Assembly: GCA_029242715.1 (NCBI GenBank)
Contig: JAQWTL010000020.1
Span: 434,001 to 498,000, forward strand
Length of the DNA: 64,000 nucleotides
Direction of reading: 5' to 3'
From: Phycisphaerales bacterium
GTDB lineage: Bacteria; Planctomycetota; Phycisphaerae; Phycisphaerales; SM1A02
Of the stretch, positions 1 through 64,000 are shown piece by piece (position 1 is the first letter of the stretch; every line of letters begins with the position of its first letter). The notes under the pieces are model-generated. The model had not been told where the DNA came from, ran no database searches, and worked only from the letters and a program-made list of their open reading frames with translations. The position numbers and the translations under genes were made by a program.

Positions 1-811
1 TCTTGCCATTGATCGTGAGGCAGCCCTCGTGATTGAATGGCCTCGCAGTGGCAGAAGCGGACGCCGGGGCCCTGGTGGTGGCAGCGGTGGTGGTGGCGCA
101 GATCGCTCAGGCGAGCAGATTCGCGAGATCGATGAATTCTTTGAAGCAGCCAGCCTCTATCACACGGCACGTGTCCACGATGCCAGCATGAAACCTGATC
201 TTCGCTACGAAGCGATGAAGCCTGCTTTGGATGGCGATGTGCCACTTCTGATCAAGGCTTCCACTGCTGCCCAGATCGAATCAGCCGTTTCCTGGGCGCA
301 TACAAGGGACCTCGATGTTGTCATTCTTGGGGGAGAGGAATCCGACCGTGTAATCGATGTCCTGGTCGAGCATGAGGTTCCTGTGATTCTTCGCGGCGTT
401 CACCGAACACCTGTCTCACGGCATGTCGCACCACATGCGCCTCATGAGTTGCCCGGTGTTCTGCATGAAGCGGGCATCAAGTTCTGCATCGCACCTCGAG
501 ATCGCCCGGCTCATATCCGAAACCTTCCCCACCATGCCGCGACAGCTGCAGCCCATGGACTTCCACGTGAAGCCGCCCTGCGATGTGTCACACTTGATGC
601 TGCAGAAATCATCGGCCAGGGCGACCGGCTCGGATCCATCGAGCCAGGCAAGTCGGGGACACTCATCATCACCTCGGGCGATCCACTTGAAATCACAACG
701 GATGTCGAGATGGCCTTCATTGATGGTCGTGAGATCGACCTGGCAAGCCGTCACACTCAGCTTCGTGACAAGTATCGAGAGAAGTATCGTCAGCAAGGCC
801 GCATCAACTGA
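1..811 (+). CDS. Amidohydrolase (imidazolonepropionase-like), 5' truncated
   Basis: The reading frame is open through the left edge of the window (codons from base 2), so this is the C-terminal part of a longer gene. The visible ~269 residues end in a typical metal-dependent amidohydrolase tail: an LGSIEPGKSGTLIITSGDPL stretch, which in this superfamily is the beta-sandwich return after the TIM barrel, preceded by a His/Asp-containing barrel part (HVAPHAPHELPG, then CVTLDAAEIIG). Near the left edge there is a Gly/Arg-rich low-complexity stretch (GPGGGSGGGGADRSG) inside what should be the barrel, which is unusual. The metal ligands of the N-terminal part are outside the window, so substrate cannot be predicted. 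The aldehyde dehydrogenase starts 29 bases downstream on the same strand, so co-transcription is plausible. Confidence 0.8.
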   Translation, partial: LAIDREAALVIEWPRSGRSGRRGPGGGSGGGGADRSGEQIREIDEFFEAASLYHTARVHDASMKPDLRYEAMKPALDGDVPLLIKASTAAQIESAVSWAHTRDLDVVILGGEESDRVIDVLVEHEVPVILRGVHRTPVSRHVAPHAPHELPGVLHEAGIKFCIAPRDRPAHIRNLPHHAATAAAHGLPREAALRCVTLDAAEIIGQGDRLGSIEPGKSGTLIITSGDPLEITTDVEMAFIDGREIDLASRHTQLRDKYREKYRQQGRIN

Positions 812-840
812 TCCATTGAACTCTGGAGAAGACGGCGACC

Positions 841-2211
841 ATGCCGAACTTGAAGTCGCTTAATCCTGCTGATGGCTCGACCATTCGATCCTGGCAGACG
901 ATGGATGCCTCTACCGTTGATGCCATCCTCGATTCGACATCGAAGGCATGGGCAGACTGGCGTGAACTCGGTCATGAAAAGAGAGCCCCGCATTTTCATC
1001 GCCTTGCTCAACTGCTACGAGAACGGAAAGACACGCTTGGACTCCTGATCACACAGGAGATGGGCAAACCCGTCTCCCAATCAATCGCAGAATGTGAAAA
1101 ATGCGGCTTGGTCTGTGATTACTTCGCCGAGCATGCAGCAGATCTCCTGGCGGATGAACAATCGGACCTGGATGGTCGCCAGGCTCTGACGTCATACCGC
1201 CCTCTCGGATTGATCTACGCAATCATGCCATGGAACCTTCCTCTCTGGCAGGTCTTCAGAGCAGCAGCCCCGACCATGATGGCCGGCAATGCCATGATTC
1301 TGAAACACGCCCCCAATGTGCTGGGCTGTGCAGAAGCCATCGAGACTCTCTTTCGCGATGCCGGCTTCCCACAGAACCTCTTCCGATCACTCGTGATTGA
1401 CATCGACTTGTCACCCAGAGTCATCGAACATGATGCCATTCGCGGAATCACCCTCACCGGCAGTGGTCGGGCAGGACAAGCTGTAGCTTCCCAGGCAGGT
1501 GCCGCTCTCAAGAAAACAGTGATGGAACTTGGCGGGAGTGATCCCTACATCGTGCTCGAGGATGCCGACCTCGACCTGGCTGCAGATGCCTGTGTCGCAT
1601 CGAGGATGCTGGGTAACGGTCAGATTTGCATTGCTGCCAAACGGCTTATTGTCGTAAAACCCATCCTGGATGCATTTACGGATCGCATCATCGAACGCAT
1701 GAAGACATGGGAGATGTCAGAACCAACACTGCCTGACTGCAAGCTTGGCCCTCTGGCACGCGAAGACCTGCGAGATCATCATCATGACCAGGTCGCCCGC
1801 AGCATTCAGCAAGGCGCCGACTGTCCGCTCGGCGGAAAGGTGCCGGACCGCAAGGGTTGGTGGTACCCGGCAACAGTTCTGACAAGTGTCAGGCCTGGCA
1901 TGATCGCCTTTGAGGAAGAACTCTTCGGACCAACCGCGGCCATCATTGAAGCAGCCGATGAAGAGGATGCCATCACGCTGGCCAACACCTCTCGCTTCGG
2001 CCTTGGTGGCGGACTCTTCACACGCGATGTAGATCGAGGCCTGGCACTGGCACGTGACTGCATCAATGTCGGAAGTTGTGCGATCAATGGATTCGTGAGC
2101 AGTGATCCTCGCATCCCATTTGGTGGCATCGGCGAGAGTGGTTATGGCCGTGAACTTGGCGCTCCGGGAATCCGCGAGTTCGTCAATATCAAGACCCTTG
2201 TCGTGTCCTGA
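841..2211 (+). CDS. NAD(P)-dependent aldehyde dehydrogenase (succinate-semialdehyde type)
   Basis: A 456-residue protein of the ALDH superfamily, oxidising an aldehyde to the acid with NAD(P). Visible signatures are MPWNLPLWQ (Rossmann entry), the general-base Glu in VMELGGSDPYI, the catalytic Cys in NGQICIAAKR, and EELFGPTAAI near the C terminus. The NGQIC form and the length match the GabD1-like succinate-semialdehyde dehydrogenase group. Substrate within the superfamily cannot be fixed from sequence alone. The ATG is preceded by a GGAGAAG-like ribosome site about 12-18 bases upstream. It follows the truncated amidohydrolase by 29 bases, which suggests a small catabolic operon. Confidence 0.92.
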   Translation: MPNLKSLNPADGSTIRSWQTMDASTVDAILDSTSKAWADWRELGHEKRAPHFHRLAQLLRERKDTLGLLITQEMGKPVSQSIAECEKCGLVCDYFAEHAADLLADEQSDLDGRQALTSYRPLGLIYAIMPWNLPLWQVFRAAAPTMMAGNAMILKHAPNVLGCAEAIETLFRDAGFPQNLFRSLVIDIDLSPRVIEHDAIRGITLTGSGRAGQAVASQAGAALKKTVMELGGSDPYIVLEDADLDLAADACVASRMLGNGQICIAAKRLIVVKPILDAFTDRIIERMKTWEMSEPTLPDCKLGPLAREDLRDHHHDQVARSIQQGADCPLGGKVPDRKGWWYPATVLTSVRPGMIAFEEELFGPTAAIIEAADEEDAITLANTSRFGLGGGLFTRDVDRGLALARDCINVGSCAINGFVSSDPRIPFGGIGESGYGRELGAPGIREFVNIKTLVVS

Positions 2212-2290
2212 GGCGGCACTGAACACTCTTTCCGGATCCCGACATTGTTTCGGGCCTTGTTCGTGCTACGCTGCAGGGAGGAGAGAACGC

Positions 2291-3310
2291 ATGCTTAGCC
2301 TTGAAGCCGCCATCATTTTGCCGTTGATACTTGGTATCGACCTGCAGATCCAGCCATCTCAGAGCGATGTCTCACTGGCACTTGAAACCTCTATCGCCAA
2401 CTCGGGAAACCTGACCGGTAATCATGATGCCGAGACAAACCCTGATGGCACGATCACCATTCCGGGCTTGTGGGGTGGAAGTGGCAATCAGGAAATCCCA
2501 CTCTCATTTGACTCCGGAACAACAATTGCCGGAACAAGCAACCCGACCGGCTCGATGTCCGTGGAACCATTTGAAGATCAGGATCTCGCGATCATCCATG
2601 ACCTCTCGTTGGATCTGCTCAGCAACTCCACCATTCCCGTGAGCCTGACAGTCACGCTTCTCTACGAATCCTTCCACACACAGAATCCCACGTCCATATA
2701 CCCGGGCGGTGTGCCAATCGAACTGCCACTCGCAGAGATTTCCTTGGACGCCTGCCAGATCGAACAGACACAAAGCGTTACTGGTCTCTGGCAGCAGATC
2801 AATGATGACACGTTTTCGATCACGGCCGCAGTCCCGGTGATCGTCACCATGGCAGCAACGTTCGAAGGGCAGCCTCTACCCCTGGCACCGGTGCCCGCAG
2901 CGTTGGCAGTCATTGGCGAGCTCCAGTACACCGAGAATGGCGCACAACTCCAGATCTCACTTGAGATCGATGAAGGAGAGGTGGTTGATCTTCCAGGAGA
3001 CGAGCCCTTGCCGGCATTTCCCCTGTCGCTTCCCACCATTGCTCCACCGGGCAGTTTTGCCGACGTCCTTTTGACACTGATCCCCGAATCAACATCGTTT
3101 TCTCTGAATTTCAGCGGCATGATCCTGGCTGAAGGAGACCTTGAAACTCTTCCATGTGATGTCACCGGTGACGGAATCATCGACGCCAATGACATCCTCG
3201 GCGTACTCGCCGATTGGGGCTTCTGCCCGGGTTGCTCGGCAGATACCAACGGCGACAGCATCGTGGACGTCAATGATGTCCTGAATGTTCTGGAATGCTG
3301 GTCGGAATGA
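2291..3310 (+). CDS. Secreted protein with C-terminal dockerin-type repeat
   Basis: A 339-residue predicted exported protein. I place the start at the ATG at 2291 because GGAGGAG lies directly upstream and a hydrophobic segment (LEAAIILPLILGI) follows. The open frame extends further upstream but overlaps the preceding gene. The body is beta-rich, acidic and rich in Thr, Ser and Pro, with no family that I recognise. The C terminus carries two calcium-binding loops, DVTGDGIIDANDI and DTNGDSIVDVNDV, each followed by a hydrophobic helix, as in type I dockerin domains. Two Cys pairs surround the loops. The signal peptide has no Arg or Lys in its n-region, so export is less certain than for the other secreted proteins here. 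Confidence 0.75.
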   Translation: MLSLEAAIILPLILGIDLQIQPSQSDVSLALETSIANSGNLTGNHDAETNPDGTITIPGLWGGSGNQEIPLSFDSGTTIAGTSNPTGSMSVEPFEDQDLAIIHDLSLDLLSNSTIPVSLTVTLLYESFHTQNPTSIYPGGVPIELPLAEISLDACQIEQTQSVTGLWQQINDDTFSITAAVPVIVTMAATFEGQPLPLAPVPAALAVIGELQYTENGAQLQISLEIDEGEVVDLPGDEPLPAFPLSLPTIAPPGSFADVLLTLIPESTSFSLNFSGMILAEGDLETLPCDVTGDGIIDANDILGVLADWGFCPGCSADTNGDSIVDVNDVLNVLECWSE

Positions 3311-3332
3311 TCCGTCGGTCTCCGCGAGACGA

Positions 3333-4253
3333 CTAAGGAAGCCTTGCAGCCTTTCGCTGCGCCATGTCTTCCTTCTTGGCATACCAGCGTTTCTGACCCA
3401 GCAACTTGGTCATCCCGTAATCGCCAACCGTCAAGGCCAGGACACGGTAGAGCATGTGCGATCGCCCCACAGGGCCGGTGATCGGCGAGCGAATGGCCAG
3501 TGAAAAACCGCCCGTGATATATGACACGTAATGCCAGTAACCAGACGGCATGTACACCGTATCTCCATGCTTGAGGACGCATTCGTAGCCACGGGCGTCT
3601 GCCAGCCTCGGATAACGTTCGAAGTCGGGCTTTCCAAGGTTGACGTTGTGGGAAACGGTGAATTTGTGCCGGTACAGGTAAGACGACCATTCCGGACCAT
3701 AGAGAACGACACGCTTGTCGCCATGGAACTGCGTCAGAAAAACATGCGACATGTCGACATCGAAGTGGCCATCCACGTAGCTGGTCTCACCTCCAAAGAA
3801 CATGAAGGGATGTCGACGAGCCCATTTTCTGGCAAACCCCGGAAAATCAAAGTCATTCACCAACTGCGGCGCATGCTTGAATATGTTGAAAAGGAACAGA
3901 CGCTTCAATGTTGGCCCTGCCTCGATCAGGTCGAGGTATTCCCGAAACGGCATCCTGTCGTCAGTACTGCCGTAGGCTGCTCCTGAGTCAGCAAATGCCT
4001 CCTCATAAACGGGGACCTGGATATCGCCATAGGTCTCACGGAAATAATCCAGCGTCCACTTGCTTCGGGCAGGCCACTTGGCCGAAAAATTTCTGAATAC
4101 CACTGGCCGCCGGGCCTTGAAGTACTCCGAGTAGAACTCTTCGGGACTGATGTCATCCCTTCGTTCCAATTGCGACAGATTCAATCGAAGGTCGCTGCCG
4201 TTGACACCAGTTTGGGTGACATCAGCTGGCTCCATGACGTTGGTCTCGCTCAT
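3333..4253 (-). CDS. Cupin-like / JmjC-domain oxygenase-type protein
   Basis: A 306-residue protein with the cupin_8/JmjC layout. There is an RRPVVFRNF entry strand, an HFDVD element that fits the HxD iron motif, the FHGDKRVVLYGP strand, and a distal His in YMPSGYWHYV. Family members are 2-oxoglutarate- and Fe(II)-dependent hydroxylases acting on proteins or small molecules. The actual substrate is unknown. I prefer the ATG at 4253 because AGGA sits 8 bases upstream. A GTG at 4274 would add seven residues. It converges on the dockerin protein and runs in the same direction as, and just downstream of, the lipoprotein gene ending at 4282. Confidence 0.82.
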   Translation of the reverse strand: MSETNVMEPADVTQTGVNGSDLRLNLSQLERRDDISPEEFYSEYFKARRPVVFRNFSAKWPARSKWTLDYFRETYGDIQVPVYEEAFADSGAAYGSTDDRMPFREYLDLIEAGPTLKRLFLFNIFKHAPQLVNDFDFPGFARKWARRHPFMFFGGETSYVDGHFDVDMSHVFLTQFHGDKRVVLYGPEWSSYLYRHKFTVSHNVNLGKPDFERYPRLADARGYECVLKHGDTVYMPSGYWHYVSYITGGFSLAIRSPITGPVGRSHMLYRVLALTVGDYGMTKLLGQKRWYAKKEDMAQRKAARLP

Positions 4254-4281
4254 GGCTTGAATCCTGGTATCCACAGGTCAA

Positions 4282-4704
4282 TCATTGGTCCGCGGAATCT
4301 CGATAGAAACGTGCGTGGTAGCGATACCAGCGTTCCTCAACAGGATACTCGACACTTATCAAACTGCCGCCCTCGGCCATGGCTGCCCCAGAGGTATAGG
4401 GTCCATAGATTGGCTCGAGTTCCAGTTGTGTCCTCGTTCCCTGGTAGGCACTGTCCCACTGGACCATATTCGCACCGACCTGCTCTGCAGCAGCGATGGC
4501 GTCATTGTCACCGGGTGTTGCAGTTGAACTGAAGCTCGATGTTCCGATCAGACTGAATTTGGAATCATCCGGCACATCTGTTATCCGCTTGGCTGTAGAT
4601 GTCTTTGGAAACCTGGTGCCGTCGTAATTCACAAGGAAGGGATTGGAACAGCCTGCAAGAAGCATGATCAATCCGCCCAGCATCATCAATGAGATTGTTC
4701 GCAT
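4282..4704 (-). CDS. Small putative lipoprotein of unknown function
   Basis: A 140-residue protein starting MRTISLMMLGGLIMLLAGC, which is a lipoprotein signal with the lipobox LAGC. The Cys would be residue 19. The start at 4704 is decided by a strong AGGAGG a few bases upstream. A longer in-frame version to 4797 has no such site and no signal. The mature part contains NYDG, then a region that could form a small alpha/beta domain (IGTSSF...AAAEQVGANMVQW) resembling small envelope proteins that carry an 'xxAxxxGAd' turn, but I do not recognise a family. It precedes the cupin gene on the same strand by 28 bases and is divergent from the sulfatase. Confidence 0.75.
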   Translation of the reverse strand: MRTISLMMLGGLIMLLAGCSNPFLVNYDGTRFPKTSTAKRITDVPDDSKFSLIGTSSFSSTATPGDNDAIAAAEQVGANMVQWDSAYQGTRTQLELEPIYGPYTSGAAMAEGGSLISVEYPVEERWYRYHARFYRDSADQ

Positions 4705-4806
4705 GTGAAGGCCTCCTGAATGCCTCCATGATAGCGCAGACTCGTTGAAGATGTCCCCAGGCGGCTTCTTGCCGCCCCCACACCCAAATCGTGTCATGAT
4801 GAGAGC

Positions 4807-6294
4807 ATGTGGAACCTGCTTCTCATCTGCCTGGGGCTTGCCCTCCCCGCCACCACTGTCGAAAATCGCTCCCCTGAGGACACCCCGACGGCTGAGACCA
4901 AGCCCAACATCGTGATCATCCTGGCAGATGACCTGGGAAGCGGTGACCTGAGATGCATGAATCCAGAGTCAAGCATTCCAACGCCCGGCATGGATGACAT
5001 CGCAAACCAAGGCATGCGTTTCACCGATGCCCACTCGGCCTCGGCCGTCTGCACTCCCAGCCGCTATGGGCTCCTGACGGGACGTTACTGCTGGCGAGGC
5101 CCGCTGAAGGAGTGGGTCCTGGGCGGCAGCAGCCCTGCCTTGCTTGAGCCGGGTCGCGACACATTGGCCTCCCTGCTCTCAAGCCGCGGCTATCGCACTG
5201 CCTGCATTGGCAAATGGCATCTTGGCCTTGGAGATCAGGATCCGGTCGACTGGAATCAACCACTCACCCCGGGGCCAACGGATGTCGGGTTCGACGAGTT
5301 CTATGGCATTTCTGCTTCCCTGGACATGCCACCCTATGTCTTCATCGAAGATGCCCGCCCGGAATCACCCATCACGTCTTCGGTTGATCACAGCAAGCAT
5401 CGACGCCAGGGAGGCGCCGGTTTCTGGCGAGCTGGTGCCGCCAGCGAGAACTTTGATTTCCAGGACGTGATGCCGAAGATCACAGAACGCGCAGTTGACA
5501 CGGTGATGCGTTTCGCAAAATCGGGCCGGGAAGATGGACGCCCGTTCTTGCTGTATGTCCCGTACACCGCCCCCCATACTCCCTGGGTTCCTTCCGATCC
5601 TTATTCCGGACGTACAGAAGTTGGCCATTACGGCGACTTCGTGATGCAGGTGGACGCCAGTGTGCAACGTATTGCGCAGGCTGTACGGGACGCTGGTGTT
5701 GAAGACAACACCCTGTTCATCGTGACTTCGGACAATGGCAGCCATTGGCCTGACCAGGACATTGAACGTTGGGGACATGATGGCAACATGGGGTGGCGTG
5801 GACAGAAAGCCGACATCTGGGAAGGCGGCCACCGCATTCCGCTGTTGGTTCGCTGGCCAGGAGTAGTCAACAGCAATTCAACAAGTGATGAGATCATCTG
5901 TCTCACCGACTTGTTCGCCACCTGTGTCACTGCTGGCGGCGGACACTGGGATTCGCAAGCAGGCGAAGACAGTGTCGACATCGGTCCACTGCTGAGACAA
6001 GAACCCTGGAATGATCCGCGTGAAGCAATCATCCACCAGTCCGGCGATGGCCTGCTGGCACTCCGCTGTGGCAAGTGGAAACTGATCGAGGCAAAGGGAT
6101 CCGGTGGATTTACTCAGCCACGACGGGTCAAGGACTCCTCCGGCGGTCAGCTCTACGACCTTGAAGCTGATCCAGGCGAGACCACCAATCTGTGGCTGGA
6201 TCATCCTGGAGAAGTTGCCCGGCTGCAGGCCATGCTGGATCGACTTCGTGAATCAGGCCGAACGGTCCCACCGGCAAACACCCCCGCCCCTTAG
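4807..6294 (+). CDS. Sulfatase (arylsulfatase family S1)
   Basis: A 495-residue exported sulfatase. The N terminus MWNLLLICLGLALPATT is a signal peptide. The metal site starts at IVIILADDLGSGD, and the active-site motif CTPSRYGLLTGR matches CxPxR, whose Cys is converted to formylglycine by a maturase that is not encoded in this window. GKWHLGLG and the later FIVTSDNGSHWP contain further expected ligands. The C-terminal subdomain ends with LYDLEADPGETTNLW, a standard family ending. Such enzymes cleave sulfate esters, often on algal polysaccharides. The specific substrate is not inferable. A hairpin at 6326-6354 follows the stop codon. Confidence 0.95.
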   Translation: MWNLLLICLGLALPATTVENRSPEDTPTAETKPNIVIILADDLGSGDLRCMNPESSIPTPGMDDIANQGMRFTDAHSASAVCTPSRYGLLTGRYCWRGPLKEWVLGGSSPALLEPGRDTLASLLSSRGYRTACIGKWHLGLGDQDPVDWNQPLTPGPTDVGFDEFYGISASLDMPPYVFIEDARPESPITSSVDHSKHRRQGGAGFWRAGAASENFDFQDVMPKITERAVDTVMRFAKSGREDGRPFLLYVPYTAPHTPWVPSDPYSGRTEVGHYGDFVMQVDASVQRIAQAVRDAGVEDNTLFIVTSDNGSHWPDQDIERWGHDGNMGWRGQKADIWEGGHRIPLLVRWPGVVNSNSTSDEIICLTDLFATCVTAGGGHWDSQAGEDSVDIGPLLRQEPWNDPREAIIHQSGDGLLALRCGKWKLIEAKGSGGFTQPRRVKDSSGGQLYDLEADPGETTNLWLDHPGEVARLQAMLDRLRESGRTVPPANTPAP

Positions 6295-6325
6295 CGCAAT
6301 AGAACAAGACTGTCATTTAAACCAA

Positions 6326-6354
6326 CAAGCCCCCTCGCATCGCGAGGGGGCTTG
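6326..6354. terminator. Hairpin terminator between sulfatase and tRNA-Ala
   Basis: A perfect 13-bp inverted repeat, CAAGCCCCCTCGC at 6326-6338 and GCGAGGGGGCTTG at 6342-6354, with a 3-base loop. It stands 31 bases after the sulfatase stop and 9 bases beyond the 3' end of the minus-strand tRNA. T-runs are short on both sides, so it may serve both strands or act mainly as a processing or stability hairpin. Confidence 0.7.
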
Positions 6355-6363
6355 TCATTGATG

Positions 6364-6436
6364 TGGAGCCGATCGGGCTTGAACCGACGACCTCCTGCAT
6401 GCCATGCAGGCGCTCTCCCAACTGAGCTACGGCCCC
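6364..6436 (-). tRNA. tRNA-Ala (anticodon GGC)
   Basis: On the minus strand 73 bases fold as a complete cloverleaf. The acceptor is GGGGCCG with CGGCTCC (one G-U pair), then a D arm GCTC/GAGC, an anticodon stem CCTGC/GCAGG with loop ATGGCAT (anticodon GGC), a variable loop, a T stem GTCGG/CCGAT with TTCAAGC, and discriminator A73. The CCA end is not encoded: the bases after A73 are CAC. It lies 60 bases downstream of the thioredoxin gene on the same strand. Confidence 0.97.
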
Positions 6437-6496
6437 ATGTACCGAATTGTCACGGGCGATGTTGCACCGCACCGTCTACCAGTCCTCGAACAGAGC

Positions 6497-6826
6497 CTAC
6501 ATGGCCGCGTCGAGTGCCTGGGTCATCTTGTCCTTAGGCGTGATCCCTACGAAGGTCTCGGCAATCTCACCACCCTTGAAGATCAGAACGGTCGGGATGC
6601 TCTGGATATTCCGGGAGACGGCGACCTCCTTGTGGTCGTCGATGTTCATCTTGCCAACCTTGGCGCGACCCGCATACTCCCCCGCGATCTCCTCGATCGT
6701 TGGCGTGAGCATCTTGCAGGGCTGGCACCATTCCGCCCAGAAATCAACAAGTACCGGGACGTCTGAATCCAGAACGTCGGCTTGGAATCCCTCGTCAGTG
6801 AAAGTCAATACAGCTTCGGATGCCAC
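6497..6826 (-). CDS. trxA: Thioredoxin with CQPC active site
   Basis: A 109-residue protein of thioredoxin length and fold. It has FWAEWCQPCK at the active site (Cys34 and Cys37 in my numbering), the KMNIDDH strand, the cis-Pro motif SIPTVLIF and the GGEIAETFVG turn. It would reduce protein disulfides in the cytoplasm. The usual WCGPCK is replaced by WCQPCK. I choose the GTG at 6826 because GGAG sits about 10 bases upstream and the protein then has normal length. An upstream ATG at 6874 would add a non-homologous 16-residue head. It lies 80 bases downstream of folP on the same strand. Confidence 0.93.
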   Translation of the reverse strand: MASEAVLTFTDEGFQADVLDSDVPVLVDFWAEWCQPCKMLTPTIEEIAGEYAGRAKVGKMNIDDHKEVAVSRNIQSIPTVLIFKGGEIAETFVGITPKDKMTQALDAAM

Positions 6827-6906
6827 GGTCAGGTCTCCAGGTTGAAAGGGAAGGCGTAAATCGCAGGGAGGCATGATAGCAGGCTCGCGGAGCCTCCCAA
6901 CCCCTC

Positions 6907-7779
6907 CTAGAGCTTGTGCACCAGCCCCAGCCCCTGAGCATGCAAGGCGACATCGTGGACTCGAAACAGCCGTATGCCACCGAGGTACTGCATCTGGGAT
7001 GCTGCCACCGAAGCGGGTCCACGACGTGCTGGTGGAACGTCTGAGCCGCCGCAGATAGCCGCCAGAAAGGACTTCCGGGATGCTGCCCCCAGAAGTGGGT
7101 AGCCCCCCTCGGAGAGTTGCCTGCTCTCTCTGATCAACTGCCAGTTCTGGTCAACGGTCTTGCCGAATCCAAGCCCCGGATCAAGAACGATTGAACTGGC
7201 GTCGACCCCAGCTGCCTTGGCCGCATCAGCACGAGTCTGGAGGAAATCACGGACTTCCTGGACGACATCCCGGTAGACCGGAGGATCGTCGTAGGACGTG
7301 CTGTAGCTGTCCTGGTCAGGAGGCAGAAGCCGATGCATCAAGATCAATCCGCAACCCAGACGACCTGCCAGCGACAACATCTCATCATCTTCGAGGCCAG
7401 CGGCGACATCATTGATGGCATTGGCCCCGGCCTTGATGGCAGCCTGCGCCACCTCGGCCTGCGTAGTGTCAATCGAGATTGGGATATCCGTATGACAACG
7501 AATACCTTCGATAACCGGAATGACTCGATCAATCTGCTCCTCCGCGCCCACACGTTCAGCCCCTGGACGCGTGGATTCACCTCCCACATCGATCAGGTCG
7601 GCACCTTCAGATTTCATCTCAAGGACACGTTGAACGGCGGACTCTGGAGTGCTGTACCGACCGCCGTCGGAAAAAGAATCCGGCGTGATGTTCAGGATGC
7701 CCATCAGCCTTGGTTGATCGAGTGCGATCGTAAGCTTGGGCGATAGTCGCCATTCCTGGCCTTGTTCTGACCCGGACAT
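6907..7779 (-). CDS. folP: Dihydropteroate synthase
   Basis: A 290-residue TIM-barrel enzyme that condenses p-aminobenzoate with dihydropterin pyrophosphate in folate synthesis. All family motifs are visible in order: MGILNITPDSFSDGG, DVGGESTRPGA, the Asp of ISIDTT, NDVAAGLEDD, LDPGLGFGK, GASRKSF, and the terminal RVHDV. It begins 3 bases after the glmS stop, so the two are almost certainly one transcript, with thioredoxin and tRNA-Ala further downstream on the same strand. Confidence 0.97.
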   Translation of the reverse strand: MSGSEQGQEWRLSPKLTIALDQPRLMGILNITPDSFSDGGRYSTPESAVQRVLEMKSEGADLIDVGGESTRPGAERVGAEEQIDRVIPVIEGIRCHTDIPISIDTTQAEVAQAAIKAGANAINDVAAGLEDDEMLSLAGRLGCGLILMHRLLPPDQDSYSTSYDDPPVYRDVVQEVRDFLQTRADAAKAAGVDASSIVLDPGLGFGKTVDQNWQLIRESRQLSEGGYPLLGAASRKSFLAAICGGSDVPPARRGPASVAASQMQYLGGIRLFRVHDVALHAQGLGLVHKL

Positions 7780-7782
7780 GGA

Positions 7783-9618
7783 CTACTCCACAGTGACGCT
7801 CTTGGCGAGATTACGAGGCTTGTCCACGTCATGCCCTCGCAACAAAGTTGCGTGGTAGGCCAACAGTTGCAGAGGTACTACGGTCAGAAGCGGCTGCAAG
7901 GGCTCGGGAACATCCGGCACGTAGAACACATCCTCACAGATCTTTCGAATCGAATCGTCACCCTGGGTTGCCACGGCAATCACATGGCCCCCGCGAGATC
8001 GAACCTCCTCGATGTTGGAACGCACCTTCTCGTATTGACTGCTGCGAGTGGCGACCACCACAACGGGCATCCCCTCGTCAATCAGCGCAATCGGCCCATG
8101 TTTCATCTCGGCCGCGGGCATGCCCTCTGCATGGATGTAGGAGATCTCCTTGAGCTTGAGAGCCCCTTCCAACGCGACCGGGTAATTCACTCCACGTCCC
8201 AGGAACAACCAGTTTTCACGATGCACATACTTGGCCACGACCTGAGCGATCTGATCACTCTGTTCCAACACGCTCTCAACATGCCCTGGAACAGCCTCCA
8301 GGTTTTTCAGGATCATGCCGGCATCTGTTGGTGACAGGAATCGGCGGCGACCAAGCCACACAGCCAGCATGACTGAAGCCGTCACCTGACCCAGGAAAGC
8401 CTTGGTCGAAGCCACACCGATCTCCGGACCGACCCTCAGGTATACGCCTGCATCAGAGTCACGTGTAATGGTGGAACCCACAACGTTGACCAGGCCAAGT
8501 GTCCGAGCCCCTTTTCGTGCTGCCTCACGAAGGCCCGCATGTGTATCTGCTGTTTCCCCCGACTGGCTGATGGCCACGACAACCGTCCCGTCCTCAATGA
8601 TCGGGTTGCGGTATCGGAATTCACTTGCAAAATCTGCACGGCTCGGGATCTTGGCAAGATCCTCGACCAAGTGGGCGGCAATCATGCCTGCGTGCAAGGC
8701 TGTTCCCTGTCCAAGGAACACGACTCGACGCGTTCGACCAAATTCGCGTGCAAACTCGGCCAGTCCACCCAGGACAACACGCCCCTCACTTGGTGCCAGC
8801 CGACCTTTCAGGCATCGACGAATCGCATCTGGCTGCTCATGGATTTCCTTGAGCATGTAATGGGGATACTTGCCAAGCTCGATCTGCTCAAGGTCAACCT
8901 CAAGCTCCCGCATCTGCGGGGTGATGGTGACGTTATCAAGTGTCGATGTCCTGAAGGCATCGGTGGTCAGTCGAGCAATCGTGTGGTCGTCCAGATCGAT
9001 GGCTTGATTTGTGTGCGCAACAATCGCACTGGCATCAGAGGCCACGATGTACTCGTTGCGACCGACGCCAATCATCAAGGGAGAACCCTTGCGAGCAGCA
9101 ATCAAGACACCAGGCTCCTTGGCACATATCACGGCAATGGCATACGCGCCGGTCACTTCCTTGAGTGCCTGGCGAACACTGGCCTCAATGTCACCCTTGT
9201 AGAAATGCCCGATGAGATGGGCCAGCACCTCGGTATCCGTATCAGAGCTGAACGTGTGCCCCTGCTCAGTCAGATAGGTCTTCAAGGCCTCATAGTTTTC
9301 GATGATCCCGTTATGGACGATCACGATTCCATGACCGCTGTCTGGATCATCCTGGTGCGGATGTGCATTACGCTCGCTTGGCTCGCCATGGGTTGCCCAA
9401 CGGGTGTGGGCAATGCCTGTACAGCCGTTGTAGCGGTCATCGGAGGCTACCTGCTCCTCCAGGACCCTCACCCGACCTGCGGTCTTGGAGAGCTGCAGGC
9501 CCCCATTGAGCAGGGCGATCCCAGCGGAGTCATAACCCCGGTACTCAAGCCGCTTCAGGCCCTCCAGAAGAAGGTCCCGGGCAGGCTTTTCTCCAACATA
9601 TGCAACGATTCCACACAT
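7783..9618 (-). CDS. glmS: Glutamine-fructose-6-phosphate aminotransferase (isomerizing)
   Basis: A 611-residue enzyme making glucosamine-6-phosphate, the first step toward UDP-GlcNAc, peptidoglycan and lipopolysaccharide. The N-terminal Cys2 of MCGIVAYVG is the class II amidotransferase nucleophile, followed by HTRWATHGEPSERNAHPH. The two SIS isomerase domains contain SQSGETADT and GRGVNYPVALEGALKLKEISYIHAEG, and the C-terminal tail ends KSVTVE as expected. No glmS ribozyme space exists: rarA starts divergently only 54 bases away. Confidence 0.98.
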   Translation of the reverse strand: MCGIVAYVGEKPARDLLLEGLKRLEYRGYDSAGIALLNGGLQLSKTAGRVRVLEEQVASDDRYNGCTGIAHTRWATHGEPSERNAHPHQDDPDSGHGIVIVHNGIIENYEALKTYLTEQGHTFSSDTDTEVLAHLIGHFYKGDIEASVRQALKEVTGAYAIAVICAKEPGVLIAARKGSPLMIGVGRNEYIVASDASAIVAHTNQAIDLDDHTIARLTTDAFRTSTLDNVTITPQMRELEVDLEQIELGKYPHYMLKEIHEQPDAIRRCLKGRLAPSEGRVVLGGLAEFAREFGRTRRVVFLGQGTALHAGMIAAHLVEDLAKIPSRADFASEFRYRNPIIEDGTVVVAISQSGETADTHAGLREAARKGARTLGLVNVVGSTITRDSDAGVYLRVGPEIGVASTKAFLGQVTASVMLAVWLGRRRFLSPTDAGMILKNLEAVPGHVESVLEQSDQIAQVVAKYVHRENWLFLGRGVNYPVALEGALKLKEISYIHAEGMPAAEMKHGPIALIDEGMPVVVVATRSSQYEKVRSNIEEVRSRGGHVIAVATQGDDSIRKICEDVFYVPDVPEPLQPLLTVVPLQLLAYHATLLRGHDVDKPRNLAKSVTVE

Positions 9619-9672
9619 GGATACGTGGGAAGTCTAGCCGAGTATCAGCCTCAGGCGACGTAGGATGTCCAC

Positions 9673-10980
9673 ATGGGTGATCTTTGGGCCCAGGAACGGG
9701 CTGACCGGTTATCGCAGGCCAAGCCTCTGGCTGACCGCATGCGACCTGCCACACTGGAAGAGGTCGTCGGCCAGGATGCTGTCGTGGGCCCTGAGACGTT
9801 GCTTCGCCGCATGATCCTGGCTGATCGCATGGGATCCGTCCTGCTGTGGGGTCCTCCAGGGACCGGCAAGACGACCATTGCATCCTTGATTGCCAATCAC
9901 ACTGGCAGACCCTTTGTCTCAGCGAATGCCTCCATGATCGGGGTCCGTGAAATCCGCGAGATCATTGATACTTCCCGCCGGCAACTGGAAGTGGGCAAGC
10001 CAGGAACCATTTTGTTTCTTGATGAGATTCACCGTTTCACCAGCAATCAGCAGGATGTCCTGCTGGGAGATGTCGAACGTGGTGTCTTGACACTGGTGGG
10101 TGCTACGACTGAAAACCCGTGGTATGCCGTCAATGCAGCATTAGCCAGCCGATCGACGGTGTTCCGCCTTGAGTCACTCAAAGAAGCGGACATCATCAAG
10201 ATCCTGAAACGGGCCATTCAGGAAGACTCCATTATCAAATCCAGGCAGCCCGTGATCGAAGACGAAGCACTCACCCAGTGGGCCAAGCTCTCCGATGGGG
10301 ATGTCCGCAGAGCCCTCAACGCCCTGGAGATCGCTGTACTTGGCCACGACCAGGCAGGACCAGCCATGATCGGTCCCAATGAAGCCCAGCAGTCAATCCA
10401 ATCAAAGGCCCTGCGGTATGACCGAGCCGGTGATGCCCACTACGACCACATCAGCGCATTGATCAAGTCGATCCGTGGCTCTGACCCCGATGCTGCCATT
10501 CACTGGCTTGCTGCCATGCTTGCCTCTGGTGAGGATCCTCGTTTCATCTGCCGAAGGCTTGCCATCCTGGCTTCTGAGGACATTGGCCTGGCCTCTCCCC
10601 AGGCGCTTCAGATGGCTTCAGCTGCCTGGCTGATCACCGAGAGAGTGGGCATGCCTGAGTGCCAACTGACACTCTCAGAGCTTGTGATCTACCTGGCAAC
10701 CTGCCCGAAATCCAACGCCTGTGCACAAGCGATCTGGACAGCCATGGCAGATGCTCAGGAAGGCAGAAGCATCCCCGTTCCGGAACATCTCCGAAGCGGA
10801 AAAGATCTCAGCCAGAACGTACCTGATGCGGCCTACATCAATCCCCACCATGATCCTGAGGCCAGCCAGACTCAGGACTACCTCGGAGTGCCGAAGGTCT
10901 ATTACCAACCGGGATTGGATGGTTTCGAATCCGAGATCAGTCGCAGGCTCCAGGAGGATCCGCCCTGTGATCCCGCATGA
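9673..10980 (+). CDS. rarA: Replication-associated recombination protein A (AAA+ ATPase)
   Basis: A 435-residue AAA+ protein of the RarA/MgsA/WRNIP1 family, related to clamp-loader and RuvB ATPases and acting at stalled replication forks. It shows RMRPATLEEVVGQ, Walker A GPPGTGKTT, Walker B ILFLDEIHRF, sensor VGATTENP and the arginine finger region ALASRSTVF. The C-terminal tetramerisation part includes RGSDPDAAIHWLAAML and SEDIGLASPQAL, and its late YLGVPKVYYQPG-like end is typical. The 3' end overlaps the formyl-THF cyclo-ligase gene by 14 bases. Confidence 0.96.
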   Translation: MGDLWAQERADRLSQAKPLADRMRPATLEEVVGQDAVVGPETLLRRMILADRMGSVLLWGPPGTGKTTIASLIANHTGRPFVSANASMIGVREIREIIDTSRRQLEVGKPGTILFLDEIHRFTSNQQDVLLGDVERGVLTLVGATTENPWYAVNAALASRSTVFRLESLKEADIIKILKRAIQEDSIIKSRQPVIEDEALTQWAKLSDGDVRRALNALEIAVLGHDQAGPAMIGPNEAQQSIQSKALRYDRAGDAHYDHISALIKSIRGSDPDAAIHWLAAMLASGEDPRFICRRLAILASEDIGLASPQALQMASAAWLITERVGMPECQLTLSELVIYLATCPKSNACAQAIWTAMADAQEGRSIPVPEHLRSGKDLSQNVPDAAYINPHHDPEASQTQDYLGVPKVYYQPGLDGFESEISRRLQEDPPCDPA

Positions 10981-11539
10981 GTCCAAGGCCCGGTTGCGTC
11001 AACAGGTCACAGGAACCCTGGGAGACATGACCGACCAGCAAAGGCAAACTGCTTCCCGGGCAGTGTGTGAGAAGCTGGTTGAATCCACCCGGGATCTGGC
11101 CGGCATCGTGCTTGGGTTCCTTCCACTACCCGAAGAGATCAACCTGGAGGCTTACCTCCAGATTCGCCTTGAAACTGGAGTGGCCGTCCCCATTGTGGAT
11201 TGGACGACGAAGGACATGCACCCCGGACGGTTGGATGGTTTAGGCCCTGACGACTTCAAACCCGATCGGCATGGCCTCCGTACACCTGCTCGAAACAATC
11301 CCATACCCCTGGATGACATTGAACTCGTTCTGGTGCCAGGCCTGGCCTTCGACAAGAGCTGTCGAAGGTTGGGGCGTGGCGGCGGCTTCTATGACCGCCT
11401 TCTGCCAAAGCTGCCAGTCAACACACGCACGATCGGCGTGTGCTTTGATGAGCAGGTCGTGAACTCTATTCCCATGGATTCCTGGGATCAGCCAGTGAAC
11501 CAGATCCTGACACCAACTCAGGCATTCACAACTCGGTGA
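10967..11539 (+). CDS. 5-formyltetrahydrofolate cyclo-ligase
   Basis: A 190-residue enzyme converting 5-formyl-THF with ATP to 5,10-methenyl-THF. The family motif LGRGGGFYDRLLPK, the LVLVPGLAFD strand and the early KARLRQQ helix are visible. I choose the GTG at 10967 because AGGAGG at 10952-10957 lies 9 bases upstream. This makes the gene overlap rarA by 14 bases and implies translational coupling. A longer frame into rarA exists but is coincidental. It converges with the L,D-transpeptidase gene 14 bases away. Confidence 0.93.
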   Translation: MIPHESKARLRQQVTGTLGDMTDQQRQTASRAVCEKLVESTRDLAGIVLGFLPLPEEINLEAYLQIRLETGVAVPIVDWTTKDMHPGRLDGLGPDDFKPDRHGLRTPARNNPIPLDDIELVLVPGLAFDKSCRRLGRGGGFYDRLLPKLPVNTRTIGVCFDEQVVNSIPMDSWDQPVNQILTPTQAFTTR

Positions 11540-11553
11540 GGCCCTGTTCGTGT

Positions 11554-12777
11554 TCAGTGATGTACATCAATGGTGCTGATGCCCTCAGCCATCACGGCGT
11601 AGATCATGTCGATCTCACCGTCTCGAAGGCGAACACATCCCATGGATGAATCGGTTCCGATGCTCTCTGGCTCAATCGTGCCATGAATTCCGAAACCACG
11701 TTCACCAACATTGGTGTCATCCATCCCGCGAAGACCCATCCAGTATTCGCCAATGGGATTCTCCGGATCGTCGGCTGGAAAGAACTGTCCTGTACGCGGA
11801 TTTGTCCAGGTTGGATTGACGAGCTTGCTGCCTTTACGCACTTGGAACCTCCCCAAGGGTGTAGAACTCATGGCACCCAGGCCGACGTCGTACGTTCTCA
11901 CAAAGGTACGCTCCGGCCCTTCACCCAGGTAAAGATCCAGTCTGTGGGTCCCTTTGTCAATCACGGCATGAAAAGGACCTCTCACGACCTTGATCTTCTG
12001 GCCGACCTGGATGTGCTCCGGCCGCTTCATTCCGTTGATCAACTGCAGGAGCCGCCAATCGATCTCGAGGTTCTCACTGCTGACAATCCGCGACAGCGAA
12101 TCACCCGGCTTCACTTGGTATTCCATGACCCATGGATCGTTGGAATAGATCTTTGGTCCGAATACGAGTTCGGCATTGATCATGCCCAGTAACTGCTTGG
12201 CATCAGCCACATTGGCTTGGGTCATCGCACCGCTGTCTACCGCCTGAGTCAACAGTGCTCTGGCTTCAACCAGTCGCCCCTCCCCGATGAGGCCCTCGGC
12301 CAACCCCATTGGGCCACCCCTGCCAGAATTCGTGACATTGGATTCCTGAGGCGATCCTGTCTCCACGATGTCTGTCATGCCAGTCGCTGGCGTGGTGTCC
12401 TCCTCAAGAACAACAACCTCCTCCACCGGTGCTTCCTGAGCAAATGCGGGTCGTGGAGCCAGAGGTTGCTCCTCAGGAATCCAGCGGGCAGACGTATCCG
12501 TTGCTCGCTCCAGTACGGGAGACTGTGACGTTGATCTTGCCGGCGTGGTCTTCGGTGGCGTGTTACTTGCAGCACGGCTCTTGACCGAAGCGGTTGCCAC
12601 CTGCCCTGTCACGCCCTTGCTTGCCGCAGACTCATCCCAGTCAATTGCCAGCCACGTAACCAAGCCTGCGATAACAAGCACCAGGAAAAGCAGGGCCGGC
12701 CCACGTCTTCGGCGACGGCGGCGGTACACGTAACGCCCGCGAACGGGACTTGATTGCATTTGGCTAGGGAGGGCCAT
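11554..12777 (-). CDS. LysM-domain L,D-transpeptidase (YkuD)
   Basis: A 407-residue envelope enzyme. A basic head (VYRRRRRRRG) and one membrane segment (about residues 27-45, LLFLVLVIAGLVTWLAI) anchor it with the bulk outside. A long low-complexity linker follows, then a helical repeat-like part (GLIGEGRLVEARALLTQAV), a LysM domain (YQVKPGDSLSRIV ... IQVGQKIKVV) and a YkuD domain. That domain ends with FGIHGT and the catalytic S-x-G-C-V-R motif SMGCVRLRDGEID. It should form 3-3 peptidoglycan crosslinks or attach proteins to the wall. AGGAG 7 bases before the ATG supports the start. Confidence 0.93.
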   Translation of the reverse strand: MALPSQMQSSPVRGRYVYRRRRRRRGPALLFLVLVIAGLVTWLAIDWDESAASKGVTGQVATASVKSRAASNTPPKTTPARSTSQSPVLERATDTSARWIPEEQPLAPRPAFAQEAPVEEVVVLEEDTTPATGMTDIVETGSPQESNVTNSGRGGPMGLAEGLIGEGRLVEARALLTQAVDSGAMTQANVADAKQLLGMINAELVFGPKIYSNDPWVMEYQVKPGDSLSRIVSSENLEIDWRLLQLINGMKRPEHIQVGQKIKVVRGPFHAVIDKGTHRLDLYLGEGPERTFVRTYDVGLGAMSSTPLGRFQVRKGSKLVNPTWTNPRTGQFFPADDPENPIGEYWMGLRGMDDTNVGERGFGIHGTIEPESIGTDSSMGCVRLRDGEIDMIYAVMAEGISTIDVHH

Positions 12778-12923
12778 TCCAGAGCTCCTGAGTTTGGACA
12801 GGCGAAGTCTATACCGACCGGCCCACCTCGGTTACATCGACCACGATCCCTGTGGATCAACAGGGGAGAGCCGCCAGGAGGGTCCTGGGGGCGGATCAGC
12901 AGCCAGAGGCCAGAGGGCCCGAC

Positions 12924-14447
12924 CTAGAACATCAGTTGGAGTTGGCTTCGAATCAAGAACTGAGCGTGGTGGTTGTCTGGATCTGTCCGCCATCCACTCT
13001 GGTCAACCGTCATGAAGCCAGTAATCGGATCGAAAGACACACCGAAATCAGTGGTCCACTTCACGTCCTGGCCATCGATGTACCAGTTCACCCCAACAGT
13101 CAGGATTGAGACACCCTGAGTATCCAGAGGTGGCACGTCTTCAGGATCATTGAGTTCTTGGTTGAACGGGCCACCGATCTGATAGCGGGTATAGATCTCC
13201 CACTTTGGATCGACGTAGAAGCTGCCTTGGACCACAACACCCCAGTAATCAATGCTATCGACGACATTGCCGCCATCTGGATTGATCTGATGCTCGTAGA
13301 TGACGGATGCAAATGCTGAGGCGCCGCCAAAGTCAACTGAAAGATCTGCCGTGACCCCGTACAACTCCGCCTTGCTGAAGGTCGTCGTTCGATCACGCTC
13401 TTGCGACTGACCATGGCCTGCTACACCAAGCATCATGCCGAACTCTTCGTGAGTCGGACTGGTGAACTGCCTGAACTGTTCCCATTCACCGGCAATCAGC
13501 CATTCGAGTCGACCGGTACCAGCCCATTCCGTATCCAGACGATAGGCCGCCCATGGTGGAACGAGCACATCCGTATTGCGGAAGAAGAACACCGCAGAGC
13601 TTCCGTCCGTATAGGCAACCTGAGTACGGACTGGACCAAAGACCATGTCGAGCTCAATACCCTGAGATCGCCCAAGTCCCAAACGCATGTCCAGAAGCGA
13701 TCGGTCTACTGCCAGTTGCAGACCTTCATACACCAGGAATTCACGGGTAAAGGGAAGCTTGAACAGACCCGCCTTGACTGCAATGTTGTCAGTCAGACGC
13801 TGTCGAATCCAGCCTTCGTAGAGGCGTGTTCCAAATTCACGAGGATCTGCGACGTAGCCATAGGGATCAGTCCGCCCGAAACCCATTTCAATGAAGAAAT
13901 CGGTGTCACTGAAGACATAGCCACCAAGGTTGAATCGTGTGGTCGTGTTTTCAAATCCGTAACGCGTGCTGTCTTCGTCTCCAGCAGCCCCCTGGCTGCT
14001 GTCAAGAATGTTGACCATCAATCTGGTCTGCACAAGTGCGCCGATATTCAATCGGAATCGGCCATCAGCGCTTGCCAGGAAGAATCCGTCTGACCACCCC
14101 GCCATGAGACCACTTCCCATGAGGTTGGACCGTGTGTCTGCATCCGCCAGAACATCCTGGACAAGTTCCTTGATCTGTTCAGACCGTTGCTCGGTCAACC
14201 AGTCTCGAGTTGCCTCTGCATGGATGACATCAATTTCATCACGCATCAATTCGTTCTGAGCCTTGACCGCTTCAAGCTCACGCTTGATGTCGTTAATGTC
14301 ACTGACTGGTATCAGCACATGGGGCTCGGATTCTGATGTGGTGCCAGCTGTGTCATCAGAGACAGCTGGCACTGCAAGCAATGCGGCGATCAGAAGCGTA
14401 ATGAGACGCATCAGGACTTGATTCGAGGCAGCGGTTGACACCGACAT
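12924..14447 (-). CDS. Outer-membrane porin, phosphate-selective-like (paralogue 1)
   Basis: A 507-residue protein with a signal sequence (RLITLLIAALLAVPAVS), a short coiled coil (about residues 50-80), then a long region of alternating beta strands ending QLQLMF, the C-terminal Phe signature of outer-membrane barrels. The layout resembles OprP/OprO-type porins. After the coiled coil it contains DWLTEQRSE, VQDVLADADTR and DGFFLASADGRFRL, which are repeated almost word for word in the next gene. GGAG 8 bases upstream supports the ATG at 14447, although an ATG at 14411 would give a more standard signal peptide. The solute is unknown. Confidence 0.85.
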   Translation of the reverse strand: MSVSTAASNQVLMRLITLLIAALLAVPAVSDDTAGTTSESEPHVLIPVSDINDIKRELEAVKAQNELMRDEIDVIHAEATRDWLTEQRSEQIKELVQDVLADADTRSNLMGSGLMAGWSDGFFLASADGRFRLNIGALVQTRLMVNILDSSQGAAGDEDSTRYGFENTTTRFNLGGYVFSDTDFFIEMGFGRTDPYGYVADPREFGTRLYEGWIRQRLTDNIAVKAGLFKLPFTREFLVYEGLQLAVDRSLLDMRLGLGRSQGIELDMVFGPVRTQVAYTDGSSAVFFFRNTDVLVPPWAAYRLDTEWAGTGRLEWLIAGEWEQFRQFTSPTHEEFGMMLGVAGHGQSQERDRTTTFSKAELYGVTADLSVDFGGASAFASVIYEHQINPDGGNVVDSIDYWGVVVQGSFYVDPKWEIYTRYQIGGPFNQELNDPEDVPPLDTQGVSILTVGVNWYIDGQDVKWTTDFGVSFDPITGFMTVDQSGWRTDPDNHHAQFLIRSQLQLMF

Positions 14448-14548
14448 CCATGGGACTCCGAACGAGAAGCGGATCGGTCTGCTCCAGTGTATCCCGCGAC
14501 GCGTGACAAGGCGACGTCTACCCCCTCATCAGGGCATTTGTCGGATCA

Positions 14549-14588
14549 CAAAAAGAAAGACACCGGCCGACCCCGTAGGGTCGGCCGG
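14549..14588 (-). terminator. Intrinsic terminator of porin paralogue 2
   Basis: An 11-bp perfect stem, CCGGCCGACCC at 14563-14573 and GGGTCGGCCGG at 14578-14588, with loop CGTA. On the minus strand it is followed by a T-rich run (TGTCTTTCTTTTTG). It sits 38 bases after the stop of the upstream porin and should separate the two porin transcripts. Confidence 0.9.
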
Positions 14589-14626
14589 CGCGAACATCGA
14601 GAGTTGCAGCTGGGCTGCCAGCTAAC

Positions 14627-16435
14627 TCAGAAGAAGAGCTGCAGCTGCGTACGGAGCAGCCACTCACCACCATTGTCACCCGAGGGCAACCAGTTGGTGT
14701 AGCCATAACCAGAACCGAGTGCGACGACCTGGCTGAAGGACCAGCTCCAGTCGAGACTCAGCTTGGCATTGTTGCCAGCCATGTAGTAGTTGATACCCAT
14801 TGACACCATGTTGAGCTCGTCATCGCTCCCGTAGATCTGGGAGTAGGACGGGTCAAGCCACTGGTAGCGGCCATAAAGCTCAATGTCGTCTGTCAGGTAA
14901 GCACCACCGGAAACTTCCATGCCCCAAGGATTGTTGCTGGAAGATTCGCGGCTATCGCCAACGCTGACTGAGTACATCATGTTCCAGCCACCACCCTGCA
15001 CGGAGAGGTCACCAGTGACCTGCCAGTTGCTGCGGCTGCTGAAGGGGAACACACTGTCATCGGAGTCCAAGTAGGCAGCACCGACACCAGCCATGATGCC
15101 CATCTCCTCACCAGGAGGTGAGCTGATCTGGTTGAACTGGTCCCAGGTACCTGCGAAGAGGACCTCTGCACGACCCGAGAATGCATACTCGGCACCGTTT
15201 GTCCAGTATGGGGACTGCTCAGCGACTGCGAAGTTCTGAGTGGCATTGGAGTACATAGCGTTGACGCGGAACATGTCCGAATCCCACTTGACCTTGATGC
15301 CGTTAGTCAGATTGGTTGTTGCCCAGAAGTAGGTGTAAAGCGAACGCTCGATGGTCTGCTGATACTCAGCGTTGACCATGAAACCACGCATCACGTCGTA
15401 CTTCTGACGACCGATCTGGACACTGATCTCGTCATTGAACTTGATGCCACCATAGGCCCACTCAAGGATGCCATCAGAGATGCCGGGATTCGGCGTAGCT
15501 GCGGCAACCCCGTTGGGGTTGGTGATTGCACCAGCCAGCTGGGTGCTGACATTGTTGGTGTTGACGTTGTAAGGCGAGAAGTTGAGACGCATGTTGTAGT
15601 AGTAATCACCAGCGACGACACCAGAAAGGTTGATCGCTGCACGCGTTGTCTCAAAGCCGTCATTGGTGTGGTTGCCGTAATCAAACGGGAAACCAAAGCC
15701 CTGACTGAATGCACCAGGCTCGGCATATACAACCTGACCCGTAGGCATGGTGTAGTAACCGCCGACTGACCAAGCTTCGCCAGGGAGGGTGCCGCCGGGT
15801 ACAGGAGTCCAAGGTGGAGCAACGATGCCGTAAGGCACTGCACCTGGAATGTTGTAGGTCGGGGTCACCGGGGTTGGAAGAACGGTGCCGTCATACCCAG
15901 TACCTGTTCCGAAGACAGCGCCGTTGTAGGACGCGACTGGAACCGTATAGGGCGGGAAGGCCGGATAAATGTTGGAAGCGCCTGGATTGTTTGGCCAGTT
16001 TGGAGATGGGGAAAGAGTCCCAGTCGCCAGGGCGTTTGCGAATGCAGCGCCTTGGAGAGGGGTGTTCCTCGTCTCGTTACGGCTCAGGATCCAGCGATTC
16101 TGCAGGAGACCGTTTACACGGAGACTCCACTTGCCGTCAGAACTGGAGATGACGAAACCATCATCGTAGCCAGCTGACATGTTGGATCCCTGAAGGCTGG
16201 CGCGTGTGTCGGCATCAGCAAGAACGTCCTGGACGATCTCACGGATTTCCTCTGAACGCTGCTCAGTCAGCCAGTCGGCATCCTGTTGTGAAGAGAGCTC
16301 TGCAATTTTTGTCTCGGCTGCTTCAAGCCGAGCCTGCAGGTCCATATTGGCAGACGGTGTAGACGCAAATGCGGTACCCGTCAGCATGATTGTGGTGGCT
16401 CCGGTAAGGAGACCTACCTTCGTCGTCAGACTCAT
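14627..16435 (-). CDS. Outer-membrane porin (paralogue 2) with Pro/Gly/Tyr-rich insertion
   Basis: A 602-residue exported barrel protein. The signal peptide is MSLTTKVGLLTGATTIMLTGTAFA, followed by a coiled coil (LQARLEAAETKIAELSS). Then come the same DWLTEQRSE, VQDVLADADTR and DGFVISSSDGKWSLRVNG blocks as in its neighbour, and a beta-rich barrel ending LRTQLQLFF. Compared with paralogue 1 it has an insertion of roughly 120 residues (about 130-250) rich in Pro, Gly, Tyr and Asn, which could be an extracellular loop or plug. AGGAG 9 bases upstream supports the start. It has its own terminator, and an unusually structured leader lies upstream. Confidence 0.88.
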   Translation of the reverse strand: MSLTTKVGLLTGATTIMLTGTAFASTPSANMDLQARLEAAETKIAELSSQQDADWLTEQRSEEIREIVQDVLADADTRASLQGSNMSAGYDDGFVISSSDGKWSLRVNGLLQNRWILSRNETRNTPLQGAAFANALATGTLSPSPNWPNNPGASNIYPAFPPYTVPVASYNGAVFGTGTGYDGTVLPTPVTPTYNIPGAVPYGIVAPPWTPVPGGTLPGEAWSVGGYYTMPTGQVVYAEPGAFSQGFGFPFDYGNHTNDGFETTRAAINLSGVVAGDYYYNMRLNFSPYNVNTNNVSTQLAGAITNPNGVAAATPNPGISDGILEWAYGGIKFNDEISVQIGRQKYDVMRGFMVNAEYQQTIERSLYTYFWATTNLTNGIKVKWDSDMFRVNAMYSNATQNFAVAEQSPYWTNGAEYAFSGRAEVLFAGTWDQFNQISSPPGEEMGIMAGVGAAYLDSDDSVFPFSSRSNWQVTGDLSVQGGGWNMMYSVSVGDSRESSSNNPWGMEVSGGAYLTDDIELYGRYQWLDPSYSQIYGSDDELNMVSMGINYYMAGNNAKLSLDWSWSFSQVVALGSGYGYTNWLPSGDNGGEWLLRTQLQLFF

Positions 16436-16544
16436 CTGTCGACACTCCTAATCTCTCGAACGCATGGCCGATTCCAGCCCTAGCGCTCTCTCTGTTCGTG
16501 CCTCACTTGCGACACCCCGAGCCAACACGGCCCGGCACAAGTGG

Positions 16545-16592
16545 GATCTTCGCCTATCGGCCAACCTCGGCCGATTTGTTGAAGGCGAGATC
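16545..16592. promoter_or_regulatory. Nested inverted repeat upstream of porin 2
   Basis: The inner stem is ATCGGCC (16556-16562) with GGCCGAT (16569-16575) around a 6-base loop. The outer stem is GATCTTCGCCT (16545-16555) with AGGCGAGATC (16583-16592), with one unpaired base. A further CACTTG/CAAGTG pair lies at 16503-16508 and 16538-16543. On the minus strand this would be a folded leader about 110-160 bases before the porin start. It could be a structured 5' UTR, an operator, or part of a small RNA. Which of these applies cannot be decided here. Confidence 0.4.
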
Positions 16593-17480
16593 ATACCCAG
16601 TTGTCCAATTCACGCTACACCGGTGGGCTGAATCGCCGCATTTCTTCGGTCCTTTCCCAGGTCCGAGAACCAAAAACAAGGCCTAAAGCATTGAAAAAAA
16701 GGTGTTTATAGGCCTGCCCGGCAGAAATCTTCCAACTTCTTTCCTGACAACTAATCCACGCCGGTGCCCGCACAGACCCATCAGACGCACCCTATACCTC
16801 TGAAAACCGCCCTGGAGGCCTTCAGAGGCCTTTTTAGAAAGCTGAGAAAGAAGAAAATTATCTCTGGCGGGGCTGTGAAGGGCCAAAAAAGATCAGAGCT
16901 TTCGAAGCCGCCACGACCATTGGCCAAATGCAAGGATTGCTTTCCACCTGGCTCCCCTGGAAAGATTCGCTTTCCCATCCACCCCAAAGGCTGTTTCCTG
17001 CCGCCAACGCCAGTATTCACGCTTGAATCGGCCCTTATGGGCAATGACAAGCAGAAGCAGGCCCAGGCATCCTTCTATGACTCTTCTTGCAGAACTCATG
17101 AGGGGCCCTTCGCTCCAGGAAGCAAACCGATTCAACAGCGGTGCACTCCTATATATGGCTTGCTGCCCCGAACGTCCATGTCCTCCTGGCGGTTTTCCAT
17201 CCTCGAATAGCGTTGAGAGCCAGTAATTGGTGAATAGAAGAGCTGCACTGGCTGAATGCAACACGAACAAGCGGTGCACTGATCCAGGCTCGCTAACAGA
17301 AAACAACTTGCCTGATTGCATGCGCATCCACCACGCAGATGATCTACACGTCGACTGAGTGCTCACAGGCAACAACTGAAGCTGCTGATATAGAAACGAA
17401 AAAAACAAGGAAGAGGACTTGAGCCAGTCTTCCACGTGCGTTTACACTCAAACGAGGAAACAAACTTCCTGCATTCAATC
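16593..17480. other. Gene-free region with short repeats
   Basis: Between porin 2 (start 16435) and nuoH (end 17531) I see no convincing gene. The longest open frames (16893-17435 on minus, 16764-17210 on plus) overlap each other, lack ribosome sites and read as low-quality, Ser/Arg/Trp-rich protein with no motif. The palindrome AGGCCT occurs four times (16679, 16710, 16816, 16826). The last two form a small hairpin followed by TTTT. The 10-mer GCGGTGCACT occurs at 17138 and 17271. No tmRNA, RNase P or SRP RNA signature was recognised. Confidence 0.5.
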
Positions 17481-17519
17481 ACAGGCGCCGATCGATGCTC
17501 CGACACGATCGGCGTCTGT
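17481..17519. terminator. Hairpin downstream of nuoH
   Basis: ACAGGCGCCGATCG (17481-17494) and CGATCGGCGTCTGT (17506-17519) pair over 14 positions with one G-U pair and an 11-base loop. It is 12 bases past the nuoH stop on the minus strand. The T-rich side (TTCTATTTGG...TTTTTC) lies toward nuoH, so as a Rho-independent terminator it fits plus-strand transcription better. For nuoH it may be a 3'-protecting hairpin. Confidence 0.6.
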
Positions 17520-17530
17520 TCTATTTGGTT

Positions 17531-18739
17531 TCAATTTTTCGCAATGACCCCGGTAGATGATTCATCCTCAACAGGACTGAATCGGCTTCCGACAAGGCCG
17601 ATGCGTCGATTGGCCTTGGCACGCGAAGGAAGCATGGGCTGCAGAGCAAACAGCACAACCGTAGCGCCAAGTGAACCCGCCCAAAGCCATTGGGTCCACC
17701 CGAAGTAGACGAAGGCTGATGTCATCAGGAGCAATGCCAGGCTAAGTGGGATCATCCCTTCCCATGCAAGCTTCATGAGTTGATCGAATCGGAACCGGGG
17801 AACGGTCCAACGCACGACCATGCCGAAGAAGATGAGCAGGAAGCATTTGCCCAGGACAATGCCGAATTGCAGCAGAATCAGCCAAATCCCGCCGGTTTGA
17901 GGGAGATCCCAACCGGTGATGGGGTTAATGGACCAGCCTCCCAGGAACAATGTCGTGAAGAAAGCAGCGCCAACAACGAGGTGTATGTATTCGCCCATGA
18001 AGAAGAGGGCCCACTTCATCGATGAATACTCGGTGTGCCAGCCACCGACGAGTTCCTGCTCAGCTTCTGCAAGATCAAAGGGAGCCCGGTTGGCTTCTGC
18101 AAGAAGGCAGATGAAGAACACGATTGCCGCAAGGGGTTGTTGAACCAGGAACCACTGGCCTTCCAACTGCCTGGCCACGATCTCTTGAGGAAGCAGGCTG
18201 CCCGCTGTCAGAATCACACAAAGCAGGGCCAGTCCCATCGGGATCTCATAGGAGATCATCTGGGCCGTAGCCCGAAGCCCTCCGAGAAACGAATACTTGT
18301 TATTGGAAGCCCATCCACCAAGGCCAACTCCATAAACACCGAGTGATCCGGTGGCAATCAGGTAGACAACTCCGATATTGATGTCTGCTCCCATGATTGA
18401 GACAGTCTGCCCATCACCCAACATCAGGTAACCGCCCCATGGAATCACGATGAAGCCGATCATCGCTGGTATGACAGTAATGATTGGTGCCAGGATGAAG
18501 AGGACACGATCCACGCCCTTGGGCATGAACTCCTCCTTGACGAACAGCTTCAATCCATCTGCAAGGGGCTGTAGAAGGCCCATGGGGCCGACCCGATTGG
18601 GTCCACAACGGTCCTGAACCCAGGCACAGACCTTCCTCTCCAGAAGGATCAGGTAGGCCGCCGCACCAAGACACAGGTGGAGCACCACGAGGATGACAAC
18701 AACCGAAGTCAGAAATTGTGGGAGCCAGGGGGGCATCAT
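17531..18739 (-). CDS. nuoH: NADH-quinone oxidoreductase subunit H (solitary)
   Basis: A 402-residue polytopic membrane protein of complex I, forming the quinone-entry tunnel. Conserved features are LLERKVCAWVQDRCGPNRVGP, LLQPLADGLKLFVKEE, GLRATAQMISYEIPMG, the EANRAPFDL and AEAEQELVGGWHTEYSS loops, and the late VRWTVPRFRFDQLM. It has about eight membrane segments and a C-terminal 45-residue hydrophilic tail. No other nuo gene is in the window. It sits 35 bases downstream of carB on the same strand, so it may be read through from carB. No strong ribosome site precedes either of the two adjacent ATGs. Confidence 0.95.
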   Translation of the reverse strand: MMPPWLPQFLTSVVVILVVLHLCLGAAAYLILLERKVCAWVQDRCGPNRVGPMGLLQPLADGLKLFVKEEFMPKGVDRVLFILAPIITVIPAMIGFIVIPWGGYLMLGDGQTVSIMGADINIGVVYLIATGSLGVYGVGLGGWASNNKYSFLGGLRATAQMISYEIPMGLALLCVILTAGSLLPQEIVARQLEGQWFLVQQPLAAIVFFICLLAEANRAPFDLAEAEQELVGGWHTEYSSMKWALFFMGEYIHLVVGAAFFTTLFLGGWSINPITGWDLPQTGGIWLILLQFGIVLGKCFLLIFFGMVVRWTVPRFRFDQLMKLAWEGMIPLSLALLLMTSAFVYFGWTQWLWAGSLGATVVLFALQPMLPSRAKANRRIGLVGSRFSPVEDESSTGVIAKN

Positions 18740-18774
18740 GGGTCTGTCAGTGTAGCGGGACCGATCGCCCCGGA

Positions 18775-21700
18775 CTATCGGCTCGTTGCTACCGGCATCT
18801 CAGGAAAAGCATCCTGCAATGCGTGGACAGACCAGGTACCAGCACGGAGTGCGCTGATGGCACGAACTGCAGCCAGGGCACCTGTTCCAGTGGTGATCAT
18901 CGGGACCCGGTTGAGTACAGCCATGGCCCGAATGCGGCCCTCATCGGTGTCGGCCCCGGTTCTGGTGGGTGTATTGATGATCAAGTCGATCTCACCGTTG
19001 GCAAGCAGGTCCAGGATGTTCGGACGCACACCCTCGGAAATCTTGCGAATCGGGTCCGTCTCGACACTGTGGCGAAGCAGCATGTCCCGGGTCCCCGAAG
19101 TGGTACAGACCGTGAAGCCCATTGACACCAGTGATCGGGCGACCTCAATGCAAATTTCCTTGTCAGAATCCCGCACACTGAGGAATACACGACCTGAGAT
19201 CGGCAAGGGCAGGCCTGCCGCCATCTTGGCCTTGGCCAGGGCCATCGCTGCAGAGCGATCCATCCCCATGACCTCGCCAGTTGATCTCATTTCCGGGCCC
19301 AGTACGACATCAACACCCGGGAACTTGTCGAAAGGGAATACGGGTTCCTTCACGGCTGTGAATTCACCTGGCAAACCCTCCTGGACCTCAAGGCCCTCAA
19401 GAGAGGCCCCCATCATCACCTTGGCTGCAATTCGAGACCAGGGCCTGCCGGTGCCCTTGGCGACGAAAGGAACCGTCCGGGATGCTCGAGGATTGACCTC
19501 GAGGACGAAGATCTCTTCATCCTTGATGGCCATCTGAATATTCATGAGGCCACGAACTTCCAGGTGCTCGGCCAGTTGCATGGCTTTCTGGCAGATCTGT
19601 TCTCGCACCCCAGGACGCAAGGAAGCAGGCGGCAGAGTGCAAGCCGAATCACCGGAGTGGACCCCTGCCTGCTCGATATGCTCCATCACTCCGCAGACCA
19701 CTGCACGAGAAGGATCATTCGGCAAAGTCAGTTGCCTGCTACTGGTTGCCTGGTTGGGGATGAAGTCCGCAACAACATCTACATCTACCTCGACTGCCTC
19801 AGACAAGAAGCGATCGATGAGGATTGGAGCGTTTCTCAATTCTGAGACATCTACCGCGGTTCTCATGTAGTTGTCGAGAGAGTCCTCGTCGAAGCAGATT
19901 TCCATGCCTCGACCACCCAGGACGTAGCTGGGGCGAACCAGCACGGGGTAGCCGATCGACTCTGCGATACCACGTGCCTCATCAAGGGAATGGGCAATGC
20001 CATTGTCAGGCTGCATCAGGGCCAGGTCCTGGAGGATCCCTTTGAAACGATCCCGATCCTCTGCTGCATCAATTGACTCCAGGCCGGTCCCGATGATCGG
20101 AACACCCGCCGCTGCCAATCCATGCGCGAGGTTCAGAGGTGTCTGCCCTCCGAACTGCACGATGACCCCCACCACGCCACCACTGCGATCAGGCTCTGCA
20201 GCACCACCACCATTGAGCCGCTCAAGGATGTCAAGAGTGTCCTCGAGTGTCAGCGGCTCGAAGAAGAGCAGATCACTGGTGTCATAGTCCGTACTGACCG
20301 TCTCCGGATTGGAGTTGATCATGACGGATTCAAATTCCATTTCTTCACAGGCAAATGCCGCCTGGCAGCAGCAGTAGTCGAATTCAATACCCTGCCCGAT
20401 ACGGTTGGGTCCCCCACCAAGAATCACGATCTTGGGCCGCTCGCTGATGCGGATTTCATCATCGAATACCGTCTGGCCCTTACGTGTAAAGGGATGTTCG
20501 TAGGTTGAGTAGAAGTACGGCGTAATCGCCTCGAACTCCGCTGCACATGTATCAACCAGTTTGAAGACCGGCTTGATCCCAAGTGATTGCCGATGATCAC
20601 GGACCGCCAGGATCGTACTGGTGCTGATCTCGCCCATGTAAAGACAAGCCAACTGCGGATCCGAGTACCCCATTCTCTTGGCTTCGGAGAGGACCTCTGT
20701 CGGCACATCCTCAAGTCGGCTGTAGGAAACCAACGTGTCCTCGAATTCAATGAGTTGGTGGAACTGCTCAAGGAACCATGGATCGATTCCAGTCAAGTCA
20801 TAGATCCGCTCAAGGCTCCAGCCCATTTTCAATGCGTAACGCAAGTAGTACAGGCGACCTTGGCAAGGCACACTGAGCTTGCGGGTTACCGTGTCATCGT
20901 CGATTGGCCAGTGCGTCGAAGATTCATCTCCCCTGGCTTCCAGCCAGAGATCCTGTTCATCGAGACCAAAGCCGAATCGCTTCACCTCCATTGACCGAAT
21001 GGCTTTCTGGAAGCTTTCCTTGAAGGTTCTCCCGATGCTCATGGCTTCGCCGACAGACTTCATCTGGGTTGTCAGCGTCTCGTCCGCCTCCGGAAACTTT
21101 TCAAAGGTCCAGCGGGGCATCTTCGTCACCACATAATCAATCGATGGTTCAAAGCAGGCTGAAGTCGTCCCCGTGATGTCATTACGCAGTTCATCAAGCG
21201 TGTATCCGACAGCAAGTTTGGTGGCGATTCTGGCAATCGGAAACCCGGTTGCCTTGGACGCCAGGGCTGAGGAGCGGGAAACCCGGGGGTTCATCTCCAC
21301 AACGACCATGCGACCATCCGTCGGGCTGATGGAGAACTGCACATTCGCGCCACCGGTATCAACGCCTACGGAACGCAGTATCGCGAACGATGCATCTCGC
21401 ATCCGCTGGTATTCGCGATCCGAAAGGGTCATGATTGGCGCTACGGTGATGGAATCACCTGTATGCACGCCCATGGGATCGATGTTCTCAATTCCGCAGA
21501 CAACTACGCAGTTGTCATTTCGATCACGAACGACCTCGAGTTCGTATTCCTTCCAGCCCAGAACCGATTCATCAATCTGGACCTGGCCGATACGTGATGC
21601 CGCCAGCCCTCTTCGGACCTGACTGTCGAATTCCTCGCGGTTGTAGGCAATGCCTCCACCGCTTCCTCCAAGTGTGAAGGCAGGACGAATGATTGCGGGC

Positions 21701-22206
21701 AAGCCGATCTCTTCAAGGAAGGATTCTGCTTCCTCCATGGAAGTGACAACCGAAGCACGCGGCATTTCCAATCCGCACTCTTCGACGACCAACCGGAAGG
21801 CTTGCCGATCCTCTGCCCTGTGAATCACCTCGCGTGTTGCGCCGATCATCTCGACGCTGAATTCCGCAAGCGTTCCGTTCTCCTCCAGTTCCGTTGCACA
21901 GTTGAGCGCCGTCTGGCCGCCAAGTGTCGGGAGAACAACATCAACAGGCGTTCCCAGGTCACGTTCCTTCTGCAGGATTCGCCTGACCGCCTCGGCCGTG
22001 ATGGGCTCGATGTAGGTCCGGTCCGAAAAGGCCGGATCAGTCATGATGGTCGCTGGGTTTGAATTCACCAGAACAACCCGGTAACCATCTTCCCGCAATG
22101 CCTTGCAGGCCTGTGTACCGGAATAGTCAAACTCGCAGCCCTGCCCAATGACAATCGGGCCCGAGCCGAGCAGCAAGACGGTCTGGATGTCCTCTCGGCG
22201 TGGCAT
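18775..22206 (-). CDS. carB: Carbamoyl-phosphate synthase large subunit
   Basis: A 1143-residue enzyme making carbamoyl phosphate for pyrimidines and arginine. It shows the duplicated synthetase halves, each starting with a nucleotide-binding turn ([20 protein letters not shown] and [17 protein letters not shown]). ATP-grasp cores follow ([14 protein letters not shown] and [15 protein letters not shown], each with a [12 protein letters not shown] or [11 protein letters not shown] metal site), then a C-terminal MGS-like allosteric domain ([14 protein letters not shown] ... [12 protein letters not shown]). The length is 60-70 residues above the usual ~1075, through small insertions. The small subunit carA is not in the window. 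Divergent from the acyltransferase gene. Confidence 0.98.
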
Positions 22207-22342
22207 GTCTTCGCAGCAGATCCGGGAGGGATCTCGGGCAGGCTACCGCACTAGGCAAAGGCCCACAATCGCAGAAGCCCACAAGTGGATATGTAATTGA
22301 AAATGAATTGACAGGAAACCAACTGTTCGCCACGCTCCACAT

Positions 22343-23095
22343 GTGAACACAGCAAGCATTCTGGCGATCGCTGTTGGAGGGACACTGGCCCTTGTGGCAC
22401 TCTGGCAGGTCTTTCTGACCCCCCGGCTCCGACGTGGCCCCGGCGGCGATGCCGGTCTGTCGCTGGTTCTGGTGCTTCTACGGCTCTATGCCAAGGCCGT
22501 TCACCGTCTTCGTGTGGAGGGGCAAGAGCACCTGGAAGACCTTGATGGCCCCTTGGTGGTGGTCTGCAACCATGGTTCTCCCCTGGACCCCTTCCTGATC
22601 CAGATCGCCATGCCACGCCTGATCCGATGGATGATGGCATCTGACCAGATGCCCGCCGACAGTGCCATGCTGTGGGAATTCTCCAGAGTCATTCCCACCG
22701 AGAGATTCCGAAAATCACCTCTTGCCATCATCACGGCCATACGAGAACTTCGTCGGGGCGGGGTTGTGGGCGTCTTTCCAGAGGGACGAATCGGCCAACC
22801 GACAGAGCGAATCCTGCCATTCCACGAGGGCGTTGGCGAGTTGGTTGCCAGAACCAGGGCCAGGGTTCTGCTGGCCTGCCTGCAGGGAACGCCCGACACG
22901 GATGAGATCGGAGCCTCATTCTTCAGGCCCAGTCACTCAAATCTGCGTTTTCTTGATGTCCTCTCCTGGCCAGAAGGTGTTGAGCCAACCACGATCACCC
23001 ATGAATTAAGGACCAGGATCATCGAGGCTACCGGTTACCCAACTGTAGATGAGATGGATCCGCTCCCACCACCGGTCGATCCCTTCCTCGCCTGA
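22343..23095 (+). CDS. 1-acyl-sn-glycerol-3-phosphate acyltransferase (PlsC family)
   Basis: A 250-residue membrane-associated acyltransferase for phosphatidic acid synthesis or another lipid acylation. It has one N-terminal membrane segment (ASILAIAVGGTLALVALWQVFL), the catalytic NHGSPLD (HX4D motif), IPTERFRKS and the acyl-acceptor motif FPEGRIG. The start is a GTG at 22343 with no clear ribosome site. An overlapping ATG two bases earlier is in another frame and stops at once. ruvA follows 22 bases later. Confidence 0.88.
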   Translation: MNTASILAIAVGGTLALVALWQVFLTPRLRRGPGGDAGLSLVLVLLRLYAKAVHRLRVEGQEHLEDLDGPLVVVCNHGSPLDPFLIQIAMPRLIRWMMASDQMPADSAMLWEFSRVIPTERFRKSPLAIITAIRELRRGGVVGVFPEGRIGQPTERILPFHEGVGELVARTRARVLLACLQGTPDTDEIGASFFRPSHSNLRFLDVLSWPEGVEPTTITHELRTRIIEATGYPTVDEMDPLPPPVDPFLA

Positions 23096-23117
23096 GGCCA
23101 CCCGGTACCATGCGGTC

Positions 23118-23744
23118 ATGATCAGCCGGATAGCCGGGCGATTGCTCGAAGCACGAGATGGCCACGCTCTCATTGAGTGCGACCATCTTGTCTACGAGAT
23201 CCTTGTGCCTGGATCTGATATTCCGTCCTTGAACACTCGCCATGGAATGACGGTGGTATTCCATACCCTGCACTACCACGAGTCCCATGGCCAGGGTTCC
23301 TCATTTGTTCCCCGACTGGTCGGGTTCCAGGACGAACGTGACCGGGCGTTCTTCGAGCTTTTTACAACCGTCAAGAACATCGGATACCGGAAGGCCCTTC
23401 GCGCCCTGCAGCTTCCGTTTGATCGTGTTGCTGCGGCCATTGCCAGCAAGGACGCCAGCCTGCTGACCACCCTCCCTGAAATCGGCAAGCGAACCGCCGA
23501 AACGATCATTGCCGAGCTCAGTGGCAAAGTGGATGATTTCATCGATGATGCACCACCCGCTGCAGTCGAGGATGACGCCACACTGGCCCTCATTGGTGAT
23601 ACCGTCGCAATGCTTACTGCCCTTGGCGAAAGCAGGGCAGAGGCCCAGTCCCTGGCCCAGCGAGCACTCGCCGTCGAACCAAAGATCGCGACACCAGATG
23701 CTCTACTTTCAGCCGTGTTCCGATTACGAGAAACGATTCGATAG
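23118..23744 (+). CDS. ruvA: Holliday junction DNA helicase subunit RuvA
   Basis: A 208-residue protein with RuvA organisation: N-terminal OB fold (MISRIAGRLLEARDGHALIECDHLVYEI ...), a helix-hairpin-helix domain (FELFTTVKNIGYRKALRAL, then LTTLPEIGKRTAETIIAEL), an acidic linker, and the C-terminal domain III that contacts RuvB (AMLTALGESRAEAQSLAQRAL). It tetramerises on Holliday junctions. The start is the ATG at 23118. A longer frame running into the acyltransferase gene has no homology. ruvB and ruvC are not in the window. Confidence 0.93.
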   Translation: MISRIAGRLLEARDGHALIECDHLVYEILVPGSDIPSLNTRHGMTVVFHTLHYHESHGQGSSFVPRLVGFQDERDRAFFELFTTVKNIGYRKALRALQLPFDRVAAAIASKDASLLTTLPEIGKRTAETIIAELSGKVDDFIDDAPPAAVEDDATLALIGDTVAMLTALGESRAEAQSLAQRALAVEPKIATPDALLSAVFRLRETIR

Positions 23745-23774
23745 AATCCACTGTCCTATCACGCGAGGTGCTCC

Positions 23775-24854
23775 TTGGAATACGCGATGATCATGGCCGG
23801 CGGTGCCGGGAAGCGACTGTGGCCCATGAGCCGCCGTCAGCAGCCCAAACAATTGATCCCTTTCATCGACGGTCGATGCCTGCTTGAGATCGCCATGGAT
23901 CGATTGGACGGCGTGGTTCCCACCGCCCGACAGTTGATCTGCACCGGCGAAGCCTTCAGATCACCCATCCTCCAGACGCTGTCGGGACTCAGTGACGACC
24001 AACTCCTGGGAGAACCAGAAGGCCGCGACACGGTCAATGCGATCGGACTCACAGCCGCTGTACTTCACGAGCAGGATCCTGACGCGATCTTTGCCGTACT
24101 GACTGCAGATCACCTCATTGAGCCACAGGACCGTTTCAAGACTGCGCTTCGAACCGGCTTTGAACTGGTCGCCGCAGACTCACGACGCCTGGTGACATTC
24201 GGGATCACACCGACCTATCCGGCAACGGGATATGGCTATGTAGAACTTGGCAAGCCGGTCGATGACTTTCCCGCTGCAAGCAGCACTGTTCAGTTCGTTG
24301 AAAAACCCGACGAAGGAACTGCCGAAAGCTATCTGCAAGCAGGCAACTTCCTCTGGAACAGCGGGATGTTCGTCTTTTCAGCTGCTGGATTCCTCGATGC
24401 ACTGCAGGAATTCGTCCCGGAGTCGGCAGAAGGATTACATACCATTGCAAAGGCCTGGAATGGCCCTGATCGACAAGCCACCCTGGAACGGATCTACCCG
24501 ACGCTCCCGAAAATCAGCGTCGATTACGCCATCATGGAACCTGCCTCACGTGATGCTGAGCGACCCGTATGCACGGTCCCGATGGATATTCAATGGCTCG
24601 ATGTCGGGAGTTGGACCTCCTATGGCGAAACACTCCCTGATGATCCGGATGGTTGCCGCAGCAACATCAAGGCAGTCAATCTCGACTCGCACAATGTGCT
24701 CTCGGTCAGTGAAGACCCGGAACATGTCATTGCCACCGTGGGCTGCCATGACCTCGTGATCATCCACACTGACCGTGTCACCATGGTCTGCCCCGCATCG
24801 CAAGCACAAAGGGTGAAGGACCTGGCCGATGCGGCCGGGGATTCACTTCTCTGA
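23775..24854 (+). CDS. Mannose-1-phosphate guanylyltransferase
   Basis: A 359-residue nucleotidyltransferase making GDP-mannose from GTP and mannose-1-phosphate. Visible are IMAGGAGKRLWPMSRRQQPKQ (nucleotide binding), VLTADHLI, the FVEKPDEGTAESYLQAGNFLWNSGMFVF substrate region, and DIQWLDVGSWTSYGE. It lacks the PMI domain of bifunctional ManC/AlgA proteins. I use the TTG at 23775, which has GAGG seven bases upstream. The ATG at 23787 would lose only four residues. The product would feed glycan or mannosylated polymer synthesis. Confidence 0.93.
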   Translation: MEYAMIMAGGAGKRLWPMSRRQQPKQLIPFIDGRCLLEIAMDRLDGVVPTARQLICTGEAFRSPILQTLSGLSDDQLLGEPEGRDTVNAIGLTAAVLHEQDPDAIFAVLTADHLIEPQDRFKTALRTGFELVAADSRRLVTFGITPTYPATGYGYVELGKPVDDFPAASSTVQFVEKPDEGTAESYLQAGNFLWNSGMFVFSAAGFLDALQEFVPESAEGLHTIAKAWNGPDRQATLERIYPTLPKISVDYAIMEPASRDAERPVCTVPMDIQWLDVGSWTSYGETLPDDPDGCRSNIKAVNLDSHNVLSVSEDPEHVIATVGCHDLVIIHTDRVTMVCPASQAQRVKDLADAAGDSLL

Positions 24855-24858
24855 GCCG

Positions 24859-25263
24859 ATGCTTGTCATGGCCATCGACCTTGGCGACAAACGAACCGGC
24901 CTGGCTGTGGGTGATTCATCCACAGGCACAGTGATGCCCGTTGAGGTTCTTGAGATTCCAAGGGGCCCATCACTGGTCAAGGCAATCGAAGACGCTGTTC
25001 TGGCCCATGGCCCAGCCAAGCTCGTCATCGGTCTGCCTTTGAATATGGATGGCTCAGAAGGCGATCGTGCTGGCATCTGCCGGGCCTTCGGCACTGATCT
25101 GGAAGCCCGGATCGACCTGCCAATCACCTTCCAGGATGAACGGTTGAGCTCCGATGAGGCCAACCGCAGGATGGCCCGTTCAGGCCGTACACATGGAGCA
25201 AAAAAGAAGCTCCGGGACGCCCTGGCCGCCTGTGTGGTCCTGGAAGACCACTTCAACGGCTGA
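24859..25263 (+). CDS. ruvX: Putative pre-16S rRNA nuclease / Holliday junction resolvase-like (YqgF)
   Basis: A 134-residue RNase H-fold protein of the YqgF/RuvX family. Motifs are AIDLGDKRTGLAVGD (first catalytic Asp), KLVIGLPLNMDGSEGDRA, FQDERLSS (second acidic residue) and the final Lys-rich KKKLRDALAAC with its conserved Asp. Family members trim 16S rRNA 5' ends. The ATG at 24859 follows the guanylyltransferase stop by 4 bases. An earlier in-frame start at 24829 would overlap it. Confidence 0.92.
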   Translation: MLVMAIDLGDKRTGLAVGDSSTGTVMPVEVLEIPRGPSLVKAIEDAVLAHGPAKLVIGLPLNMDGSEGDRAGICRAFGTDLEARIDLPITFQDERLSSDEANRRMARSGRTHGAKKKLRDALAACVVLEDHFNG

Positions 25264-25377
25264 TCCAGGAATAAAGCAATGGTTGCTGTGAGATTGGGCG
25301 ACGCCCCATCGCAGGCCATGTACGGGATGCCATAAGGCCGCCCAGAACATGACCAACACAGTAAATCGGAGCCTTTC

Positions 25378-27615
25378 ATGACTCTTCTTCCCCTTCTCAG
25401 CCGCAAGGCTTGCACACTCTCATCACTGGCACTTTCCATGGCCCTGACTGGTATCGCATCAGCCCAGGAACGTGAATGGGTGTCCTTCGATGACAGTCCA
25501 GCTGGAACCCCCCCGACAGTCAACTTGCTCACTGCAAACTGCAATCCGGAAAAGGCCCTGTTTGATGTCAAGATCCACGGCCTGTGGCTTGAGAACCGAA
25601 CTGATCCCAACACAGGTGAAACGTTCAAGGCTGTTTTGCTGCCTGACAGCAGTAGTTCCACTGACGCCTACGGCTGGCCTGAGCTGCCCAGCATTCCGTT
25701 GAATCTGGCCATCCCGACCCGTGATGCCAACTACGGTTTCGACACCAACGTTCTCGAGCGCGTTGTACTCGAGAACATTCATGTCGCACCTGCTCAGCCC
25801 AAGGAAGCTGAAGACCGTGATGGTGATTCTGATCAGAATGTCTTCTACTACGACCAGGGCTTCTATCAACAGACCAGTTCGCCATGGCCCGAAGGCGATG
25901 CACGACCCATTGGCCAGACGCATTCGAACCATGGGATTCCTACTCAAGCCGTCACCATGCAATGCGTTCGATCCGTCCCGGCTGCCAAACAACTCGTAGT
26001 CGATACGCGATTCCAATTCACAGCCAGCTTTGCAGGCAATCCAATCGAACCCTTCGAAATGAATCGACGTTTCGCGGCAAGATTCGATCTCCAGTACCAC
26101 AATGCACCGATGTGGTGGCAACTTCAACTTGCCCGATTGAACGCTGGCGCCAACGAAGGCTGCTATCTGATCGTTACTGCACAGAAATATGTCAATGAGT
26201 TGATGCCATTGATCGAGCAGAAGACCGAACGAGGCCTTCGCGTCACCGTCGTGACGACTGAGAGCCTTGGCAGCGGCTTCGATCATACGGACGTCAAATC
26301 CGCCATCAATGACTGGTACGGAGACTGCGACAGCATCTTCGAAGCCTACGTACTGCTTGTGGGCGATGTTGATGAAATGCCGATGCACATCGACCCCGTC
26401 AACGAACTCCCCTCCGATCATTACTACGTCTGCCTGGAAGACGAACTCTTCCCTTCATGTGAAATCGGACGTTTCTCGGTCGACTCCGAAGAGGATCTCG
26501 AGGAACAGATTTCGAAGACAATGAAGTACTCGGAAAGCCCGCTGCTGGTTTCTGGCCACTATGAGCGTTCACTTCTCGCCGCTCACAAGCAGGAATCCAA
26601 GTATTACGTCGAATGCATCGAAGATATCGCTACTGCCTCCTACTGGGGGTACAACCCGACGTTCAAGCTCTTCTCTGGCCGCGAAGCAGATTCACTGGTT
26701 TCCAACGTCTTAGATGAGATCAATGAGACCCACTACGGCCTCGTGATGTATCGCGGCCATGGCTGGAAGCTCAAATGGGGCGACAACTGGAACATGTATA
26801 ACGAGGAACTCTGGGACACGGACGTCGCAGGGCTCACCAATGGACGTTACACACCCATCGTCGTAGCAGTCGCCTGTGGCAACAATGCCATCGACATGGA
26901 AGATGATTCCATCAGTGAAAAATGGATGGAAGGCTCGGAGAATGGCGCAGTCGCCCACATCGGTTCGATCCGATCAAGCAAGACGACTCCAAACCATGAA
27001 TTCGCAAAGGCATTCCAGCACTACTACTGGTGCGGCTACAGCCTGTGTGCCAGCGAGATGATGCAGGATGCCTGGATAACCGCTCGGATGAATGTTTCAA
27101 ACCAGTCAAGTGCTGAAAAGAACATCTACATGTCACAGTTGCTGGGCGATCCCGAACTGCGTCCTCGGCAGCAGGCCCCATGGCATATTGTCTTCAAAGA
27201 CGTGCCCGACTGGTTCCACCCAGGCATCAATGAAGTCTCACTCCAACTGGAACTGGACCGTACAGAAGACCCCACGGACATCCTTGTATCAGTGACGATC
27301 AACGATGAGCCTGTCAGCCTGGCCCGCGTTGCCGAAGATGGAACCATCAACCTGCAACTCGATGTTCCTGCAGACGCAAAAGTAGTCATTCGTGGCTTCA
27401 GCGAGCTGGGAAGTGGCGTCGATGGTCGATATGAGATTCCAGTCGGTCACGATGACTGCCCCGCCGACCTGGATGGCGATGGCGAAGTCGAAGTCGATGA
27501 CCTCCTTCTGATCATCTCGTCATGGGATTCACCCAACGCTGATATCACCGGTGATGGCACTACCAACATCGATGATCTGCTCGAGGCCCTGGCAGGCTTT
27601 GGCCTGTGCTCGTGA
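25378..27615 (+). CDS. Secreted gingipain-type C25 peptidase with dockerin-type tail
   Basis: A 745-residue exported cysteine peptidase. There is a signal peptide (about residues 1-29, ending TGIASAQ) and an N-terminal propeptide-like beta region. The C25 catalytic domain starts near CYLIVTAQKYVNELMPLIEQ and contains LLVGDVDEMP, the catalytic His461 in MYRGHGW and the nucleophile Cys500 in VAVACGNN. An Ig-like part follows (SLQLELDRTEDPTDILVSVTIN), then two dockerin calcium loops (DLDGDGEVEVDDL, DITGDGTTNIDDL). It would cleave proteins outside the cell. Known gingipain relatives cut after Arg or Lys, but specificity cannot be read here. A terminator follows. Confidence 0.9.
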   Translation: MTLLPLLSRKACTLSSLALSMALTGIASAQEREWVSFDDSPAGTPPTVNLLTANCNPEKALFDVKIHGLWLENRTDPNTGETFKAVLLPDSSSSTDAYGWPELPSIPLNLAIPTRDANYGFDTNVLERVVLENIHVAPAQPKEAEDRDGDSDQNVFYYDQGFYQQTSSPWPEGDARPIGQTHSNHGIPTQAVTMQCVRSVPAAKQLVVDTRFQFTASFAGNPIEPFEMNRRFAARFDLQYHNAPMWWQLQLARLNAGANEGCYLIVTAQKYVNELMPLIEQKTERGLRVTVVTTESLGSGFDHTDVKSAINDWYGDCDSIFEAYVLLVGDVDEMPMHIDPVNELPSDHYYVCLEDELFPSCEIGRFSVDSEEDLEEQISKTMKYSESPLLVSGHYERSLLAAHKQESKYYVECIEDIATASYWGYNPTFKLFSGREADSLVSNVLDEINETHYGLVMYRGHGWKLKWGDNWNMYNEELWDTDVAGLTNGRYTPIVVAVACGNNAIDMEDDSISEKWMEGSENGAVAHIGSIRSSKTTPNHEFAKAFQHYYWCGYSLCASEMMQDAWITARMNVSNQSSAEKNIYMSQLLGDPELRPRQQAPWHIVFKDVPDWFHPGINEVSLQLELDRTEDPTDILVSVTINDEPVSLARVAEDGTINLQLDVPADAKVVIRGFSELGSGVDGRYEIPVGHDDCPADLDGDGEVEVDDLLLIISSWDSPNADITGDGTTNIDDLLEALAGFGLCS

Positions 27616-27639
27616 CCTGAAAAGTTCATGTGGTTCTGC

Positions 27640-27674
27640 GAGGCGCCCGGCTCCGGCCGGGCGTCTCGTGTTTT
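27640..27674 (+). terminator. Intrinsic terminator after the C25 peptidase
   Basis: GAGGCGCCCGGC (27640-27651) pairs with GCCGGGCGTCTC (27656-27667) around TCCG, with one G-U pair, followed by GTGTTTT. The T-run abuts the stop codon of the convergent gene at 27673, so the hairpin lies within the terminal region shared by both transcripts. Confidence 0.85.
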
Positions 27675-28491
27675 ATGACACCGCAGCGATGGCCGCTTCC
27701 AGATCCAGGTACCACTTGAGAATGCCCGAATCGCCACGAAGCCCGGCAGCTGGAAATTCAATAGCAGATGGCGACGCAGATGTGGCCATTCGTATGGCCT
27801 CACCAACTTCACGGCCCTGCGCCAGAACCGCAATCATTCTGGCTGCGTTGATTGCAGGAAACGTCATGCTGACCCAGTGCGGATACACATCCTGATCGTT
27901 ACTACTGGTGAAGCGTGCGCGGCGAGTTGGCTCGGTGATTGCATCATTGCCCGGAAACAAACCACCAACACGGCCATTCTTTCCCAGATCAAGAACTACG
28001 CAGTCAAGGTGGCCTGCTCCATGTGAACGCGAGTCCACCACTTCACGAAATTTCGCTTCAATGATCTCGTCAGCAGTTTCATCGGTACTTGGAATGGAAT
28101 GCACTTGCGGCAATGGAATACCGGCCGGCTGTATGAGCGTTTCCCTCAACCGCCAATAGCACGACAGAGGATCATTTCTCGGGACACAACAGTCATCTAC
28201 GAGCCACAAGTGCGTCCGGTCCCATGGAAAGCGGCGGAGATCCGGATCGAACATCATCCGGCGACAAAGTGGCTCAAGACTCTCGCTGCCACTGATGGCC
28301 AGATGAAAGCTCCCGAATCGATGTGTGCAATCCAGAGCCTGTGCCAGCATGTCCGCCGTCAGCAGATCCAGAACATCTTCGCCATGATCAGGCACTTCAA
28401 CGAGCCCTGGTAGTGGTGGACGTTCTACGGGTACCCCGCCTTCAAGCGGATAGCCATCATCCCGACCGGTATCGGAATCTGATCTGTCCAT
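27673..28491 (-). CDS. 6-phosphogluconolactonase-like protein with degenerate active site
   Basis: A 272-residue protein with the fold signature of the 6PGL/DevB branch of the NagB family: FHLAISGSESLEPL, RTHLWLVDDCCVP, DPLSCYWRLRETLI, then VSMTFPAINAARMIAVLAQG. The two motifs that define active 6PGL are altered. The usual WADERxVP is VDDCCVP (residues 98-104). The usual GxDGHxASLFPG is GKNGRVGGLFPG (170-181), so the catalytic His is Arg174. The Lys expected in GxxK after the final strand is also absent. It may be an inactive, regulatory or re-purposed homologue. ATG at 28491 has GGAG 10 bases upstream. No zwf or gnd neighbours. Confidence 0.8.
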   Translation of the reverse strand: MDRSDSDTGRDDGYPLEGGVPVERPPLPGLVEVPDHGEDVLDLLTADMLAQALDCTHRFGSFHLAISGSESLEPLCRRMMFDPDLRRFPWDRTHLWLVDDCCVPRNDPLSCYWRLRETLIQPAGIPLPQVHSIPSTDETADEIIEAKFREVVDSRSHGAGHLDCVVLDLGKNGRVGGLFPGNDAITEPTRRARFTSSNDQDVYPHWVSMTFPAINAARMIAVLAQGREVGEAIRMATSASPSAIEFPAAGLRGDSGILKWYLDLEAAIAAVS

Positions 28492-28576
28492 CAATTCACA
28501 GCTCCATCTCCGTGATCTTGCTGACAAGCCCTAAGCCCTGCCCGCAAGATCCTAAGATACGGCCATCCTGCCCGAG

Positions 28577-29929
28577 GTGAAGAAACCCTCCCGGAAATCA
28601 CACATGAGCTTCTTGATAACCGTCACGCTGAGCCTGTTACTCGCTTATTCCCCCTCAGGCGGAGCAGCCCAGCCCTCTCTGGATGATCGCATTGATCCCC
28701 AACGAATCACCCTGCTGGGCCCCACGCTTCCGACCGGTCAGATCTCGGAACCACCATTGCCGGTCCATCGGATTGCCGCTGATGCAAGACAATCACTGCT
28801 ATCACCCATGAACACACTCCAGGCCAAGCGAGCTGTGCAGAAGGGTGTCCAATGGCTGCTTGCACATCAGAATCCCGGCGGCGGCTGGGGTGGCGGAACG
28901 ACAACCACTCCAACAGACGATCCCGAGGCACCGCCAACACCAACAGCTGCAGCAATCACCGGATTGGGAATCATGGCCGTTGCGCAAAGTGGGCTGGTTG
29001 ATATCGGGCAACTTGAACCTGCCATTGAACGACTGCGAATGGCTCGGCGAAAAGACTTTGGAATTGATGAAGGCCCCCTGTCCAACTACGTGCTGGCTGC
29101 CATCACCAGTGGCCTTGCGAGTCTGGAGAATCCCGCCTTTGACGAACTGGTTGCAGACGGCGTGACAGCATTACGCAGCAACCAATGGGATGCAGATGAA
29201 GGGTTGATGATCACACAGGACTGGTATGGCGGCGCGGGCTATGGGAATCGAGGCAGACCGGACCTTTCCAATACGCAGATCATGCTGGACGCTCTTTACG
29301 ATGCAGGAGTTGGTCCTGATGACATCGCGTTTCAACGTGCCGTGGTATTCCTGACACGTTCTCAAAATCTGAACTCGACGAATTCAGCTCCCTGGGCCGG
29401 CAATGATGGCGGCTTCATCTACACACCTGCCAACGGGGGCGAATCTCTGGCATCTGAGGCCGCAGGCCATGGACGTCGCGGTGACGAGAACCTGGCTGCA
29501 GGCGAACCGGTACGACTGCGAAGCTACGGATCCATGACATATGCCGGCTTCAAGAGCCTTCTCTACGCCGGCCTGGGACCGGACGATCCGCGTGTACGGG
29601 CTGCCATGAACTGGATGCGTCAGCACTGGACACTTGAGGAGAACCCAGGCCTCGGACAACAGGGCTATTACTACTACCTCTACACCATGGCTCGTGCCTT
29701 GCGTACCTCCCAACGCAATGAGATCACAAGCATTGATGGAGTGCGTCATGATTGGCGAGCTGAAATGACAGCTGCCATCATGACACGTCAGCAGACGGAT
29801 GGTTCTTGGATCAATAAGACAGATCGATGGCTGGAAGGCAATCGTGACCTTGCCACCATCTATGCGATCCTTGCACTTGAGGAAACCCTCAAACCACGAT
29901 CAATGACATCGGAGCAGATAAGCCCATGA
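28577..29929 (+). CDS. Secreted alpha/alpha-toroid protein (squalene-cyclase/prenyltransferase repeat type)
   Basis: A 450-residue exported protein. The N terminus (KKPSRKSHMSFLITVTLSLLLAY ...) is a signal peptide if the GTG at 28577 is used. An ATG at 28604 would remove its basic part. The rest is made of helical repeats of the toroid kind: GVQWLLAHQNPGGGWGG, AITGLGIMAVAQSG, AVVFLTRSQN, AAMNWMRQHWTLEENPGLGQQGYYYYLYTMARAL, ILALEETL. The DxDD motif of hopene cyclases is absent, so a cyclase reaction is not supported. Planctomycetes commonly carry such proteins of unknown role. The stop overlaps the esterase start as ATGA. Confidence 0.8.
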   Translation: MKKPSRKSHMSFLITVTLSLLLAYSPSGGAAQPSLDDRIDPQRITLLGPTLPTGQISEPPLPVHRIAADARQSLLSPMNTLQAKRAVQKGVQWLLAHQNPGGGWGGGTTTTPTDDPEAPPTPTAAAITGLGIMAVAQSGLVDIGQLEPAIERLRMARRKDFGIDEGPLSNYVLAAITSGLASLENPAFDELVADGVTALRSNQWDADEGLMITQDWYGGAGYGNRGRPDLSNTQIMLDALYDAGVGPDDIAFQRAVVFLTRSQNLNSTNSAPWAGNDGGFIYTPANGGESLASEAAGHGRRGDENLAAGEPVRLRSYGSMTYAGFKSLLYAGLGPDDPRVRAAMNWMRQHWTLEENPGLGQQGYYYYLYTMARALRTSQRNEITSIDGVRHDWRAEMTAAIMTRQQTDGSWINKTDRWLEGNRDLATIYAILALEETLKPRSMTSEQISP

Positions 29930-31437
29930 CTGTTGCAATAGCACTGGCAATCTCACTTCAAGCATTCACCAACTCGAATGCCTCTGCCGCGACCGCTCCC
30001 ATGATTTCCCTGAGTTACCCGGAATCGGTTTCCGAGTCTTTCTCTGGTTCTGTCTACGTAGCCTTCACCCGTTCCAAACGTGGAAGCCCTGCTGGCCCAA
30101 TGAACTGGTTCGCGCCGGAGCCCCTTTTTCGTATTGATGTTGAGGAATGGGCACCTGGCGAGCACCTGGTATTTGGACCTGAAACTCCTGGCTTCCCAGA
30201 TCAACTTGGCAATCTTGAACCAGGGCAGTGGCGCGTACAGGCAGTCATGCGAACCGATCCTGATCTGACTTCCATCACAGGCGGTGATGCCATACGGAGC
30301 GCCATCAAGAAAGTGCGTCATGGCGAAACCGATGCCTGGCCACTGGACCTGTCAATAGACAAGGTCTCGTCCCCACGGCAGCCATACCAACCGGAAGGCG
30401 CTGCCAACCTGACTCATCGCAGCACGTTGCTGAGTGACTTCCACGGCCGCGACATCGACATGCGAGCCATGGCCTTCTTTCCCAAGGATTTTGATCCAGA
30501 AGCTGATCGCAATTGGCCCGTTCTGTACGTCATTGGCGGGTTTCCTGGATCCCTCAGCGAAGCGCCCATGGCTCAGATGTTCTGGGGAGATCCTGATCGC
30601 AATCAGGATTTTGTGGTCGTCTACATCGAAGGTGAATGCGGAACAGGCCATCATGTCTTCGCTGACTCTGCAAACAATGGACCACGAGGACAAGCATTGG
30701 TTGAGGAATTCATCCCCTGGCTTGAATCCAAGTATCCATTTGTCCAGGGGCCCGAAGGGCGACTGCTCACTGGGCACTCCTCTGGTGGCTGGTCCTCTCT
30801 TTGGCTCCAGATCACGTATCCGGATGTCTTCGGTGGAACATGGTCGACCGCTCCTGACCCTGTTGATTTCCATGCTTTCCAGCAGATCGACATCTACGCA
30901 GAAGATGCCAATGCCTACAGGCATCCTGATGGCAGCCGAGTTGCCGTAGCTCGTGGCCGCAATGGCAAGCCAACTCTTTTCATGGATGACTTCTGTGCCA
31001 TGGAAGAGGCACTCGGCGATGGTGGACAAATCCGCTCATTCGAGTGGGTCTTTTCTCCCCGAGGCGAAAACGGCAAACCCCGCCCACTCTTTGATCGTGA
31101 ATCCGGCGAGATTGATCCTGAAGTTGTCGAGGCATGGAAGGCCTATGACATCGCACACATGCTCAAGAAGAACTGGAAGACTCTTGGGCCGAAGCTTTCA
31201 GGAAAGATCCATGTGTACATGGGCGGCCAGGACACCTTTTATCTGGATGAGGCAGCTCGGCGGCTCCAGTCACAGATGAAAGAAATGGATTCCGATGCAG
31301 AGATCGTGATCATGCCTGGAGATCACTCAAGCATTCTTTTCGGGCGACTCCAGAACAAGATCATCGAGGACATGACTGCCACGATGGACATGGAGCGTCA
31401 TACGCCCGGCGCATCAGCTGGCTCTGTGACTGACTGA
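29926..31437 (+). CDS. Secreted alpha/beta-hydrolase, putative esterase (Esterase D family type)
   Basis: A 503-residue exported hydrolase with a signal peptide (ALAISLQAFTNSNASAA), an N-terminal beta domain of ~150 residues, and an esterase D-like alpha/beta-hydrolase domain. Features are WPVLYVIGGFPG (oxyanion region), the nucleophile Ser in LTGHSSGGWSSLW, and the likely His in MPGDHSSILF. The substrate is unknown; relatives include feruloyl and siderophore esterases. It starts inside the stop of the toroid gene (4-base ATGA overlap), so the two are translationally coupled. Its 3' end overlaps the convergent ctaA by 40 bases. Confidence 0.85.
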   Translation: MTVAIALAISLQAFTNSNASAATAPMISLSYPESVSESFSGSVYVAFTRSKRGSPAGPMNWFAPEPLFRIDVEEWAPGEHLVFGPETPGFPDQLGNLEPGQWRVQAVMRTDPDLTSITGGDAIRSAIKKVRHGETDAWPLDLSIDKVSSPRQPYQPEGAANLTHRSTLLSDFHGRDIDMRAMAFFPKDFDPEADRNWPVLYVIGGFPGSLSEAPMAQMFWGDPDRNQDFVVVYIEGECGTGHHVFADSANNGPRGQALVEEFIPWLESKYPFVQGPEGRLLTGHSSGGWSSLWLQITYPDVFGGTWSTAPDPVDFHAFQQIDIYAEDANAYRHPDGSRVAVARGRNGKPTLFMDDFCAMEEALGDGGQIRSFEWVFSPRGENGKPRPLFDRESGEIDPEVVEAWKAYDIAHMLKKNWKTLGPKLSGKIHVYMGGQDTFYLDEAARRLQSQMKEMDSDAEIVIMPGDHSSILFGRLQNKIIEDMTATMDMERHTPGASAGSVTD

Positions 31438-32810
31438 GGCGCTGGCCTCAGGAGTCGGAAGTACCAACAGGTCAGCAAGGTGCCTGCTCCGAGCAAGAGT
31501 CCGCCGTTTGCCTGGTGAACACTTGTAGCCAGAACCTCGAGAATCGGAATGCCCTCGCCTTCACCTCGCATCATGACGGCAATCGTCGCCAGTACACCCA
31601 GAAGCAGCTGCAATCCGACAAGTACAAGCAGAATGAGGCCGATTCGCTTGAGAACAGGTTGTGATTGATGAGCACTTGATGCACGAAGTCCATTGAGCAC
31701 TGCAAGGGCAGTCACCAGAACCGCCATGAAGATGTGACCCGTGAGAAGCAGCATCGACTGCTCGGATTTCACGCCGATTTCACCGATCAAGTGCCTGTAG
31801 CTTGCACCGATGATCAACTGGAACACGAGTGCCACCAGGAGAAGAATTCCCAGGATTCTGTCGGTACCCCCTGACAGCGTTGGTGTTGCTGCTGGCCCAT
31901 GAGACCAACGCTTGGTCATGACTGCTGCGAGCATCACGATGCCCGCGAAACAGATCTGTCCAAATACACCGTGCACGATCCCCAGCCCTGTCTGTGGCGA
32001 TAACAAGGCCGGATCATCAGTAAACGTAAGATTTCCCGTCACCCGAAGTCCACCAAGGACCCCCTGAACGATCACCATGAGCAGGATCACGGTTCCGGTT
32101 ACGCCAACCCAGGTTCGCCTCTCGCCCCACCAGAGCATGACACATAGCGTCAGCACCGTCAGGCCGACATACATGCCCGTCAAGCGATGTGCATGCTCGT
32201 AGTAGATGCCACTGTCCAGATCCGCCACCATCTCTGAAAGCGGGTACAGGAGCATGTTGTGCCCGTAGGAGTTGGGCCAGTCCGGAACAGCAAGGCCAGC
32301 CTCAAATCCAGTGACGATACCCCCGGTGATGATCATCAGGAAAACGATGCAGGCAGACACGAATGCAAATGAACCCAGCCAGTTGCCGCTGAATCGTTCT
32401 CCGGGACCCAGGCGTACCCGAGTACCGATGAGTCCACCCACTCCAGCAACAAACATTGACCCGAGGAACAGACTCAGGAACCAGCCCAACATGACTACCT
32501 GCGACTCGCCCCCAATGAGGCTGAGTATCAACAACAGATTGATGGCAGCACTGACCAGGCCAACCCAGGCACCTCGCAAGCCACCTGCTGCAGCGGTATT
32601 CGCTGTCGAACCCGCCAGGACTCCAGCCATGAGCAAGGCCAGAATGACCATCACGAACAGGGCTTCACCAACGACCTGGCCTGGCTGAAGCATGGCCACG
32701 TAGCACAGCATCCACATCACCGTGGTTGCACCAAATCCGAACGTAAGCACCCGAGCGGCTCTCTGGGCCATGGACTCGCCTGGTGACAACTGATCGGTTC
32801 GTGTGGACAT
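31398..32810 (-). CDS. ctaA: Heme A synthase (COX15/CtaA family)
   Basis: A 470-residue protein with about 12 predicted membrane helices, converting heme O to heme A for aa3-type oxidases. Conserved pieces are GGIVTGFEAGLAVPDWPNSYG, YEHAHRLTGMYVG (heme His), VQGVLGGLRVT, LGIVHGVFGQ, GASYRHL, LTGHIFMAVLV and VHQANGGLLLG. About 120 N-terminal residues (four extra helices) precede the usual core. I choose the ATG at 32810 because GGAG lies 5 bases upstream. Divergent from ctaB with 104 bases between, so both heme A steps could share a control region. Confidence 0.95.
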   Translation of the reverse strand: MSTRTDQLSPGESMAQRAARVLTFGFGATTVMWMLCYVAMLQPGQVVGEALFVMVILALLMAGVLAGSTANTAAAGGLRGAWVGLVSAAINLLLILSLIGGESQVVMLGWFLSLFLGSMFVAGVGGLIGTRVRLGPGERFSGNWLGSFAFVSACIVFLMIITGGIVTGFEAGLAVPDWPNSYGHNMLLYPLSEMVADLDSGIYYEHAHRLTGMYVGLTVLTLCVMLWWGERRTWVGVTGTVILLMVIVQGVLGGLRVTGNLTFTDDPALLSPQTGLGIVHGVFGQICFAGIVMLAAVMTKRWSHGPAATPTLSGGTDRILGILLLVALVFQLIIGASYRHLIGEIGVKSEQSMLLLTGHIFMAVLVTALAVLNGLRASSAHQSQPVLKRIGLILLVLVGLQLLLGVLATIAVMMRGEGEGIPILEVLATSVHQANGGLLLGAGTLLTCWYFRLLRPAPQSVTEPADAPGV

Positions 32811-32914
32811 GTGAACTCCGGCCGGCTGAACTGGCAATTCTCTATTCGTGGGGAACTATACTAGCGTCCTTACCATGACCTAGTTGCAGTTTCCCCACTG
32901 CTGGAATCCATGCC

Positions 32915-33883
32915 GTGAACACAGACAGCCCAGCCATCACGGAAACAAGGGTTACAGATCTTCCAAGACTGTATGCCACGCTGACGAAAGCTCGCCTCAG
33001 CACACTTGTGGTGATCACGACTGCCGTTGGGTTCATCATGGCAAGCGATCAACAGGTCGACTGGCTGCGGCTCCTATGGACAGTTGTCGGGACCATGGCG
33101 TGTGCACTTTCAGCCAATGCACTCAACCAGGTATTTGAAACGCACCGCGACAAGTTGATGGACAGGACTCGCAACCGTCCAACTCCCAGCGGGGCCTTGT
33201 CAACGCGTCATGCATTCATCTTCGCCGTACTCATCGGGTACGGCGGGCTGTTGATGCTGGCCCTGTTGGTCAATCTTGGTGCAGCAGGCCTGGCGCTCTT
33301 GACGATTCTGCTCTACCTGCTTGGGTATACACCACTGAAGCCAATCAGCACTCTCAATACCATCGTCGGCGCCGTCGTCGGTGCCATACCACCACTGATT
33401 GGCTGGATAGCCGTGCGAAACGATCTCGGCATTCATGCCTGGATCCTGGGCGGCATCCTGTTCGTCTGGCAACTCCCTCATTTTCTTTCCCTGGCATGGC
33501 TCTACCGCGAACAGTATGCGGGGGCTGGATTCAAGATGTTGCCAGTCGTAAAAGGCGGCTTGAATCTGACCGCAGAAGTAACCCTGCTCACCGCTCTGCT
33601 TCTGATTCCGCTTGGACTGGCGGCTACCCTCAGTGGCATGGCGGGCATTGCATACGCCGCCATATCCCTGTTGCTTGGATTAGGTTTTTCCTGGTACGCA
33701 TTCCGCTTCTTCATGAAACGTGACCGCCCTTCTGCCCGGGCGACCTTCCTCTTCAGCCTGCTGTACCTCCCTGTTCTACTGGCTGCCTTGGTAGGCGATC
33801 GCTCAATCATCACTGATGGCGAGCTCATCACAGTCGATATGAATCCAGACGCCATCATCCAGCCTAGCATTGACAATGAGTGA
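32915..33883 (+). CDS. ctaB: Protoheme IX farnesyltransferase (heme O synthase)
   Basis: A 322-residue UbiA-family prenyltransferase that adds a farnesyl group to heme b, giving heme O. Visible are LTKARLSTLVVITTAVGF, the Asp/Asn-rich motif NALNQVFETHRDKLMDRTRNRPTPSG, YLLGYTPLKPISTLNTIVGAVVGAIPPLIGW, and WQLPHFLSLAWLYREQYAGAGFKMLP. Nine membrane helices. The start is a GTG at 32915 without a strong ribosome site. Its 3' end overlaps the DUF3179 gene by 8 bases. Confidence 0.96.
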   Translation: MNTDSPAITETRVTDLPRLYATLTKARLSTLVVITTAVGFIMASDQQVDWLRLLWTVVGTMACALSANALNQVFETHRDKLMDRTRNRPTPSGALSTRHAFIFAVLIGYGGLLMLALLVNLGAAGLALLTILLYLLGYTPLKPISTLNTIVGAVVGAIPPLIGWIAVRNDLGIHAWILGGILFVWQLPHFLSLAWLYREQYAGAGFKMLPVVKGGLNLTAEVTLLTALLLIPLGLAATLSGMAGIAYAAISLLLGLGFSWYAFRFFMKRDRPSARATFLFSLLYLPVLLAALVGDRSIITDGELITVDMNPDAIIQPSIDNE

Positions 33884-34976
33884 TTCCTTACCAAACTCCG
33901 GCACACTCAGGCCAACTCCCAAAGGTCCCATCCGCTTCAAGGAAGGCGGTTGGCTGCTGCTTCTGACACTTCTGTTCGCCATTGGCCTGCTGGCCTGGGG
34001 ATTGGCGCCTGCTCTCTTTCAGATGGCGGATCGGCCACCAGGAAACGGCAAGGACATCGAGTCCTATGCCTTTGATCTTTCCAGCCCGAGGATCCCGCTG
34101 GAAATGATCGAACCCGCCACTCTCCATCGCGACATGATTCCCATCGAAGTGGAACCTATCATCCTGTCGCCTGAGGACATAAAAGCATCCAATGAAGGGC
34201 GTCGTCGATACCTCATTCCCAACGATCTGGTCATCGGCATCGTGATCGATGGTCACGCCAGGGCCTACCCGCTTTCAATCCTCAATGTTCATGAGGTCAT
34301 CAATGATCGCATCAATGACGTGCCCATAGCAGTCACCTGGCACTGGCCTTCCGGTGCAACCCGGGTCCTGAATCGTCATGTCAATGACAACGAGTTGATC
34401 TTGGGTACCAGCGGACTTGTGGCCGGTGGAAATCAACTGCTCTATCCGATCCGTAATGACAACATCACTGGCAACGAACCGCTCGTATCACAAGTGCTTG
34501 GACAATCCATCACCGGATCACAACTTGTGCTGGAGCCGATACCCCATGAAGTAGTGCCATGGTCAGACTGGATTACCCGCCATCCGCAAACCACGGCTGC
34601 TGGCCCGAGGCCTGAGTTGAAGGCTCGCTACAAGAAAGGCAAACCAGACACGTGGTTCAAGTCCAGTGACCTCATGTTCAACACTCCAGTCCCCCAGGAC
34701 GGGCCACCTCCCAAGAGCCACATGCTCCTGATTCGTGGACATGGAGACACGACGATCATCGCTATTGACGAACTGGTCCGATCGGCGGCTGGTTCCAATA
34801 CCGCCTTTCTGGAACATGCCGGCAGGCCCGTGAAGGTTGCCGTCACCATGGATCCTCCAACAGCTCGGCTTGAAGAAGATGATGACGGGCTGGAAGCAAT
34901 GCGAATTCTCTGGATCTCGGGCCATGCAATGGCCCCGGAGGCAGGACTTCCCATCAAGGGAACCCACAGCCCCTGA
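33876..34976 (+). CDS. DUF3179 family membrane-anchored protein, Cys-less variant
   Basis: A 366-residue protein with one N-terminal membrane helix (GGWLLLLTLLFAIGLLAWGL) and a large outer domain. The central stretch GIVIDGHARAYPLSILNVHEVINDRINDVPIAVTW matches the DUF3179 core (HARAYP, HEVIND). In that family the next segment normally carries a CPLC-like Cys pair, but here it reads WHWPSGATRVLNR and has no Cys. The function of the family is unknown. It starts inside ctaB (ATG at 33876, 8-base overlap), so a role near heme or oxidase assembly is a reasonable guess but unproven. Confidence 0.8.
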   Translation: MSDSLPNSGTLRPTPKGPIRFKEGGWLLLLTLLFAIGLLAWGLAPALFQMADRPPGNGKDIESYAFDLSSPRIPLEMIEPATLHRDMIPIEVEPIILSPEDIKASNEGRRRYLIPNDLVIGIVIDGHARAYPLSILNVHEVINDRINDVPIAVTWHWPSGATRVLNRHVNDNELILGTSGLVAGGNQLLYPIRNDNITGNEPLVSQVLGQSITGSQLVLEPIPHEVVPWSDWITRHPQTTAAGPRPELKARYKKGKPDTWFKSSDLMFNTPVPQDGPPPKSHMLLIRGHGDTTIIAIDELVRSAAGSNTAFLEHAGRPVKVAVTMDPPTARLEEDDDGLEAMRILWISGHAMAPEAGLPIKGTHSP

Positions 34977-35175
34977 ATATCTGACGCCCAGACACTCCAA
35001 GGGCCCTGAATCCCCCCCAAGACGTCTCATGTGTACATTCTGGGGAGGAAATTGCTGCCATAGGCGTATATTGGATTCATAGGAATGCATGCATGGCCAT
35101 GCATGCCAGAGGAAGAAATGGAAAAGGTGCCTGATCGGGCCGATGGAACTGCCCACAGGGGCAATGAGGAGTGAT
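34977..35175. promoter_or_regulatory. Intergenic region containing a perfect 20-bp palindrome
   Basis: This 199-base gap contains a perfect inverted repeat without loop at 35087-35106: the half GCATGCATGG is followed immediately by its complement CCATGCATGC. It lies 70 bases upstream of the metallopeptidase start codon. A TATATT box-like sequence occurs about 20 bases before it. The form suggests a dimeric-regulator operator or a cruciform. No protein can be assigned. Confidence 0.45.
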
Positions 35176-38010
35176 ATGAAATCTCGACTGCTGCTTGGAC
35201 TCACGATGGCCATTTTGCCTTCGACCACCGTGTTGGCAGGCTCAATGCAAGCTGCCATGAATGAGTTGCTGGCTGATGTGCCCTCCCTGAGATCCCACAC
35301 CAATCAGGATGGCCACATCAAACGCCTCTATGGCAACGTGATGTCTCATGGAGAGACACCCAAGGCATCCGCAGACGCATTCCTTGAAGACCACGCTGAG
35401 GTCTGGGGCGTCACAGCAGACAACCTCGCACCCATCGGGCGATTCCCGGACGGCCGCCATCTTCAACCAATCATGCCTGAACGTGATGCTGATGGAAACA
35501 TGCTCGGCTACAAGTTCACCGGTGTCTTTTACACACAATATGCAGGCGGACTACCTGTCTGGCGATCAAGCCTCTGCCTGCTGGTCAGAAACTCCGGCAG
35601 GAATGGACTGGTCCTGGCTTCCTCGGACCTGAAGCCTCTGGAAGACTACCTTCCCGAACCCATTGCAAACTCCATGACAACTGTTGAGTTTGCAACCAGA
35701 ATCGCCAAGGGCCTGATGGGACCTGGTGCAACTGTCGATGCCGCACCCAAGGCGGTTGTCTTCGCAGGTGCCGGGAACAACCACCTGAGCCCACGAACCG
35801 CAATCGAGTTTGAAAGCCGCGTTGGAACAAATCGTGATGGGGCGTCCTATCAAAGAAAGCTCTATATCGTTGACCCTGTTGATGGAACCGTGCTGCACGA
35901 AGAGAACCGAATCCTCAACTGCATGGCCCAAACAGCCGCTGCCAAGGCTGCATCCGCCATGGCTACTGGAGGCATCAATGGCGCCATCGAGGCCAATGCG
36001 GGCGATGGCTGGAGCGCTGAGGAATGCGATCCGGAAGCCCAACTCCCACTGCCCTATGCCGAGGTCACGATTGATGGATCAACCCTGTTCGCAAACAGCG
36101 AAGGGCAATTCTCACTCGATGGCGATGTTGGCAGCAATGTCTCATTGAATTCACAGATCCGTGGCCAGTTCTTCTACGTCAGCAACCAGGCGGGAAGTGA
36201 TTCACAGATCGATTTGTCCGTCAGTGACGGTGACACGATCACCGTCGTTCACAATGAAGATGCCACCGAGTACACGTTTGCTGAAGTAGACACCTACATT
36301 GCAGCAAACGATGTTCGTGACATGCTGCTCGTATCCAATCCCGAGTACCCAGTGATTTCCACACAGACCGACTGGCCGATCAATGTGAATCTCGCTGACA
36401 CCTGCAATGCCTATTACGACTACTCGTCGATCAATTTCTTCAGCAGTGGCGGCAGTTGCAACAACACCGGGTTCGGCACGGTGACGTACCACGAGTTTGG
36501 CCACCATGTCATCGCCTGTGCCGGTTCCGGCCAGAATGAATTTGGCGAAGGACACAGTGATGTCATTTCACTGATCATGGAATTCGATCCAATACTGGCC
36601 AAGGGTTTCTATGCAGGCAACTGCGCCAGCGGCATCCGGAATGCGGACAACAGCTGTCAGTACCTCACAGCCGGGTGCTCCACTTGCGGAAGCGCCATTC
36701 ACTCCTGTGGCCAGTTGATCTCAGGCTGTGTCTACGACACGTATCAGAACCTGCAGAGTTCATCACCCGTGAATGCTGCACAACTGACTCGTGATCTGGC
36801 CGTGAACAGCACCCTGTTGCATACCGGCACGGACATTGATCCTGCGATCACCATCGACTACCTCGTCCTGGATGATGATGATGGAGATATCGGCAACGGA
36901 ACACCCCACTACAACGACATCGCAGGCGGATTTGGCCTGCATGATATGGATGCACCCCAGCTCGACTGGATCAGCATGTCGCTGCCTGATGGGATCCCCA
37001 CCTACGTCGAATCATCCGGTGGCACCGAAATGCGGGTCCTCATCGAAGACGGTCTCTCCGGCTATGAACCTGGCACAGCCAAGCTCTACATGGGAGTCGA
37101 CAATATCTACGACATCATCCCTCTTATCGATGAGGGAAACGGTGAGTACACAGCAGTATTCACTGAGTCGAATTGCGCCGCACCCGTTGAATTCTGGCTG
37201 GCTGCCCGATCCACGGAGAACATTCTTCAGTTCCTCCCTGACGGCGCACCTGGCGTTCAGTTCTCAACCATCTCGGCTGAAAGCGAGCCTGCCGTGGCCT
37301 TCCAGGATGACTGCTCAACCGATCCCGGTTGGACCATCTCCGGCAACGCAAGTGATGGCCTGTGGGAACGCGGTATTCCAACAGGTGGTGGCGGGCGACC
37401 CGCCACCGATTGCGATACGGAACTTTCCTGGTGCTGGATCACTGAAAACACCAGCAGTGGTGGCGGCGATGTCGACGATGGCGAAACAATCCTGACTTCA
37501 CCGAGAATCGATGCCTCTGAAGTCGGAAGTGTGTCCTACTGCTATTGGTATCGAAATATTGGCGGTGGCCCGAATGTGGAAGATGACGTCTTCAAGATTG
37601 ACATCTCTGATGATGATGGCGCCACCTGGATCAATATCCAGACGGTCGGTCCTGTTGGCCCTGGCACAGAGGGCGCATGGGCAACCGAACAGAAGTTCTT
37701 CACTGACTTCCCTGAATTCGAAAACAACGATCAGTTCCGGATCCGTTTCATTGCATCGGATCTCAATGATGTTTCCAGAGTGGAAGCTGCCATTGACAAT
37801 GTCACCATGATCTCGATCAATTGCGAACCAGAGCCTTCTGACTGCATTGGCGATATCAATGGCGACGATACGGTCGATGTCAATGACGTCCTGCAGCTCC
37901 TGTCAGCATGGGGCGAGGACTGCGATGACTGCCCCAGTGATGTCAATGGCGATGGTGAAATCGATGTCAATGATGTCCTGGAGCTTCTTTCGAACTTCGG
38001 AGACTGCTGA
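35176..38010 (+). CDS. Secreted zinc metallopeptidase (gluzincin-like) with dockerin-type tail
   Basis: A 944-residue exported protein. The signal peptide (KSRLLLGLTMAILPSTTVLAG) is followed by an FTP/PepSY-like prodomain (to about residue 270). Next is a metallopeptidase domain with HEFGHH (H439, E440, H443) and GEGHSD (E458 as likely third ligand), then a Cys-rich part, an Ig-like domain, a jelly-roll-like domain (VAFQDDCSTDPGWTISGN ...), and two dockerin loops (DINGDDTVDVNDV, DVNGDGEIDVNDV). The 15-residue spacing from H443 to E458 is shorter than in thermolysin, so the exact family (M36-like or another) is uncertain. GAGGAG precedes the chosen ATG. An upstream palindrome may regulate it. 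Confidence 0.85.
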   Translation: MKSRLLLGLTMAILPSTTVLAGSMQAAMNELLADVPSLRSHTNQDGHIKRLYGNVMSHGETPKASADAFLEDHAEVWGVTADNLAPIGRFPDGRHLQPIMPERDADGNMLGYKFTGVFYTQYAGGLPVWRSSLCLLVRNSGRNGLVLASSDLKPLEDYLPEPIANSMTTVEFATRIAKGLMGPGATVDAAPKAVVFAGAGNNHLSPRTAIEFESRVGTNRDGASYQRKLYIVDPVDGTVLHEENRILNCMAQTAAAKAASAMATGGINGAIEANAGDGWSAEECDPEAQLPLPYAEVTIDGSTLFANSEGQFSLDGDVGSNVSLNSQIRGQFFYVSNQAGSDSQIDLSVSDGDTITVVHNEDATEYTFAEVDTYIAANDVRDMLLVSNPEYPVISTQTDWPINVNLADTCNAYYDYSSINFFSSGGSCNNTGFGTVTYHEFGHHVIACAGSGQNEFGEGHSDVISLIMEFDPILAKGFYAGNCASGIRNADNSCQYLTAGCSTCGSAIHSCGQLISGCVYDTYQNLQSSSPVNAAQLTRDLAVNSTLLHTGTDIDPAITIDYLVLDDDDGDIGNGTPHYNDIAGGFGLHDMDAPQLDWISMSLPDGIPTYVESSGGTEMRVLIEDGLSGYEPGTAKLYMGVDNIYDIIPLIDEGNGEYTAVFTESNCAAPVEFWLAARSTENILQFLPDGAPGVQFSTISAESEPAVAFQDDCSTDPGWTISGNASDGLWERGIPTGGGGRPATDCDTELSWCWITENTSSGGGDVDDGETILTSPRIDASEVGSVSYCYWYRNIGGGPNVEDDVFKIDISDDDGATWINIQTVGPVGPGTEGAWATEQKFFTDFPEFENNDQFRIRFIASDLNDVSRVEAAIDNVTMISINCEPEPSDCIGDINGDDTVDVNDVLQLLSAWGEDCDDCPSDVNGDGEIDVNDVLELLSNFGDC

Positions 38011-38037
38011 AGCCAATAGCTGTTGCTGCTACGATCA

Positions 38038-38067
38038 CCTCCCGGGCCAATGCCCGGGAGGTTTTTT
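38038..38067 (+). terminator. Intrinsic terminator whose 3' arm is the next gene's ribosome binding site
   Basis: A perfect 10-bp stem CCTCCCGGGC / GCCCGGGAGG with loop CAAT is followed by six T. It starts 27 bases after the metallopeptidase stop. The 3' arm contains GGGAGG, which lies 7 bases before the ATG at 38069 and is the only ribosome binding site for the following peptidase gene. Folding of the terminator would therefore hide that site. Confidence 0.92.
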
Positions 38068-38068
38068 C

Positions 38069-40690
38069 ATGAAGATGCTGCCAACCCTTGCTGTCCTGAT
38101 CCTGGCTGCTACGACTGCCCATGCATGGCATCCTGATGACCATCACTGGCGACCTGAAAAAGAACTCCCACGCACTGATCCCTTTGCACGCCTTGACGAC
38201 GATGCACTGCCAAGCCCCAACCGGTTTCGTACTGCATCCGGCGCGCCTGGGCCAGACTATTGGCAACAGCAAGTTGACTATGACATCGATGCGACTCTGG
38301 ACACCGAGAACCATTCGATCATCGGCAAGGAACGCATCACCTATCACAACAACAGTCCTGACACGCTTGATTACCTGTGGGTCCAACTGGATCAGAATCG
38401 GTTCCGGCCGGACTCCAAAGGAAAGATGTCACAACCAGCACCGGATCTTTCCAACGGTATGAGCTTTGACCAACTGCGGTCACATCTTGGCAAGGAAAAC
38501 TTCCAGGGAGGCGTGAACATCACCGCCGTAGTTGATGCCCGAGGCAAACCCCTGCCTCATGTCGTGACTGGAACGATGATGCGAATCGACCTTCCTCAGC
38601 CACTTCGCCCCGGTGGCCAAATCGAATTCGGCATTGACTGGACCCACCTTGTTGTGCCTCGCGAAAACTTCCGGGCACGAAGCGGCTTTGAGGTCTTTGA
38701 CGACGATCGCACCGTCTATGCCATTGCCCAGTGGTTTCCAAGACTGGCCGCCTACACCGACTATGACGGGTGGCAAACTCGCCCATTCCTTGGTCGAGGC
38801 GAATTCACTCTGGAATTTGGCGAATACGACGTTGCTTTGACGGTCCCCGAAAATCACATCGTGGCCTCTACGGGCAAGCTCGAGAATCCCAACGAAGTCT
38901 TGACCAAATCCCAGCGAGACCGCCTGAAAGAGGCCTCCAGCTCTGATCGGCCGGTCATGATCGTGACTCGGGACGAAGCTGATGCACTAACGACTCGCGA
39001 CCCGGATGGAACCAGGACCTGGCGGTTCCATGCAGACAATGTGCGTGATTTCGCCTGGGCCAGCTCCTCGGATTTCGCCTGGGATGCCATGGCGGTCGAA
39101 CTGGAGGGAACAGACAACCGCCCCATGGCCATGTCCTATTGGCCGCGTGAAGGCGATCCCCTGTGGGACAAATACTCCACTCATGCCGTCGCCCATGGGA
39201 TCGAGCAATACTCCAAATACGTGTTCCCCTACCCCTGGCCGGTCGCGATCTCAGTAAATGGTGTCGTCGGTGGTGGCATGGAATATCCCATGATCACCTA
39301 CAACGGACCACGCCCCGAAGATGATGGCACCTACTCTCAGCGAAGCAAGTATGGATTGATCTCGGTGGTCATCCATGAAGTCGGACATTTCTGGTTCCCG
39401 ATGATGGTCAACTCGGATGAACGACAATGGACATGGATGGACGAAGGCCTCAATACCTATGTCCAGTTCCTCGCCGAACGGGAATGGGAAGAGGACTACG
39501 CCCGCGAACGTGGTCTTCCCCGGGACATCACGAGTTACATGTCGAGTTTCAACCAGCGGCCCATCATGACTGCCAGCGAGTCCATTCTTCAATTTGGACC
39601 CAACGCCTACGCCAAGCCGGCAACGGCATTGAACATCCTTCGTGAAACCGTGGTTGGTCGTGAGCAGTTTGATCATGCATTCAAGACCTATGCTCGCCGC
39701 TGGGCGTTCAAACGCCCTGAGCCAGCCGATTTCTTCCGCACCATCGAAGATGCCTCAGGCGAGGACCTCGACTGGTTCTGGCGAGGATGGTTCTATACCA
39801 CCCAGCCAGTGGATATCCGGCTCACCGGCGTTGAGACGTGGCGAGTACACAGCGAAAATCCGGCGATTGAGAATGAAGAGGACCGCCGCGAAGAGTCGGA
39901 AGACGCCCCCACACCGATCACGGAGGTCCGTAACGAGGGAATTCCGCGGCGTACTGACCGTTATCCAGAGTTGATCGACTTCTACAGCACGTTCGACAAG
40001 CACGGTGTGACACCGACTGACGAGCGTGCTCGCGAGCGATTACTGGATGAAATCGATGAGAAGGATCAGGAACTGCTCAATACGACGGATTACTTCCACG
40101 TCCTGCGGTTCTCGAGCAATGGCGCCCAGATCATGCCTCTGCCACTGAGGATTGAATACGAAGACGGTTCAATTGAAGAACTGAAACTGCCCGCCGACCT
40201 GTGGCGTTCTGATCATCGCAACACCTCAACGATGCTGATCCGCCCCAAGGCCATTGCCCGAGTCACCCTTGATCCCAATGATGAGATCGCTGATGTGGAT
40301 CGAAGTGACAACACCTATCCGCCAATGGTTGACTCCAGCCGTTTCCGCCTGCATCCGGAAGGGCATGGCACCAATCCGATGCGACAGGCCCAGGATGAAA
40401 CATCACGATCTGCAACACAGGAAACTGCCGCAGCCTGGGCCCTTGAGGTCACTCAGGGATCGGGAATCCCGGGAAGCGGCACCGATGCACCCAACGATGG
40501 CTGGGGACGGCCCATGCTCCTGATCATGTTGCCTGCATCAGAAGATTCCGATGCACCAATCGCCCGAATCATGAGCGATGGCCCCGACGGAGCCGCAGGA
40601 ACATTGGATGATCTCAGCGGAGATGTTGCAGCAGACGGCACACTCTCGACCCTGCAGACTGCAGAAGAACGAGTTCCACCCAGGCGATAG
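38069..40690 (+). CDS. Secreted M1-family metallopeptidase
   Basis: An 873-residue exported protein with a signal peptide (KMLPTLAVLILAATTAHA). It has an N-terminal beta saddle (DYDIDATLDTENHSIIGKERITYHNNSP...), the exopeptidase-type VVGGGMEYPMITY (the family's GxMEN equivalent), the zinc motif HEVGH (H436, H440) and E459 in MDEGLNTY at the classical 18-residue spacing, and a following helical part ending in WFWRGWFYTTQPVDIRL. About 290 further residues form a C-terminal extension that I do not recognise. It would trim peptides outside the cell. Despite its adjacency to the previous peptidase it has no dockerin tail. Translation depends on the terminator-embedded ribosome site. Confidence 0.92.
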   Translation: MKMLPTLAVLILAATTAHAWHPDDHHWRPEKELPRTDPFARLDDDALPSPNRFRTASGAPGPDYWQQQVDYDIDATLDTENHSIIGKERITYHNNSPDTLDYLWVQLDQNRFRPDSKGKMSQPAPDLSNGMSFDQLRSHLGKENFQGGVNITAVVDARGKPLPHVVTGTMMRIDLPQPLRPGGQIEFGIDWTHLVVPRENFRARSGFEVFDDDRTVYAIAQWFPRLAAYTDYDGWQTRPFLGRGEFTLEFGEYDVALTVPENHIVASTGKLENPNEVLTKSQRDRLKEASSSDRPVMIVTRDEADALTTRDPDGTRTWRFHADNVRDFAWASSSDFAWDAMAVELEGTDNRPMAMSYWPREGDPLWDKYSTHAVAHGIEQYSKYVFPYPWPVAISVNGVVGGGMEYPMITYNGPRPEDDGTYSQRSKYGLISVVIHEVGHFWFPMMVNSDERQWTWMDEGLNTYVQFLAEREWEEDYARERGLPRDITSYMSSFNQRPIMTASESILQFGPNAYAKPATALNILRETVVGREQFDHAFKTYARRWAFKRPEPADFFRTIEDASGEDLDWFWRGWFYTTQPVDIRLTGVETWRVHSENPAIENEEDRREESEDAPTPITEVRNEGIPRRTDRYPELIDFYSTFDKHGVTPTDERARERLLDEIDEKDQELLNTTDYFHVLRFSSNGAQIMPLPLRIEYEDGSIEELKLPADLWRSDHRNTSTMLIRPKAIARVTLDPNDEIADVDRSDNTYPPMVDSSRFRLHPEGHGTNPMRQAQDETSRSATQETAAAWALEVTQGSGIPGSGTDAPNDGWGRPMLLIMLPASEDSDAPIARIMSDGPDGAAGTLDDLSGDVAADGTLSTLQTAEERVPPRR

Positions 40691-40696
40691 CAAGTC

Positions 40697-41185
40697 ATGA
40701 ACGTATCCAAGACGCCGAACAATGACCTGTTGAAGTCATTCCTGAAACAGCATCATCCTGCCTGTCCCGGATGCGGACAATTGCTGGCCGTCGATACTCG
40801 CTGTTCTGAATGTGGCCGCCTGCTTTCGCTATCACTCGAAGTTGGGCATCCCTTTTCCATCCCTTTCCTGTTCGCCTTCACACCCTGGCTCTTCGTATTG
40901 GGAGCGGGCCTCTTTTCCTGGCTTGGACTGATCAGCATTCTCCTCGCCGGAACACTCGATCGAATCCTGTCGGGAATCTCCAATGTGCATTCAGCCGTTG
41001 GAATTCTGCTGATTCTGTTTACTGAACTGACTCTCCTGGCATCACCTGTCGTGGTCTTCATGCTCTGGTCAAGCCGCAGACAGATTCCAGAATGGTCATT
41101 CAAATTCGTCTTTTTCATTGGCCTCATTCCCCTGCTGGCCTTTTTATTCAGACTCTTTTCGGCCGCTGGTTTCTACGCCGCCTGA
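40697..41185 (+). CDS. Zinc-ribbon membrane protein (tandem paralogue 1)
   Basis: A 162-residue protein of unknown function. An N-terminal double-CxxC zinc ribbon (CPGC about residues 23-26, CSEC about 37-40) is followed by three strongly hydrophobic segments (FAFTPWLFVLGAGLFSWLGLIS, AVGILLILFTELTLLASPVVVFMLW, FKFVFFIGLIPLLAFLFRLF). It begins 6 bases after the peptidase stop and abuts a similar gene, so the two probably belong to the peptidase transcript. Such ribbons followed by membrane helices recur in planctomycete genomes, but I know of no assigned role. Confidence 0.75.
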   Translation: MNVSKTPNNDLLKSFLKQHHPACPGCGQLLAVDTRCSECGRLLSLSLEVGHPFSIPFLFAFTPWLFVLGAGLFSWLGLISILLAGTLDRILSGISNVHSAVGILLILFTELTLLASPVVVFMLWSSRRQIPEWSFKFVFFIGLIPLLAFLFRLFSAAGFYAA

Positions 41186-41188
41186 TTG

Positions 41189-41671
41189 ATGATCACCATG
41201 GACGCACTCCTTCAGGACTACCTGAAACAAACCGATGCCAATTGCCCCAACTGTGGCCACAGTCTCTCTGTCCACAGTCACTGTGAAGGATGCGGCGACC
41301 GTCTCTACCTCGTGCTCAAAGACGCAAGGCTTTGCTCAACCGTGCTGTCGCGAAAGTGGTGCCTGGTCTTCATTCCCTGGCTCCTCTTCTGCTTTGGTGC
41401 CACCAGCGACTGGACCAGCAGGATGTTCGGAATACTGCTCCACAACCAGGATGTTTCGATCTATTACCTGCCTGCTTCTGCACATCCAATCATGATCGTG
41501 TTCTGGTTTACCGGATGGCTTACATGGTTCGCACCCTTGATCTGCCTCTATCTGTGGATAGACCGCCGCCGGATCAATCGATGGCCGGCGTGGGCCATCT
41601 GGCTTGGGTTCGGCATTGCCGGGTTCATCTGGGCATGGGATCTGACATTCACAATCAGAACGCTTCTCTGA
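41189..41671 (+). CDS. Zinc-ribbon membrane protein (tandem paralogue 2)
   Basis: A 160-residue protein with the same plan as its neighbour: an opening LLQDYLKQTDANCPNCG that matches LLKSFLKQHHPACPGCG of paralogue 1, a second CEGCG pair, an LVLKDARL turn, then three membrane segments (WCLVFIPWLLFCFG, IMIVFWFTGWLTWFAPLICLYLW, AIWLGFGIAGFIWAW). It starts 3 bases after the first gene's stop; ATG at 41198 is an alternative. The pair looks like a diverged tandem duplication. It converges with the last gene of the respiratory operon with one base between stops. Confidence 0.72.
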   Translation: MITMDALLQDYLKQTDANCPNCGHSLSVHSHCEGCGDRLYLVLKDARLCSTVLSRKWCLVFIPWLLFCFGATSDWTSRMFGILLHNQDVSIYYLPASAHPIMIVFWFTGWLTWFAPLICLYLWIDRRRINRWPAWAIWLGFGIAGFIWAWDLTFTIRTLL

Positions 41672-41672
41672 A

Positions 41673-42284
41673 TCACAGAACAAGCAGCAATGTCACCAAG
41701 AGGGCCAGCCAGATGATGCCCAAGAAGTGCCAATACATGGCCATGTAGTGGATACCTCGTGACCGGCCCGCCTCCCAGGCCCCCAGCAGGACCACAAACG
41801 TGATGACCGTCAGGGGAATCAATCCGCCCAGGACATGAAGTGCGTGGATGCCCGTGAGAACATGAAAACCCGTTGCCGCCAGTCCCGCCGCTTCATCCCG
41901 ATCAATCATGGCTTGAATTGCAGCGTTCCAGTCAAACCAGCCAATGGTCTGGGATATCAGGAATCCGATACCCAATGCCAGCGTCAAGAGCATTGTGATT
42001 CGAACAGTCCCCACGGAGTCATGTCGGGATGCGGCCACTCCCCATTGCAAGGTGAGGCTGCTGATGAGCAGAAGGCCTGTGCTGACCCAGACTGCAATTG
42101 GCATCGGAGGCAGTTCCAGCGGCCAAGCATTGTCATCCAAACGAATAGCAAGAACCGCAAGGATCGTTGCTATAAAAAGAATGGCGACTGATCCGAGAAA
42201 CAGGATCATTCCAAATCGGCCAGCACCAAAACGCTCCCGCTCGGTGTCGTACACCAGGCGGTCGCCGTGGCCCCTGTCCGTCAT
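41673..42284 (-). CDS. Heme-copper oxidase subunit III (second copy)
   Basis: A 203-residue membrane protein of the cytochrome c oxidase subunit III family, with five helices. Visible are ERFGAGRFGMILFLGSV, LLISSLTLQWGVAASRHD, IGFLISQTIGWFDW, the conserved HVLTGIHALHVLGGLIPL and YMAMYWHFLGIIWLALLVTLLLV. It is separate from the longer subunit III (CtaE) 470 bases upstream in the same operon. I choose the ATG at 42284, one base after the CyoD-like gene's stop. A longer frame would overlap that gene. It is the last gene of the Act-cox operon. Confidence 0.88.
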   Translation of the reverse strand: MTDRGHGDRLVYDTERERFGAGRFGMILFLGSVAILFIATILAVLAIRLDDNAWPLELPPMPIAVWVSTGLLLISSLTLQWGVAASRHDSVGTVRITMLLTLALGIGFLISQTIGWFDWNAAIQAMIDRDEAAGLAATGFHVLTGIHALHVLGGLIPLTVITFVVLLGAWEAGRSRGIHYMAMYWHFLGIIWLALLVTLLLVL

Positions 42285-42285
42285 C

Positions 42286-42738
42286 TCAGTGATCGTCGCC
42301 GCTGGCAGACTTGGCATGGGTGTCACCCTCACCATCAGCTGACGCGGCCTTGGCTTCTGCCACAGAGGCTTCAAGCTTGTCCAACTGCTGTTGAACTGGT
42401 GGAGAATTGCCCGGAATGATGTCCGGCTCATTCTCAGAGGTGTCCGTAAGTGCAAATCCAATGAAGAGGAATACAAGCAGGCAGGACACGACGAAAAGGA
42501 ACCCGATGAAGGAACGATCCCAACGCAGGTGCATGAAGATCATCGAGACGATGAACACCTTCACACTTGCCACTGCCAGTGCCACCAGAAGGTTCATTGA
42601 CGGGATATTCAGGATATTGAAATCCAGCTGGGCGACCCAGACGGTTACCGCTGTCAGGAACAGCAGCACGATACAGGTTCCCACCAACATCTTGATGGGA
42701 ACAATGTGATCAACGGCACCATGTTCGTGTTTACCCAT
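42286..42738 (-). CDS. Cytochrome c oxidase subunit IV (CyoD/CtaF-like)
   Basis: A 150-residue small oxidase subunit with three membrane helices (MLVGTCIVLLFLTAVTVWVA, NLLVALAVASVKVFIVSMIFMHL, FIGFLFVVSCLLVFLFIGFALT). The VKVFIVSMIFMHLRWD segment is diagnostic for prokaryotic subunit IV. A ~50-residue acidic, Ala-rich tail follows and ends in DDH. It lies between the two subunit III genes, 13 bases after CtaE and 1 base before the second subunit III. Confidence 0.9.
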   Translation of the reverse strand: MGKHEHGAVDHIVPIKMLVGTCIVLLFLTAVTVWVAQLDFNILNIPSMNLLVALAVASVKVFIVSMIFMHLRWDRSFIGFLFVVSCLLVFLFIGFALTDTSENEPDIIPGNSPPVQQQLDKLEASVAEAKAASADGEGDTHAKSASGDDH

Positions 42739-42751
42739 TGCTGTATGTCCG

Positions 42752-43786
42752 TCAGATCAGATAGAAGAGCGGGAAGAGGAAGATCCAGATCACGTCAACG
42801 ATATGCCAGTAGAGGCCGCCCAAGTCGATTGGGGTGTAATAACCGCGACTGAATCGCCCCCTCATGGTCAGGATGATCAACCAGGTAATCACGATGCCGC
42901 CCACGATCACGTGGACACCGTGAAGACCGGTCATCATGAAGTAGATGGTGAAGAACTTCTGGGCGTTCACCGGCCGATCAGGATCCTGCAACGGGTGTGC
43001 AAGATGAGGCAGCTCGCCGGGTTCATGATGCTCAGCGTATTCGAGCATCGGAGCGGCATCCTCAACCTTGGCAACGACTGATTCCGGCAGGAACATTCTC
43101 AACTCGGAAGTCTCGATCCTCAGTTGACTGTCGGTAAAACCTTCTGGTCCTGTCGCTGCAGGCGCCTTGGTCCAGATGACTGCATCTGCCGGTGCCGGTG
43201 GCAACTCGGATTCAATCTGGCTCTCGGATGCGAATGCCGCAGATTGCTGCTCGGCGAGCGCTGCTGCAGCGGCTTCCTGCTCATGACCAAGCTGATCCAA
43301 TGGCAGCCACATGTGCGAAGCATGAGGCTCTTCATAGAACGACATGCCTGGCAACAGACCTTCATGAATCTTGTGGCTGTACTCGATGTACTTGATGACC
43401 ATGAAACCGCCTGCACCCAACAGTGTGAGGATCAGGCAGATCGTGACCGCAACCATCTTCCCTCGAGCAGCCAGCGTGACCGCCATGGCCATGGTCATGG
43501 AACTCGTAAGCAGGACGCAGGTGTTCAAGCCACCCCAGAACGTGTCCAGGAACTGCGAGCCATACCTGAAGATCTCGGGATGATTGGCTCGCCAGACGGC
43601 ATAGGCAACGAAGAGGCCGCCAAAGAGCAGGATCTCGGTACACAGGAAAAGCCACATGCCGAGTTTGCCCGCTTCAAACTGCTGCTTGGAGTCATCCCAG
43701 TGATGACCCAGGTGTGCAGGATGATCGTGGTCATGGTCATGACCATGGTCGTGAGCGTGTGTTGCGCTGACATCTATCTGGGACAC
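42752..43786 (-). CDS. ctaE: Cytochrome c oxidase subunit III with His-rich N terminus and large insertion
   Basis: A 344-residue protein. The core is typical: GKLGMWLFLCTEILLFGGLF, NTCVLLTSSMTMAMAV, FFTIYFMMTGLHGVHVIVGG and GGLYWHIVDVIWIFLFPLFYL. Two parts are unusual. The first ~30 residues are a His/Asp cluster ([14 protein letters not shown]). Between HKIHEGLLPG and the TGLHGVHV helix there are about 110 additional hydrophilic residues rich in Ala, Glu and Pro, probably a soluble domain. It starts 2 bases after coxA's stop. Confidence 0.92.
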   Translation of the reverse strand: MSQIDVSATHAHDHGHDHDHDHPAHLGHHWDDSKQQFEAGKLGMWLFLCTEILLFGGLFVAYAVWRANHPEIFRYGSQFLDTFWGGLNTCVLLTSSMTMAMAVTLAARGKMVAVTICLILTLLGAGGFMVIKYIEYSHKIHEGLLPGMSFYEEPHASHMWLPLDQLGHEQEAAAAALAEQQSAAFASESQIESELPPAPADAVIWTKAPAATGPEGFTDSQLRIETSELRMFLPESVVAKVEDAAPMLEYAEHHEPGELPHLAHPLQDPDRPVNAQKFFTIYFMMTGLHGVHVIVGGIVITWLIILTMRGRFSRGYYTPIDLGGLYWHIVDVIWIFLFPLFYLI

Positions 43787-43788
43787 GG

Positions 43789-45519
43789 TCAGTGACTCCC
43801 TTCAGATGATGACTGGTCTGCTTCTTTTTCAGGACGTGGAACGTCAGAACGCCAGACATATCCCTGCTCCTGCTCACTCCACTCGAGAACGGTGAAGTCA
43901 TAGCAGTCGCCAACAGCTGGTTGCTCGCTGAAGTTGTCATGTGGCGGCGGTGATGAACACTGCCATTCGAGGCTGCGGCCACCCCAGGGATTCGTTGGGG
44001 CACGTCGGCCGTTGAAAAGTGACAACAGCAGGTAGATACCCGTAATGAAGAAACCCAGCGCCATGATGTATGAGCCACACGTCGAGATGATGTGATAGAA
44101 CTGGAAGATGTTTTCCTGCAGGCCTTCATAGGTCGCATAACGACGTGGCATGCCCTGGCTTCCGAGCATGAACTGGCTCATGAAGGTGACATTGAAGCCC
44201 ACAAAGACAAGGAACCACGCGAAGCGACCGGCATTCTCGTTGTACATCCTGCCAGTCATCTTCGGCCACCAGTGGTGTATGCCGCCGATGAAGGCCAACA
44301 AGGCACTGCCCATCATCACGTAATGGAAGTGAGCAACAACGAAATAGGTGTCATGGAGGTGCACATCAGTAGCCAGTGTCCCGAGGTGCAGGCCAGTGAG
44401 TCCACCGATGGTGAAGATGAAAAGGAACCCCATGCCATAGAGCATTGGCGTGTTCCAGCTGATATGACCCTTGTACATGGTCGCCAGCCAGTTGAAGACC
44501 TTTACAGCAGACGGGATGGCCACCGAGAAGGTGATTGCCGAGAAGATCACGGTCACCAGAGCAGACTGCCCTGAAGTGAACATGTGATGGCCCCAGACCA
44601 GGAATGAGAAGACCGCAATCGCCACGGAGCTCCAGGCAATGAACTTGTAGCCGAAGATATGACGGTGGCTGTGGACTGCAATCAACTCACTGATGATGCC
44701 CATGGCAGGCAGGATCATGATGTAGACAGCTGGGTGCGAGTAGAACCAGAAGAAGTGCTGGTACAGAACAGGGTCACCACCCAAAGCAGGGTCGAAAATA
44801 CCGATGCCGAAGGCACGCTCCACGATGAGAAGCACCAGGGTGATTCCCAGTACAGGCGTTGCGAGCACCTGGATGACTGCCGTGGCATAGATCGACCACA
44901 GGAACAGCGGCATCCGGAACCAGGTCATCCCTGGAGGACGCAGGCGATGAATCGTGACCATGAAATTCATGCCCGTGAAGATCGATGCGAACCCAAGGAC
45001 AAAGACTGCCGTGAGAGCCGGTATCACTCCGCCCATGGCTGAATTGGTGTCCGTGCTATAGGGCGTATAGAAGGTCCAGCCCGTATCCAGGCCGCCTGTA
45101 AACAAGGCCAGTACGAAGAAGAGCGCTCCGATCACCCACAGGTAATAGGAGAAGAGATTCAGACGTGGGAATGCCACATCCTTGGCGCCAAGCATGATCG
45201 GCAACACGAAGTTGCCAAGCGAGGCGGGCACACTCGGAATGATGACCAGGAAGACCATGATCGCGCCATGCAGCGTGAAGGCCTGGTTGTATTGATCCTG
45301 CTCCATGATGGTGCCTTGAGGAGTCAATAACTGCGTTCGCACCAGAAGCGCGAATACACCACCCATGAAGAAGGCGCCAAGCACTGAGACCAGATACATG
45401 AGCCCGATGCGCTTGTGGTCCAGAGTGAGGATCCAGGACAACAAGCCACGTGAATGCGTGAGGTAGTTGTCATCCACCAAGCGAGGTTGCTCGTGTTGTC
45501 CTGTTTCGAGCGTCGTCAT
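43789..45519 (-). CDS. coxA: Cytochrome c oxidase subunit I (A2-type)
   Basis: A 576-residue subunit holding heme a and the heme a3-CuB centre. Ligand motifs are [17 protein letters not shown] at the start, LHGAIMVF (heme a His), [17 protein letters not shown] with CuB His and the cross-linked Tyr region, VWGHHMF, and [15 protein letters not shown]. The usual D-channel Glu motif (GHPEVY) is YSHPAVY, the hallmark of A2-type enzymes. I prefer the ATG at 45519, one base after coxB's stop. An ATG at 45531 inside coxB is also possible. Confidence 0.97.
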
Positions 45520-45520
45520 C

Positions 45521-46720
45521 TCATTCACCATTGTCCTTCGACTGACCCGTACCGGCTTCCGTACCAGCATCGTCCGCTGGTGACTCAGATCCATCTCCCC
45601 CGTCAAGTTCGTTCAGATCAGGCGATTCGATCGGGATCCCCTCTTCGTTGACCATGCGATCGAGATACTTCATCATCAGAATCAGGGCCGTAATCTGCCG
45701 CTCCTTGAGCTGCCCTTGGAAGCTTGGCATGGCCCCTGCATAGTTCTGAACAATCAGATGCTGAGGATCCAGAATCGAGTTCCTGAGGTAATCCTCAGGT
45801 GTCTCGAATTCCTTGCCCGGCCCAATGAGCGATGAGAGCTTCTCACCATTGGTAAATACGGTTTCGCCCTTTACCGTTCGCTCCCAGAGTCCCTGGAAGC
45901 TCGGGCCGACCACCATGCTTCCGTCCAGGGAGTGACAAGAAGCACATCGGTTGTACAGGCGATCAAGCGCATAGGCAGGTAGATCGTGCTCAGGCAGATC
46001 CATGTACTCGGTTGCCAGCTTGCCCATGGCTGCCTTGAATTCATCCTCAGGAAGGACATGAACCAAAGCAAGCATCTTCGAGTGATCCCGGCCGCAATAT
46101 TCCGTGCAGTACAGCTGGTAGGTACCGGGCTTGGTCGCCTCGAACCACAATCGGCTGTACCGGCCCGGCACAACATCCTGCTTCACACGGAAGGCAGGAA
46201 CAAAGCAGCTGTGGAGAACATCTGCCGATGTCATCAGGAACTCAACGGGGCGGCCAAGCGGGACATACACCTCGCCAGCCTGGTTCACGGCAAACTCGGG
46301 ATGATCGAATGACCAGGACCACTTCTGAGCAGTCACGGATATTTCGTAGGCATTCGATGGCGAGCGTCTCAGATCGAGATAACCAACCATACCGAGGTAG
46401 AAAATCGCCACTACCAGCAGCATGGGAACCATCGTCCATGTCAATTCCAGTGGCGTACTGTGAACAGGGCCATCACCGGAAAAGTTCACTTCACCCTTCT
46501 TTCGCCGATATCGAATGGCGAAGTACACGAGGACGATCGTGATCAGCACCAGGAAGATGTAACAGATCACGTTGATGAAATCGAAGACATGATCAACAAA
46601 CGGAGCCTGAGTCGAAGCGGACTCCGGCATCCAGAATGTTCTACCGGAACCATCCGAAGTGGATCCGGGCATCACACTTCCGAGGAGCGACAGGACCATG
46701 TGTGTCACGAACGACGTCAT
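45521..46720 (-). CDS. coxB: Cytochrome c oxidase subunit II fused to cytochrome c (caa3-type)
   Basis: A 399-residue protein with an N-terminal export/membrane part, two helices ([19 protein letters not shown] and [19 protein letters not shown]), and the CuA cupredoxin domain with ligands in VLHSCFVP and [15 protein letters not shown]-terminal cytochrome c domain follows, with CASCH heme attachment and a likely axial Met in AGAMPSFQG, and then an acidic tail. This fusion defines caa3-type oxidases and provides the entry point for electrons. The ATG at 46720 overlaps the SCO stop as ATGA. Confidence 0.97.
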
Positions 46721-47625
46721 GCCTTGCCTCCGACGGGTTGACCCGAATCCCAACGAGCTGGTCCATTTTCAATTTGATCACCGCCTGGCCCTTTGCCCCG
46801 TGGCCCTTTGGCAGAAAGCACCAGTATTCCAATCACGAGAATGATGACCGTGAGAACTCCGCCCAACCGCATGATTTTCCATGCGTTGGCGACATAGGCG
46901 CCACGTTCAGGATCCCACTGGAAACAGTTGAACAGAAGCATCGTGTCCATCGGTGAACCGATGCCGCCCTCTGAAGCCTCTACAAGCGCAAAGCGGAGGT
47001 CTCGTGGGTTGAAGCGGACATCATTCATGTACTTTGAAATCCGACCGTCAGGCGTCAGGAAGATGATGCTCGAGGTATGAGCGTATTCGCCGCTCTCCTC
47101 ATCGAAGCGATAACCGAATCCAACAGTCTTCGCGAGTGTCTCGATCTGATCCTGTTCGCCGACGAGGAAGTGCCACCCGGATTCCGCACCATCATTTCCA
47201 TAGCTTGTGAGGTACCCCGCCTTGTTCTGAGCAGCAAGCTCAGGACCTTCCTCAGGATTGATGCTGACAGTGATGATGTCGAACTCATCCCCAGCAGACC
47301 AGTCCATTTCACGAAGCCCGTCCACCATTCCATTGAGTGTCAATGAACAGAGCATGGGGCAGCGGTAGTAGTTGAGTGTCAGGATGACCGGCCGGTCTTC
47401 TCGGAAGAGATCCTTCAGCTGAAGGGTTTTTCCATTGGAATCCGTGAAGGTCAGGTCTAGGGGCACTGACTCGTCCAGTCGTTGAACGATGCCCACACCT
47501 TCAAACTCGGCAGGCAGTTCATCTGCCAGGACCTGGGCATTTGCGCTGGATGCACACGTGATCAGGCTCGTGGCAGCAATTGCTGTCGCGAACATTGACC
47601 GGATTGTTCCAGGCAGTCGTGTCAT
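46717..47625 (-). CDS. SCO1/SenC copper chaperone with C-terminal membrane anchor
   Basis: A 302-residue exported thioredoxin-fold protein that loads the CuA site of subunit II. The copper-binding CxxxC is CPMLC in NYYRCPMLCSLTLNG, and the distal His is in EYAHTSSIIFLTPDG. Unlike N-anchored SCO proteins it has a cleavable signal peptide (MFATAIAATSLITCASSANA) and a membrane helix near the C terminus (LGGVLTVIILVIGILVLSA), followed by a Gly/Pro-rich tail. It sits immediately before coxB, its expected client, with 4-base overlaps at both ends. Confidence 0.95.
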   Translation of the reverse strand: MTRLPGTIRSMFATAIAATSLITCASSANAQVLADELPAEFEGVGIVQRLDESVPLDLTFTDSNGKTLQLKDLFREDRPVILTLNYYRCPMLCSLTLNGMVDGLREMDWSAGDEFDIITVSINPEEGPELAAQNKAGYLTSYGNDGAESGWHFLVGEQDQIETLAKTVGFGYRFDEESGEYAHTSSIIFLTPDGRISKYMNDVRFNPRDLRFALVEASEGGIGSPMDTMLLFNCFQWDPERGAYVANAWKIMRLGGVLTVIILVIGILVLSAKGPRGKGPGGDQIENGPARWDSGQPVGGKA

Positions 47626-47996
47626 CTGGTACCAGCCGCCTCCTGCTGAGCATTGCGATCAATCACGATCTGCATCGCATGGTCAATCGGAAGCTTGAGC
47701 TTCCGTTCGATCACCAACTCGCCGCCCGCATCGGTGTAGGTCTCCCAGTGCGGATCCGCCATCAGCAGATCCTGCTCGGCAATGCGACGTGTTTCTCGTG
47801 CCTGAGATGCGACAGAGATGAACTTCGTGTCTTCTTCCCGGCGTTCGGCACCGTAATACAGGCCGGCAACCGCAACGCAGGTCACAAACACCAGGATTGA
47901 ACCTGCAATGCAGATCACCCAGGTCGGGCCACCACGAGGATCCTCGGTGTCGCCTTCCAGCTGATCTAATTGGTTGTCGAGTTCGGCGTGTGCCAT
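47622..47996 (-). CDS. Uncharacterised single-span membrane protein in the respiratory operon
   Basis: A 124-residue protein with an acidic N-terminal tail, one membrane helix (about residues 26-47, WVICIAGSILVFVTCVAVAGLYYG) and a ~75-residue outer domain. That domain contains AEQDLLMADPHWETYTDAGGELVIERKLKLPIDHAMQIVIDR. I do not recognise a family. It stands between ActF and SCO, overlaps SCO by 4 bases (ATGA), and follows ActF by 28 bases, so it is co-expressed with both the Act complex and the oxidase. Candidate roles are an accessory subunit bridging the two or an assembly factor. This is inference from position alone. Confidence 0.8.
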   Translation of the reverse strand: MAHAELDNQLDQLEGDTEDPRGGPTWVICIAGSILVFVTCVAVAGLYYGAERREEDTKFISVASQARETRRIAEQDLLMADPHWETYTDAGGELVIERKLKLPIDHAMQIVIDRNAQQEAAGTR

Positions 47997-48024
47997 CACG
48001 GTCTACTCCACCCTCTAAGGAGGG

Positions 48025-49305
48025 TCACAGATTCTCGAAAGCCAGGGATTCATCCAGTCGCGGATCCGCCGCAGGTACAAGCGAGCACCGCCAGAGGCCG
48101 GCACAGGTACCAGCTACAAGCAGTCCAAGCATGCCCACAAGTGCAGTGAAGTTCGTCACCGTCAGGTTCCATCCAACGGAGAGGGTTCCTGCATCCACCG
48201 CGTCAACCAGTTCCATCAAGTTCGTCGCATCATGAACAGCCTTTGCTGACATCGTAGGCATGACCAGCCAGTAAACATCCACAATCATCATCAGAACCAT
48301 CCATAAAGCGATGGCCGCCAGTGCATTTTTCCAACGCTTTGGCCATCGCGATACCAGCAGCACGAAAGGCAATGCGAAGTGTCCCAGGATCAGCAACAGT
48401 GATACCCATTTCCAGGGACCCATCTGTCGAGGAAGGAACCAGCCCGTTTCAATTGGAATGTTCGCGTACCAGATCAACATGAACTGGCTGTAGCCAATGT
48501 ATGCCCAGAACACCACACCAAAGGCAAAGAGCAACTTGCCCATGTCCTGGTAGTGATCCTTGGAAATAGCACCCTTGAGTCGGCCTGCAGACTGCAGGAA
48601 GCATGCAAGGAGAATGAGACACGAGAAGAAGCCCGTGAGGCTGACTGCGAACCAGTACACGCCGAACATGGTGCTGAACCATGTTGGCTCCAGGGTCATG
48701 ACCCAATCAATGCCCGCAAATGTCTGCGAGATGCCATAGAGCAGGATGCCGACAGGAGCAGCTGCCTGCATACGTCGTGTCCTTGAGACATCGCCATCAG
48801 AATCCTGTCGGATGGATTGTCCAACGAAGAACTGTGCCAGGGCTGCCCATATGAACAGGAAGCAGATGGCCCGGATGGACCAGAAGGTCGGGTCCAGGTA
48901 ACCGGCTTTCTTGAGAAGCACGGGGTCGTTCTGGACAACCACAGGATCCGCCCAGGGATAGAGCACGGCGCCCTCACCAGACCAGACAAGAATGATGACC
49001 GGGACAAAGGCGATCCAGAGCCATCGCAGGTTGCTGGCGAATCCTTCAGACAGTCTACGGACGACTACCGACCAGCCTGCTCGCGTGATGTGCTGAAGCA
49101 TGACGAAGAACAGGCCACCAAGGGAAATCCCCGTGATCACCATGAAAGCGAAGATGTAGGACTTCCAGAAATTGGTCCAGCCACTTTCATCTGCACCCAA
49201 TGCGATTGACGCAGCGATTCCACCAAGGCCCACAAGCCCTCCGAGCACGACACCCGTCGGAGCAAGTCCGCCCATTCGAATCGTCTTGGTGTCAATCGAG
49301 TTCAT
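48025..49305 (-). CDS. actF: Alternative complex III subunit F (NrfD/PsrC-like quinone-side subunit)
   Basis: A 426-residue protein with about ten membrane helices, including FAFMVITGISLGGLFFVMLQHI, WLWIAFVPVIILVW, LFIWAALAQFFVGQSIRQDSDGD, GIDWVMTLEPTWFSTMFGVYWF and FGVVFWAYIGYSQFMLIWYANIPIETGWF. These match ActF, the second NrfD-like membrane subunit of Alternative Complex III. Its start overlaps the actE stop by 4 bases (ATGA). Confidence 0.94.
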   Translation of the reverse strand: MNSIDTKTIRMGGLAPTGVVLGGLVGLGGIAASIALGADESGWTNFWKSYIFAFMVITGISLGGLFFVMLQHITRAGWSVVVRRLSEGFASNLRWLWIAFVPVIILVWSGEGAVLYPWADPVVVQNDPVLLKKAGYLDPTFWSIRAICFLFIWAALAQFFVGQSIRQDSDGDVSRTRRMQAAAPVGILLYGISQTFAGIDWVMTLEPTWFSTMFGVYWFAVSLTGFFSCLILLACFLQSAGRLKGAISKDHYQDMGKLLFAFGVVFWAYIGYSQFMLIWYANIPIETGWFLPRQMGPWKWVSLLLILGHFALPFVLLVSRWPKRWKNALAAIALWMVLMMIVDVYWLVMPTMSAKAVHDATNLMELVDAVDAGTLSVGWNLTVTNFTALVGMLGLLVAGTCAGLWRCSLVPAADPRLDESLAFENL

Positions 49306-50084
49306 GATCCGTTGCCCTCTTTGTCCTCGTCGACTTCAGCTTCGGTGACATCTTCATCCATGACGATGCGATGTTCGGGAAGTGAGTCGGCACCGGGCAC
49401 GGACTCGTTGCTGGCGTCACCTGCAACTTGGAGTGCCTGCACGTAGGCGACGATTGCCCATCGATCCGCTACCGGAATCTGGGCCGCGTAGCCTGCCATG
49501 TTGTTCTTGCCATTGCTGATCGTGAAGAAAAGCTGCCCGACTGACTGGGAGGCTATGGCTTCCTCACGGAGATTCTTGGGCTGGACCCAGGTCGTTCCAT
49601 TACTGACCGAAGGGGCCAGATTGAGCAGCATCATCGCTCGATTGTGAACAGGGCCATCCCCTTCACCGATCGCTCCATGACACGGCAGACAATAGATGCC
49701 GAATCTTTCCTGGCCACGCTTCAGCAGATCCATGTCGACCGTGACCTGCGATGGATAGGTGGTTGCATAGGAACCGTCAACGGTTCCGAGATGAAAGTGC
49801 GTGTCTCCGACCATCTGGGATCGTGCAACCGTTCCAGGAACAGGCTGCCGCATCGCACGGTTGTCTCTGAAGAGAATGTTCTGCTGCTGCCCTTTGTACT
49901 TGGGCTGATTATCCATGTTCTGAATGAGATGGATCCGGCGAGAATCGCGAGGTGTTGAACGTGCTCGGATAATCAATGCCGGCGGGATCAAGGCCGCGCA
50001 GGTCATCAATATGGCTACATAAAAGAAGCCACGAGGCAGTTTCCACAAGAGGAAATCGGATTGTCGCTTTGGCCCGGACGACAT
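49302..50084 (-). CDS. actE: Alternative complex III subunit E (mono-heme cytochrome c)
   Basis: A 260-residue membrane-anchored cytochrome. It has an N-terminal helix (FFYVAILMTCAALIPPALII), a heme site CLPCH in GIYCLPCHGAIGEGDGPV and a likely axial Met in NNMAGYAAQIPVADRW. The C-terminal tail is acidic. It would take electrons from ActA and pass them on toward the oxidase. Three bases separate it from actD, and it overlaps actF by 4. Confidence 0.95.
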   Translation of the reverse strand: MSSGPKRQSDFLLWKLPRGFFYVAILMTCAALIPPALIIRARSTPRDSRRIHLIQNMDNQPKYKGQQQNILFRDNRAMRQPVPGTVARSQMVGDTHFHLGTVDGSYATTYPSQVTVDMDLLKRGQERFGIYCLPCHGAIGEGDGPVHNRAMMLLNLAPSVSNGTTWVQPKNLREEAIASQSVGQLFFTISNGKNNMAGYAAQIPVADRWAIVAYVQALQVAGDASNESVPGADSLPEHRIVMDEDVTEAEVDEDKEGNGS

Positions 50085-50087
50085 GGC

Positions 50088-50726
50088 TCAGGCCTCCAAC
50101 TCAATGAGTGCGTCTGGCTTGAGTGATTCGAGGAGTTCCTCGGTTCGGGGCCGGACAAACTTGGGATCCCGACTCTCGATGACCAGATAGAAACGATCAT
50201 CAGTCGCCCGCTTGAGCTTGGGAGACTTGAGTACGGGGTGATACAGGCATGGAAGCTTGTTCAAAAACAGCATTCCGCCAACGGTAGTCAATGCCGAGAA
50301 CAGGACAGTTACCTCGAAGATCACCGGAATGAATGCCGGCAATGAGATCAGTGGCTTGCCGCTGACTTCAAACTGATACCCCACCACCGGAACGATGGCC
50401 CAGATATTCAGTTCCAGGGAGTTCGTGAACACCTGGAGCAGCAGAGCAAGGCATGTTCCCGTGAGACCGCCGAAGAAAACGATGATCGGCAGGATCGTGT
50501 ACTTGATGCCCATTGCGAAATCGAGACCGTGAACCGGGAATGGCGTATGGCAGTCCCACCAGCGATAGCCGGCCGCATGCACCTTCTTGGCTGCTTCCAT
50601 GATCGCAGCGGGAGTCGAGAACTCTGCTGCCAGGCCCCACAGTTGTGACGTGCCTGTATCTGGATTCATGTCATCCACGACCATCGCATCGGGACGGGCA
50701 TCAGCCTGAACAGGAGATGTTGTCAT
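50088..50726 (-). CDS. actD: Alternative complex III subunit D (DUF3341)
   Basis: A 212-residue protein with two membrane helices ([23 protein letters not shown] and [21 protein letters not shown]) and soluble ends. The sequence [26 protein letters not shown] is diagnostic of the DUF3341/ActD family. It contributes to the membrane arm of the quinol:cytochrome c oxidoreductase. Start and stop are tightly coupled: a 4-base overlap with actC and a 3-base gap to actE. Confidence 0.96.
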
Positions 50727-52147
50727 GACTTCACCTCCTCATGGTCATGATCATGATCATGGCCAGCGTGAGGATTTGCTTCGGGCATCACACCCTTGAT
50801 TTCAGCAATCGCCAGGATGGGCAAATACCGAATGAACAGCAGGAAGAGCGTCATGAACAGACCAAAGCTTCCCAGGAAGGTAAGGATGTCAACCCAGGTG
50901 GGCTCGAACCATCCCCAGCTACTGGGAAGGAAGTCATTTGCCAATGAAGTCACAGCGATCACGAATCTCTCGAACCACATGCCGATGTTGACCAGCAGTG
51001 AGGCGGAGAACAGAACCCAGATATTCCTGCGGCACCACTTGAACCAGAAGATCTGAGGCGTGACCACATTGCAGGAAACCATGATCCAGTAGGCCCATGC
51101 ATACTGGCCAAAGGCCCGGTTAATGAAGGCGAACTGCTCATAGACCTCGCCTGAGTACCACGCCATGAAGAATTCCATGGAGTAGGCGTAACCCACCATC
51201 GTGCCGGTCAGCAGGATGATCTTGGCCATGTTCTCCATGTGACGGAGCGTTATGAAGTTCTTGAGACCCCAGAGCTCTCGAGCGGGAATGGCCAAGGTGA
51301 GCACCATGGCGAATCCACTGAAGATGGCACCCGCAACGAAGTACGGCGGGAAGATGGTGGTATGCCAGCCAGGCAACTGAGCCACGGCAAAGTCAAAGGA
51401 CACGACCGAGTGAACTGAAAGAACCAGAGGAGTCGCCAAGGCGGCCAGCAGGAGGTACGCCCGCTCGTAGCGGTGCCAATGACGCATGCTTCCCCGCCAT
51501 CCGAGAGCGAAGATGCCATAGGACACGGCCTTGATCTTGTTGGTTGCACGATCACGCAGGGTTGCAAGATCAGGAACCATGCCGATGTACCAGAAGACCA
51601 GTGACACGGTGAAGTAGGTACCCACCGCAAACACATCCCACAGAAGAGGACTGCGGAACTGTGGCCACATGGACATTTGGTTTGGAATCGGGAACAGCCA
51701 GTAGGCCAGCCAGACTCGACCAATATGGATTCCGGGGAATGTGCCGGCGCAGATGACCGCAAAGATGGTCATCGCCTCGGCGAACCTGTTGATGGACGTT
51801 CGCCACTTCTGCCTGAAGAGGAAAAGAATGGCAGAGATCAACGTGCCTGCATGGCCAATGCCGACCCAGAAAACGAAGTTGACGATCGGGAAGCCCCACA
51901 TGACCGGGTTGTTGTTACCCCAGACACCCACACCAGTGATGATGAGATATCCAATCAGGAGCCCGAGCATCAACGCAAGGCAAGAAGAAATCGCCATCGT
52001 GGCGTACCACGCAAATGGCGGCTTCTTCGCCTCATTGACCCGGCAGATCTCCGAGGTCACAGTGCCGAAGGACGTGTGGTTGAGAACCAGCGGAGATCGT
52101 CCACTCGTGTGTTCCACAGTCGTCTTGTCAACAGGAAGTGTGGTCAT
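50723..52147 (-). CDS. actC: Alternative complex III subunit C (NrfD-like) with His-rich tail
   Basis: A 474-residue polytopic membrane protein with about ten helices, of the NrfD/PsrC family. It holds the probable quinol-oxidation site at its interface with ActB. Recognisable parts are [74 protein letters not shown] and [10 protein letters not shown]. The C terminus ends with a His/Asp run ([12 protein letters not shown]) that is not part of the family core. It overlaps actB by one base and actD by four. Confidence 0.96.
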
Positions 52148-55100
52148 CAGTGATGCTCGCTCCCGGTCGAGTGGTCTGTTTCATGGTCATGCCCATGGCC
52201 GCCATGTCCGTGGAAATCATCTGGATACCGTTCTCCATCGACAGCGTTGTAGACCCTGGCGAGATAACGGTTTCGTGGCTTGATATTCAGTTCGCCGAGA
52301 AGTTCATAGGAACGACTGTCACGATGAGCCTTGGAGACGTTTGAATCCGCATCCAGAAGATCGCCGAACACGATGGCATCCGTGGCACATGTCTGTGCAC
52401 ACGCAGGCACGATGGTCCCGTCTGGAATGGACATTCGGATGCCGGAAGCCTTCTCTGCCTCGGGCTTCTTGACCCAGGCATTCTTCGTCTTGATCTTGGC
52501 AGCCTCGATTCGCTGCGTGCAGAAGGTGCATTTCTCCATGACACCACGCATGCGGACAGTCACTTCGGGATTGAACTGCATGCGTCGCAACGGGTCGCCA
52601 CCACTCTGCCTTCGCAAGTAATAACTTGGCTGAACCTGAAGCAGTCCGGTTTCACGCAGTGGTTCGCGGCGGAAGTAATCGAAGTAATTGAATCGTCGAA
52701 CCTTGTACGGACAGTTGTTGGAGCAATATCGGGTTCCAACGCAACGGTTGTAGACCATGACGTTCAGGCCATCCGTGTCATGGACAGTCGCGGCAACCGG
52801 GCAGACCTGTTCACACGGTGCGTTCTCGCACATCTGGCAGGCCATGGGCTGGATGGCGACACGCTCCGGCTGATCGGTTTCGTATGTGCCAGAGGAGGAT
52901 TGCTTGAATCGGTAATACCGATCAATCCTCAACCATGACATCTCGCGGCCCATGCGGACCTGATCCTTACCAACGATCGGGATGTTGTTTTCGGCCTGGC
53001 ACGCAACGACACAGGCGCCACAACCGGTACATGCACTGAGATCAATCGACATGCCCCACTTGAAGCGAGCACCTTCGAACTGGATCTGATCATCCCACAG
53101 GGAAAGTGAATGAATCTTGTGTCCAAGGGAGCCGGCAAAGTCGGGATTCTTCTCCCAGGTTGTGACATCCGCTTCACGGAAGATCATCGGGAGACGTTCC
53201 TCAATGCCTCGGCCATCCACCTTGTCCATGGACCAGTGGTTCTGGGTACGAGCAAGAACGTAGCTTCCGCTGATCTTCTCAACCTTGGCAGACGCCGACC
53301 ACATGGCATCACTGGAACGCAGTGGATAGAAATCAAAGCCCGAGTCGTAGCAGACACGCCCCTTGAATCGTCGGCCATATCCAAGCGGGAGCGTCACCAC
53401 GCCGGGGGCCTGGCCAGTCTCAACAAGTGCGGCGGCCTCTACTGAAGCCGAGCCGACAACAACACGAACCATGTCCCCAGTCTTGATGCCAAGTTTGCGG
53501 GCATGAGACGGGCCGATGATGACCGCGTTATCCCAAGTGAGCTTGGTGATGGGATCTGGAAGCTCCTGGAGCCAGCCATTGTTCGCAAAGCGACCGTCAT
53601 AGACGCTGTAGTCGGCGGCAAAGACAGCAAGCGTATCCTCGCCGTCCGTCATTTCCTTGGCTGTTATTTCCGCACCACGCGAAAGCTTGCCCGTGTCAAC
53701 GCGGGGAGCCTCCGCTGTCCAGTGGCTGCCCTTCTGGAAACCTTCATGAAGCAATGATCGCCAGGTCGGGGAGAAGCCTGCGGCTCCGGAACCATCATCT
53801 GTTCCCCTGATCGCCCGTTCTGTTTGACGCACGATTTCAAATCCATCCGTGCTCTTCTCACCCGCAATCATCGCCAGGAACTGGATACTGCTCTGGCCCT
53901 GGAATAGCGGCAGGATCACTGGCTGGCGTACCGAATATGTGCCATCCCATGCATGACCATCGCCCCACGCTTCAAGTGGATGGGTCCTGTTGAGATGCCA
54001 TGTGCAGAGTTGAGATGTCTCGTTGTCATCACGGCTCAGATGGATCGCGGTCGGCACATTCTTCAAATGTGCAGCAAAGTTCAATTCTGCCGGGGCGTCA
54101 TAGGCGGGATTTCCGCCGACGATCACCAAAGTGTTGACCTGCCCTGCTTTCATGGCCTCAGCAAGTTCCGCAATGGTCCCGGTGGTCATGGGTGATGACT
54201 GAAGCTTGACGTATGAAACGGTCTTTCCAGCATTCTCGAGTGACTGGTTGATCAGTGCACAGAGGTGGTGGACGAATCGAGGCTGGCGGGGCCCGGCCAT
54301 GACGACAGACGATCCCGCGTGTGATTTCAAGTCGGAAACAATGGCTTCCAGTTGCGGCGTCTGAATCCCCGTCGATTCGAACGGTGCAGCGATGGATGCA
54401 TTGCCCGTGATCGCCGCAGCAACACGAGCTGCAAGAACGGTAATCGCGTCAGGCGTCATTGCATAACGCTCATCGGCGTTGCATCCGGTGATGCTCAGAG
54501 TCGGCTCCGCGATGAACACCCGGTTCATCTTCGCGTGCCCGTGATCCATGACTGGACGACGTCCCTTGGCCCATTGCTTTGAGAGCTTCAGTTCTTCTGG
54601 ATGCAGCCCGAGGAAGTCCGAGTCAAAGGAGACGATTACATCCGCCTCGGTGAAGTCATGGATCGCTCGCCACGTCTCACCTGAGAAGGCATGGTCCAGA
54701 CCCGCTGTTGCAGACATGTCTGCCAATGGTTCCCACGTCACCCACTTTGCTTTGGGATAACGCTTTCGGAGCGAACGTTGAATGCGTCGAACACTCGGTG
54801 ATGATGTTTCTTCTGACAGGAACCAGAGGCCATCCCCATCAGTACCCGCCTGAGTTTCAAAGTGAGGTTTGGCCCAGGTCTCGAATGCTGTCCAGTTTGA
54901 CGGCCTTGGTTCTTCTGGATGCTCAAGGCGATCAATGATGCTTCGGCCACGATCCGGATCATAGAGATCCAGAATGGAAGCCTGCGTGTACGCCGTCGAA
55001 GCGCCATGGACCGTTGGATGGGTCGAGTTACCCTCGATCTTCGTGGGCCGTCCGTCATACGTTGTCACCAGAATGCCTGATGCCGCCCCACCCAGATCCA

Positions 55101-55395
55101 GCATGGATGCGTAGTAGCGTGCCTCTCCTGGCATCGTTCCCTCGGGACGATTGGCATAGGGCGCGATCTTCTGTTCGGGCCATCTCCGGCAGCCACCGAT
55201 GCCTACACCTGCCAACGCCATGGAGGCGCCCATGATGCGCAGGAAATGTCGACGATCACCGCCTTCAAGCAATTCAGAAGCCCCCGAGGGGAATTCTCGA
55301 TGCATGAATGAGCGGAACTCGGGTGTGTCCGCAACCTCATCCAGACTGCGCCAGTAGGCCTGGCCATTGTTATTGCCATTGCCTAGCGATGACAT
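52147..55395 (-). CDS. actB: Alternative complex III subunit B (molybdopterin-like plus iron-sulfur domains)
   Basis: A 1082-residue exported fusion. The N terminus contains [14 protein letters not shown] and a twin-arginine-type signal ([18 protein letters not shown]). A long domain related to molybdopterin oxidoreductases follows; ActB proteins are known to lack the cofactor. The C-terminal ferredoxin-like domain has [49 protein letters not shown] and [12 protein letters not shown] with a later [10 protein letters not shown], enough for four iron-sulfur clusters. It ends in a His-rich tail ([14 protein letters not shown]). It overlaps actA by 13 bases and actC by 1. Confidence 0.97.
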
Positions 55396-56048
55396 GTTGA
55401 ACAGTCCTGTGAAGGTTGAAGTTGGTTGATTTCAGCCCACTTGGTGCCCTCGGCGATGCGCTCGGCATCCGTCATGGCCCAGCCCCACTCCAGTTGGGTT
55501 ACCAGATCGGGGTCTCGAAGGTGTGGCTGTGGTTCTCGATGACAATCGAGGCACCATTTCATACTGAGCGGTTCGACTTGGTGAACCACTTCCATGGTGT
55601 CAATTCTGCCGTGACACTCAACGCAACTGACTCCACGATTCACGTGAGCAGCATGGTTGAAATAGGCATAGTCGGGAAGATCATGCACCTTGATCCATTC
55701 AACCGGCATGCCCGTCTCATAGCTCTCGAATAGAGGCTTGAGCTTGACACTGTCAGGATGCACCTGAAGGTGACAATTCATGCATGTCTGCGTCGGTGGG
55801 ATCGCAGCCATGGCGGTGTATTCAACTGTGTTGTGGCAATAACGACAATCAATCCCCAGTTCACCTGCATGCACTGCATGACTGAATGGAACTGGTTGCG
55901 TTGGCATGTAACCGACGTCAGTTGTCTTTGGACTGAAGCCCCACGCAACCATGAACACCACGTAGGGTGGTGCAGTCAGCGCAAACACGATGATCGCCGG
56001 CAAAAGCAGGTTCGACCAACGCGGAAAGACAAAGTGGTATCGGCCCAT
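55383..56048 (-). CDS. actA: Alternative complex III subunit A (pentaheme cytochrome c)
   Basis: A 221-residue cytochrome with one N-terminal membrane helix (LLLPAIIVFALTAPPYVVFMVAWGF) and five CxxCH sites: CRYCH, CMNCH, CVECH, CLDCH and CSTCH. Several additional His residues (VPFSHAVHAGEL, FNHAAHVN) can serve as axial ligands. It accepts electrons from the iron-sulfur clusters of ActB. It is the first gene of the operon. A 215-base gap separates it from the divergent tatD and probably contains both promoters. Confidence 0.96.
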   Translation of the reverse strand: MGRYHFVFPRWSNLLLPAIIVFALTAPPYVVFMVAWGFSPKTTDVGYMPTQPVPFSHAVHAGELGIDCRYCHNTVEYTAMAAIPPTQTCMNCHLQVHPDSVKLKPLFESYETGMPVEWIKVHDLPDYAYFNHAAHVNRGVSCVECHGRIDTMEVVHQVEPLSMKWCLDCHREPQPHLRDPDLVTQLEWGWAMTDAERIAEGTKWAEINQLQPSQDCSTCHR

Positions 56049-56187
56049 ATCCTGAGCCCGGAGACCTGCCCGGACATCCTGTGAAAAAAATCACAAACTT
56101 ATGGGATATAGTTTCCGCGGGAGAGGACGTGAAGTCAAGTTTGACCACGCTCAAGCAATTGACTGCAAGTTGATATTCCAACACTAC

Positions 56188-56204
56188 TTGAGATTTATTC
56201 TCAA
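56188..56204. promoter_or_regulatory. Short dyad in the actA/tatD divergent control region
   Basis: TTGAGA and TCTCAA flank the 5-base centre TTTAT, a perfect 6-bp inverted repeat lying 60 bases before the tatD start and 140 bases before actA. It could be an operator. No regulator family is assigned. Confidence 0.3.
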
Positions 56205-56263
56205 TACCAGTCCCAACCCAATCCAAGTGTCAAATCTACGGAAGGCCATATGATCACCGCCCC

Positions 56264-57049
56264 ATGTTTGATACCCATTGCCACCTGACTTCTCCAGACC
56301 TTCATGTGCAAGTGAAGGACGTCCTCCGAAGGGCACTTGATAAGGGTGTTCGGGGTGCCATCACTGTGGCCACAGGCAGCCACGATGCCCCGATGTGCCT
56401 TGAGCTTGCTCGCCAGTTTCCACAGGTCTGGTGCACAACCGGGATCCACCCCCACCAGGCACAGGAACCAGCTGATTGGTATCTGATCAGGCAGATAGCC
56501 AATGACCCTAAGTGCGTTGCATGGGGCGAGTTAGGGCTTGATTGGCATTACAAGGATCCCCCCAGAGAAGCTCAGTACAAATGCCTTGAGGCCCATCTGG
56601 ATCTCATTGAAAAGGCCCGAAAAGAAGGCATCGACAAACCAATCGTCGTTCATTGCCGCAAGTCCCTTCCGGATCTGCTGGAAGTCTTCCAGGCTCGAGA
56701 CCTCCCCCCGGAACAGTTCGTGTTCCATTGCTTCACGGGAACTCCTGAAGAAGCGTCCATCATCCTTGAGTTCGGCGCTTGGATCAGTTTCACCGGAGTT
56801 GTCACCTTTGCCTCGGCGCCTGAAGTGGCCGAAGCAGCCAAACTGGTTCCGCTTGATCGGTTGATGGTTGAAACCGACAGCCCCTACCTGAGCCCGGAAC
56901 CTGTCCGGAAAACCCGCCCCAATGAACCTGCCCATGTCGCGATGATTGCTCGCTTTCTGGCAGGACTTCATGGCATGGACTACCAGGACTTCGAATCGAT
57001 CGTCGATGCCAACGCGGCGCGTTTCTTCAATATCACGCTCCCGGAATAA
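56264..57049 (+). CDS. tatD: TatD-family metal-dependent hydrolase/DNase
   Basis: A 261-residue TIM-barrel metalloenzyme. Ligand motifs are present in order: FDTHCHL, TTGIHPHQA, WGELGLDWHY, PIVVHCRKS, FVFHCFTGT and VETDSPYLSPEP. Family members are 3'-5' DNases or deacylases. The start is the ATG at 56264. Downstream, the cobalamin-type binding protein starts 26 bases after the stop, so they may share a transcript. Confidence 0.96.
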   Translation: MFDTHCHLTSPDLHVQVKDVLRRALDKGVRGAITVATGSHDAPMCLELARQFPQVWCTTGIHPHQAQEPADWYLIRQIANDPKCVAWGELGLDWHYKDPPREAQYKCLEAHLDLIEKARKEGIDKPIVVHCRKSLPDLLEVFQARDLPPEQFVFHCFTGTPEEASIILEFGAWISFTGVVTFASAPEVAEAAKLVPLDRLMVETDSPYLSPEPVRKTRPNEPAHVAMIARFLAGLHGMDYQDFESIVDANAARFFNITLPE

Positions 57050-57075
57050 CTGGGGCACACTGCGTGGAGCCAGCA

Positions 57076-57990
57076 ATGCGTGTCGTCTCATTGGTCCCAT
57101 CTGCAACGGAACTGCTCTGCACCGCAGGTGGAGCAGGCCTGCTCGTTGGGCGGAGCCACGAATGTGACTGGCCGGCTGGAATCGAAGATCGCCCGATACT
57201 GACGGCACCACGGATCACCGCCACCACACCGATGGACATCGATAAGGAAGTTCATTCCACTCGCGACGACGGGCAATCCCTGTATGTATTGAACAGAGAC
57301 CTGCTGGAATCTCTGCAGCCGGACGTCATCATCACGCAGGACCTCTGCAGTGTCTGTTCCATAGATCTTGAGACCGTCAGAGAAATTGCCAGCACACTTC
57401 CAACAACTCCACAGATCCTGAGTTTGAATCCGACATGCATCGAGGATGTCCTTGATGATCTGCTCAGAATCGGCAAGGCGTGTGATCTGGAAACAGAAGC
57501 ACGAGAAACCGTTGCTGGCCTCAGAGAACGCTGGTGGAAAGCACGCGATCATGTGAATGGTTACCTGGACGGACCTCAGGTTGCTGTCATTGAATGGACA
57601 GACCCGTTGTACATCGCAGGCCATTGGACCCCGGACATCGTCCTGGCCGCTGGCGGACAGCATGACCTCAATGGATCAGGCCAGGTATCACGCCGAATTA
57701 CACCGGAAGACCTGCTGGAGTGTCTTCCGGAACGTCTGGTGATCTGCCCATGCGGACGCACACTGGAAGAGGCGGCACAGGATGCCACTCAACTGAAACA
57801 GGAAAAATGGTGGCCACTATTGCCAGCCGTGCAGGATGACGAAGTCATGTTGGTTGACGGCAACGCGATGTTCAGTCGACCCGGACCACGCCTTCTGGAT
57901 GCGATGGAATGGATGACCAGCTGGCTTCAGGATCGACCGGATCTCAGTCCTCGTCATTTTCCTGCAGTTCGCCTCGATGCAATGGGTTGA
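57076..57990 (+). CDS. Cobalamin-binding (BtuF-like) protein without signal peptide
   Basis: A 304-residue protein of the periplasmic-binding-protein type used by vitamin B12 and siderophore importers. Typical parts are RVVSLVPSATELLCTAGGAGLLVGRSHECDWP, VITQDLCSVC, and PQVAVIEWTDPLYIAGHWTPDIVLAAGGQH. There is no signal peptide or membrane anchor, and no BtuCD transporter in the window. Some cytoplasmic homologues of this kind exist with unknown roles. I choose the ATG at 57076 because GGAG lies 6-9 bases before it; a GTG at 57064 is the alternative. The 3' end overlaps the convergent DUF1573 gene by 47 bases. Confidence 0.88.
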   Translation: MRVVSLVPSATELLCTAGGAGLLVGRSHECDWPAGIEDRPILTAPRITATTPMDIDKEVHSTRDDGQSLYVLNRDLLESLQPDVIITQDLCSVCSIDLETVREIASTLPTTPQILSLNPTCIEDVLDDLLRIGKACDLETEARETVAGLRERWWKARDHVNGYLDGPQVAVIEWTDPLYIAGHWTPDIVLAAGGQHDLNGSGQVSRRITPEDLLECLPERLVICPCGRTLEEAAQDATQLKQEKWWPLLPAVQDDEVMLVDGNAMFSRPGPRLLDAMEWMTSWLQDRPDLSPRHFPAVRLDAMG

Positions 57991-58786
57991 AGGTGTGGTT
58001 TTCATTCCGTCCCTGGTCAGCCTCGGGCAGTTTGTAGTCCCCTTTGACCTTGACCAGAACAGGTATCACGACAAACTGATCTTCCAGAACAATCTTGATG
58101 ATTGTTTCCATCGACTGCGCATCTTCAGGAACCTTGACTTCCAGAGTCGTTCGATCAAGCGATGGCATTCCTCGAGAAGCATTTGATTCACGAACACGCT
58201 TCCATGGTTGCGTCTTCACATCGATACCTTCAGGTAATTCGATGGTGGGCATTTCACGTGGCTGGTCATCCCAGTTTTCCATCACAATCGTGACGGGTCG
58301 AACATCGCCGGGTCGCAGCCTCAAACCCCTTGGCTCGATGATGAGAGGATTCGCCAGACGGCCGGCTGCCTCGACACTCAGTTTCATCGGAGGAGCGTCC
58401 ACGAAGGTGATCGTAATGTCCGCCTTCTCACGGGTTGATCTCTTCAAACTCATGCGGACAGGTATCTCAGCAATGCCATCGACCGGGATGGACTTCTCAT
58501 ATGGCGTGATTTCCGTACAGCCGCAGCTGGCGGTGACCTTGCGAATAGTCAACGGTTGCCCCGATGTGTTTTCCAACTGGAAGACATGAGCTTTCGTATG
58601 TGTCGGTATATCCTTGAGCATGATGGTCCCGAAGTCGTGATGTCGACCCCCGGAAAGGGGCGACGCCATGATCAACTGGATCACGAACCAGGCCAGAATG
58701 GCAAGGACCACCAACCCGAGTACAACCAGGGCCCCAGCCAGGGGACCGCCTCTTTTTTCAGGTATTGGGGAGGTGGTGTTCGACAT
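57944..58786 (-). CDS. DUF1573 domain membrane-anchored protein
   Basis: A 280-residue protein with one membrane helix (ALVVLGLVVLAILAWFVIQLIM) after a short cytoplasmic head, then an Ig-like DUF1573 domain. The diagnostic VFQLENTSGQPLTIRKVTASCGCTEI carries the conserved CGC. A second beta domain follows (LIIEPRGLRLRPGDVRPVTIVMENW). Function is unknown; the fold suggests envelope protein binding. I place the start at 58786 because the frame upstream has no homology and overlaps the clpB leader. No ribosome site is evident. Confidence 0.82.
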   Translation of the reverse strand: MSNTTSPIPEKRGGPLAGALVVLGLVVLAILAWFVIQLIMASPLSGGRHHDFGTIMLKDIPTHTKAHVFQLENTSGQPLTIRKVTASCGCTEITPYEKSIPVDGIAEIPVRMSLKRSTREKADITITFVDAPPMKLSVEAAGRLANPLIIEPRGLRLRPGDVRPVTIVMENWDDQPREMPTIELPEGIDVKTQPWKRVRESNASRGMPSLDRTTLEVKVPEDAQSMETIIKIVLEDQFVVIPVLVKVKGDYKLPEADQGRNENHTFNPLHRGELQENDED

Positions 58787-58959
58787 GCGTAGGTGGAATG
58801 ATAGTCTCGCCCAGACTGCCGGTCTGGCAGTCCTGATCAGTGATTTCCCCCTCCATACGTCTTCCAGAAGCCTTTGGACTGGCATCCTGATTGCATTGAA
58901 TGGAAAGGGCCCATGGCCAGAACCCTGGTACGCCCAGCCCCGTGAGGAGTTCACGAACA

Positions 58960-61614
58960 ATGAATATGGACAAATTCACGACGATGGCCCGGCAGACTCT
59001 CTCCTCTGCCCAGTCGCTGGCCATTGATTCAAAGCATGCAGAGCTGTCACCACTGCATGTTCTTGCCGCAATGCTCACCGATGAGAAAAGCATTGCCACT
59101 GACATCATTGAACATGCAGGACGTCGACCCGCCGCACTTGCCGAGGTCGTTGATGCAGAGCTTTCAACGCTTCCGCAGGTGTCCTCGACATCCGGCTACG
59201 CTCCCCAGACCAGCCCGGCCTTGCTGAATGTCCTCAACGAGGCCAGCAAACTCGCCGCGTCAATGGACGATGGGTACACATCGCAGGAACATCTCCTTCT
59301 TGCATTGAGTGAGGTGCCATCTCCTGCCCGTGATGCCATCGCCACCTCTGGAATGAATACCAGAAGTCTCCGAGAAGCCATCGACTCCATCCGGAAAGCA
59401 TCCGGTATTGATTCCATCGATGATGCAGAAGCCGAATCCAATTTCGAAGCGCTCAAGAAGTATGGCATCGATCTCAATGCGCAAGCCTTGTCCGGAAAAC
59501 TGGATCCGGTGATTGGCCGTGATGAAGAGATTCGTCGATGCATGCAGGTCCTCAGCCGCCGAACGAAGAACAATCCAGTTCTCATCGGCGAACCAGGCGT
59601 TGGCAAGACGGCCATCGCGGAAGGGCTCGCTCAGCGGATCGTGGATGGCGACTGCCCGACATCTCTGCGGGAATCAAGAATCATTGCACTGGATGTCGGC
59701 CAGTTGCTTGCGGGCGCGAAGTTCCGCGGCGAATTCGAAGATCGACTCAAGGCGGTCCTGCGTGAAGTCATCGCAAGTGAAGGCCGAATCGTTCTCTTCA
59801 TCGATGAACTGCACACGATCGTGGGAGCAGGCGCCGCAGAAGGCGCTGTTTCAGCAGGCAACCTGTTGAAGCCAGCCCTTGCACGCGGAGAACTGCACGC
59901 CATCGGAGCAACGACACTCGACGAGTACAGGAAGCACATCGAATCCGATGCGGCTTTCGAGAGAAGGTTCCAGCCCGTATACGTGGACGAGCCAAACGTC
60001 GAAGACACCATTGCGATTCTTCGAGGGCTCAAGCAACGTTACGAAGCGCATCACGGCGTCCGTATTCAGGATGGCGCCATCGTTGCGGCAGCCACGATGG
60101 GTCACCGGTACATCTCTGATCGGTTCCTGCCTGACAAGGCCATCGATCTGCTGGATGAAGCCGCTTCAAGACTGCAACTGGAAAATGATTCCATGCCTGC
60201 CGAGATCGATGAGTTGCGGCGACGAATCATGCAACTCGAGATCGAACGAGAAGCACTCAAGCTTGAAAAAGACAAGGCTTCCAAGGAACGCCTTGAGCAG
60301 GTTGAATCAGAACTCTCAAGCCTCGAAGAAGAAAATCACACCCAGACCGCGCGATGGGAAGTCGAGAAGTCGGAACTTGATGAAATCAAGGCCGTAAAAG
60401 AAGAAGCTGATTCGGCGCGAACTGAACTTGAACGCGCACAGCGAATTGGTGATCTCGAAAAAGCTGCCCGGATCCAGTATGGAACCATCCCCGGGCTTGA
60501 TGCCCGTCTCGAAGAAGCTGAACGAACTCTTGCCATGCGGCAGTCTGAAGGCAAGGCACTGGTGCGTGAGGAAGTCGATGCGGAACAGATTGCAGAAGTG
60601 GTCGGGAAATGGACAGGCATTCCCGCTTCCAAACTGGTGGAAAGCGAACGTTCTCGCCTGCTCAACATGGAATCTGTCCTGCAGGAACGCGTTGTTGGCC
60701 AGGACCTGGCCGTCACCGCGGTAAGCGATGCCGTTCGACGAAACCGAGCTGGACTTGATGAGGCCTCCCGCCCCATTGGTTCATTCCTGTTCCTTGGACC
60801 CACGGGTGTCGGAAAGACCGAACTCTGCAAGACCCTTGCTGAATTCCTTTTCGATACCGAGGACTCGCTGGTCCGCATCGACATGAGCGAATACATGGAG
60901 CAGCATGCTGTTGCACGACTCATCGGTGCGCCTCCCGGTTATGTCGGTTACGAAGAAGGTGGCCGGCTGACCGAAGCCGTCCGGCGGCGTCCCTACTCGG
61001 TCGTCCTCTTTGATGAAATGGAAAAGGCCCACCCGGACGTATCCAACGTACTGCTCCAGGTGCTGGATGACGGCCGCCTGACCGATGGGCAGGGCCGCAC
61101 TGTCGACTTCACCAACACCATCATCGTGATGACGAGCAACATGGGCTCACATGAACTCCTGGAGATGACCGAACGTGGTGATTCTCAGGATCGCATCGAA
61201 GACAGAATGCTGGAGATTCTCAAGGGATCACTTCGCCCTGAATTACTCAACAGGATCGATGACACCATCGTGTTCCATCAACTTGATCAGAAAATGCTGG
61301 GCGATATCGTCCGCGTTCAGTTGCAGGACTTCTCACGACGGATGACCCAGCGAGGTCTGGAACTGGAAATCAGCGAGGCAGCCATCCGTACGCTGGCGGA
61401 AGCGGGATGGGACCCGCAATTCGGTGCACGACCATTGAAGCGAGTCATGCAGAAGCAGCTTGAAAACGCAATCGCAACACGCATTCTCTCCGGAGACATT
61501 CTTCCAGGAGACACCGTAGGTGTCGACGTGGTGGATGGAGCATTCACGTTCGATGTATCAAGGCAGAAAACCACCGAACCCCGCCTTGATGAATCCCCGG
61601 CAGTGACACCCTAG
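58960..61614 (+). CDS. clpB: ATP-dependent disaggregase ClpB
   Basis: An 884-residue Hsp100 chaperone that pulls polypeptides out of aggregates together with DnaK. Order of parts: Clp N domain ([14 protein letters not shown] ...), first AAA+ with Walker [10 protein letters not shown] and Walker [13 protein letters not shown], the long coiled-coil middle domain (about residues 415-530) that distinguishes ClpB from ClpA/ClpC, second AAA+ with [22 protein letters not shown] and the sensor MTSNMGS, then the C-terminal [11 protein letters not shown]. The second AAA+ lacks an IGF/L ClpP loop. AGGAG stands 10 bases before the ATG. No CIRCE-type operator was seen upstream. Confidence 0.97.
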
Positions 61615-61657
61615 GGTAAGGACACATCAAATCCTTCTGGCTCGTACAATCACGACC

Positions 61658-62077
61658 ATGAGATCGATCACCCTGCTTCCGCTGCTGGCACTTGTTGGAT
61701 GTGCTACCCAACCATCCTTCACACCAGCTGAAAGACTTGCCGGTGATTGGACCTGCAGCATGGACGGCAGTCGAGTTCATCTCGAAGCCGATGGCGACTG
61801 GATCTACCACTTCACCGACGAAGCAGGCCCGACAACCCAGCCAGGTTCATTCGAAGCCACATGGAAGACCATTTCCTTCCAGTCCGACGTGGGATCATGC
61901 AGTGATGTCGTCGGCTCTTACGAGTATGAGTTGTCCAGGGACACTTTGCTGTTCACGCTCAAGAAGGACGACTGTCCCGGCCGCGAAATCCGCATGGAAT
62001 ACGCCTGGACGAGAATGATGACACCAGACATTCCCGCTGTTGCAGACGGGGAACTCGAGGCCATCAAAGACGAGTAG
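61658..62077 (+). CDS. Small putative lipoprotein
   Basis: A 139-residue protein beginning MRSITLLPLLALVGCAT, a lipoprotein signal with lipobox LVGC. The mature part resembles small beta-barrel lipocalin-like stress lipoproteins (LAGDWTCSMDGSRVHLEADGDWIYHF ... FEATWKTISFQ) and has three Cys in the mature region. No function can be named. It follows clpB by 43 bases on the same strand and converges with aroC, 3 bases away. Confidence 0.75.
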   Translation: MRSITLLPLLALVGCATQPSFTPAERLAGDWTCSMDGSRVHLEADGDWIYHFTDEAGPTTQPGSFEATWKTISFQSDVGSCSDVVGSYEYELSRDTLLFTLKKDDCPGREIRMEYAWTRMMTPDIPAVADGELEAIKDE

Positions 62078-62080
62078 TGA

Positions 62081-63256
62081 TCAGAGTGAACGAGCCGCTG
62101 AAAGGTAGGCCTCGTACGCGGTACGGATCTCGTACATCGTGTCGCCACCAAACTTGTCCAGGAATGCTCCGGCAATCTCAAAGCCGACTGCGTTTTCCAT
62201 GACCACGCTGGCTGCTGAAACAGCACAGACATCGCTGCGTTCGTAGTCGCTGTGCTCGGATTCCTTCGTGCGGAGATCGACGCTTGGCATGCCTTGCAAC
62301 AGCGTACTGATGGGTTTCATGGCACCTGTCACGACAATGGGCATTCCATTCGTCATGCCACCTTCTATGCCACCAGCATTGTTGCGTTCTCGCATGAAGC
62401 CAAGCAAAGGCGTATCTCGCAAGGCCTCGTCATAAACGATCGGATCATGGACCTCGGAACCTCGCTTGGAAGCGACTTCACGACCCATGCCGATCTCGAC
62501 GGACTTGAAGGCCTGAATACCCATGACCGCAGCAGCCAGACGTGCGTCAAGGCGATCAGAAAGTGTTGCGCAACTACCAAGCCCAAGCGGACAACCTTGA
62601 ACATGGACTTCACAGAGGCCGCCGACCGTGTCCTTGTCGACCTTGGCGGAACGAATGGCTTCCATCATGCCCTTGGTCGCGATTTCATCAGGACTGTAGA
62701 CCTCCGATGCATCACGAGCTTCTCGAAGCGAATCCATGTTTCCAGGCTCGACGACGACATCCGTGACAACTTCCTGCACACTTCGAACGAAACCGAAAAC
62801 ATCGATTCCCACTTCTCGCAACAGGCAACGCGCCACGGCTCCAGCCGCTGTTCGAGCAGCCGTCTCGCGTGCGCTGGCTCGCTCAAGGGTGTTTCGACAA
62901 TCATCCGTCAGCCACTTGATGCTGCCGGCCAGATCCGCATGTCCCGGTCGCGGCCGGTGAACAGGTGGCGTCTTCTCCTGATCATCAAGTCGACTGTCCT
63001 TGTTGGGGACCTGGAGGACCAGAGGGGCACCGGTGGTGCGACCTGATCGAACACCCCCGAGGAAGGTCGCCATGTCGGTCTCGATGCGTTGACGACCCCC
63101 GCGGCCGTAACCGCCCTGGCGTCGTTTCAACTCCGTATTGATGAATGCTTCATCGAGATCCAGCCCTGCTGGGAAGCCCGTGAGTACCGCCAGCCCGCAG
63201 GGGCCGTGCGATTCACCAGTAGTCAGGCAGTTCAGGGGGGCCATATCGAAGGGCAT
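62081..63256 (-). CDS. aroC: Chorismate synthase
   Basis: A 391-residue FMN-dependent enzyme converting EPSP to chorismate in aromatic synthesis. All three family signatures are visible: [20 protein letters not shown] near the N terminus, the [11 protein letters not shown] and [12 protein letters not shown] region with [18 protein letters not shown], and the late [17 protein letters not shown] followed by [16 protein letters not shown]. The start may be the ATG at 63256 or that at 63244. Neither has a clear ribosome site. Divergent from hslU. Confidence 0.98.
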
Positions 63257-63330
63257 GCTACCAGCCCCGGGGGCATGGCAATACCTGGGCCCGGGAGGCC
63301 GTGAGAACGCAGCATGACTATGATCCCAAC

Positions 63331-64000
63331 GTGTCAGATCTCACCCCACGACAAATTGTCTCGGAACTGGACCGCCACATCATTGGTCAGGACATGGCCA
63401 AGCGAGCGGTTGCCGTTGCCGTCCGCAACCGCTGGAGGCGGCGACAACTGGACCCTGAACTCGGGCGGGAGGTGGTTCCACGCAATATCGTGATGGTTGG
63501 TCCCACCGGGGTGGGTAAGACCGAAATCGCCCGCCGTCTGGCCCGGCTGGTCAAAGCCCCCTTCGTCAAAGTGGAAGCCAGCAAGTTCACCGAGGTCGGA
63601 TACGTGGGCAGGGATGTCGAATCAATGATTCGGGATCTCCTGGAGATCGGGATCACGATGGTTCGCCAGGAACATGCTGAAGCTGTTCAGGAAACAGCTA
63701 CGGCTGCCGTCGAAGATCGCCTGGTGACTCTGCTGCTGGGCGATGAGACAACTGAACATGCGGATGATTCTCATGAATTCGTACGAAAACGAATGCGGGA
63801 AAAACTCGATGCAGGAAGCCTTGATGATCGTGAAATAGAGATCAGCGTCCGGGATACGACACCCACGCCCGCCATCAACATGGTGGGAATGGATCAGATG
63901 GACCCGGGCATGAGCTCCCTTCTGGAAAACCTCGTACCCGAACGACGCAGTAGACGACGTGTGACTGTCGATCGAGCACGAACTCTTCTTCTCGATGAAG
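63331..64000 (+). CDS. hslU: ATP-dependent protease ATPase subunit HslU, 3' truncated
   Basis: The frame runs off the right edge; 223 codons are visible. The start of HslU is clear: [36 protein letters not shown], Walker [20 protein letters not shown], and [28 protein letters not shown]. Then follows the helical I domain ([21 protein letters not shown] ...), and LLLDE at the edge begins Walker B. The only usable start in frame is the GTG at 63331. HslU unfolds substrates for the HslV peptidase. hslV is not directly upstream, since aroC is divergent there. Confidence 0.96.

Follow-up and report, generated by a model that had tools for sequence, protein, structure and literature searches.

A candidate pseudoenzyme descended from 6-phosphogluconolactonase in the Phycisphaerales

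What keeps a gene intact when the residues of its reaction have gone? The question is raised by P0001, a 272-residue homologue of 6-phosphogluconolactonase (6PGL; PF01182) encoded at 27673..28491 on the minus strand of the window, by which we mean the whole 64,000-nucleotide stretch of a Phycisphaerales bacterium contig that was analysed. The frame is open over 272 codons, ends in TAA and has, by sequence, a GGAG-like ribosome site 5' of its ATG. The sequence-only reading of this locus was right to describe an intact, retained frame for a homologue without catalytic residues.

Fold and active-site positions of P0001

P0001 scored 115.4 bits against Pfam PF01182 (cut-off 27) and 103.3 bits against the NCBIfam pgl model TIGR01198, which is under the cut-off of 124.45. 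A NagB-type deaminase (glucosamine-6-phosphate deaminase) was considered and rejected, the best NCBIfam model giving 22.4 bits against a cut-off of 326. The AlphaFold model of P0001 has a mean pLDDT of 92.3, with low confidence at residues 1-20, and aligned with the solved 6PGL 3ico_A over 233 residues with Z 30.1 and rmsd 2.3. The 6PGL fold covers residues 29-271, the best structural matches being solved 6PGLs, and no fold other than the 6PGL type stood out in structure comparisons of this model and that of a relative's copy (G009).

The available excerpt of a study of the Giardia enzyme (PMC6165198) gives Thr/Ser60, Thr61, Arg93, His151, Arg182 and Lys205 as catalytic-site residues of 6PGL. 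Placed on P0001 by motif and spacing rather than by protein alignment, these positions are E70 and S71 in the phosphate loop, C101, R174, W206 and V229; of the positions in that excerpt, the second of the loop alone still carries a hydroxyl (S71, a mild change). The phosphate loop itself (residues 67-72) has gone from GG(S/T)TP to GSESL. It heads a stretch, the codons of residues 67-105 (28177..28293, minus strand), that also contains a retained segment, D82-P83-x-x-R86-x-x-P89-W90-x-x-T93-H94-x-W96. The SN motif has become SC, with loss of N111, the Arg before the VT strand is W206, and in the former GxGxDGHTA motif (codons 168-176; 27964..27990, minus strand) the catalytic His174 is Arg.

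Hence the earlier description of a catalytic His changed to Arg174 and of a missing GxxK lysine (position 229 is Val) was accurate, and the loss of catalytic residues within a conserved 6PGL fold that it had proposed extends to the phosphate loop, N111 and R206. Its change of DER to DCC does not stand, as the alignment pairs VDERCV with VDDCCV, that is D-D-C. For its change of DGH to NGR the loss of the His holds, and the Asp to Asn part means little since Asn is found in several canonical copies (GDNGH). The R101 to Cys change is confined to the window species, the five sister species keeping Arg.

A catalytic His supplied from elsewhere in the protein was also considered. Four histidines do not vary within the genus; three of them, H63, H94 and H131, are common in canonical copies (62, 64 and 66 of 67, respectively), and H57 is new in the genus, with 2 of 67, so that a replacement from another position can be called unlikely and no firmer than that. 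As read from its sequence, P0001 would be a pseudoenzyme, being a homologue that lacks the conserved catalytic motifs and has an open frame that appears to be under constraint.

Orthologues, redundancy and history across the order

We searched 101 genomes, the window's own and 100 relatives, with P0001 and obtained a match in 96; none was found in G008, G048, G050, G068 and G090. Two of these five, G048 and G090, are both 86-88% complete and carry zwf and gnd; G048 has no PF01182 match and G090 has two, NagB-like by score. Within the genus an orthologue is present in six of six species at 61-80% identity, and all six have Arg at the position of the catalytic His and lack the GxxK Lys. The loss is thus conserved in the relatives in which it was to be checked, and a sequencing error is very unlikely because six species have the same state.

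The 96 orthologues were scored on eight columns (G69, T/S71, E100, R101, N111, D/N172, H174 and K229). Thirty-one copies scored 0-4, here called degenerate, and 65 scored 5-8, here called canonical, the threshold being one chosen after the values were seen; the sole copy scoring 5 (G019) is truncated by a contig end. Two degenerate copies, G012 and G099, have His at column 174 yet have lost most of the other positions.

The fate of the active site was then set beside that of the pathway. The zwf gene (PF02781) is present in 72 of the 101 genomes and gnd (PF00393) in 74, absence resting on elimination in nine genomes for zwf and seven for gnd. Neither zwf nor gnd is present in the genomes of 20 of the 31 degenerate copies. 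The other 11 are in genomes with zwf (the six genus members and G026, G032, G039, G040 and G045), and all 11 hold a second, canonical pgl, with zwf within the fetched flanks of that second copy in every case except G032 (10 of 11). The P0001 search gave no second match in the 65 other genomes. Of these, 59 have zwf and six lack it (G013, G015, G016, G037, G056 and G062), five of the six being less than 90% complete. G013, G015, G037 and G062 have canonical copies though zwf and gnd are both absent (the G015 copy is without the Lys), so loss of the residues does not follow at once.

The second pgl for which the sequence-only reading had suggested a search does exist in the window genome: its single zwf is on another contig with a canonical pgl (L001) beside it. 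At about 208-211 kb of that genome's contig C41 (L168), zwf clusters with a short-type gnd, a gene resembling phosphoglycerate mutase and a pgl of a different subtype. This pgl has an SGGxSPW loop, a subtype also seen in the second copies of G001-G005, G039, G040 and G045, the loop running on as SPWI in G045 and SPWA in G040. The same contig encodes a 666-aa frame (276992-280645, L003) with a NagB-like domain first and a second part that we take to be PIG-L-like; long frames of this sort are common in relatives.

An order-wide draw of 400 genomes contained 132 without zwf, of which 105 had a match and 27 had none. Of the 105, 56 were examined by residue and gave 48 degenerate and 8 canonical copies. 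From the same 105 we picked by hand 30 further genomes (27 genera, five of the genomes, G120, G133, G176, G224 and G255, being from genera already sampled); 28 of the 30 added copies are degenerate and two, G179 and G189 of family f6, are canonical. The first and added sets together give 59 degenerate copies (31 and 28), none of which has a stop within the matched stretch, one (G193) being split over two contig ends.

Synteny bears on which pgl has degenerated. In family f1 the gene is flanked by the order ruvX-manC-ruvA-plsC-carB, and in the window ruvX (PF03652; 24829..25263, plus strand) is the old neighbour that marks the pgl place. Within fetched flanks of up to 6 kb, shorter at contig ends, zwf was found at 40 of 65 canonical loci versus 0 of 30 fetched degenerate loci. 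All 21 degenerate f1 copies (20 fetched and that of the window) adjoin ruvX, manC or a squalene-cyclase-like gene, which argues for the old pgl having stayed in place. By this synteny P0001 is encoded by the order's old pgl, which has kept its place near ruvX.

On one side of P0001, a C25 (gingipain-type) peptidase gene (25378-27615), with a dockerin/EF-hand-like end as judged by eye, separates ruvX from the pseudo-pgl both in the window and in three of the five sister species. The terminator-like stem-loop between this gene and the end of P0001 (27637..27670, plus strand) is one site seen where about one is expected by chance. On the other side, a gap of 85 bp (28492..28576) leads to the first possible start (GTG, 28577) of a divergent gene, 28577..29929 on the plus strand, for a squalene-hopene-cyclase-like repeat protein (PF13243, by Pfam match) that is syntenic in relatives. 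With a putative esterase gene it forms a divergent pair (28577-31437) that occupies the zwf position of other f1 genomes.

An rpoB tree was built for 60 genomes, 31 with degenerate and 29 with canonical copies. On this single gene tree the degenerate label needs six changes (bootstrap 5-7, five of them forced by starred branches), the mean for shuffled labels being 20. The groups concerned are G075; G082/G097/G099; G092/G095/genus g46; G024/G025/G026/G027/G060; G032; and a clade of 15 genomes that includes the window's genus. The count alone cannot separate gain from loss, and the canonical residues are the family norm; taken together the active site seems to have been lost several times independently, at least five or six times.

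Synteny gave no conserved partner shared by f1 (ruvX, squalene-cyclase-like gene) and f2 (RluA-type and hemW-like genes). Among 44 loci examined, 36 of them in f2, a same-strand gene for an RluA-type pseudouridine synthase (PF00849) follows the pgl-like gene in 26, all of these being f2 loci; the place of one (G353, a long frame) is unsure and one (G089) is a canonical copy. A link of the pseudo-pgl to RNA modification or RNA handling is a weak lead only. In many f2 loci (e.g. L139 and L265) the RluA-type gene is followed by an opposite gene that is presumably hemW.

Residues kept, residues lost and constraint

Among the columns conserved in canonical copies, those lost in the degenerate ones include G69, T71, P72, D99, E100, R101, N111, G168, G170, H174, S177, F179, R206 and K229, and those kept include F62, D82, P83, R86, P89, W90, T93, H94, W96, H131 and D163. 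The kept segment had been named before the 28 added copies were fetched. D82, R86, P89, W90 and W96 are present all together in 28 of 28 added copies and in 59 of 59 degenerate copies in total, a count that overstates the certainty, because every copy was picked up through its resemblance to P0001 or the genus profile. That resemblance is highest around this segment, and copies without it may have been missed. The residue counts rest on MAFFT alignments of diverged proteins; by these, among the 59, P72 and N111 are kept in none, H174 and K229 in 2 each, R206 in 10 and R101 in 17, with H131 kept in 56 and D163 in 57.

The 67 canonical orthologues have both sets of residues: D82 in 65, R86 in 66, H174 in 66 and the five kept residues jointly in 64. 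In the 11 canonical second copies P72, R101, N111, H174, R206 and K229 are present in 11 of 11, D82 in one, and R86 and W96 in none. These second copies keep the catalytic set mostly without D82, R86 and W96, so the fold and the reaction do not need these three, and the lactonase residues and D82/R86/W96 appear from the alignments to be mutually dispensable. P89, W90, D163 and H131 are present in the second copies (9, 11, 11 and 7 of 11, respectively), so some of the kept residues belong to the usual 6PGL core. D82 and R86 could form a local structural bond.

Some copies have lost far more than residues. G009/G051 and G012/G054 lack the loops around the active site (P0001 residues ~103-110, 139-158 and 180-203), and the model of the G009 protein (222 aa, pLDDT 88.7) still has the 6PGL fold, with Z 20.3 to 1vl1. 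The copies of genus g19 are 146-172 aa (frame or chosen start) and match mainly around the segment. The G012, G023 and G059 proteins score below the Pfam cut-off, and their placement in the family rests on synteny and the segment.

Selection was estimated as dN/dS (NG86) for 13 pairs of degenerate copies, five of the 15 genus pairs and eight others. Ten gave values, all below 0.41, and since dS was mostly near or above 1 these values are rough. Genus pairs gave 0.067, 0.111 and 0.140 for P0001, with two saturated, and 0.082, 0.074, 0.211 and 0.109 for the canonical copy, with one saturated. In four of five genus pairs P0001 has a higher identity than the canonical copy, in G001-G005 a lower one, and manC is more conserved than P0001 in all five. 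Elsewhere G027-G060 gave 0.087, G061-G074 0.083, G061-G066 0.138 and G061-G070 0.240. Higher values were found for G012-G054 (0.339, versus 0.13-0.15 for neighbour genes), G009-G051 (0.194, versus 0.04-0.07) and G025-G026 (0.406, the ruvX of that pair giving 0.326), and G023-G059, 33% identical, gave no value; on these sequences such lineages look relaxed. A constraint on the segment at the DNA or RNA level was considered and rejected: codon differences at invariant residues are 0.589 for P0001, 0.513-0.592 for four neighbour genes and 0.597 for the canonical copy, and a value like that of the neighbour genes gives no sign of DNA-level constraint.

These data bear on the possibility that the gene is a slowly dying relic, an old pgl weakly constrained after zwf was lost or replaced and not yet deleted. 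On that view the domain is decaying, the conserved segment is the part of its core that is most stable, and copies that have lost the segment escape detection. The loop-deleted or 146-172 aa copies of f1 genera g5, g8 and g19, the raised dN/dS in G012-G054 and G009-G051, and the missing copies in five of 101 genomes and in 27 of the 132 zwf-less genomes of the wider draw would all fit such decay. However, the degenerate gene is retained across whole clades, such as the 15 genomes of the window clade, its dN/dS in the genus is about as low as that of the canonical copy, its matched stretch is free of stops in all 59, and the five residues do not vary in those copies while adjacent residues and whole loops change. 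We regard slow decay as unlikely, if still deserving of attention.

The old pocket might instead serve as a ligand sensor that binds a sugar phosphate or another small ligand without chemistry, in the manner of SorC/CggR effector domains, which match the P0001 model with Z of about 12-14 and the G009 model with 10-11. We consider this improbable, as Pfam finds PF01182 and no DNA-binding domain in P0001, most of the published-site residues are gone, and relatives without the three active-site loops keep the protein. A retained homologue without catalytic residues, as the sequence-only reading had it, stands, and its suggestion of a re-purposed sugar-phosphate-binding protein is less supported: binding at the old site would be a less likely role, because most phosphate-holding positions have changed along with the His and some relatives lack the loops.

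A new active site in the same fold, an altered enzyme using for example H57, C76, C111, C164, R174 and W206, has a similarly low standing with us. All six residues are invariant in the six genus species and are found in 2, 0, 0, 1, 0 and 0 of the 67 canonical copies, respectively. Among the 53 other degenerate copies C76 is in 9, C111 in 4, C164 in 11 and R174 in 7, but H57 is in only 2 and W206 in 1, and none is general, so that an altered site could explain the genus and not the retention elsewhere. That P0001 is still a weak 6PGL with a base from another residue such as H57 is barely credible: the overall fold is unchanged, H57 does not vary within the genus and is an unusual residue in the family, and some pseudoenzymes have migrated catalytic residues (PMC10211241, in the part available), but the loop, His, second Arg and Lys positions have changed together, the model places H57 in its first long helix (residues 40-59), and all six genus members have a canonical copy.

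A possible second role and known systems

We lean, by a little, towards P0001 being a 6PGL-derived pseudoenzyme with an older, non-catalytic second role that outlived the pathway. As the sequences are best read, an old zwf-pgl pair in family f1 stood beside ruvX, and zwf left that place. The genomes now either carry another pgl, mostly beside zwf elsewhere, or lack both zwf and gnd, as 20 of them do; the old pgl stayed, and its residues for catalysis and phosphate binding vanished repeatedly and independently. We propose that the ancestral protein already had a second role free of catalysis, most likely the binding of a macromolecular partner. The helix-loop-strand DPxxRxxPWxxTHxW (residues 82-96), a different part from the old site and common among the order's copies, may take part in that role. 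Once lactonase activity had become useless, selection would have continued for this role alone.

In its wider form, this proposal makes the ancestral Phycisphaerales 6PGL a two-job protein whose second, non-catalytic job, involving D82, R86, P89, W90 and W96, outweighs the reaction. On at least five or six occasions that job would have persisted when the oxidative pentose phosphate branch was lost or replaced, even in mini-proteins with little left besides the segment; we put the chances of this proposal at about even. If it is true, the segment of today's canonical copies does the same job, and the partner is present throughout the order.

To our knowledge, descriptions of pseudoenzymes mostly concern single paralogues. 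In the present case one orthologous gene seems to have turned into a pseudoenzyme at least five or six times, in mostly uncultured bacteria, and in every case seen the reaction is redundant or absent and a non-catalytic residue set is fixed. The case offers a natural experiment in which two functions of a supposedly simple enzyme may be told apart by residue. It also carries a warning, as 'pgl present' in such genomes cannot be taken to mean that they have the oxidative pentose phosphate branch. The available part of a study of the Phycisphaerae order UBA1845 (PMC11266412) reports that branch as often missing, and the word 'gluconolactonase' is absent from that text. The roles given for pseudoenzymes in the excerpt of a review (PMC10211241) are allosteric, scaffold and similar; it names other families, and 'gluconolactonase' occurs 0 times in that text. 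By title and start of abstract among open-licence papers, we found no report of a non-catalytic bacterial 6PGL. Non-catalytic 6PGL-family proteins in yeast and SorC-type regulators with the same fold are already known, and the bacterial case appears new.

Among known systems, the canonical 6PGLs (Pgl/DevB, TIGR01198, PF01182; 3ico, 1vl1 and 2j0e) are like P0001 in fold, and P0001 would descend from a canonical, zwf-linked pgl; unlike them it has most catalytic and phosphate-binding residues changed, falls below the NCBIfam cut-off and has no adjoining zwf. The effector-binding domains of SorC/CggR/DeoR-type regulators are non-catalytic users of a similar fold that are fused to a DNA-binding domain and have sugar phosphates as ligands, whereas P0001 lacks such a domain and has lost most phosphate-holding residues. 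Yeast Sol1 and Sol2 are 6PGL-family paralogues, in one eukaryotic lineage, that are not known to have lactonase activity and are kept for another role. In the part of PMC5886582 that was available, SOL1 and SOL2 are tabled with the entry 'possible role in tRNA export', alongside the lactonases Sol3 and Sol4. By description rather than by sequence, they share with P0001 the state of a non-catalytic 6PGL relative, and the RNA-related neighbour in f2 is a loose parallel; they differ in being paralogues, whereas in the Phycisphaerales the loss appears to have been repeated at the orthologous place.
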